Of a DNA stretch of 27,443 bases, positions 1 through 27,443 are shown one piece after another; within the stretch, counting starts at the first letter, position 1, and each line of letters begins with the position of its first letter. The notes beneath the pieces were generated by a model that saw only the letters and a program-made list of their open reading frames with translations, made no database searches and was not told the DNA's origin. Origin of the DNA: an uncultured Holophagaceae bacterium (lineage in GTDB: Bacteria > Acidobacteriota > Holophagae > Holophagales > Holophagaceae); the NCBI GenBank assembly GCA_903927605.1, contig CAIYNT010000079.1, positions 1-27,443 on the forward strand, read 5' to 3'. The translations under genes were made by a program, and so were the position numbers.

Positions 1-144
1 CAGATGGATCCGCGGGACATCCTATTGCGGACGCGGGACGGTCAACCGGCTCTTGAGCATTTCCACGGATGGTCGGACCTTGCAAAGGTCACCCGAGCGC
101 GGCAGGCTCTGGATGTTGCACGTATTTCTGGCGACCTACACTAG
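1..144 (+). CDS. C-terminal part of an unrecognised protein (5' end outside window)
   Basis: Frame 1 is open from the first base to a TAG at 142-144 and gives 47 residues with a protein-like composition: mixed charged and hydrophobic residues including DPRDILL and HFHGWSDLAKV. I do not recognise the family. It overlaps the first 76 nt of the next gene in another frame, so either the downstream start is later or the two genes truly overlap. It could also be a chance open frame, since only 47 codons are visible. The call rests on composition and position alone. Confidence 0.45.
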   Translation, partial: QMDPRDILLRTRDGQPALEHFHGWSDLAKVTRARQALDVARISGDLH

Positions 145-767
145 CCCTGGGGCTGGCCTGGTGTGCCGTGCTGCTCCTGGCGGGCCAGGGCGGATACAAG
201 CTGGCTCAAAGCAGGGCCAGGGGCCCGGTGGCTCTGCCAGCGATAGCCTCCACGCCGGTGCCTTCCGCCCCCATCCTGGCCAAGGCCGTTCAAGATCCAG
301 AATCCGATGTTCCCGTGCGGGCGCTGGATTACGCGGCCCTGGAAGCCATCCACCCGGATCCCGTGAAATCCCTGGCCCACGGCGGTCGCTGGATCCGCGC
401 CTGGGCCAGCCCCGAAGCCGCAGCCGCCTACCGGGCCGGCCAGTCTCTCCCCCAGGGTGCCTACGTGGTCCTCAGTTCCGCGGAGGACCGCTGGGGCCGA
501 CCTGGTCCCGACCTCGGCCCGCTTTACACACTGGAGATGAAGGCTTCGGGCCCAGCGCTCACCTTCTATTGGCCCCGCATCCCCCTGGAGCGCCGCCAGG
601 AGTTCGGCGGTGCTTCCAGGGCCTACTGGCGGGGCAACGATGCCCAACTGGAGGCCTGTCGCACCTGCCATGCTGCCGGCATGGCCGATCCCTCCCAGCG
701 CAGCCACTGGCGGCCCAAGAGGATCATGTTGGATTTAGAGGTACCTGTGGCTCCCCAGACACCTTGA
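69..767 (+). CDS. Membrane-anchored cytochrome P460-like c-type heme protein
   Basis: The 232-residue protein has one hydrophobic segment near residues 24-38, which would anchor it in the inner membrane facing the periplasm. The body contains a stretch typical of cytochrome P460-like domains: an AAAYRAGQSLPQGAYVV segment, then GPLYTLEMKASG and FYWPR. A single CxxCH heme-attachment motif (CRTCH) lies near residue 199, close to the C-terminus, as in that family. A role in periplasmic redox chemistry is inferred; the substrate is unknown. The ATG at 69 is the only start upstream of the membrane segment in this frame, but it has no clear Shine-Dalgarno and overlaps the preceding frame. The stop lies 1 nt from the stop of the convergent ftsK. 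Confidence 0.72.
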   Translation: MVGPCKGHPSAAGSGCCTYFWRPTLALGLAWCAVLLLAGQGGYKLAQSRARGPVALPAIASTPVPSAPILAKAVQDPESDVPVRALDYAALEAIHPDPVKSLAHGGRWIRAWASPEAAAAYRAGQSLPQGAYVVLSSAEDRWGRPGPDLGPLYTLEMKASGPALTFYWPRIPLERRQEFGGASRAYWRGNDAQLEACRTCHAAGMADPSQRSHWRPKRIMLDLEVPVAPQTP

Positions 768-768
768 G

Positions 769-3297
769 TCACTCCGCCTGTGCAAAGACTTCCCGTGGCT
801 TTCCCGCCCCCCGGTCGGGGCCGACGATGCCCTCTTCTTCCATGCGGTCAATGAGGCGGGCGGCACGGCCGTAGCCAAGGTTCAGCTTGCGCTGGAGCAG
901 GCTCGTGCTGGCCTTGCGCTCGCGCATGACCACGGCCACGGCGCGCTGATAGATGTCATCGACACCCGTCATGTCCACGTCGTCGAAGAGGGCGGTTTCC
1001 TCCTCGGTCTCCATGGCGCTGATGAGGGCCTGGTTGTAGTCGGGCCGGCCCCGTTCGCGGAGCCAGGTGACGAGGCGCAGGGTCTCGTCCTCGCTGAGGA
1101 AGGGTGCGTGGATGCGCTTCGGGTGGCTGGCGCCGTTGGGCAGGAACAGGGCGTCGCCCGCGCCGAGCAGCTGCTCGCCCCCACTGCAATCCAGGATGGT
1201 GCGGCTATCGATCTTGGTGCGCACCCGGTAGCTGAGGCGGCTGGGCAGGTTGGCCTTGATGACGCCCGTGACCACGTCCACGCTGGGCCGCTGGGTAGCC
1301 AAGATCAAGTGGATACCTACGGCCCGGGCCTTCTGGGCGATGCGGGCGATGCTGTCCTCCACCTCGCTGCGGGCGACCATCATGAGGTCCGCCAGCTCAT
1401 CGATCACCACCAGCACATAGGGCAGGGGCTCCAGCACGGCGGGGCGGTCGGGCCAGCGGGGATTGGGCGTCCGGTCCGTGAGATCCATCATGCCGCCGGC
1501 ATCCGCGATCTTGGTGTTGAAGCCCTTCAGATCCCGCACACTCAGCAGGGCCAGACGCCGGTAGCGGTCCTCCATCTGGGCCACTACCCACTTGAGGACG
1601 CGGCCGGCCTCTTTCATGTCCGTCACCACCGGTGCCCAGAGGTGTGGGATGTCCTCGTAGACGCCCAGCTCCACCATCTTGGGATCCACCAGGATGAGCT
1701 TCACCTCGTTGGGCATGGCGCGCACGAGGCAGGAGCAGATCATGGCGTTCACGCCGACGCTCTTGCCGCTGCCGGTGCTGCCGCCGATAAGCAGATGGGG
1801 CATCTTGTTGAGGTCCGCCACCACGGGCCGGCCCGCGATGTCCTTGCCCAGCGCCAGGTGCAGCAGGCCGCCTGCATCGCGGAAGGCGGGGCTGTCGATG
1901 ATCTCGCGGAAGGTGATGATCTCGCGCTTGGGGTTTGGCACCTCGATGCCCACCAGGTTCTTGCCTGGGATCCGATCCATGCGCACGGCCTCGGCCTGCA
2001 GGGCCAGGGCGAGATCCTCTTCCATGCCCAGAATGCGCGAAAGCGGAATGCCGGCATCGGGCTGGAACTCGAAGACCGTGACCACCGGCCCGGGCTGCAT
2101 GCCCGTGACGGTACCCTTGATCTTGAATTCGGACAGTTTCTGTCCAATCCGCTCCTTGATGATCTCCAGGATGGCCAGGTCGACCTTGGCGTGCTGGCCC
2201 GGTGGGTCGAAGAGGCGGCGGGGCGGCAGGCTTTCTCGTTCGGCGAAGGAAGGCCCCGGCGGGTCTGGCGGCAGGGGTGGGAGTGGTCTTGCGGGCGTGG
2301 GTTCCGTCAGCGGCAGTGGCGGCTGGACGCTCTCGCGCCCGAAGCGATCCTTGGCCACTCGGGCGCGGGCTACGGTGGGTCTGGGCGTGGGTGGCGGTGG
2401 GGCTTCCGCCAGCAGCTTCGTCCGGAAGGGGGCCGTGGGCCCGGTTCCGGTGGCCACGGGACCCGCAGCGGAAAGGGCCTGGGCCTCGATAACGGCTGAG
2501 GCCGCATCGAGATTCATGGAATGGATGGGGGGCAGCAGGTCTTCGGCCCTGACGGGGGGGAGTTTCTTCTTGGCGTCGGCCGTTTCCAACTCGGCCTTCA
2601 GGAGGGACTCCCGCTGGTCCTCGAGGGCCTGCTGGCGTTGGACCAGCGCCTGAAGGGCGGCGGCATCCCCAGCATCGATGTCGGCCTGGTCCGGGTTGCG
2701 CCCCCGCAGGAAGGGCCGCTTCACCATGGTCAGGAAGTGCTGGAGGCCCTTCGCCGGCATGGGCTTCATCCAGGGCCAGGCCCTCTCGCCCAGCCAGCGC
2801 GTGAGCAGGCGGCCCAGTCCGCGGGTGAGCGCGGGCGCCAGCACGAGAGCGCAGACCAGCATCACGACGACCAGCAGAAGGGGCAGCCCCACGGGGCCCA
2901 GGAAGTGGCGTTCCAGCGGCCAGACCGCGCTGCCGAGCCAGCCACCCCAGCGATAGGTCGGGATCCCCCCTTCGGGCAGTCCGGTCCAGACGCGATCGCC
3001 GAAGGCACCGAGGGCGGTCCAGAAGGACAGCGCGAGTCCCAGCCAGGCCAGGCGCCCGGGCCAGTGGCGACCCACGCGGGGCCAGGCTTCCCAGAACAGG
3101 TAGGCCGGTACGATCCAGGCGCCGACACCCAGGAGGGTCTGCAGCAGGCCGGCCAGGGTGGCGCCCACGGTGCCGCAGAGGTTCTGCACAGCGGCGACGG
3201 TGGCGCCCTGGGTGAAGGGATGGGGGTCCAGGGGATGGAAGCTACCCAGGGAGAGCAGCAGCACCAGGGCCGTGAAACCCAGCACTGCCCTCAGCAT
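769..3297 (-). CDS. ftsK: DNA translocase FtsK/SpoIIIE
   Basis: FtsK is a septum-located hexameric ATPase that pumps chromosomal DNA during division and activates XerCD dimer resolution. The 842-residue product begins with an N-terminal block of about four membrane helices (residues 1-180). A Pro-rich linker with a charged helical part follows. The motor carries a Walker A motif GGSTGSGKS (about residue 502), a Walker B segment VLVVIDELADLM, and the conserved ATQRPSVDVVTGVIKANLPSR stretch. A C-terminal winged-helix gamma domain ends the protein (LLQRKLNLGYGRAARLIDRMEEEGIV). I chose the ATG at 3297 because AGGGGG lies 11 nt upstream and the first helix starts there. The frame stays open upstream to 3474 with a GTG at 3342, but those starts lack an SD or run into the deacetylase gene. 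It is the last gene of a four-gene minus-strand group. Confidence 0.95.
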   Translation of the reverse strand: MLRAVLGFTALVLLLSLGSFHPLDPHPFTQGATVAAVQNLCGTVGATLAGLLQTLLGVGAWIVPAYLFWEAWPRVGRHWPGRLAWLGLALSFWTALGAFGDRVWTGLPEGGIPTYRWGGWLGSAVWPLERHFLGPVGLPLLLVVVMLVCALVLAPALTRGLGRLLTRWLGERAWPWMKPMPAKGLQHFLTMVKRPFLRGRNPDQADIDAGDAAALQALVQRQQALEDQRESLLKAELETADAKKKLPPVRAEDLLPPIHSMNLDAASAVIEAQALSAAGPVATGTGPTAPFRTKLLAEAPPPPTPRPTVARARVAKDRFGRESVQPPLPLTEPTPARPLPPLPPDPPGPSFAERESLPPRRLFDPPGQHAKVDLAILEIIKERIGQKLSEFKIKGTVTGMQPGPVVTVFEFQPDAGIPLSRILGMEEDLALALQAEAVRMDRIPGKNLVGIEVPNPKREIITFREIIDSPAFRDAGGLLHLALGKDIAGRPVVADLNKMPHLLIGGSTGSGKSVGVNAMICSCLVRAMPNEVKLILVDPKMVELGVYEDIPHLWAPVVTDMKEAGRVLKWVVAQMEDRYRRLALLSVRDLKGFNTKIADAGGMMDLTDRTPNPRWPDRPAVLEPLPYVLVVIDELADLMMVARSEVEDSIARIAQKARAVGIHLILATQRPSVDVVTGVIKANLPSRLSYRVRTKIDSRTILDCSGGEQLLGAGDALFLPNGASHPKRIHAPFLSEDETLRLVTWLRERGRPDYNQALISAMETEEETALFDDVDMTGVDDIYQRAVAVVMRERKASTSLLQRKLNLGYGRAARLIDRMEEEGIVGPDRGAGKPREVFAQAE

Positions 3298-3342
3298 CCA
3301 GCGGCCGACCCCCTGCAAATCGCCTCCATGGTGTGAACCCAC

Positions 3343-3348
3343 AGTGTA
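3343..3348 (-). promoter_or_regulatory. Candidate -10 box upstream of ftsK
   Basis: TACACT on the minus strand, 45 nt before the chosen ftsK ATG, in the short gap after the deacetylase stop. It matches the TANNCT box that recurs in this window. No clear -35 was found. Confidence 0.35.
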
Positions 3349-3365
3349 GCCCAGCGGCTGCGGGT

Positions 3366-4961
3366 TCACCGGCTCTGCGCGAAAGGCCCGTTCAGCAGGG
3401 CCAGCCGCTGATGCGGATCCCAGACAGGTTTTCCGAGGTCGCGCAAAATGGTGCCAGCGGATACGAAGGTCCAACCCTCCTTGCGGGCGCGATCCATGAA
3501 CGCGCCGAGGCCCTCCGTCGGGCGATCGCCCAGCTCCCGGGCCGAGCCCAGGTGCATGAGCACGATGAGGCCGTCGCCATCGCGACCCAGCCGCTTCTCA
3601 AGCCGCGCCACGATGGCCTCGCCGCTGCGGTAGAGGCGCCGGTCCTTCGGTCCTGCCCAGTCCAGGGTGTCAGCTCCTTCGCTCCAACCGACGTGGCGGT
3701 AGCCCAATTCTTCGGCCCAGCGGCGGATCTCCGCCGTGTGCTCTCCGTAGGGCGCGCGCCAGAAGGGGTCCATGGGTCGCCCGAGGAGGCGCACCAGGGC
3801 CGCGTCGGCCTCCAGCAGCTCGCGCTGCACGCGCTCCCGGGTCCACTTGGGATCGCGCTTCATGCCCGGTGCGAAGTGGGGATGGTTCATGGTGTGGTTG
3901 CCGATTTCATGGCCCTCCGCCACCATGCGCTTAACAAGGGTCGGGTATCGCTGGATGAAGGCACCGGTGAGGAAGAGGGTGGTCCGTACACCGCGGGTCT
4001 TCAGCAGGTCGAGCACCTCGGTGGCGACCTCGGCGCTGGACCCGCCGTCAAAGCTGAGCAGGATACGCTTCTGGCCCCCGGGGCCCCGGGTGAGATTCAG
4101 GGCCTCCCCCATGCCGGGCCAGGCAAGGCTGGAACCTTGCAGTGGGACTGGCGTGGCCAACGAGGCGGGGAGCGGCACGGGGTTCACGGGCCGCGGTACC
4201 ACCGGGTCGACCAGGATCGGAGCAAAAATGGACGCGCGGCGTGGCAGCTCAACAGGGGCGGCTGCGCTGGGCATGGCTGGGGTTTTCCTGTCTGGAATCG
4301 GCGTGACCGGGAGGTTCCCCAACCGCGCATCGGCCCGGGTTTTCGGGGGCGGTGATTCGGGAACGGGGGTGGGCAACAGGAAGGGCCTCCGAAGCGAGGC
4401 TTCGGCAGACAATCTTGGAGCCGGCCCTTCGGGTATGGGCATAGGCAGAGTGAGGGACTTGCGTTTGGGTAGGGCTTGGACGGGCAGATTTTTCAGTCGG
4501 GTTTCGGCATGGACCTTCGGGACGGGAGGTTCGGGAATGGTTCTGGGTTCGGGCCGCGGTACCGGGGTTGGCGTGAGTTCGGGCCTCCGGGTGAGGCGAG
4601 GGGACTCGCGTGGAGCCTTTGGGGGCTCGGGCGGCAGCGAGAATTCAAAGCGCGCCAGCACCCGGCCATCGGCGGTGCGCAGTAGGGCCGTTTCGCCTGG
4701 GGGGGGGCGGAAGAACTCCCACCGTACCGGACCCTGTTCAGCGAAGCGGTGCTCCCGGATGGAGTGGCCTTCCAGGATGAGTTCGGTGGGCTCGGCCACC
4801 TCGCCTTCCACTACGGCCAGGCCGCCCAGGGGGTGCCAGCTCCAGACACTGGCAGCTGGCGCTTGTGGGCTAACCGTCTGAACAGCCGTAGGCTCGGGCC
4901 GATCGGTCCGTCCGCAAGCCACCAGCACCAGCAGCAGGGTCCCGAGGATTCCCAGCTTCAT
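3366..4961 (-). CDS. Lipoprotein with proline-rich repeats and a NodB polysaccharide deacetylase domain
   Basis: The 531-residue protein starts with a lipoprotein signal peptide whose lipobox LVAC puts the lipidated Cys at residue 16. Residues 36-110 form a small beta-rich region. Residues 130-235 are a Pro-rich stalk with three imperfect repeats (PEPPVPKVHAETRL, PEGPAPRLSAEASL, PESPPPKTRADARL). Residues 298-505 are a NodB-type carbohydrate esterase 4 domain: motif 1 FDGG (304-307), motif 2 HTMNH (356-360), motif 3 RAPYG (402-406) and a late His in LMH (470). Motif 1 has Gly where the usual FDD second Asp binds metal; the first Asp (general base) is kept. A role in trimming N-acetyl groups from cell-wall or surface glycan is inferred. 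The start overlaps the stop of the PTPS-like gene (ATGA), which implies translational coupling. Confidence 0.85.
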   Translation of the reverse strand: MKLGILGTLLLVLVACGRTDRPEPTAVQTVSPQAPAASVWSWHPLGGLAVVEGEVAEPTELILEGHSIREHRFAEQGPVRWEFFRPPPGETALLRTADGRVLARFEFSLPPEPPKAPRESPRLTRRPELTPTPVPRPEPRTIPEPPVPKVHAETRLKNLPVQALPKRKSLTLPMPIPEGPAPRLSAEASLRRPFLLPTPVPESPPPKTRADARLGNLPVTPIPDRKTPAMPSAAAPVELPRRASIFAPILVDPVVPRPVNPVPLPASLATPVPLQGSSLAWPGMGEALNLTRGPGGQKRILLSFDGGSSAEVATEVLDLLKTRGVRTTLFLTGAFIQRYPTLVKRMVAEGHEIGNHTMNHPHFAPGMKRDPKWTRERVQRELLEADAALVRLLGRPMDPFWRAPYGEHTAEIRRWAEELGYRHVGWSEGADTLDWAGPKDRRLYRSGEAIVARLEKRLGRDGDGLIVLMHLGSARELGDRPTEGLGAFMDRARKEGWTFVSAGTILRDLGKPVWDPHQRLALLNGPFAQSR

Positions 4962-5308
4962 TGAGCCTCACCGCTGCGACAGAGCGCCCAGTAGTTGGCC
5001 TTTTCGCGGACCTTCACCCAACTTGGTTTCAAGGCTGCGCCTTGAAGGTGGTGGAAGGCCTGTTCGGAAAGGACCTCGGCCGTGGGGTTGCGCCCAGCCA
5101 TTAGTGGAAGGTCATTCAGCAGGTGGTAGTCGATGGTGTGTACCCAGGCATCCAGAGCCGCGGCAAAAGCCGGTTCCTCCGCCTCGGAGGCCAGCTCCAC
5201 AGCGGCCTCGACTTCCCAGTTGTGGCCGTGGCGATCCTCCTGGAAGCCCGGCAGGTCGTGGAAGTGGTCCGCCACGAAGACGCGATGGAGGGAGAGGGTG
5301 AAGGCCAT
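4958..5308 (-). CDS. Divergent 6-pyruvoyl-tetrahydropterin synthase/QueD-family protein
   Basis: This 116-residue protein has the T-fold layout of the PTPS/QueD family. It carries zinc-ligand histidines H15 (ADH), H27 and H29 (HGHNW), the NPTAE segment (74-78) and a late Glu (E102, VREKA). Canonical QueD makes 6-carboxy-tetrahydropterin for queuosine and uses a catalytic Cys just before HGH and a His in an LDH motif. Here the segment before HGH is FQEDR with no Cys, and the LDH position reads IDYH, with Tyr in place of His. Its reaction is therefore uncertain; PTPS-III-type enzymes in folate synthesis are known to replace this Cys with Glu, so that is one possibility. No Shine-Dalgarno precedes the ATG, and a TATACT box ends 5 nt before it. 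The gene follows the HD gene and overlaps the deacetylase. Confidence 0.78.
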   Translation of the reverse strand: MAFTLSLHRVFVADHFHDLPGFQEDRHGHNWEVEAAVELASEAEEPAFAAALDAWVHTIDYHLLNDLPLMAGRNPTAEVLSEQAFHHLQGAALKPSWVKVREKANYWALCRSGEAQ

Positions 5309-5313
5309 GGTTG

Positions 5314-5319
5314 AGTATA
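5314..5319 (-). promoter_or_regulatory. Candidate -10 box of the queD-like gene, leaderless type
   Basis: TATACT on the minus strand, five bases before the ATG at 5308. The last 7-nt unit of the tandem array (AGCTATA) supplies most of the box. At this distance transcription would start at or near the A of ATG, and no ribosome binding site is present. This is an inference from position only. Confidence 0.4.
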
Positions 5320-5360
5320 GCTGTCAGCTGTCGGCTCTCGGCTGTCGACTATCAGCTCTC
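5319..5360. repeat. Heptanucleotide tandem repeat array (6 units)
   Basis: Six consecutive 7-nt units on the plus strand: AGCTGTC, AGCTGTC, GGCTCTC, GGCTGTC, GACTATC, AGCTCTC (consensus RGCTGTC). The array contains the TGA stop of the HD gene (5352-5354) and fills the gap to the queD-like start. Related 7-nt arrays occur at 9828-9855 and 11485-11505. Confidence 0.75.
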
Positions 5361-6017
5361 GGTGCCGAGTTCGGCGCGAAGGGCTTTGAGGTAGGCCAGC
5401 ATGGTGCGCTGCCGGGCCACAGCCAGGCGCTGGCCGGCGGTCGTCTTCATGTCCGCTTCGAGCTTGAGGAGCTTTCTTTCGAAGTGATCGAGGCTCCAGG
5501 CCTTGTCATCCAACTCGCGGCTCTCGGCCCAGGGATCCTCCGGGTGCCACAGCCCCGCGCCGAAGCTGGCGCCCGTGGCGAAGACCCGCGCCACGCCGAT
5601 GGCGCCCAGGGCTTCGAGCCGGTCCGCGTCCTGCACCACGGCGGCCTCTGGACTGGCGGGCGTGCCGCCCCCACTCCAGCTGTGGCTGGCCACGGCGTCG
5701 GCCACGGCCTCGGCGCGAGATTCGAGTCCCGCAGACTCCTGACACCAGCGCGGCACAAGGTCCGCGGCCATCTGGGCGGTTTGCGGGGATTCCAGGTGAT
5801 TCTTGGGCCGGTAGACCAGATCGTGGAGCAGGGCCCCGGCCACACAGACCTCCGGGTCCGCGCCTTCCTCCTTCGCCAGCCGGTAGGCCAGCCGCGCCAC
5901 CCGCAGGATGTGCCCCAGATCGTGGGCTGCATCACGTTGGAAAGGTTCCGCCGAAAGGTGTTCGCGGAGCCGCGCCAGAAGCGGCTCGAACCAGGGGAAG
6001 GGAAAACCGTGATGCAT
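5352..6017 (-). CDS. HD-domain metal-dependent phosphohydrolase (YedJ-like)
   Basis: The 221-residue soluble protein carries the HD superfamily metal site. AHDLGHILRV (H32, D33, H36) is followed by ALLHDLVY (H65, D66) and a later DADRLEALG segment that supplies the last Asp. This order and the length match the YedJ-like group of small HD hydrolases, which are thought to act on phosphorylated small molecules or nucleotides; the substrate cannot be read from sequence. The gene is first in the minus-strand group that continues with the PTPS-like protein, deacetylase and FtsK. Its stop codon falls inside a 7-nt tandem repeat, so the last residues (TES) are repeat-encoded. A TAGCCT box lies 6 nt before the ATG, and only a partial SD (GGA) is present. 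Confidence 0.85.
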   Translation of the reverse strand: MHHGFPFPWFEPLLARLREHLSAEPFQRDAAHDLGHILRVARLAYRLAKEEGADPEVCVAGALLHDLVYRPKNHLESPQTAQMAADLVPRWCQESAGLESRAEAVADAVASHSWSGGGTPASPEAAVVQDADRLEALGAIGVARVFATGASFGAGLWHPEDPWAESRELDDKAWSLDHFERKLLKLEADMKTTAGQRLAVARQRTMLAYLKALRAELGTES

Positions 6018-6023
6018 CGGTCC

Positions 6024-6029
6024 AGGCTA
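6024..6029 (-). promoter_or_regulatory. Candidate -10 box of the HD gene
   Basis: TAGCCT on the minus strand with six bases before the ATG at 6017. It is like the boxes in front of the queD-like and nth genes and would give a leaderless or nearly leaderless mRNA. No -35 was recognised. Confidence 0.33.
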
Positions 6030-6074
6030 ACTGGTTTGAGGGAAAGGATTCAGGTGGCATCCTGCCGGCGGGCT

Positions 6075-6080
6075 AGACTG
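6075..6080 (+). promoter_or_regulatory. Candidate -10 box of dsbD
   Basis: TAGACT in the context GGCTAGACTGGAG, 23 nt before the dsbD ATG. A good Shine-Dalgarno (GGAGG) lies between the box and the start. There is no convincing -35. Confidence 0.38.
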
Positions 6081-6103
6081 GAGGATTCCGGCCCGGAGGC
6101 CCC

Positions 6104-7846
6104 ATGCGAGCCCTGACCTCGTTCGTTCTGAGCCTGAGCTTCGCGGTGACGGCCTGGGCTCAGCGGGCGGATCCCAGCTTCGACCCGGTGAAGGATGTGA
6201 CCCTCCGCTTCGAGAAGGGTGCCGTGGTGGTGGGCGTGCCCACAGGCGCGCACCTGAAGGCCTCCTTCATGGAGGTGAAGAAGGCGGGTGGCCCGGGCAC
6301 CTTGAAGATAGGCAAGCTGCCGCCCACGACGGCGAAGGACGAGCTTGGCGATGGGATCTGGCACGGTTCGGTGAAGGTCCCTGTGAGCGGCGAAGGCCTC
6401 AGCGGCACCGTGACCCTCCAGGTGACCTACCAACCCTGCACCGAGGGCGAAGGCGGGGCCTGCTACCCGCCCACCACGCGGCCGCTGGAGGTGAAGGCGG
6501 CGGACATTCCGGCGGCAAAACCGGCGGCGATGCCATCGGTTTTGCCGTTGGACAAGGCTCCCGATGGGCCAAGGGTCGAGGCTTCTGGCGTGCCTACGAC
6601 AGCGCCAGTCGAACAGGCGGAGGTACCAGCCAAGCCTGCTCGCACAGGTCTGCTCTTCTCCTTGCTGCTGGTCTTCCTGGCGGGCATGGGCGCATCACTC
6701 ACGCCCTGCGTCTACCCGATGATTCCCATCACCATGGCCATCGTGGGGGCCAAGGGGGGCGGCAAGGCCAAGGGGTTTGCTCTGTCGGCGGTGCTAGTGC
6801 TGGGCATGGCCGTGACCTACACGACGCTAGGGGTGCTGGCGGCCAAGAGCGGTGCGGCCTTTGGTGCCTTCGCCCAGAAGCCGGCCTTCCTCATCCCTGT
6901 ATCCCTGCTGTTCGCGGTCTTCGCGCTGTCGCTCTTCGGCGCCTTTGAGATCGCACTGCCCCCAAGCCTCGCCACGAGGCTCCAGGGCGATGGCTCGCGG
7001 AAGGGCTTCACGGGCGCGTTCCTCATGGGTCTGGTGCTGGGGCCGCTGTCCGCCCCCTGCGTGGGCCCGGTCATCGGCGCCGTTCTCGTCGGCATTGCCC
7101 AGCAGGGGGATGTGTGGCTCGGAGGGCTGCAACTCTTCGTGTTCGCCCTGGGCATGGGCGTACTGTTCCTGGTGGTGGGGACCTTCTCCGCGGGTCTGCC
7201 CAGGAGCGGCGACTGGCTCACCCGTTTCAAACAGATCATGGGTCTGGTGGTCCTGGGCTTCGCGGCCTGGAACGTGCGACTCGTCGTGCCCGCCTGGGGG
7301 AACTTCGCCATGTGGGCCTTCGTCACGCTGGCGGGAGCGGCGGTCTTCGGCATCTTCGAGGCGGCGGAGGATCTGGTGGGCCAGTTCCGCAAGGGCTTCG
7401 CCATGCTGCTGCTGGCCCTTGCCGTGCTGCTGGGTGTGCGGGCCGTGGAATCCTTCCTGGGGGTGGATCTCCTTCCCAAAGGTGCTACCGCCACCATGGT
7501 GAAGGAGGATCATGCGGGTTGGCTGGAGCAGGATCTGGAAGGCGCACTGGCGAAGGCCAAGGCCGAGCACAAGCTGGTACTGGTGGACATCTACGCGGAC
7601 TGGTGCGCCCAGTGCAAGGAGTTGGATGAGCAGACCTGGCCCGATGCGGCCGTGAAGCAGTGGATCTCCGAGAACGCCGTAGCCATCCGCATCGACACCG
7701 ATGCCAAGCGGAAAGACCTGGCCACCGGGCTGCAGATCCGTAGCTATCCCACTGTCATCCTGCTGGACGCTAAGGGCCTGGAACTGCGCCGCATCCTTGG
7801 CTTCCAGAAGCCCGAATCGATGCGAGCCTGGCTTGAAGGGAAATGA
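6104..7846 (+). CDS. dsbD: Thiol:disulfide interchange protein DsbD
   Basis: DsbD carries electrons from cytoplasmic thioredoxin across the inner membrane to periplasmic thiol proteins. The 580-residue protein has a signal peptide (cleavage near AWA-Q, residues 19-20). Its alpha domain has the Cys pair C112 and C120 (QPC and ACYPP). A Pro/Ala linker follows, then an eight-helix beta domain (about 183-455) with C202 in SLTPCVYP and C319 in SAPCVGP. The C-terminal thioredoxin gamma domain has WCAQC (500-504). All three cysteine pairs needed for the relay are present. GGAGG upstream supports the ATG. The convergent neighbour encodes a TlpA-like thioredoxin, a plausible client of DsbD, though the two are not co-transcribed. 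Confidence 0.95.
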   Translation: MRALTSFVLSLSFAVTAWAQRADPSFDPVKDVTLRFEKGAVVVGVPTGAHLKASFMEVKKAGGPGTLKIGKLPPTTAKDELGDGIWHGSVKVPVSGEGLSGTVTLQVTYQPCTEGEGGACYPPTTRPLEVKAADIPAAKPAAMPSVLPLDKAPDGPRVEASGVPTTAPVEQAEVPAKPARTGLLFSLLLVFLAGMGASLTPCVYPMIPITMAIVGAKGGGKAKGFALSAVLVLGMAVTYTTLGVLAAKSGAAFGAFAQKPAFLIPVSLLFAVFALSLFGAFEIALPPSLATRLQGDGSRKGFTGAFLMGLVLGPLSAPCVGPVIGAVLVGIAQQGDVWLGGLQLFVFALGMGVLFLVVGTFSAGLPRSGDWLTRFKQIMGLVVLGFAAWNVRLVVPAWGNFAMWAFVTLAGAAVFGIFEAAEDLVGQFRKGFAMLLLALAVLLGVRAVESFLGVDLLPKGATATMVKEDHAGWLEQDLEGALAKAKAEHKLVLVDIYADWCAQCKELDEQTWPDAAVKQWISENAVAIRIDTDAKRKDLATGLQIRSYPTVILLDAKGLELRRILGFQKPESMRAWLEGK

Positions 7847-7848
7847 AC

Positions 7849-7870
7849 AGGGCCCGCAGATGCGGGCCCT
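7849..7870. terminator. GC-rich perfect hairpin after dsbD
   Basis: AGGGCCCGCA and TGCGGGCCCT are exact complements separated by GA, beginning 2 nt after the dsbD stop. There is no strong T tract on either side, so it could be an intrinsic terminator or an RNA 3'-end stabiliser. It lies between convergent genes and could serve both. Confidence 0.6.
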
Positions 7871-7878
7871 AACGATGA

Positions 7879-7901
7879 CTGAATTCGCGCGGCGAATTCA
7901 G
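7879..7901. terminator. Second perfect hairpin between dsbD and the TlpA-like gene
   Basis: CTGAATTCGC, a 3-nt GCG loop, then GCGAATTCAG form a perfect 10-bp inverted repeat, 14 nt before the stop of the minus-strand gene. Together with the hairpin at 7849-7870 it makes a tandem pair between convergent genes. It may terminate the TlpA-like transcript. Confidence 0.5.
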
Positions 7902-7915
7902 CAGAGACAGCAGCC

Positions 7916-8956
7916 TCACTTCCCCAGGAACCTCTCCAGCGTGGGTTCCAGTTTCGGCCCTCGCAGATCGTTGCCGCTGGCCACGATCCTGCCATCTGGT
8001 CCGATGAGTAGGGGTTTGGGGATGCCCTTCACACCGTAGGCTTCGCTGAGGGGGTTCTGGAAGCCGCCTTCGAGGAAGGCATGCTTCCAGGGCATGGGCG
8101 TGGCGGCTTGCGCGCGGAAGGGCGCGATGTGCTCGATCCGGCGGTCGAAGGAAAGAGACAGGATGTCGAAGGGCTTGCCTTTGAACTTGGCCCAGGCGGC
8201 ATGCAAGCCCGGCATCTCCGCCCGGCAGGGCGGGCACCAGGTGGCCCAGAAGTCGATGAGGAGGTAGCGGCCCTTGAAGGTGTCCAACGTGTAGGTCGCC
8301 GTAGCATCACCGAGGGCCGTCACGCTGAAGGCGGGGGCGGCGTGGCCGATGGCGGTCTTTTGGGCGCTGTCCAGGATGTCCTTGGCTTTCTTGGCCTGCG
8401 TCGTGGTGGTGAATTCTGTCTGCAGGGTGCTGTAGGCAGCCTTCCAGGCGACCTCGTCTTTGGCATCCAGGCGGTCCCAGAAGTAATCGAAGAGCAGCAG
8501 GCTGCGGATGGCGGGGTCGGGGTGCTTGGCGCGGGCCTGCATCACGTAGGGACCCCAGCCGGGGGCCTGCTCGTCGGCGAGTTGCAGGATCAGCGAGGGC
8601 TCCAGGCTCCAGACGGAAGCTGTGGGTGGCACATCCTGCTGGATGAGGTCCAGGAAAGAAGGTGGCGGATCGATCTTGGCCAGCTGGAGGTGGTACAGCT
8701 TGCTCACCAGCAGGGCCCGGCGGACCTCGGGGCGCTTCTCCATGGCCAGGCGGGCGTCCAGGTCGGCCAGCTCCTTGGTGCAATCGCCGCGGAAATCCTT
8801 GGTGTTCTTCCCGGCCTTCATGTGGGCCGCGCGAGCTTCCATCACCGCCTTGGCCTTGGCCCGGGCGGTGTCGAGCACGGCCTGGACGGCATTGTCCGGG
8901 GCCGGCGCCTGCAAGGCGGGCAGGGTGGTCATCAGGCAGATCAGGGGCAAGGGCAT
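7916..8956 (-). CDS. Exported TlpA/ResA-like thioredoxin with a long helical N-terminal domain
   Basis: The 346-residue protein begins with a hydrophobic export signal (PLPLICLMTTLPALQA). About 190 residues of Ala/Lys/Leu-rich, probably helical sequence follow that I do not recognise. The C-terminal 140 residues are an AhpC/TSA-TlpA thioredoxin fold, with FKGRYLLIDFWATWCPPCRA holding the active-site CPPC at 241-244. Such proteins act as periplasmic thiol reductases, for example in cytochrome c maturation; the c-type heme gene at 69-767 and DsbD nearby fit this. The ATG at 8956 was chosen because GGAGG sits 5 nt upstream; an in-frame TTG at 8968 would disrupt that arrangement. The protein also resembles the many Bacteroidetes/Acidobacteria thioredoxins with extra N-terminal domains. 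Confidence 0.85.
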   Translation of the reverse strand: MPLPLICLMTTLPALQAPAPDNAVQAVLDTARAKAKAVMEARAAHMKAGKNTKDFRGDCTKELADLDARLAMEKRPEVRRALLVSKLYHLQLAKIDPPPSFLDLIQQDVPPTASVWSLEPSLILQLADEQAPGWGPYVMQARAKHPDPAIRSLLLFDYFWDRLDAKDEVAWKAAYSTLQTEFTTTTQAKKAKDILDSAQKTAIGHAAPAFSVTALGDATATYTLDTFKGRYLLIDFWATWCPPCRAEMPGLHAAWAKFKGKPFDILSLSFDRRIEHIAPFRAQAATPMPWKHAFLEGGFQNPLSEAYGVKGIPKPLLIGPDGRIVASGNDLRGPKLEPTLERFLGK

Positions 8957-8987
8957 AGGGTCCTCCAAGCCAATGGCCAGGCCCCAC

Positions 8988-8993
8988 AGATTA
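8988..8993 (-). promoter_or_regulatory. Candidate -10 box of the TlpA-like gene
   Basis: TAATCT on the minus strand, 31 nt before the ATG at 8956 and upstream of its GGAGG. It lies in the 153-nt gap after the nth-fusion stop. Nothing else was seen there except a weak CTCCG/CGGAG hairpin at 9048-9063. Confidence 0.35.
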
Positions 8994-9109
8994 CCTCAAC
9001 TCGCGAGGCCACCGCATAGGGAGCGCCAGATCCCGACTCCAGGCTGGCTCCGGACTTTCGGAGGGAACCCCGGTGCATGACGAGGCATGAAAGGGACGCG
9101 ACCGCCGCA

Positions 9110-10555
9110 TCAACTGAGGGACCGGATCAGCTCGAGACCTGCTTCCGTCCGGCTCAGGTACCAGGTGAGGGCCTGCCCGTCCAGGAGGTGGACGGCCGCT
9201 GCCGGGAAGCGCTTCTGCAGGTCGGCCTGGTGCCGCCGATTGAAGCGGTAGGGCTCGGTGGGCAACAGGATGATATGGGGCGCCAGGGCCTCTAGTTCCC
9301 CATCCGTAAGCGTGGGATAGCGATCCGGGCCGATGGGTGTGAGTCCCCCCAGACGCAGGAGATCGCCAAGGTAGGTATCGGGACCGGCGCTCATCCAGGG
9401 ATCTCTCCAGATGAGGGCTAGAGTGCGCGGGCCCCGGCGGCGTCGGCCCTTCAGGGAGGCCTCCAGCGTCGTGGCCCTCGCTTCGGCCACCTCGGCCACG
9501 CCGAGTGTTGCTCCAAGGAGGCGCAGGGCCGCGGCGCAATCCTTCACGGTGCGGATCTCCAGGGCCAGCCAGGGGATGTCCATGGCTGTGAGTGCTTCGG
9601 CAACCTCCTTCGGGTTTTCGTCTTGTTCCAGGATCACCAGATCCGGCGCCAGAGCGCGGATGCGGCCGAGGTCGGGATCCTTCGTCCCGCCCACAGTGGG
9701 CACGGAATTGCGGATCCAGCGCGGCTCGATGCAGTAGCGGGTGCGTCCCACGATCTGTGCCGCCAGTCCCCACTGCACCAGCAGCTCCGTGACCGAGGGT
9801 ACCAAGCTGAGGATGCGCCGGGAGTTAGGCTGTGGGCTATGGGCTGTGGGTTGTGGAGTCAGGGCGAGGTTCCTCACCTGGGCCGGGGCTGTAAACTTGA
9901 CGCCCAGGTGTGGATCCTTGATCTTGCCGAGGCCTGTGGGACACAGCTCCAGCAGGGGGCAGCCTATGCAGTCCGGCCGCCGTGCGCCACAGGTGCGGCG
10001 GCCGTGGAAGATGAGCTGGTGGTGCAGCTCGATCCAGTCTTCGCGAGGGAAGAGGCGGCAGAGGTCTGCCTCCACTTTTTCGGGGGTGGTGGCCGTGGAC
10101 AGCCCCAGGCGCCGGGCCACGCGGAAGATGTGGGTGTCCACGGCCAGGGCAGGCACGCCGAAGGCGTTGGCCAGGACGACATTGGCGGTTTTCTGACCTA
10201 CGCCGGGGAGGGCACCTAGCGCCGCAGGATCAGAAGGCACCCTGCCGCCATGGCGGGCCATGAGGGCCTGGCCGAGGCTGATGAGGTTCCGGGCCTTGTT
10301 CCGGAAGAAGCCCGTGGATTTGACGAGGGCCTCGACGTCCTCCTGCCGGGCCTTTGCGAGGGCGGCCGCGTCGGGAAAGCGGGCGAAGAGCGCCGGAGTG
10401 GTGAGGTTCACCCGGGCGTCCGTGCACTGAGCGCTCAGGATGGTTGCCACCACCAGTTGGTAGGGATCCCCGTGGTCGAGGGCGCAGCGGGCGTCGGGAT
10501 AGGCGGCGCGGAGACGGGCCTGGATCTCGCTGGGCTTTGGCTTCGGGAGGCTCAT
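9110..10555 (-). CDS. nth: Fusion of endonuclease III (Nth) and a BtuF-like helical-backbone metal receptor domain
   Basis: Residues 1-212 are a complete endonuclease III, a base-excision-repair DNA glycosylase/AP lyase. They include the helix-hairpin-helix LPGVGQKTA with catalytic Lys122, the VDTH Asp140, and a 4Fe-4S loop with Cys189, 196, 199 and 205 in the standard C-x6-C-x2-C-x5-C spacing. Residues 246-481 are a second, separate domain starting RRILSLVPSVTELL. It continues with a GGTKDPDLGRIRALAPDLVIL segment, typical of BtuF-like periplasmic-binding folds for cobalamin or other chelates, but with no signal peptide. The joining segment (about 232-245, Pro/Gln/Ala-rich) is translated from a 7-nt tandem repeat. 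Either this is a real bifunctional fusion, or a repeat expansion removed a stop between two once separate genes. No SD precedes the ATG, and a TATGCT box lies 6 nt upstream. Confidence 0.88.
   Translation of the reverse strand: MSLPKPKPSEIQARLRAAYPDARCALDHGDPYQLVVATILSAQCTDARVNLTTPALFARFPDAAALAKARQEDVEALVKSTGFFRNKARNLISLGQALMARHGGRVPSDPAALGALPGVGQKTANVVLANAFGVPALAVDTHIFRVARRLGLSTATTPEKVEADLCRLFPREDWIELHHQLIFHGRRTCGARRPDCIGCPLLELCPTGLGKIKDPHLGVKFTAPAQVRNLALTPQPTAHSPQPNSRRILSLVPSVTELLVQWGLAAQIVGRTRYCIEPRWIRNSVPTVGGTKDPDLGRIRALAPDLVILEQDENPKEVAEALTAMDIPWLALEIRTVKDCAAALRLLGATLGVAEVAEARATTLEASLKGRRRRGPRTLALIWRDPWMSAGPDTYLGDLLRLGGLTPIGPDRYPTLTDGELEALAPHIILLPTEPYRFNRRHQADLQKRFPAAAVHLLDGQALTWYLSRTEAGLELIRSLS
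9828..9855. repeat. Heptanucleotide tandem repeat inside the nth fusion gene
   Basis: Four plus-strand 7-nt units: GGCTGTG, GGCTATG, GGCTGTG, GGTTGTG. On the coding (minus) strand they encode most of the linker between the glycosylase and the BtuF-like domain. Because 7 is not a multiple of 3, loss or gain of one unit would shift the frame. The units resemble those at 5319-5360 and 11485-11505. Confidence 0.75.
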
Positions 10556-10561
10556 GGAATC

Positions 10562-10567
10562 AGCATA
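10562..10567 (-). promoter_or_regulatory. Candidate -10 box of the nth fusion gene, leaderless type
   Basis: TATGCT on the minus strand, six bases before the ATG at 10555, with no ribosome binding site between. It shares the 70-nt divergent region with the opposite-strand box at 10604-10609. Confidence 0.35.
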
Positions 10568-10603
10568 GAGGTGCCGGCTGCCGATGAGAGGCGCAGGATT
10601 CGA

Positions 10604-10609
10604 TAGACT
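10604..10609 (+). promoter_or_regulatory. Candidate -10 box of the MTD1-like gene
   Basis: TAGACT in the context CGATAGACTAGAC, 16 nt before the ATG at 10626. It is followed by GAGGTG, a good ribosome binding site. No -35 was recognised. Confidence 0.37.
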
Positions 10610-10625
10610 AGACCTGAGGTGTTAC

Positions 10626-11486
10626 ATGCCCACAACGCTGACAGGAAAGCTCGACTGCCAGGAGACCGCCCAGCACTACTTCGAGTTGGTGCGCTCTAAC
10701 GTGAAGAAGCTGGGGTTCTCCCCGGGCCTGGGTGTCATCCTCGGGACCCAGGATCCCGGCAGCGTCACCTACCAGCACTGGCTCATGAAGGACTGCGAGA
10801 GCCTGGGCATCAACGCGCTGGATCTGCGGGTGGAGAACGGCATGCAGCTGGTGAAGCTGGTGGCGCGGCTCAACCAGGACGAGAAGACCCATGGGGTGTT
10901 CATCTTCTATCCCCTGCGTTATACCGAGATCAAGGACGACGAAGTGATGGATCTGGTGGATCCGGGCAAGGACATCGAGGGTCTGCACTCCATCAACATC
11001 GGGTTTTTGAACAAGTACCGGAAGCGCATGGACGATGGCACCCAGCACCGCTGCATGACACCTTGCACGGCCCGGGCCATCGTCAAGACGCTGAAGCGCG
11101 GTTTCGGCGATGCCTGGCTGGTGGGCAAGACGGTACTGGTGATCAACGACAGCCTGCGCATCGGCCGCCCTCTCACGGCCATGGTGGCCAACCTCAAGGC
11201 CACGCCCATTCTCTGCCACGCGAACACCAACAAGGACCACTTGGAACGGTTCATCCGCATGGCCGACGTCATCGTCAGTGCGGTGCCCGCACCGGGCTAC
11301 CAGATCAACACGGACTGGATCAAGGATGGCGCCCTCTGCTTCGATCTGAGTGGCGACGGCAACTTCGACTACGAGGCCCTGGACCGCCGGGGCATCCCCT
11401 ACACCGACACCACCAAGAACAGTGTGGGGAAGGTCACCCGCGCCATGGCCCTGCTGAACCTAACCTACGCGGCGGGGCTGGGTTAG
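10626..11486 (+). CDS. Methylene-tetrahydrofolate dehydrogenase of the divergent MTD1-like type (FolD superfamily)
   Basis: The 286-residue protein has the two-domain FolD plan. Visible are TYQHWLMKDCESLGI with Tyr49 and Lys55, KDIEGLHSINIGFL (115-128), a TPCTARAIVKTL segment, a Rossmann-type part with GRPLTAMVANLKA, and SVGKVTRAMALLN near the end. Key FolD signatures differ: the VQLPLP region reads VFIFYPLR, and PCTP reads PCTA. As I recall it, yeast Mtd1, a monofunctional NAD-dependent dehydrogenase without cyclohydrolase activity, has closely similar segments (CESMG, YFPV, KDVEGL, GRPLAALLAND, GKVTIAMLL). I therefore infer a dehydrogenase oxidising 5,10-methylene-THF in one-carbon metabolism. 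The ATG was chosen for GAGGTG 4 nt upstream; the frame extends to 10584 without support. The stop TAG overlaps a short 7-nt repeat. Confidence 0.85.
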   Translation: MPTTLTGKLDCQETAQHYFELVRSNVKKLGFSPGLGVILGTQDPGSVTYQHWLMKDCESLGINALDLRVENGMQLVKLVARLNQDEKTHGVFIFYPLRYTEIKDDEVMDLVDPGKDIEGLHSINIGFLNKYRKRMDDGTQHRCMTPCTARAIVKTLKRGFGDAWLVGKTVLVINDSLRIGRPLTAMVANLKATPILCHANTNKDHLERFIRMADVIVSAVPAPGYQINTDWIKDGALCFDLSGDGNFDYEALDRRGIPYTDTTKNSVGKVTRAMALLNLTYAAGLG

Positions 11487-11505
11487 CTATCAGCCGTCAT
11501 CTGTA
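11485..11505. repeat. Short degenerate heptanucleotide repeat at a gene end
   Basis: AGCTATC, AGCCGTC, ATCTGTA: two clear units and one weak 7-nt unit that begin within the TAG stop of the MTD1-like gene. The units match the array at 5319-5360 in sequence and in their placement at a stop codon. Confidence 0.45.
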
Positions 11506-11517
11506 GGCGCTCAGAGC

Positions 11518-11967
11518 TTATAACCGTGCCGTCAGCACCACTCCGAGGCTGCTACGGCGGCGTACGGTCAGGCCGGGGGCAAAGGGGCGTTCCAGGTGCT
11601 CGCCTTCCAGGCTGAGTGCCCAGCTGGGATGGAAGGCCCAGCCCACTCGCAGGCGCGGTCCGACGAAGGCGCCTTCACCCGGCGGCACTTCCACAATGGC
11701 GCCAAGTCCCATGAAAAGTTGATTGGCGGTGGCGTTGGCATCCGCTACAAAACGGATGGCGTTGTCGCCATCGTCCCAGTGGCGGGCGCCCAGTCCCACA
11801 CCCAAGTGGAGAAGGGCGAAATCGCCCTGATCCCGCACCTGGAGCTCGGTGATGGGGACGGTGAATTCGGCCGCCGTTGCGCGGGGTTGCCGGATCACGG
11901 ACACCAGCGTGGATTGGGCCGCCAAGGGCAGAGTGGGAAGGAGAAGCAGAAGCAGGTAAGGACGCAT
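11518..11967 (-). CDS. Small exported protein, possibly an outer-membrane beta-barrel fragment
   Basis: The 149-residue product has a clear signal peptide (MRPYLLLLLLPTLPLAAQ, cleavage near LAA-Q). The mature part alternates polar and hydrophobic residues with many Gly and aromatic residues (ALLHLGVGLGARHW, LFMGLGAIVEV, VGPRLRVGWAFHPSWALSLEGEH). It ends in a beta-strand-like VVLTARL. This fits a small beta-rich outer-membrane or periplasmic protein, but I cannot name a family. Convergent with the MTD1-like gene and the first gene after the kdsA group, it probably has its own promoter in the 30-nt gap; none was recognised. Confidence 0.7.
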   Translation of the reverse strand: MRPYLLLLLLPTLPLAAQSTLVSVIRQPRATAAEFTVPITELQVRDQGDFALLHLGVGLGARHWDDGDNAIRFVADANATANQLFMGLGAIVEVPPGEGAFVGPRLRVGWAFHPSWALSLEGEHLERPFAPGLTVRRRSSLGVVLTARL

Positions 11968-11997
11968 AATCGGGTTACTGAAGGACCCTCTCGCGGT

Positions 11998-12546
11998 TTA
12001 GCGGCCCCGCCACTCCGCCGCCAGCAACCCATAGACGGCGTGATCCACATGACGGTCCGCCAGGCATTCCACCTGCCGCAGGGTACCTTCACGGCGGAAG
12101 CCCAGGCGCTCGGGGATGGCGCGGCTGCGGCGGTTGCGGATGCCGACATGGATCTCGATGCGGTTGAGCTTCAGGGTATGGAAGCCATGGCGGAGCAGGG
12201 CCTGCACGGCGGCGGTCATCAGGCCGTGGCCTTCCGCCTCCTGGGCCAGCCAGTAGCCGATGGCGGCACGGTGGTTGGCGGGATCGATCCATACGAACCC
12301 GGCGATGCCCACGAGGGCACCCTGCCACCACACGCCGAAGGACTGGCCCAGGCCCAGGCGTGCGTGGGCCCGGACCCGGAGGATGTACGCCCGGGAATCC
12401 AGGACACTGCGGTTGGTGTCGGGCCAGGGCAGCCAGCGCCGCAGGCGCTCCCGGTTGGCTTCCACCAGGGCGAAGAGGGCCTTCGCATCGCGCAGATTCA
12501 GCGGACGCAGCTCCAGGCCTCGGCCTGCCTTCAGCACGTCAACCAT
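11998..12546 (-). CDS. GNAT N-acetyltransferase, RimJ/RimL type
   Basis: This 182-residue protein matches the RimJ/RimL group of acetyl-CoA-dependent N-acetyltransferases. An N-terminal LELRPLNLRDAKALFALVEANRERLRRWLPW segment is followed by AIGYWLAQEAEGHGLMTAAVQALLRH (acetyl-CoA-binding region) and LNRIEIHVGIRNRRSRAIPERLGFRREGTLR. That order is diagnostic of enzymes acetylating ribosomal-protein N-termini or small amines; the substrate here is unknown. Its ATG shares one base with the kdsA stop (TGATG), so the two are translationally coupled. The frame stays open far upstream inside kdsA, but that part is a shadow of kdsA. Confidence 0.88.
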   Translation of the reverse strand: MVDVLKAGRGLELRPLNLRDAKALFALVEANRERLRRWLPWPDTNRSVLDSRAYILRVRAHARLGLGQSFGVWWQGALVGIAGFVWIDPANHRAAIGYWLAQEAEGHGLMTAAVQALLRHGFHTLKLNRIEIHVGIRNRRSRAIPERLGFRREGTLRQVECLADRHVDHAVYGLLAAEWRGR

Positions 12547-13376
12547 CACTTCCCCGCGGGGTCGTGCAGCGCCGCGGCGCGACCCGCGCGCCAGAGCACC
12601 AGGAGTTGATCGAGCAGGTCGCCGAACTGCTCCAGCCGCATGGCATTGGGGCCATCGCTGTGGGCCTTTTCCGGACAGTCGTGCACTTCGAAAAAGAAAC
12701 CGTCCACACAGGTCGCGGCGGCCCGCGCCAGGGTGGGAATCATCTCCCGGGCGCCGCCGGTGGCGTGGCCCAGGGCGCCGGGTTTCTGCACGCTGTGGGT
12801 GGCGTCGAAGACCACGGGGCAACCGGTCTTCCGCAGGTTCGGGAAGCTCTGGAAATCCACCACCAGCTGGCCGTACCCGAAAGTGGAGCCGCGCTCCGTG
12901 ACCCAGACGGGACCGTGGCCCGGGACGGACTGCAGCTTCTCCACGCCATGCTTGAGATCCCAGGGCGCCAGGAACTGGCCCTTCTTCAGATTCACGGTGC
13001 GGCCCGTGGCCGCGGCGGCCTGCAGCAGATCCGTCTGGCGGCAGAGGAAGGCGGGGATCTGCAGCACGTCCACGGCCTGGGCCGCGGCGGCGCACTGGTC
13101 GCTCTCGTGCACGTCCGTCAGCACCGGCACACCATAGCGGCTGCGCACTTCGGCCAGGATGTCGAGGCCGCCCTCCATGCCCGGTCCGCGGAGACTGCCG
13201 CCACTGGTGCGGTTGGCCTTGTCGAAGCTGGACTTGTAGATGAAGGGTATGCCCCGAGCTTCCGCCAGATCCCGCAGGCTGGCGGCCATGAGGTGCGAGT
13301 GTTCCCGGCTCTCGATGACGCAGGGCCCCGCGATGAGGAAGAAGCTCTGGTCCGTGTAGGGTCGGGCGAAGTCCAT
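12546..13376 (-). CDS. kdsA: 3-deoxy-D-manno-octulosonate 8-phosphate synthase (Kdo8P synthase), metal-dependent type
   Basis: KdsA condenses phosphoenolpyruvate with arabinose 5-phosphate in the cytoplasm, the first committed step of Kdo for lipopolysaccharide, so the organism should be diderm. The 276-residue length is typical. Visible signatures are AGPCVIES, KSSFDKANRTS, GVPVLTDVHE, LKKGQFLAPWD and DATHSVQKPG. Cys19, His194, Glu230 and Asp241 match the four metal ligands known in the Aquifex-type metal-dependent enzyme; the E. coli type has Asn in place of the Cys. The ATG at 13376 has GAGGTG close upstream; a GTG two codons earlier (13382) is less likely. It is first in a pair with the acetyltransferase and diverges from the Lrp operon. 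Confidence 0.95.
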   Translation of the reverse strand: MDFARPYTDQSFFLIAGPCVIESREHSHLMAASLRDLAEARGIPFIYKSSFDKANRTSGGSLRGPGMEGGLDILAEVRSRYGVPVLTDVHESDQCAAAAQAVDVLQIPAFLCRQTDLLQAAAATGRTVNLKKGQFLAPWDLKHGVEKLQSVPGHGPVWVTERGSTFGYGQLVVDFQSFPNLRKTGCPVVFDATHSVQKPGALGHATGGAREMIPTLARAAATCVDGFFFEVHDCPEKAHSDGPNAMRLEQFGDLLDQLLVLWRAGRAAALHDPAGK

Positions 13377-13391
13377 GGGCACCTCGCCGCC

Positions 13392-13397
13392 AGTTTA
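13392..13397 (-). promoter_or_regulatory. Candidate -10 box of kdsA
   Basis: TAAACT on the minus strand, 15 nt before the ATG at 13376 and just upstream of its GAGGTG. Confidence 0.37.
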
Positions 13398-13420
13398 ACG
13401 TCTTCGGTGGGTTGACGGGG

Positions 13421-13450
13421 TGTCATCGGACTTGTCCGATCCGCTGTCAT
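13421..13450. promoter_or_regulatory. Candidate operator upstream of the Lrp/AsnC gene
   Basis: The sequence holds a 16-bp inverted repeat, ATCGGAC-TT-GTCCGAT (13425-13440). It is flanked by direct copies of TGTCAT (13421-13426 and 13445-13450) spaced 24 bp apart. It lies just upstream of and touching the CATACT -10-like box and could let the adjacent regulator repress itself. Lrp-family proteins often autoregulate; the binding itself is inferred. Confidence 0.45.
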
Positions 13451-13453
13451 ACT
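13448..13453 (+). promoter_or_regulatory. Candidate -10 box of the Lrp/AsnC operon
   Basis: CATACT, 39 nt before the ATG at 13493. It differs from the local TANNCT consensus at the first base. The palindrome at 13425-13440 covers the region where a -35 would lie. Confidence 0.3.
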
Positions 13454-13492
13454 GTCCAATAGAACCCAATCCCCTCTGGTCCGGAGCCGTTC

Positions 13493-13996
13493 ATGGCGAA
13501 GCTGCTGATGGAAGACGATCTGAACCGCCGGCTGGTGGCGCTGCTCCAGCAGGAGGGGCGCATGAGCCACGCGGAGCTGGCCGAGCGCCTGGGCGTGAGC
13601 CGCCCCACGATCATCGACCGGGTGAAGCGCCTGGAGGCGGATGGTGTGCTGAATGGCTACGCGGCGCGGGTCGCCCCCGCAGCGGTGAACAAGCCCACCG
13701 TGGCCTTCGTGGCCGTCCGCTACAAGGACAACAACGAGATCATCGAGCAGCGCTTCATCAAGGCGCTGGAAGAGGAACCGGACATCCTGGAGGCCCACAC
13801 CATCGCCGGCGAGGATGCCCTGCTGCTGAAGATCGTGGCGGACACCCCGGCCGGCATCGCCGAGCGCCTGCGCCGCATCCGCGCCCTGGGCCCCATGGTC
13901 ACCACGCGCACCACCATGGTGCTGGAAACCCACTGGGAGAAGGCGGGCCCGAGCCCCTTCCCCGTCGACCGGGATGGGAAGAAGGTCAAGAAGTGA
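13493..13996 (+). CDS. Lrp/AsnC-family transcriptional regulator
   Basis: The 167-residue protein has an N-terminal helix-turn-helix (about residues 8-58: LLQQEGRMSHAELAERLGVSRPTIIDRVKRLEADGVLNGYAA). A C-terminal ligand-binding RAM domain follows (about 68-150: TVAFVAVRY, ILEAHTIAGEDALLLKIVA, VTTRTTMVLET). These proteins form octamers and respond to amino acids or related ligands. The ATG has GGAG 6-7 nt upstream. The stop overlaps the next start (GTGA), giving an operon with an ABM-fold enzyme and an EamA exporter. An Lrp-type regulator controlling a metabolite exporter is a common arrangement; the ligand is unknown. Confidence 0.9.
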   Translation: MAKLLMEDDLNRRLVALLQQEGRMSHAELAERLGVSRPTIIDRVKRLEADGVLNGYAARVAPAAVNKPTVAFVAVRYKDNNEIIEQRFIKALEEEPDILEAHTIAGEDALLLKIVADTPAGIAERLRRIRALGPMVTTRTTMVLETHWEKAGPSPFPVDRDGKKVKK

Positions 13997-14319
13997 CTGC
14001 AGCCACGCCGGCGCCGCCCTACCTCGCCGTGATCTTCAGCAGCCAGCGCACCGAGGGGGACCGGGGCTATGCCGTCATGGCGGAGCGCATGCTCGAGTTG
14101 GCCCAGGGCCAGCCGGGCTTCCTGGGGATCGAGAGCACTCGGGACGCCGATGGCTTCGGCATCACCGTGTCCTACTGGAAGGATGAGGCCGCCATCGCCG
14201 CCTGGAAGGCCAACGCCGAGCACGCGGTGGCCCAGCGCCTGGGCTGGGAACAGTGGTATGCCGCTTTCCGGGTGCGACTTTGCCGCGTGGAGCGGGATTA
14301 CGGCATGGACGAAGGCTGA
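13993..14319 (+). CDS. Antibiotic biosynthesis monooxygenase (ABM)-fold protein
   Basis: The 108-residue product starts at a GTG that overlaps the regulator's stop (GTGA). It has the small dimeric ABM/ferredoxin-like pattern: YLAVIFSSQRTEGDRGYAVMAERMLELAQGQPGFLGIESTRD, then GFGITVSYWKDEAAIAAWKANAEHAVAQRLG and a C-terminal WYAAFRVRLCRVERDYG. Proteins of this type act as cofactor-free monooxygenases, heme-degrading enzymes or stress proteins; the substrate cannot be told. The ATG of the EamA gene shares a base with its stop (TGATG), so all three genes are likely translated together. Confidence 0.85.
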   Translation: MTAATPAPPYLAVIFSSQRTEGDRGYAVMAERMLELAQGQPGFLGIESTRDADGFGITVSYWKDEAAIAAWKANAEHAVAQRLGWEQWYAAFRVRLCRVERDYGMDEG

Positions 14320-15182
14320 TGCTCGCCTGGCTCGCCTATCTGACCGTGGCGGTGGTGTGGGGTTCCACCTACTTCGCCATCGCCCTGGGGCTGGAATCCT
14401 TCACGCCCTACGGCATGGTGGCCGCGCGGTTCTCCGTGGCCTCGGTCCTCGCCCTGGGTCTGGGTCGGCTGCGCCACGAGCCCTGGCCGCCGCTGCGCGA
14501 AGTCGGGCACCTCATGGTGGTCGGCGCCCTGCTGCTGGGTGGCTCCAACGCGCTGGTCTCCTGGGCGGAGCTGCACCTTTCCTCGGGCCTGGCGGCCATC
14601 CTGGCGGCCCTGGTGCCGCTCTGGCTGGCGCTGTTCTCCATGAGGAAGGAGCCCCTCGGCCCCAAGGGCTGGGCGGGCATCCTGCTCGGTATCGCGGGCG
14701 TGGCCGTGCTGGTGTGGCCCAGCGGCACCGTGCGCGTCCACGCGGGTGGATTCGCGGCCATGATCGCCGCGCCGCTCATCTGGGCCTGGGGCACCCTCCA
14801 CGGCAAGCACCATGTCCATGGGGGCGGGCTGCTCACGAATGTGGGCATCCAGATGCTCACGGCGGCGGTCATCGGTCTCGCCGTGGCACCACTCACAGGG
14901 GGCTTCCTGCGCGGCCCCGTCACGCCCAAGGCCCTGGGCGCCGTCGCCTATCTGGCGCTCTTCGGTTCCCTGTTGGCCTTCTCCGCCTACATCTACCTGG
15001 CCAAGGCCTGGCCCCCCGCCAAGATGGGCACTTACGCCTACCTGAATCCCCTAGTGGCCGTCCTGCTGGGCAGCCTCATCCTGCACGAAGCCTTCGGCCC
15101 CCGGGAGATCCTTGGCATGGCCATCATCCTTGGCGCCGTGGCACTGGTCCAGCTGCGGGCGCAGCCCGTGATGGAAGTCTGA
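14319..15182 (+). CDS. EamA/DMT-superfamily transporter
   Basis: The 287-residue integral membrane protein has about ten hydrophobic helices arranged as two EamA repeats. The first contains VVWGSTYFAIALGLESFTPYGMVAARF, the second starts near FAAMIAAPLIWAWGTLHGK and ends YLNPLVAVLLGSLILHEAFGPREILGMAIILGAVAL. These drug/metabolite transporters usually export amino acids or small metabolites from the cytoplasm. The start at 14319 (TGATG overlap) is preferred over an in-frame ATG 22 codons upstream, which lies within the ABM gene and encodes no membrane sequence. Co-transcription with an Lrp-type regulator suggests amino-acid-related efflux; this is an inference. Confidence 0.9.
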   Translation: MLAWLAYLTVAVVWGSTYFAIALGLESFTPYGMVAARFSVASVLALGLGRLRHEPWPPLREVGHLMVVGALLLGGSNALVSWAELHLSSGLAAILAALVPLWLALFSMRKEPLGPKGWAGILLGIAGVAVLVWPSGTVRVHAGGFAAMIAAPLIWAWGTLHGKHHVHGGGLLTNVGIQMLTAAVIGLAVAPLTGGFLRGPVTPKALGAVAYLALFGSLLAFSAYIYLAKAWPPAKMGTYAYLNPLVAVLLGSLILHEAFGPREILGMAIILGAVALVQLRAQPVMEV

Positions 15183-15188
15183 CGAGAC

Positions 15189-16403
15189 TCAGGCATCACG
15201 CCTGAACAACCGCCAGGCCACGCCCCCCAGCACCAGCAGCGCGAGTCCGGCGATCCACGGCATCCATGGTCTTGCGCGCTGGTCGGCGCCTTCCCGGTGG
15301 GGCAGGCCCTGGTCATCGGGTTCGGCGGGGCCGAGGGTCAGCGGCGTGGTGGCGGCCAGGGTGCGGATCGAGGGCAAAGCGCCGAGGCTGCCGGGGGCGG
15401 GCTTGGCTTCGCCGCCCAGGTGCAGGGCATAGGCCTGCCCGGCCTCGGCCGGGAAGAGCAGCGTCTGCCGCCGCACGAGGATGCGGGCGCTCTGCGGCGT
15501 GGCACCCTCGGGCAGGGTGAGGGTGAGCGTCTTCGCCTGCACAGGCATAAGCGCGATGCGGCTGGCTTTGGTGTTCAGGGCCGGGAGGTTCCACACCAGG
15601 TCGCTGCAGGACCAGTTGCGGTCAGCGTCAGCGTTCTCACGGACGTGGAGCTCAGGTCGGAGCGGCGCGGCGGGCGGCGCCAGTACCAAGTCCAGGCCCA
15701 CGATGCGCTGGGTGTCCGGCAGCGTTAACCGCCAGGTGCGGGGCCTGGCGGGCTCGGGGGCGAGGGTGCCATCCAAGGCCAATTCGGTTTCAAGGGCCTC
15801 AGGTCGGGTCTCGGCCCGGGCAGTCAGGCCGCGGATGCGCGGCGCCTCGCCCTGCGCAGCCTGCAGGGTCAGTCGATAGCGCTGGCCATCCCAGGGGAGG
15901 TCCAGGCTGCGGCGGCTGCCCGAGGGCGACAGATCGTAGAGGTGCAGGGGCGCGGCGGGTTCGTAGGCGATGAAGCTCCCGCCCTCGCGCATCCGCTCGG
16001 CCTTCACCTGCGCGACCCAGGGGGCGTGGCCTTCGAGATCGAGGTCCAGCTTCAGGGTCTCGCGTTCACCGATCCGCCAGCCCTCGGGCAGCTTCAGCGA
16101 GAATTCCACAGTGGGTCGGCCTTCAGTGTCCTTGCCCGTCAGGAGGTGTTCGAGGGGCAGGGTGCGCGCTTCCCACAGACCTTCGCGGGCCTCCAGGAAG
16201 GGGATGCTGCGGCCTGCGGCATCGCCGATCCACGCGCCCTCCACCTGGCGCTGGGCCTCGGCATCCAGGGGCAGCCGCGCCCAGCCGCTGGCGGGCGCGG
16301 GCGAGATGGGCCGGCGGTGCAGGTAGGTGCGGTCCTCGCGGGCGCAGGCGGTCAGCAGCAGCAGTGAGGTGAGGGCGGAACTCAGGAACGGAGCGCGGGT
16401 CAT
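15189..16403 (-). CDS. DUF3999-like lipoprotein with a C-terminal membrane helix
   Basis: The 404-residue protein starts with a lipoprotein signal (SLLLLTAC, lipid Cys near residue 20). A long beta-rich exported region follows, with pairs such as FSLKLPEGWRIGERETLKLDLDLEGHAPWVAQVK and WRLTLPDTQRIVGLDLVLAPP. It ends in a single membrane helix (MPWIAGLALLVLGGVAWRLF) with a short basic tail. This layout, together with a directly coupled DUF2339 partner upstream, matches the DUF3999/DUF2339 pair known from many Gram-negative genomes. No function is established for that family. The ATG overlaps the DUF2339 stop by 4 nt (ATGA). Confidence 0.75.
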   Translation of the reverse strand: MTRAPFLSSALTSLLLLTACAREDRTYLHRRPISPAPASGWARLPLDAEAQRQVEGAWIGDAAGRSIPFLEAREGLWEARTLPLEHLLTGKDTEGRPTVEFSLKLPEGWRIGERETLKLDLDLEGHAPWVAQVKAERMREGGSFIAYEPAAPLHLYDLSPSGSRRSLDLPWDGQRYRLTLQAAQGEAPRIRGLTARAETRPEALETELALDGTLAPEPARPRTWRLTLPDTQRIVGLDLVLAPPAAPLRPELHVRENADADRNWSCSDLVWNLPALNTKASRIALMPVQAKTLTLTLPEGATPQSARILVRRQTLLFPAEAGQAYALHLGGEAKPAPGSLGALPSIRTLAATTPLTLGPAEPDDQGLPHREGADQRARPWMPWIAGLALLVLGGVAWRLFRRDA

Positions 16404-18151
16404 GACGGAACCCCCGAGCGCTTGCGGTTCGCGAGGATAGCCGCGGCCATGCCGATGCCGCCCACGCCGAGGAAGGCCAGAGCCCGCAGGGGCGTGTCAG
16501 CGCGATCCAGATCCGAGGCGATGAGCTTGAAGCTGGCCAGGCCCATCCAGCCGTAGCCGCCGATCATCAGGGCCCGACGGACCTGGTCCTGCTGGCCGAG
16601 GCCGCGCATCCACTGCCAGGCGCCCGATAGCGCCCACACCAGGGTCATGGCGATGGAAGCGGCGCGGGAGAGCTGCGCGGACCCCTGGAACCACTGCACC
16701 AGGCGGGCCGCCTCGAAGGCCAGCGTCACGTTGGCCGTCACTTCCAGGGCCAGGAAGGAGAGGAGGCTGAGCGCGCCGCCGCGCCGTGTGAGGAGGAACC
16801 AGGCCAAGGAGGCGAGGGCGCCTTCCGCGAAGGCATCGCTCAGGAAAGGCACCCTGGGACCGGTGTGGAAGATCAAGCCGTCGTAGCCGTGGGCGGCCCA
16901 GCGCAGCGTGGTCAGCAGGGCCAGGGCCGCGGCGAGCCAGCGCAGCGCCGTGGCTTCTTCGGCGAAGGCGCTGGCTTCGGCTTTGAGGGAAGCCCAGGCG
17001 AGGCCCAGGGCGAAGGCGCCCCAAAGCGGCCCCACCCATCGCCAGGCCAGGGCCACGGGCACCGCGAGGGCTAGGTGCCCGGCGGCCAGGGCCAGCAGGC
17101 CCCAGTCGGCGCGGCGACCCTCCATGCGCTTCCGCAGGGGCTTCACCAGGCCCAGGTTCAAGGCAGCGACAGCGAGCATCGGGAGGGCGAAAGCCTCCAC
17201 CGCCAGGCCCAACCGCTGCCAGAGCAGCCAGCCATGACCCGTGGCCAGGATCGAGGCCACCAGCCAGAGCATAGTGGGGGTACCGGGGACTTCCTCCGTG
17301 CCCGGCAGCCAGGCCCAGAGGCCCGCGAGAATCAGGTGGAGGATGAGGAGCAGGCCCAGGGTGGAGGCATCGGCCTTCAGCACCTCCATGCAAGCTGGCA
17401 GCAGTAACAGCCAGATGCCGATGAGGGCCGTCCACCGGGCGCCAAGCCAGGTTCCTCCGGTGCGGGCGAGGTAGGGCACCGCAAGGGTGGCGGCCATGAG
17501 CACGGCGAGATAGACGGCCAGGGCCATTTCGTGATGGCCACCTTGGCTGAAGACCAGGGGCGCGGCTAGGCCCGAGACCAGGGTCACAGTGACGGCGCTG
17601 CCGCTGCGGCCCCGGGCAGCCAGCGCCCCCGCCACCAGGGTGACCAGGGCCGTGGCCGCGAGTCCCAGCGACGCGGCGTAGAAGTGGTATTCCATGGCTC
17701 CGGCGCGGAAGGTGAACTGCAGGGTGCCGAGCCCCGCCAGCAGCAGGGCCACACCCAGGTGGCGGCTGTCGCCCAGGAGCAGCTTGGCGGCGAAGGCCGA
17801 GATCGCGCCGCCCACCAGCAGGCCCAGCACGAAGCGAAGCTCCGCGCCCACCCAGCCCTGCTGGATGGCCCAGCGGAAGAAGAAGACGGCGCCGATGAGG
17901 AAGATCGAGGCGCCGATGCCCGCGATCCACACGACCGGCGAGATCGACTTGCGGGGCGTCACGGGATACACCGGAATCCGGGGAAGGGGCGGGCGCTGCG
18001 GTTGCGCCGGTGTCGGGGCCTGAGGCTGAGGTTGTGCCTGGAAGGCGGCCTGCTGCCGCTGCAGCAGCCAGGCTACCTGGGTTTCCAGGTTCGCCACGCG
18101 CTCGGCGAGATCCTGCGGGCCGACGGGGTCCATCGGGGCCTGGGGTTCCAT
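16400..18151 (-). CDS. DUF2339 polytopic membrane protein
   Basis: The 583-residue protein has an N-terminal coiled-coil-like segment (DLAERVANLETQVAWLLQRQQAAF) and a Pro/Gln-rich linker to about residue 62. More than a dozen hydrophobic helices then run to the C-terminus. The first helix block (WIAGIGASIFLIGAVFFFRWAIQQGWVGAELRFVLGLLVGG) is characteristic of DUF2339 proteins. The role is unknown; the coiled coil would face the cytoplasm. The gene has its own TTGACA promoter candidate and a hairpin that covers its ribosome binding site (GGAG, 6 nt before the ATG). It is coupled to the DUF3999-like gene. An in-frame ATG six codons downstream is an alternative start. Confidence 0.85.
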   Translation of the reverse strand: MEPQAPMDPVGPQDLAERVANLETQVAWLLQRQQAAFQAQPQPQAPTPAQPQRPPLPRIPVYPVTPRKSISPVVWIAGIGASIFLIGAVFFFRWAIQQGWVGAELRFVLGLLVGGAISAFAAKLLLGDSRHLGVALLLAGLGTLQFTFRAGAMEYHFYAASLGLAATALVTLVAGALAARGRSGSAVTVTLVSGLAAPLVFSQGGHHEMALAVYLAVLMAATLAVPYLARTGGTWLGARWTALIGIWLLLLPACMEVLKADASTLGLLLILHLILAGLWAWLPGTEEVPGTPTMLWLVASILATGHGWLLWQRLGLAVEAFALPMLAVAALNLGLVKPLRKRMEGRRADWGLLALAAGHLALAVPVALAWRWVGPLWGAFALGLAWASLKAEASAFAEEATALRWLAAALALLTTLRWAAHGYDGLIFHTGPRVPFLSDAFAEGALASLAWFLLTRRGGALSLLSFLALEVTANVTLAFEAARLVQWFQGSAQLSRAASIAMTLVWALSGAWQWMRGLGQQDQVRRALMIGGYGWMGLASFKLIASDLDRADTPLRALAFLGVGGIGMAAAILANRKRSGVPS

Positions 18152-18157
18152 GGAAAC

Positions 18158-18177
18158 TCCATACGGAAGCGTATGGA
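18158..18177 (-). promoter_or_regulatory. RBS-sequestering hairpin before the DUF2339 gene
   Basis: On the transcribed sense, TCCATACG, CTTC loop, CGTATGGA form a perfect 8-bp stem that ends 6 nt before the ATG at 18151. The 3' arm holds most of the only Shine-Dalgarno (GGAG). The stem would block ribosome access unless opened, or the palindrome could instead be a protein-binding operator. Confidence 0.55.
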
Positions 18178-18207
18178 ATCATGTCGTCCAATCCCCTTGG
18201 CTGTCAA
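18178..18207 (-). promoter_or_regulatory. Candidate sigma-70 promoter of the DUF2339-DUF3999 operon
   Basis: TTGACA (18202-18207, minus strand) is separated by 18 nt from CATGAT (18178-18183). The -35 is a perfect consensus and the -10 matches 4 of 6. Transcription would begin within or just before the 18158-18177 hairpin, so the mRNA would start with that stem-loop. Confidence 0.45.
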
Positions 18208-18225
18208 GGCAAGGCTATAGGAGGC

Positions 18226-19683
18226 TCAGCTGACGACGCGGTCCCGGCCTTCGGCCTTGGCCCGGTAGAGCGCCTGGTCGGCGCGAGCGATCAGGTTCTC
18301 GGTCAGATCTTCGGGGCCTCCCCAGGTGGCGAGGCCGATGCTCAGGGTGACCCGGTCGTTGGCGGGCAGTCCGGGGATCGCGTCCAGCGCCACCTGTTCG
18401 CGGAGACGTTCGGCCAGGGCCCGCGCGCCCTCCAGGTCGGTCTGGGGGCAGTAGGCCAAGAACTCCTCGCCACCGATGCGACCCAGCTGATCCACCTTGC
18501 GCAGCCCGAAGACCATGCGCTGGGCCATCACGCTGAGCACCTGGTCGCCAACGGCGTGGCCGAAGCGGTCGTTGACGGCTTTGAAGTGGTCGAAGTCCAC
18601 CAGCATGATGGACAGTCCATGTCCAAAACGCCCACATTGATCGACCTCCATGCCCAGCATGTCGAGGATGTGCTTCCGGTTGTAGAGACCCGTCAGCGGG
18701 TCGCGGATGGCCTGATGGTATAGGCGCAGCCGGGAATCCTCGAGGCTCAACAGGCGCCCCAGTTCCTCCGCGGCGATCTCGAAGAGGCGCTCGAAATCTT
18801 CCGCGGCCCGGCGCTCCGTGATGAAGGCCAGGGTTCCTACGACCGGATAACCCGGTGTGGTGGCGGGGAAGACCCGGAAGACGGGATCGCGGAGGCTCCG
18901 CCTCCGTTCATCATCGTCCGGGGCCGGATGCCAGTGGCAACCAGGCATGGCCTGGAAGAGCCCCTGTTGGGCCGCGGCCTCTTCCAGAGTGAGCCGATCC
19001 TCGGGACTGGTGGAGGAGCCGTGCACACCGTGGCATAGGAGGCCCTCTTCGCCCAGGTAGGCCACGAGCAGGGCGCCGGGAAGGACGAGCTCCTGGAGGA
19101 TCTCGATGAACCCTTCGATCAGCCGCGGCGTGTCATGGTCCGCCGTGTAGAGGCGGGCCACGGAGTCCCGTAGGGCTGTTTCGACCAGGCGCTGTTCCAG
19201 GGCCTGGGCCAACCGGCGCTGGATGGCATCCACCCCGAAGTTCTCCTGGGCCAGCTTGGGTACGGCGTGGGCGGTGTGCGGTCGGGCCGACTGTTTGGCA
19301 AGGGCGGTGGCAGCTTCCACCACGTGATCCAGATCGCGGCCCTTCACCAGGAACCGGTCTGCGCCGCAGGTCTTGGCCCAGAACCGCGCAAGCCCGGTGC
19401 CCTGGGCCGTGAGGAGCAGGACGGGTAGGTGGCGCGTCGCCCGGTCGTCCTTCAGCAGACGGCATAACTGGTAGCCATCGAGGAGGGGCATGACGCAATC
19501 ACTCACCACCACATCCGGGAATTCCGTGGCCAGGACAATCAAAGCTTCCGCTCCGTTGCGGGCCTCGATGGTCATGTGCCCATGGCGCTGGAAGAGGTGT
19601 CGCAGGAGGCTTAGCTGGATGGGGTTGTCGTCCACCAGGAGAACCTGGAGGGACCGGGGATCCATCGGAACGGCAGATGTCAT
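18226..19683 (-). CDS. Response regulator with GGDEF diguanylate cyclase output
   Basis: The 485-residue protein opens with a CheY-like receiver domain (VLLVDDNPIQLSLL, phospho-acceptor Asp62 in VVVSDCVMP, and a K in FLVKGRD). A middle region resembling a GAF-type sensor follows (about 155-315). It closes with a GGDEF domain beginning RDPLTGLYNRKHILDMLG, with active-site GGEEF at 404-408. An RKVD inhibitory I-site sits five residues upstream of GGEEF, so the enzyme should make cyclic di-GMP and be feedback-inhibited. The histidine kinase that signals to it is not in the window. ATG 19683 is preferred over the in-frame GTG at 19692, since GGAAA precedes the ATG. It lies 74 nt upstream of the DUF2339 gene on the same strand. 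Confidence 0.92.
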   Translation of the reverse strand: MTSAVPMDPRSLQVLLVDDNPIQLSLLRHLFQRHGHMTIEARNGAEALIVLATEFPDVVVSDCVMPLLDGYQLCRLLKDDRATRHLPVLLLTAQGTGLARFWAKTCGADRFLVKGRDLDHVVEAATALAKQSARPHTAHAVPKLAQENFGVDAIQRRLAQALEQRLVETALRDSVARLYTADHDTPRLIEGFIEILQELVLPGALLVAYLGEEGLLCHGVHGSSTSPEDRLTLEEAAAQQGLFQAMPGCHWHPAPDDDERRRSLRDPVFRVFPATTPGYPVVGTLAFITERRAAEDFERLFEIAAEELGRLLSLEDSRLRLYHQAIRDPLTGLYNRKHILDMLGMEVDQCGRFGHGLSIMLVDFDHFKAVNDRFGHAVGDQVLSVMAQRMVFGLRKVDQLGRIGGEEFLAYCPQTDLEGARALAERLREQVALDAIPGLPANDRVTLSIGLATWGGPEDLTENLIARADQALYRAKAEGRDRVVS

Positions 19684-19844
19684 GGTTTCCACTTATCGAT
19701 TAATTCGGACTGTGGCATGAATCCAGTGGCCCCCTCGGGCGGGTCTTGTCCATGGGATGCTGGGACAGGGTTAAGGTCTAATCATGACCACTGGGGCTGA
19801 AAAACGACAAGGGGAGAGCGTGTGATCTTGGAAAAATCCTAGGA

Positions 19845-21320
19845 ATGGAGGCGCCTCTTTTTCTCGCGCTGGGTCGTGCCTGGTTGAAGAACCGGGGAGA
19901 TCTGCCCGTGGAGGCGGTCTGGGCCTCGAGCCGGGCCCTGGGTCTGCGCTGGGGTGGCCGGAAGCTGGCCGAGGGCTGGGTATTGCTGCTCCAGCCGAAG
20001 CCGGAACTCTGGCTCCTGGGCACGGAACATCCGGCTTGGAAGCGCCTCCAGGCCGAGGCGACCAGGGACAGCCAGATGGCCTGGGGACTGTGGCTCAAGG
20101 GCGCTCGGCTGAAGGGCGTGGAGGGTGATCCCCGGGAGCGATGGCTCGGCCTTATGTTCCAGCGTCGCGCCATCACGGGTCGTCTGGAGACGCTGCGACT
20201 GGCCTTCCAGGCCATTCCCGGGCGCCCGGGTATCCGCATCGACGGGGTGGACCTTCAACTGCCGCGGCTGGGCCTGGGCACCCCCTTTCCGGCTACTGCA
20301 CCGGAGCCCACGGAGGACCCGCCGCCCTTCCGCCGCTGGCGCGACCGCTGGGGTGACCGCCTGGAGGCCGCCTTGTCGGGGGAGGAACCGGAGGTACTGG
20401 AGGGCGAAGGCGAACTGCTGGCCCGGCACCGGGTCTGGTCCGAGGGGCGGGCCGAGGCGCTGATCCTCGGCCCCGCCAAGGCCGCGGCCGAGCGGCGGCG
20501 TCAGGCGGAATCCGCCCGGCTGGACCGCCTGGCCCAGGCCCTGGCCCGGGACCGCGCGAAGCACGAGGCGCAGCTTCCCATCAAAGAGCAGGCCCGTCGG
20601 CTTTCCGCGGAACTCTACCGACTGAAGGGTGCCACGCGGGAGGCGGTGCTGCTGGATGGAACGCGCCTGCCGTTGCCGGAGGGTGTCGTCGCCGAGGAGG
20701 CAGTGCAGACCTGGTTCACGGCTGCCAAGAAGGCGGAGCGGGGGCTGGGGCGAGTCTCGGAACTAGAGGCCGAGCTGGCCCGGGAACGGACCGCATGGAC
20801 GCTGCGCGCGGAAGCTGAAGCGGAAACCCTTGCGCCAGAGCCTCCGTCTGCGGGACAACCAAGAGGGGAGGGAGCGAAGAAGAACAGCTCCAAGGATCAG
20901 GGGACGAAGCGGATGCAGGCCGAGGGCGGAATGCTGAAAGGTGATAAGCGCAAGGACGGCAAGGGAGCGGCCTTTCGCAGTGTCATGGTGGATGGTTTCG
21001 AGGTGCTCATCGGCAAGGGGGACGCCGAGAACGACCAACTCACCTTCAAGGTCGCCGACAACCTGGACTTCTGGCTCCATGTGGCGACCATGCCCGGCAG
21101 CCATGTGGTGATCCGCAATCCCGACAAGCTCAGCGAGCTGCCCCGCAGCGTGATCGAGCGCGCCGCGGAATTGGCCGCCTACCACAGCAAGGCCCGGGAC
21201 GGTGGCAAGGTGGAAGTCCATATAGCCCGCATTGCCGACATCAGCAAGCCCAGAGGCTTTGCGCCGGGGAAAGTGATATTAAAAAAATGGGTGGGTATCC
21301 GCGTCTACCCGAAGCCATAG
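19845..21320 (+). CDS. NFACT/RqcH-like RNA-binding protein with a diverged N-terminal domain
   Basis: The 491-residue protein has a clear C-terminal NFACT-R domain (about 383-491). Matching segments are DGFEVLIGKGDAENDQLTFKVA, DFWLHVATMPGSHVVIRNP, AAELAAYHSKARDGGKVEVHIARIADISKP and a final KWVGIRVYP. Residues 200-340 are charged and coiled-coil-like (AAAERRRQAESARLDRLAQALARDRAKHEAQ), as in the RqcH family, which recruits tRNA-Ala to stalled 50S subunits and adds alanine tails. The N-terminal 190 residues are only weakly like NFACT-N, so activity is uncertain. A Lys/Gly-rich linker lies near 345-380. No well-spaced SD precedes the ATG; an in-frame GTG at 19908 has GGGGAG upstream and is the alternative start. 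Confidence 0.8.
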   Translation: MEAPLFLALGRAWLKNRGDLPVEAVWASSRALGLRWGGRKLAEGWVLLLQPKPELWLLGTEHPAWKRLQAEATRDSQMAWGLWLKGARLKGVEGDPRERWLGLMFQRRAITGRLETLRLAFQAIPGRPGIRIDGVDLQLPRLGLGTPFPATAPEPTEDPPPFRRWRDRWGDRLEAALSGEEPEVLEGEGELLARHRVWSEGRAEALILGPAKAAAERRRQAESARLDRLAQALARDRAKHEAQLPIKEQARRLSAELYRLKGATREAVLLDGTRLPLPEGVVAEEAVQTWFTAAKKAERGLGRVSELEAELARERTAWTLRAEAEAETLAPEPPSAGQPRGEGAKKNSSKDQGTKRMQAEGGMLKGDKRKDGKGAAFRSVMVDGFEVLIGKGDAENDQLTFKVADNLDFWLHVATMPGSHVVIRNPDKLSELPRSVIERAAELAAYHSKARDGGKVEVHIARIADISKPRGFAPGKVILKKWVGIRVYPKP

Positions 21321-21340
21321 ATAGATCCGAAGAAAAGGAT

Positions 21341-21411
21341 CACCGCCAAGGCGCCAAGAACTGATCTCAAGGACGCCTTCTTTTCTTGGCGCTCTTGGCG
21401 TCTTGGCGGTG
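21341..21411. repeat. Large imperfect inverted repeat built of TTGGCG units
   Basis: The left arm CACCGCCAAGGCGCCAAGAA (21341-21360) pairs with a right arm (21383-21411) that contains three TTGGCG copies spaced 8-9 nt and ends TTGGCGGTG. It fills the gap between the convergent NFACT-like and SPOR genes. Similar CACCGCCAAGxCGCCAAG palindromes are known as dispersed intergenic elements in many bacteria. It could also act as a bidirectional terminator. Confidence 0.7.
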
Positions 21412-21431
21412 TTTAGTTTTCAGTTGTGGTT

Positions 21432-21977
21432 CTATTCCACCTTCAGGGCGAAGGGTTTGAAGCCGGCTTTCTTCAGCTTCTCGGCGGTCTTGTCCATGGT
21501 GGCGCGGTCGGCGGGCTTCGTCAGACGCACTTTCAGTTGTCCCTTCTCTTTCACGGTGGTCGTGGCAAAGCCAGCGGCCTTGGCCTTGTCCACCGTGCGC
21601 TTGGCTTCGGCGGCATCGGCGGTGGCCAACAACTGCAAGGTCCATGCCTCTGCCCGGGTGGTCTTCTCGGGTGCCTTCACCTCGGATTTTGCTGGCGCCT
21701 TGGCCCCTTCCCTGGGTGCGGTGGCGTCCACCTTCTGCGTGGGGACCAACTTGTCCGGTCCGTCGCCTTCGAAGATCTTGAGCTGATCCACCAGGGGTTC
21801 CGGCAGGTCCTTCAGTTCCTCTTCCACGCCCTTCTGCATGGGCCGCCGCAGGGCCGCGCTCTGCTTGCCCACCTGCACACCGAGGACGAAGGCCAGGGTC
21901 AGCAGGCCCACGCCCACGCCGGCCACCCAGAGGATGGACTGGCTGTTGATGCTGATCTGGTCGCGCTGGCTCATCAC
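21432..21977 (-). CDS. SPOR-domain membrane protein
   Basis: The 181-residue protein has one N-terminal membrane helix (ILWVAGVGVGLLTLAFVLGVQVG), a charged Ala/Pro/Lys-rich linker, and a C-terminal SPOR domain (about 110-181: WTLQLLATADAAEAKRTVDKAKAAGFATTTVKEKGQLKVRL). SPOR domains bind denuded peptidoglycan at division septa. The start (ATGATG) overlaps the stop of the ketosynthase-like gene, so it is last in the ACP-DH-KS-KS operon by position. A functional link to that pathway is not evident. Either of the two consecutive ATGs could be used. Confidence 0.85.
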   Translation of the reverse strand: MMSQRDQISINSQSILWVAGVGVGLLTLAFVLGVQVGKQSAALRRPMQKGVEEELKDLPEPLVDQLKIFEGDGPDKLVPTQKVDATAPREGAKAPAKSEVKAPEKTTRAEAWTLQLLATADAAEAKRTVDKAKAAGFATTTVKEKGQLKVRLTKPADRATMDKTAEKLKKAGFKPFALKVE

Positions 21978-23053
21978 CGCTCCAGCCTAACGTCTTCCAG
22001 GATCGCCGCGAACTGGCCGCCATTGCTGGCAGGGGCCGTGATGACCACGCGATCCGCGGGTTCCAGCAGGGCGGCCGCGAGCAGCTGTCCGCCCGAGCCG
22101 CCGAACTCGCCCCACAGGCGCTTGGGATGAACCGCAGCGGGCCAGTCTGGATGGGAGCAGGCCAGGCTGGACTCCGGGGCATCGAGGCGGGACAGCCCAT
22201 TGCTCCCGCCGATCCGGCGGTCCACGAAAACAGCGCCCAGGGCCGTGACAGCTCTGGATAAAGCGGTGTACCGTCCCGCCTCCGTGTTGTCAGGTGTGGA
22301 GCGGGAGGCCAGGGCGCGCAGCACGGCGCGGGGCCGGGCCCCACGGGTCTCTGCATGCAGGCGGGACTCCAGGAGGAAAGCCTGGGCCCCTTCGCCCGGC
22401 AGGAAACCCCGACCGGAACCGACCTCGGGATTCCCATGGCGATCCATCAGCCGTGCTCCCCGACAGACGTCCACCAGCAGGGGAAAGAGGCCATCGGTGC
22501 CAATTACCAGGGCCACCTCCGCCCATCCCGCGCGGAGCCAGCGCACGGCCTGATCCAGGGCGGCGAAGGCGGCGTTCTCCCGATCCACGAAGGTGGCGCT
22601 GGGGCCTTTCAGGCCGAAGGCAAGGGCCAAGTGCCCGCTGGCGGCATTGGCCACGGAGTTGGGGAAGATCAGGGGCGAGGCCCCCTCTGGACCCCGCTGG
22701 AGGTAGGGCCGCATGAAGGCTTCGCTGGCCTCGCTGCCACCGGTCAGGGTACCCACGGCCACGGCGATGCGCTCGCCGATCGGTTTCGGGTCGAGGGCCG
22801 CGTCCTGGAAAGCCTGGTACGCCGCCACCCAGGCGAAGCGGGAGGGGCGGTCCAGACGCCGCAGCTGCATGGGGGGGATGATGCCCGCCGGGTTGAAGGA
22901 TGTGCAGGCAGCACCGCGGCCGAGGCCCAAGGACTCGGGCAACTCGGCGAAGCAGGGCACTCCCGAGGCGAGGCTCGCGCGGGCGGCCTCGATGCCATCC
23001 CCGCAGGGCAGCACCAGGCCCAGGCCCGTGATGACGAGGTCCAGGTCGCTCAC
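21974..23053 (-). CDS. Catalytically dead ketosynthase-like protein (KS-beta / chain-length-factor type)
   Basis: The 359-residue product has the thiolase-fold ketosynthase frame: LDLVITGLGLVLPCGDG at the start, FPNSVANAASGHLALAFGLKGPSATF, then WAEVALVIGTDGL and GRGFLPGEGAQAFLLE. The three active-site residues are missing. The nucleophile segment reads VDRENAAF, with Glu159 where the Cys of ATACSS should be; the HGTxT segment is absent; and GHTLGAAG reads GEFGGSGG. In type II polyketide systems such partners (KS-beta/CLF) heterodimerise with an active KS and set chain length. The GTG at 23053 overlaps the active KS stop (GTGA) and has GGGAGG upstream; an ATG at 23065 is possible. The adjacent intact KS is the obvious partner. 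Confidence 0.82.
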   Translation of the reverse strand: MSDLDLVITGLGLVLPCGDGIEAARASLASGVPCFAELPESLGLGRGAACTSFNPAGIIPPMQLRRLDRPSRFAWVAAYQAFQDAALDPKPIGERIAVAVGTLTGGSEASEAFMRPYLQRGPEGASPLIFPNSVANAASGHLALAFGLKGPSATFVDRENAAFAALDQAVRWLRAGWAEVALVIGTDGLFPLLVDVCRGARLMDRHGNPEVGSGRGFLPGEGAQAFLLESRLHAETRGARPRAVLRALASRSTPDNTEAGRYTALSRAVTALGAVFVDRRIGGSNGLSRLDAPESSLACSHPDWPAAVHPKRLWGEFGGSGGQLLAAALLEPADRVVITAPASNGGQFAAILEDVRLER

Positions 23054-24240
23054 CGGCCCTCCCATCGCCGCAAGGCCAGGCTCAGGTTGTTGCCGCCGAA
23101 GGCGAAGGCGTTCACCAGCGCGGCGCGCACGCGCCGCGCCTTCGCGTGCAGGGGAGTGCAGTCCAGGTCGCAGAGGGGATCGGGCTCCTCCAAGCGGAGG
23201 GTGGGACTCACCACCTGATCCCGCAAGGCCAGGATGGCGGCCGCCACTCCAAAAGCGCCGGCAGCGCCCAGAGTGTGGCCGAACTGGCTCTTGGTGCTGG
23301 TGAGGGAAACGGCTTCGGCGGCCGACCCGAGGGCCCGCCGGATGGCCAGGCACTCGGCGCCATCGTTGGCCGCGGTGGCGGTGCCGTGGGCGGAGACCAG
23401 ATCGACCTCGGCTGCCTCCAACTGGCCCGTGCGCAGGGCCATGCCCATAGCCCGGGCCGCGCCTTCACCCTCGGGATGGGGAGCCGTGGGATGGTGGGCG
23501 TCCATGCTGGCGCCGTAGCCCAGCACCTCGGCGTAGATCACGGCACCCCGGGTCTTGGCGCGGTCCAGGGTTTCGAGGACGAGCTGCACGGCGCCCTCGC
23601 CCAGGTTCAGACCGGCGCGGTCGAGGCTGAAGGGGCGGCACTTCCGGGGGTCCATGGCCCGGAGGCAGGCGAACCCGGCGTAGGTGGTCCGGCAGAGGCT
23701 TTCGGCACCGCCCGCCACCGCGAGATCGAGTTCCCCGGCGGCCAGCCGTTCCCAGGCCTGGCCCAGGGCCAGCAGGCTGGAGGAGCAGGCATTCATGACC
23801 GTGCCCCGGGGGCCGGTGGCGCCGAGGCGGCAGGCCAGAGCATCGGTGACCGTGCTGGGGCTCTGGTAGGCGGGTTCCGCCGCCTTGCCACAACGCCCCG
23901 CCAGGCGCTCCTCCAGGAAGGCCTCGGCGATGGGGAGGCCGCTGGTGCCAGCGCCCTGGAAGACACCGAGGCGGTCCGGGTCATCACTAGGCTGGAAGCC
24001 TTCCAGGGCCTCGTCCAGGGCCTTCAGGGCCATGCGCTCGCAGAGGGTCTGGTGGCGGGCCGCGTTCATGGCCACCTGGCCGGCGATCTGGCCGGGTTCC
24101 AGGGGCAGAGAAAGCCGGGTCAAGGGCCCCAGGCCATCCTGGCCCGCGAGCATGGCGGACCAGGTCCCCTCCCGGTCCAGAGCCAGGGAAGACACGATGC
24201 CGAGGCCGGTGACGACGACCCGATGGGGGGGGCGGTTCAT
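23050..24240 (-). CDS. Beta-ketoacyl-ACP synthase II (FabF-like), active KS
   Basis: The 396-residue cytoplasmic enzyme has all ketosynthase catalytic residues: Cys152 in NACSSS, His285 in AHGTAT, Lys317 in STKSQF and His322 in GHTLGAAG. The N-terminal VVVTGLGIVSSL and the C-terminal NAFAFGGNNLSLAL are also typical. It would catalyse decarboxylative Claisen condensation of malonyl-ACP with an acyl chain. FabF of primary metabolism usually sits with fabD/fabG/acpP, which are absent here, and the next gene is an inactive KS-like partner. A specialised fatty-acid or polyene/polyketide role is therefore more likely than housekeeping FabF. The start overlaps the dehydratase stop (ATGA). Confidence 0.92.
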   Translation of the reverse strand: MNRPPHRVVVTGLGIVSSLALDREGTWSAMLAGQDGLGPLTRLSLPLEPGQIAGQVAMNAARHQTLCERMALKALDEALEGFQPSDDPDRLGVFQGAGTSGLPIAEAFLEERLAGRCGKAAEPAYQSPSTVTDALACRLGATGPRGTVMNACSSSLLALGQAWERLAAGELDLAVAGGAESLCRTTYAGFACLRAMDPRKCRPFSLDRAGLNLGEGAVQLVLETLDRAKTRGAVIYAEVLGYGASMDAHHPTAPHPEGEGAARAMGMALRTGQLEAAEVDLVSAHGTATAANDGAECLAIRRALGSAAEAVSLTSTKSQFGHTLGAAGAFGVAAAILALRDQVVSPTLRLEEPDPLCDLDCTPLHAKARRVRAALVNAFAFGGNNLSLALRRWEGR

Positions 24241-24644
24241 AGGCGCTTGACCAGCAGGGCCGCGGTGCAGAGCTCCCGCCCGTCGCAGCTTACGGTGCCC
24301 CGGAGCTTCATGAGCCCGGCGAAGGCGCCCTCCGCCTGGACCTCCAGACGCAGCCGGTCCCCGGGCAGGGCGGGGGCCTTGAAGCGGGCGTCCTGCACTC
24401 CGGCCAGGAAGATCGTTGCCCCATGCAGGGATTCGGACTCCAGGAAACCTCCCGCCTGGGCCAGCATCTCCAGCAACAGGACGCCGGGTACCAGGGGATG
24501 TCCCTGGAAGTGGCCCTGGAGGTAGGGTTCCCCACTCGTGACCAGCTTCTCAGCGACCACGCGCCGGCCCGGCTCCCGTTCCAGCACCCGGTCCACCAGC
24601 AGGAAGGGGTAGCGGTGCGGCAGGTGGGCCGGGACATCCGTCAT
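24237..24644 (-). CDS. FabZ-like 3-hydroxyacyl-ACP dehydratase (hotdog fold)
   Basis: The 135-residue protein matches FabZ-type dehydratases: LPHRYPFLLVDRVLEREPGRRVVAEK, GHFQGHPLVPGVLLLEMLAQAGG with catalytic His45 and Glu59, then a FKAPALPGDRLRLEVQ strand. These enzymes remove water from 3-hydroxyacyl-ACP to give trans-2-enoyl-ACP in the cytoplasm. The length is within the FabZ range. It stands between the ACP (10-nt gap) and the active KS (4-nt overlap), so the three are likely co-translated. Because no ketoreductase or enoyl reductase accompanies it, the pathway must borrow those or use shared enzymes. No good SD was seen, so coupling to the ACP gene is likely. Confidence 0.92.
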   Translation of the reverse strand: MTDVPAHLPHRYPFLLVDRVLEREPGRRVVAEKLVTSGEPYLQGHFQGHPLVPGVLLLEMLAQAGGFLESESLHGATIFLAGVQDARFKAPALPGDRLRLEVQAEGAFAGLMKLRGTVSCDGRELCTAALLVKRL

Positions 24645-24654
24645 GGGGGCAGCG

Positions 24655-24912
24655 TCAGACCTTGGCTTGCTCAGCGATGAAGTCCGTCAGGGCCTGCACG
24701 GACTTGAAGGCCCTCAGACCTGCGGCCTCATCCTCGATCTTCACGCCGAACACCTGCTCGATGCCCAGCACCAGCTCCAGGGCATCAATGGAGTCCAGGC
24801 CCAGGCCGTCACCGAAGAGAGGAGCGCCGTCCTCTATCTGGTCTGGGGTCATGCCCTCGAGCTTCAAGCGCTCGATGATCATCTCTTTGACGCGCAGCTT
24901 GAGGTCGCTCAT
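24655..24912 (-). CDS. Acyl carrier protein
   Basis: This 85-residue acidic protein has the ACP four-helix pattern and a phosphopantetheine attachment site, Ser41 in GLGLDSIDALELV. It is first in the minus-strand cassette and carries the growing chain for the ketosynthases downstream. The segment DSIDALEL, rather than the DSLDTVEL of housekeeping AcpP, suggests a specialised carrier. A TAGAAT box lies 30 nt before the ATG. Confidence 0.93.
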   Translation of the reverse strand: MSDLKLRVKEMIIERLKLEGMTPDQIEDGAPLFGDGLGLDSIDALELVLGIEQVFGVKIEDEAAGLRAFKSVQALTDFIAEQAKV

Positions 24913-24942
24913 GGGTTTCCCGGCAGGAGGGTGGAAGGGTTG

Positions 24943-24948
24943 ATTCTA
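24943..24948 (-). promoter_or_regulatory. Candidate -10 box of the ACP/KS cassette
   Basis: TAGAAT on the minus strand, 30 nt before the ACP ATG; it matches 5 of 6 bases of TATAAT. The nuoA promoter lies on the other strand within about 60 nt, so the two operons are divergent from a shared 138-nt region. Confidence 0.42.
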
Positions 24949-25010
24949 GCCCGGCGTGAGGGCCGGGGGTGCTTGTGATCTTGACACGGCCAACTCCCAT
25001 TCAAAGGGCG

Positions 25011-25016
25011 CTAAGC
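25011..25016 (+). promoter_or_regulatory. Candidate -10 box of the nuo operon
   Basis: TAAGCT in the context CGCTAAGCTGGAC, 34 nt before the nuoA ATG. It resembles the dsbD box context (GGCTAGACTGGAG). A perfect TTGACA lies upstream at 24980-24985, but 25 nt away, too far for a normal -35. Confidence 0.38.
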
Positions 25017-25050
25017 TGGACCTTCGCGGAACCCTCCGCCCGAGAGCGCC

Positions 25051-25431
25051 ATGGCCCATCCCGCATCGCCCTTCTTGTCGGTCCTCATCCTGCTGCTGGT
25101 GGCTGCCGTGACGGCCATCGCGATTCTCGTGCTCTCGGGTTGGGTGCTCCCCCTGTTGAAGCCGAACAACCCGCAGGCAGCCAAGCTGCGGCCTTATGAA
25201 TGCGGGGTCCAGCCCCTGCAAGAGGGCGCGCGGCGCAAGTACTCGGTGAAGTTCTATCTGACGGCCATGCTCTTCATTCTGTTCGACGTGGAAGCGGCCT
25301 TCCTCCTGCCCTGGGCCGTGAACTTCAAGCACGCCCTCTGGACCTTCGGCGCCATGTTGAGTTTCATGGCCACGCTGCTGGTGGGCTTCATCTACGCCTG
25401 GGGCAAAGGCGCCTTCGAGTGGGAGCGTTGA
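25051..25431 (+). CDS. nuoA: NADH-quinone oxidoreductase subunit A
   Basis: NuoA is a small membrane subunit of proton-pumping complex I. The 126-residue protein has three helices. Family signatures are LRPYECGVQP between helices 1 and 2 and KFYLTAMLFILFDVEAAFLLPWA in helix 2, with the Asp/Glu pair typical of NuoA. It opens the nuo operon; nuoB begins 1 nt after its stop, so the two are tightly coupled. Confidence 0.97.
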   Translation: MAHPASPFLSVLILLLVAAVTAIAILVLSGWVLPLLKPNNPQAAKLRPYECGVQPLQEGARRKYSVKFYLTAMLFILFDVEAAFLLPWAVNFKHALWTFGAMLSFMATLLVGFIYAWGKGAFEWER

Positions 25432-25432
25432 C

Positions 25433-26041
25433 ATGTCGGAGCTGAACATCAACGACGCCGTGATGACCACGCGCCTGGATGCGGTGGTCAACTGGGGCCG
25501 GAAGAACAGCCTCTGGCCCATGCCCTTCGGCGTGGCCTGCTGCGCCATCGAGTTCATGAGCATGATGGCCTCCCGTTTCGACCTCAGCCGCTTCGGCGCC
25601 GAGGCCATGCGCTTCAGCCCGCGCCAGAGCGACATGATGCTGATCCTGGGCACCATCACCAACAAGATGGCTCCCGTGCTGCGCACCATCTACGCCCAGA
25701 TGGCCGAGCCCAAGTGGGTGATCAGCGTGGGCGTCTGCGCCAGCTCCGGCGGCATGTATCGCACCTACGCCACCCTTCAGGGTGTGGACCGGGTGATCCC
25801 CGTGGATGTCTACGTCCCCGGCTGCCCGCCCCGGCCCGAGAGCATGATCTATGGCGTCATGAAACTGCAGGAGAAGATCGAGAAGGAATCGCTCTCCATG
25901 CGCAAGGACCACATCGCACGGTTCTACGAAAGCCTGGCCCGGCAGGAGGCCATCCAGGCGGAGAAGAACCTCACGAGCCAGCAGGCCATCCGCGAGATGC
26001 TGATGGATGCCGGTGAGCGCGGCGTGGGCACGATTTTCTAG
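25433..26041 (+). CDS. nuoB: NADH-quinone oxidoreductase subunit B
   Basis: NuoB carries the N2 4Fe-4S cluster next to the quinone site of complex I. The 202-residue protein has the four cluster cysteines: the tandem pair Cys36-Cys37 (FGVACCAIEFM), Cys102 (SVGVCASSGG) and Cys131 (VPGCPPRPE). The C-terminal 45 residues are charged and helical, longer than the minimal NuoB core but not unusual. It stands 1 nt after nuoA and 12 nt before nuoC. Confidence 0.97.
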   Translation: MSELNINDAVMTTRLDAVVNWGRKNSLWPMPFGVACCAIEFMSMMASRFDLSRFGAEAMRFSPRQSDMMLILGTITNKMAPVLRTIYAQMAEPKWVISVGVCASSGGMYRTYATLQGVDRVIPVDVYVPGCPPRPESMIYGVMKLQEKIEKESLSMRKDHIARFYESLARQEAIQAEKNLTSQQAIREMLMDAGERGVGTIF

Positions 26042-26053
26042 GCGGGGCGGACC

Positions 26054-26542
26054 ATGATCATCGAGCACATCGACGCGCAGCTTCCCGGGACCGTCACGGA
26101 TCGGCACGCTTTCCGGGGCGACCAGACCATCGTCATCGCCCGGGAGAACCTGCTGGCCGTGGTGGCGCTGCTCTACCGCGAAGGCTTCCAGTTGCTGGTG
26201 GACATCACGGCGGTGGATTGGCCTGAGCGTGAGCAGCGTTTCGACGTGGTCTACCACTGGCTCAATTTGGCCAGCCAGGAGCGGCTGCGCGTGAAGGTGC
26301 CCGTGGCCGATGGTGAATCGGTCCCCAGCCTCACGGGTACGTTCAAGACCGCCAACTGGTTCGAGCGCGAGGTCTTCGACATGTTCGGGATCAAATTCGA
26401 CGGCCATCCGGACCTGCGGCGCCTCCTCACCTGGGGCGACTTCCCGGGCCACGCCCTGCGCAAGGACTTCCCCCTGGATGGCGGGGACGTGTTCTGCATG
26501 GAAGGTTGCACCGCCCCCTATAACAACGGCGAACGGGGTTAA
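26054..26542 (+). CDS. nuoC: NADH-quinone oxidoreductase subunit C
   Basis: NuoC is a hydrophilic subunit of the peripheral arm of complex I. The 162-residue protein shows the 30-kDa-subunit signature: ANWFEREVFDMFGIKFDGHPDLRRLLTWGDFPGHALRKDFPLDGG (about 97-141). It is encoded separately from NuoD, unlike the fused NuoCD of E. coli. nuoD starts 5 nt after its stop. Confidence 0.96.
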   Translation: MIIEHIDAQLPGTVTDRHAFRGDQTIVIARENLLAVVALLYREGFQLLVDITAVDWPEREQRFDVVYHWLNLASQERLRVKVPVADGESVPSLTGTFKTANWFEREVFDMFGIKFDGHPDLRRLLTWGDFPGHALRKDFPLDGGDVFCMEGCTAPYNNGERG

Positions 26543-26547
26543 CGATC

Positions 26548-27443
26548 ATGACCATGGATTCCATCGCCCTCTCCCGCCAGCAGCTCGACGGCGACAAGAT
26601 GATTGTCAACATGGGGCCGTCGCACCCCACGACGCACGGCACCCTGCGCATTGTGCTCGAACTCGAAGGCGAGACCATCACCAAGGCCACGCCCGAGATG
26701 GGCTACCTCCACCGCGGCGTGGAGAAGCTGGGGGAGAACCTTAGCTACCAGCAGTTCATCCCGCTGACTGACCGCCTGAACTACTGCAGCGCCATCATGA
26801 ACAACGTGGGCTACACCACGGCGGTGGAAAAGCTCCTGGACATCAAGATCCCCAAGCGCGCCGAGCAGATCCGGGTGCTGGTCTCCGAGCTGTCCCGGAT
26901 CGCCGACCACATTGTCTGCGTGGGTGTGAACGCCGTGGACATCGGCGCCTTCACGGCCTTCCTCTACCTCTTCAAACAGCGCGAAACCGCCTACGACCTC
27001 TTCGAGATGGCCGCGGGCCAGCGCCTGCACACCAGCTTCACCCGCATCGGCGGGCTCTTCCGGGACATCCCCGAAGGCTTCGTCCCCCTCACTGAGCGCT
27101 TCCTGGTGGAGTGCGCCGAGGCCATCGACGAACTGGAGCGCCTGCTCACGAAGAATCCCATCTGGCATGACCGCACCAAGGGCATCGGGGTCATCAGTGC
27201 CGAGGACGCCGTGAACTGGGGCTACACCGGCCCCAGCCTTCGTGCCGCGGGCGTGCCGCAGGATCTCCGCAAGGCCCAACCCTACCTCGGCTACGAGACC
27301 TACGACTTCGACATCCCCGTGGGCACCACTGGCGACGTGTTCGACCGCTACTTGGTCCGCGTGGAGGAGATGCGCCAGAGCCTCCGCATCATCCGGCAGG
27401 TGCTGGACCGCCTGGAGCCGGGACCCGTCATGGTGGATGACCC
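26548..27443 (+). CDS. nuoD: NADH-quinone oxidoreductase subunit D (3' end outside window)
   Basis: The frame is open from ATG 26548 to the window edge (298 codons). NuoD is the 49-kDa subunit that forms the quinone-binding cavity with NuoB. Visible signatures are MGPSHPTTHGTLRIVLELEGE, EMGYLHRGVEKLGE, LTDRLNYCSAIMNNVGY, ELSRIADHIVCVG and the GYTGPSLRAAGVPQDLRK stretch, all typical of the family. A second ATG two codons later is also possible. About 90-130 residues are missing beyond the edge. Confidence 0.96.
   Translation, partial: MTMDSIALSRQQLDGDKMIVNMGPSHPTTHGTLRIVLELEGETITKATPEMGYLHRGVEKLGENLSYQQFIPLTDRLNYCSAIMNNVGYTTAVEKLLDIKIPKRAEQIRVLVSELSRIADHIVCVGVNAVDIGAFTAFLYLFKQRETAYDLFEMAAGQRLHTSFTRIGGLFRDIPEGFVPLTERFLVECAEAIDELERLLTKNPIWHDRTKGIGVISAEDAVNWGYTGPSLRAAGVPQDLRKAQPYLGYETYDFDIPVGTTGDVFDRYLVRVEEMRQSLRIIRQVLDRLEPGPVMVDD

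What the first reader, a model, noticed from the sequence alone, without database searches (positions are those of the whole stretch)
21432..24912. Minimal ACP-dehydratase-KS-KSbeta cassette with a SPOR gene, lacking ketoreductase and acyltransferase
Four lipid/polyketide genes are packed with 4-nt overlaps: ACP, FabZ-like dehydratase, an intact ketosynthase and a dead ketosynthase partner, followed by a SPOR protein. KS/KS-beta pairs with a dedicated ACP and dehydratase are the core of aryl-polyene and type II polyketide pathways. Here the ketoreductase, priming enzyme, acyltransferase and exporter normally found alongside are absent. It could be a stripped-down polyene or unusual fatty-acid module that borrows housekeeping enzymes.
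Basis: partly seen in the sequence, partly recalled or inferred. Interest (0 to 1): 0.7.

Follow-up and report, generated by a model that had tools for sequence, protein, structure and literature searches.

The report
Stripped-down polyene-type fatty-acid gene cassette
Soil and sediment bacteria related to Geothrix carry a conserved four-gene set (a carrier protein, a dehydratase, a working ketosynthase and its catalytically dead partner) that looks like a pared-down version of bacterial polyene-lipid pathways and probably borrows its missing steps from ordinary fatty-acid synthesis; what it makes is unknown.

Summary
The minus strand encodes ACP, a FabZ-type dehydratase, an intact ketosynthase (KSα) and a ketosynthase without its Cys (KSβ), then a SPOR gene. 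The source is Geothrix-like.

The same order recurs in 45 of 45 related loci as far as contigs reach, 42 of them complete beside a divergent nuoA. KSα lies outside FabF (AU p 0.0086) and FabB/ApeR. It is nearest to KSα proteins of other Acidobacteriota, whose loci often hold a KR-like gene and some an AMP-ligase or MMPL exporter. KSβ has Glu for Cys in 46 of 46 rows of this group and Glu/Asp in 15 of 15 other Acidobacteriota. The dedicated KR profile finds only FabG-level matches in 7 of 7 cassette-bearing genomes.

SPOR is not part of it: in 6 of 6 genomes without the cassette it sits next to nuoA.

Most likely this is a KSα-KSβ module that borrows FabD and FabG and builds an unsaturated or polyenoyl chain. 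[quoted passage not shown] The product is unknown.

The parts
24655..24912 (-). Acyl carrier protein, 85 aa, first gene of the cassette; Ser in LGLDSIDAL
   Evidence: PP-binding PF00550 39.5 bits; best NCBIfam hit PRK09184 68.4 bits, just under its 70-bit cut-off; LGLDSIDAL in 44 of 44 rows; 45-53% identical to ACPs of ten related Acidobacteriota loci, 44% to an ACP beside the KS/KSβ pair of L117, 33% to the housekeeping ACP of G. fermentans.
24237..24644 (-). FabZ-type 3-hydroxyacyl-ACP dehydratase, 135 aa, His and Glu of the FabZ motifs kept
   Evidence: NCBIfam NF000582 FabZ 132.5 bits over cut-off 113, but TIGR01750 125.8 under 155.15; 37-41% identical to the four housekeeping FabZ of G001-G004, 42% to a FabZ-like protein of G006 (L126), 23-33% to ApeP/ApeI and a gamma-proteobacterial hotdog protein.
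23050..24240 (-). KSα: intact ketosynthase, 396 aa (Cys152, His285, Lys317, His322)
   Evidence: Cys, both His and Lys kept in 45 of 45 rows; trees; AF2 model pLDDT 89.7.
21974..23053 (-). KSβ: ketosynthase-like partner, 359 aa, Cys replaced by Glu159, second His by Glu (PKxxWGE)
   Evidence: Glu159 in 46 of 46 rows; AF2 model pLDDT 85.4, pTM 0.88, with the KS fold, TM 0.81 (query) to FabF and 0.76/0.79 (query/target) to AntE 6smo_C.
21432..21977 (-). SPOR-domain protein, 181 aa: co-directional neighbour, judged not to belong to the biosynthetic cassette
   Evidence: PF05036 44.4 bits; next to divergent nuoA in 6 of 6 examined genomes that lack the other four genes.
24913..25050 (.). Intergenic stretch between the cassette and divergent nuoA; presumed to hold both promoters (inferred)
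   Evidence: no sigma-70-type consensus found; divergent nuoA in 43 of 43 loci whose contig reaches the ACP.

Best explanation
The four genes ACP-DH-KSα-KSβ form a small type II module whose KS pair is kin to aryl-polyene-like loci of other Acidobacteriota. FabD loads malonate on the dedicated ACP. A KSα-KSβ heterodimer elongates, with KSα catalytic and KSβ shaping the pocket and the chain length. Housekeeping FabG reduces the 3-keto group and the module's own FabZ-type enzyme dehydrates it. With no enoyl reductase in the module, an unsaturated or conjugated polyenoyl chain of set length would build up on the ACP and be passed on, probably to an envelope lipid, by an unlinked acyltransferase. 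Shown here: gene content, order and conservation, active-site residues, kinship of KSα, lack of a clear dedicated KR in seven relatives, independence from SPOR and from ApeR-bearing aryl-polyene clusters. Inferred: heterodimer, FabD/FabG borrowing, absence of enoyl reduction, product, destination.
For: Same order in 45 of 45 loci as far as contigs reach. KSα outside FabF: AU p 0.0086; union with the adjacent KS/KSβ group (11 rows, mostly Bacteroidota and Holophagae) not rejected, p 0.161. With 13 KSα of other Acidobacteriota added, the clade is sister to 6 of them at 96/85. Of those 15 loci, 12 have KSα adjacent to KSβ and one has it 5.5 kb away; 10 have a similar ACP and 9 a KR-like hit; among 20 neighbouring proteins that I picked for Pfam, AMP-binding ligases occur in five loci, MMPL in three, GT2 in two, a LpxL-type acyltransferase domain in one, 4HBT thioesterases in two. 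The KR profile gives 416-425 bits on two of its own members but at most 192 bits, the FabG range, in 7 of 7 cassette genomes. FabG over cut-off in 4 of 4 Geothrix genomes. KSβ lost Cys in 46 of 46 rows yet is modelled as a whole KS fold, and its distances follow KSα (r 0.93), as expected of a kept partner. Precedent: with ApeO-ApeC as the only KS, fully elongated polyene formed in vitro (PMC8358021 passages).
Against: No starter enzyme, acyltransferase or exporter is linked, and extra genes beside the cassette in two divergent loci (L033, L042) look unrelated by eye. KSα and KSβ are 142-439 nt apart in 9 of 45 loci, so the tight packing is not universal. The DH is FabZ-like, not ApeI/ApeP-like. 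KSα's best structural and PDB sequence matches are FabF proteins. Not every related locus has the polyene-like parts: 6 of 15 show no KR-like hit, G500 (L182) has no better KR match than 164.5 bits, and some scanned neighbours are unrelated (TatD, radical SAM, a CRP-type regulator). An enoyl reductase could be borrowed as easily as FabG, giving a saturated chain. KSα-KSβ pairing was not modelled.
Confidence: 0.5

Rival explanations
1. Very-long-chain fatty-acid module, working like the rhizobial acpXL locus: dedicated ACP, DH and two KS proteins extend long acyl chains with borrowed FabG and FabI for lipid A or another envelope lipid.
For: S. meliloti acpXL-fabZXL-fabF2XL-fabF1XL is one operon with the same order and no KR (PMC11901934 passages). 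It explains the missing KR, starter enzyme and exporter at once, and the long conservation.
Against: Scores against the families taken (by recall) as the rhizobial proteins are far under cut-off: PRK06508 18.1 of 83, PRK06501 197.6 of 629, PRK06519 44.4 of 320. No lpxXL- or adh-like gene among the genes read beside the cassette in the window. The nearest KSα kin are in loci with polyene-like parts. FabF2XL/FabF1XL sequences could not be fetched for the tree (one search found none).
Confidence: 0.25
2. Auxiliary fatty-acid synthase: a second ACP/FabZ/FabF set giving ordinary fatty acids under some condition, KSβ being a regulatory subunit.
For: Enzyme types are those of FAS II; fold and best PDB hits of KSα are FabF; beside the respiratory nuo operon in 43 of 43 loci that reach it.
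Against: KSα outside FabF (p 0.0086); separate housekeeping FabF and FabZ in 4 of 4 Geothrix genomes and a separate ACP beside FabF in one looked at; a conserved Cys-less partner is typical of type II PKS and not of FAS II (recalled).
Confidence: 0.12
3. Cyclising module like cispentacin AmcB/E/F/G: ACP, DH-like, KS and partner make a small ring with no KR needed.
For: Similar enzyme types: ACP, KS, Cys-less-type partner and a FabZ-like cyclising enzyme (PMC10698177 passages; model names); weak hits to AmcB, AmcE, AmcF, AmcG models.
Against: All four under cut-off: 38.6 of 80, 54.3 of 140, 197.8 of 325, 17.5 of 80; the DH scores 132 bits as FabZ; no ligase or hydrolase in the cassette.
Confidence: 0.06
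4. Supplier of a KS-KSβ pair to an unlinked aryl-polyene cluster in the same genome.
For: G. oryzisoli and 8 other genomes hold both the KSβ orthologue and an ApeR orthologue.
Against: 43 of 52 genomes with the KSβ orthologue have no ApeR match at 1e-90; 13 genomes have ApeR without the KSβ orthologue.
Confidence: 0.04

Closest known systems
KSα-KSβ loci of other Acidobacteriota found here (L178-L192)
   Same: KSα 38-45% identical and KSβ 29-37% over the aligned part, adjacent in 12 of 15, with the KSβ Cys changed to Glu/Asp in 15 of 15; ACP 45-53% identical in 10 of 15.
   Different: Nine of 15 add a KR-like gene and some an AMP-ligase, MMPL exporter, GT2, acyltransferase, methyltransferase or thioesterase; the Geothrix-type cassette has none and carries a FabZ-type DH.
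Aryl polyene clusters (ApeO-ApeC, ApeR, ApeQ, ApeI/P, starter enzyme, MMPL)
   Same: KS with a Cys-less partner, ACP, DH; KSα not rejected as sister of the adjacent-KS group.
   Different: No KR, second KS, ApeI/ApeP, starter enzyme or exporter; such clusters exist separately in the same class.
Rhizobial VLCFA operon acpXL-fabZXL-fabF2XL-fabF1XL
   Same: Gene order and absence of KR.
   Different: Sequence families far under cut-off (model identity recalled); no lpxXL- or adh-like neighbour read in the window.
Highly reducing type II PKS (ishigamide Iga11-Iga12 and kin)
   Different: Those systems include a KR (PMC10698177 passages); FabF chains score as high, so the fold does not discriminate.
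NodF-NodE
   Same: Dedicated ACP and KS that divert housekeeping FAS (recalled).
   Different: No DH or KSβ beside them in the record seen; a KSα+NodE clade is rejected, p 0.0134.

Membership tests
Housekeeping FabF/FabB | KSα falls in the FabF or FabB clade | tested here: not met
   KSα of this group is its own clade, 100/100; union with FabF rejected, AU p 0.0086; FabB/ApeR a separate clade.
Housekeeping FabF/FabB | NCBIfam fabF equivalog cut-off | tested here: not met
   TIGR03150 327.6 bits of 493.75.
Aryl polyene cluster | KS with Cys-less partner of the ApeO-ApeC kind | tested here: inconclusive
   The pair is there; kinship with the adjacent-KS group not rejected (p 0.161) but not shown.
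Aryl polyene cluster | KR, second KS (ApeR), ApeI/ApeP, starter enzyme and MMPL exporter in the cluster | tested here: not met
   None in the cassette; no ApeR match at 1e-90 in 43 of 52 cassette genomes.
Highly reducing type II PKS | KS-CLF heterodimer | not testable with these tools
   Sequence and monomer fold fit; no complex was modelled.
Highly reducing type II PKS | Dedicated KR and DH | tested here: not met
   DH present; no KR in the cassette, and the KR profile of related loci finds only FabG-level matches in 7 of 7 cassette genomes.
Rhizobial VLCFA (acpXL) locus | Gene order ACP-FabZ-KS-KS without KR | tested here: met
Rhizobial VLCFA (acpXL) locus | AcpXL, FabF1XL, FabF2XL sequence families (model identity recalled) | tested here: not met
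   18.1 of 83, 197.6 of 629, 44.4 of 320 bits.
Cispentacin AmcB/E/F/G type | NCBIfam Amc equivalogs | tested here: not met
   All four under cut-off.

The most novel reading that the evidence does not exclude
Acidobacteriota share a KSα-KSβ subfamily in which the dead partner carries Glu/Asp, not Gln or Cys, at the catalytic position. KSβ decarboxylates malonyl-ACP and self-primes the chain, so that in Geothrix and its kin four genes plus FabD and FabG suffice for a dedicated polyenoyl or unusual envelope lipid.
Probability: 0.18. Interest if true: 0.75.

Novelty: new variant of a known kind. Interest (0 to 1): 0.5.

Why it matters
If right, it is a very small KS-KSβ module, kept over long evolutionary spans in a bacterial family, and it shows how a polyene-type pathway can be pared down to its condensing core while leaning on fatty-acid synthesis. 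It also defines a testable KSβ subfamily (Cys to Glu/Asp) across Acidobacteriota, a common soil phylum, and points to an undescribed lipid in Geothrix, a known iron reducer.

Tried and rejected
SPOR as part of the module: rejected by six nuoA-SPOR sites without the cassette. In five the SPOR match starts about 85-125 nt from nuoA; in G059 only its C-terminal domain matches, 500 nt away. 'Without' means no tblastn hit of the four proteins in the 6.4-7.7 kb fetched and no KSβ orthologue in the genome. Two further genomes (G066, G044) were in the nuoB search, but their best hits were only 52-56% identical and their sites were not examined.

Reading the cassette as an aryl-polyene cluster split over the genome: rejected as a general case, 43 of 52 cassette genomes lacking an ApeR match at 1e-90. 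The ammonia-lyase search alone was uninformative, since 87 of 93 genomes match PF00221, presumably mostly hutH; second copies do lie in the clusters of G073, G074 and G078.

Adjacent inserted genes as clues to the product: stretches in L042, L033, L039, L018, L029, L035 and L014 were read by eye, no recurring partner.

Rhizobial FabF1XL/FabF2XL as tree references: NF005084 matched 0 of 198 Pseudomonadota genomes at 1e-30 and 0 of 14 controls, so the search is silent, not negative. ACP and DH trees are mostly unresolved. The KSα fold search does not separate FabF from KS-CLF proteins. PDB 9s5h/9s5i, a two-KS entry that ranks high for KSα, was not traced: one search counted 3 papers with the terms and listed one, unrelated. 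No paper joining 'Holophag' and 'aryl polyene'; three joining 'Geothrix' and 'polyketide synthase', seen as a listing only. PMC10132072 (passages) names Acidobacteria among phyla with KS-CLF, so such pairs are catalogued at phylum level. PMC13362970 (passages) was looked at for colony colour and fatty acids; nothing was used. Promoter and terminator scan: nothing above chance.

Limits. Labels ApeO/ApeC/ApeR for unnamed loci, and the name Holophagae for the class of G. fermentans, are my inference. One search drew 297 genomes evenly and scored at most 6 candidates per genome. The KR profile was built from five loci, two of them in the genomes that scored highest; one search also took in G183, a handle typed by mistake (227.6 bits, not one of the related loci), and G500, a related genome with only 164.5 bits. 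KR-like hits are to one short-chain reductase and need not all be dedicated. The 20 proteins were my pick of neighbours. The KSα trees left out KSβ-type rows and one partial row (26 of 83), then four long rows, then these four and seven more. AU groups other than FabF were chosen. Gap sizes come from tblastn ends. Genome completeness is not told, so absences may be assembly gaps. The dehydratase motif was listed for the 12 commonest forms only (28 of 44 rows).
Full report
What is there. Five co-directional genes lie on the minus strand: ACP (24912-24655), FabZ-type dehydratase (24644-24237), KSα (24240-23050), KSβ (23053-21974) and a SPOR-domain protein (21977-21432). Three junctions are 4-nt overlaps; ACP to DH is a 10-nt gap. 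Upstream, nuoA-D run the other way; downstream a convergent NFACT-domain gene ends the block. Protein hits place the window near Geothrix (Holophagaceae): KSβ is 97% identical to its best, unnamed hit and 73-86% to the other 119 listed of 345, many named Geothrix or Holophagaceae where named.

Conservation. A pattern-based scan of one genome for each of 84,980 species with the KSβ alignment gave 76 loci: 45 at 55-87% identity, titled Geothrix, Holophagaceae or (nine) only Acidobacteria, and 31 at 25-33%, mostly Bacteroidota. In the 45 the order is the same as far as contigs reach; 42 hold all five genes beside divergent nuoA, one more lacks only SPOR at a contig end, and two are cut inside KSα. 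Spacing is mostly tight, but KSα and KSβ are 142-439 nt apart in 9 of 45 and SPOR lies 1.5 kb off in L042. Pairwise distances of KSα and KSβ correlate at 0.93, and with NuoA at 0.86 and 0.87, which fits vertical inheritance. In the class of G. fermentans, 52 of 93 genomes have the KSβ orthologue (matches better than 1e-130).

SPOR is a neighbour. In six genomes without the cassette (G058, G059, G069, G074, G076, G078) the SPOR orthologue lies next to nuoA in the same divergent arrangement, with no hit of the four proteins (in G059 only the SPOR domain matches, 500 nt from nuoA). A NuoA+NuoB+SPOR tree mixes these with cassette-bearing lineages and needs 3 changes of state, at least 2 by starred branches. 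So the cassette is a discrete four-gene unit that was lost or gained more than once, and some lineages do without it.

Descent. In trees of 57 and 53 KS rows the KSα of this group form one clade (100/100) outside FabF, outside FabB/ApeR, and apart from the adjacent-KS group. Holding them with FabF is rejected (AU p 0.0086); holding them with the adjacent KS/KSβ group is not (p 0.161); with NodE it is (p 0.0134). A phylum search (297 genomes drawn, at most six candidates scored each) gave 38 genomes with a hit at 1e-35: 23 of the class searched before and 15 others; all 15 were fetched. Thirteen of the 15 have a KSα in the locus, 12 adjacent to KSβ and one (L190) 5.5 kb away; all 15 KSβ have Glu (11) or Asp (4) at the Cys position and Glu at the second His. 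With these KSα added, the window's clade is sister to six of them (96/85). Ten of the 15 loci hold an ACP 45-53% identical to the window's and nine a KR-like hit. Among 20 neighbouring proteins that I picked for Pfam, AMP-binding ligases occur in five loci, MMPL in three, GT2 in two, an LpxL-type acyltransferase domain in one, 4HBT thioesterases in two, methyltransferases in two; others were unrelated (TatD, radical SAM, a CRP-type regulator) and one had no match. Taken together these are aryl-polyene-like gene sets, though not in every locus.

Missing steps. The KR profile from five of those loci scores 416-425 bits on its own members in G403 and G433, and at most 192 bits in seven cassette-bearing genomes, the level of ordinary FabG; the related genome G500 also has only 164.5. 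FabG over its cut-off is present in 4 of 4 Geothrix genomes, as are separate FabF and FabZ. So if the module needs ketoreduction, it most likely borrows it.

Relation to true aryl-polyene clusters. Genomes of the class without the cassette carry such clusters: L118, L119 and L121 (G073, G074, G078) hold an aromatic ammonia lyase with an ApeR orthologue, and Pfam confirms MMPL in L119 and an ApeI-like dehydratase in L121. L117 (G058) has KR, an ApeP-like dehydratase, an ApeR-like KS and a separate ACP-KS-KSβ set, but no ammonia lyase in the 18 kb fetched. An ApeR profile finds 22 of 93 genomes: 9 with the KSβ orthologue, 13 without; 43 have the KSβ orthologue alone. The two systems are therefore separable.

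Mechanism. The best reading is a KSα-KSβ module on its own ACP with its own FabZ, borrowing FabD and FabG and skipping enoyl reduction, so that an unsaturated or polyenoyl chain results (confidence 0.5). [quoted passage not shown] meliloti acpXL-fabZXL-fabF2XL-fabF1XL is one operon in the same order without a KR (PMC11901934, passages); sequence families do not support membership. A cyclising Amc-like module (PMC10698177, passages) and auxiliary FAS are less likely. No tool here can tell the product.

Verdict. Observation confirmed, with one junction corrected. New variant of a known kind.

Noticed in passing
window 21341-21411: A 19-nt inverted repeat (95% complementary, 33 nt apart) rich in CGCCAAG lies between the convergent ends of the SPOR and NFACT genes; the motif CTTGGCGNNCTTGGCG occurs once in the window (0.01 expected, one mismatch allowed) and exactly in none of 196 loci. 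Possibly a bidirectional terminator or a REP-like element.
   Followed up: partly
L118, L119, L121, L117 and L127 (G. oryzisoli, G004): Aryl-polyene-type gene sets in the class of Geothrix: with an ammonia lyase in L118, L119 and L121, without one in the stretches fetched of L117 and L127. No paper in the library joins Holophag- and aryl polyene.
   Followed up: partly
L029 12288-16907 (-): A 1539-aa protein, read by eye as AMP-binding/NRPS-like with hexapeptide-acetyltransferase-like repeats and a phosphopantetheinyl-transferase-like end, sits between the SPOR and NFACT genes.
   Followed up: no
L125 7690-10409 (-) (G010): Another ACP-KS-KSβ set of a different kind, whose KSβ also has Glu near the catalytic position (CGESSG).
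   Followed up: no
L018, L026, L029, L031: The stretch between SPOR and NFACT is a variable insertion site of about 5 kb: by eye a two-component pair and a transporter in L018, a large NRPS-like gene in L029; L026 and L031 by gap size only.
   Followed up: partly
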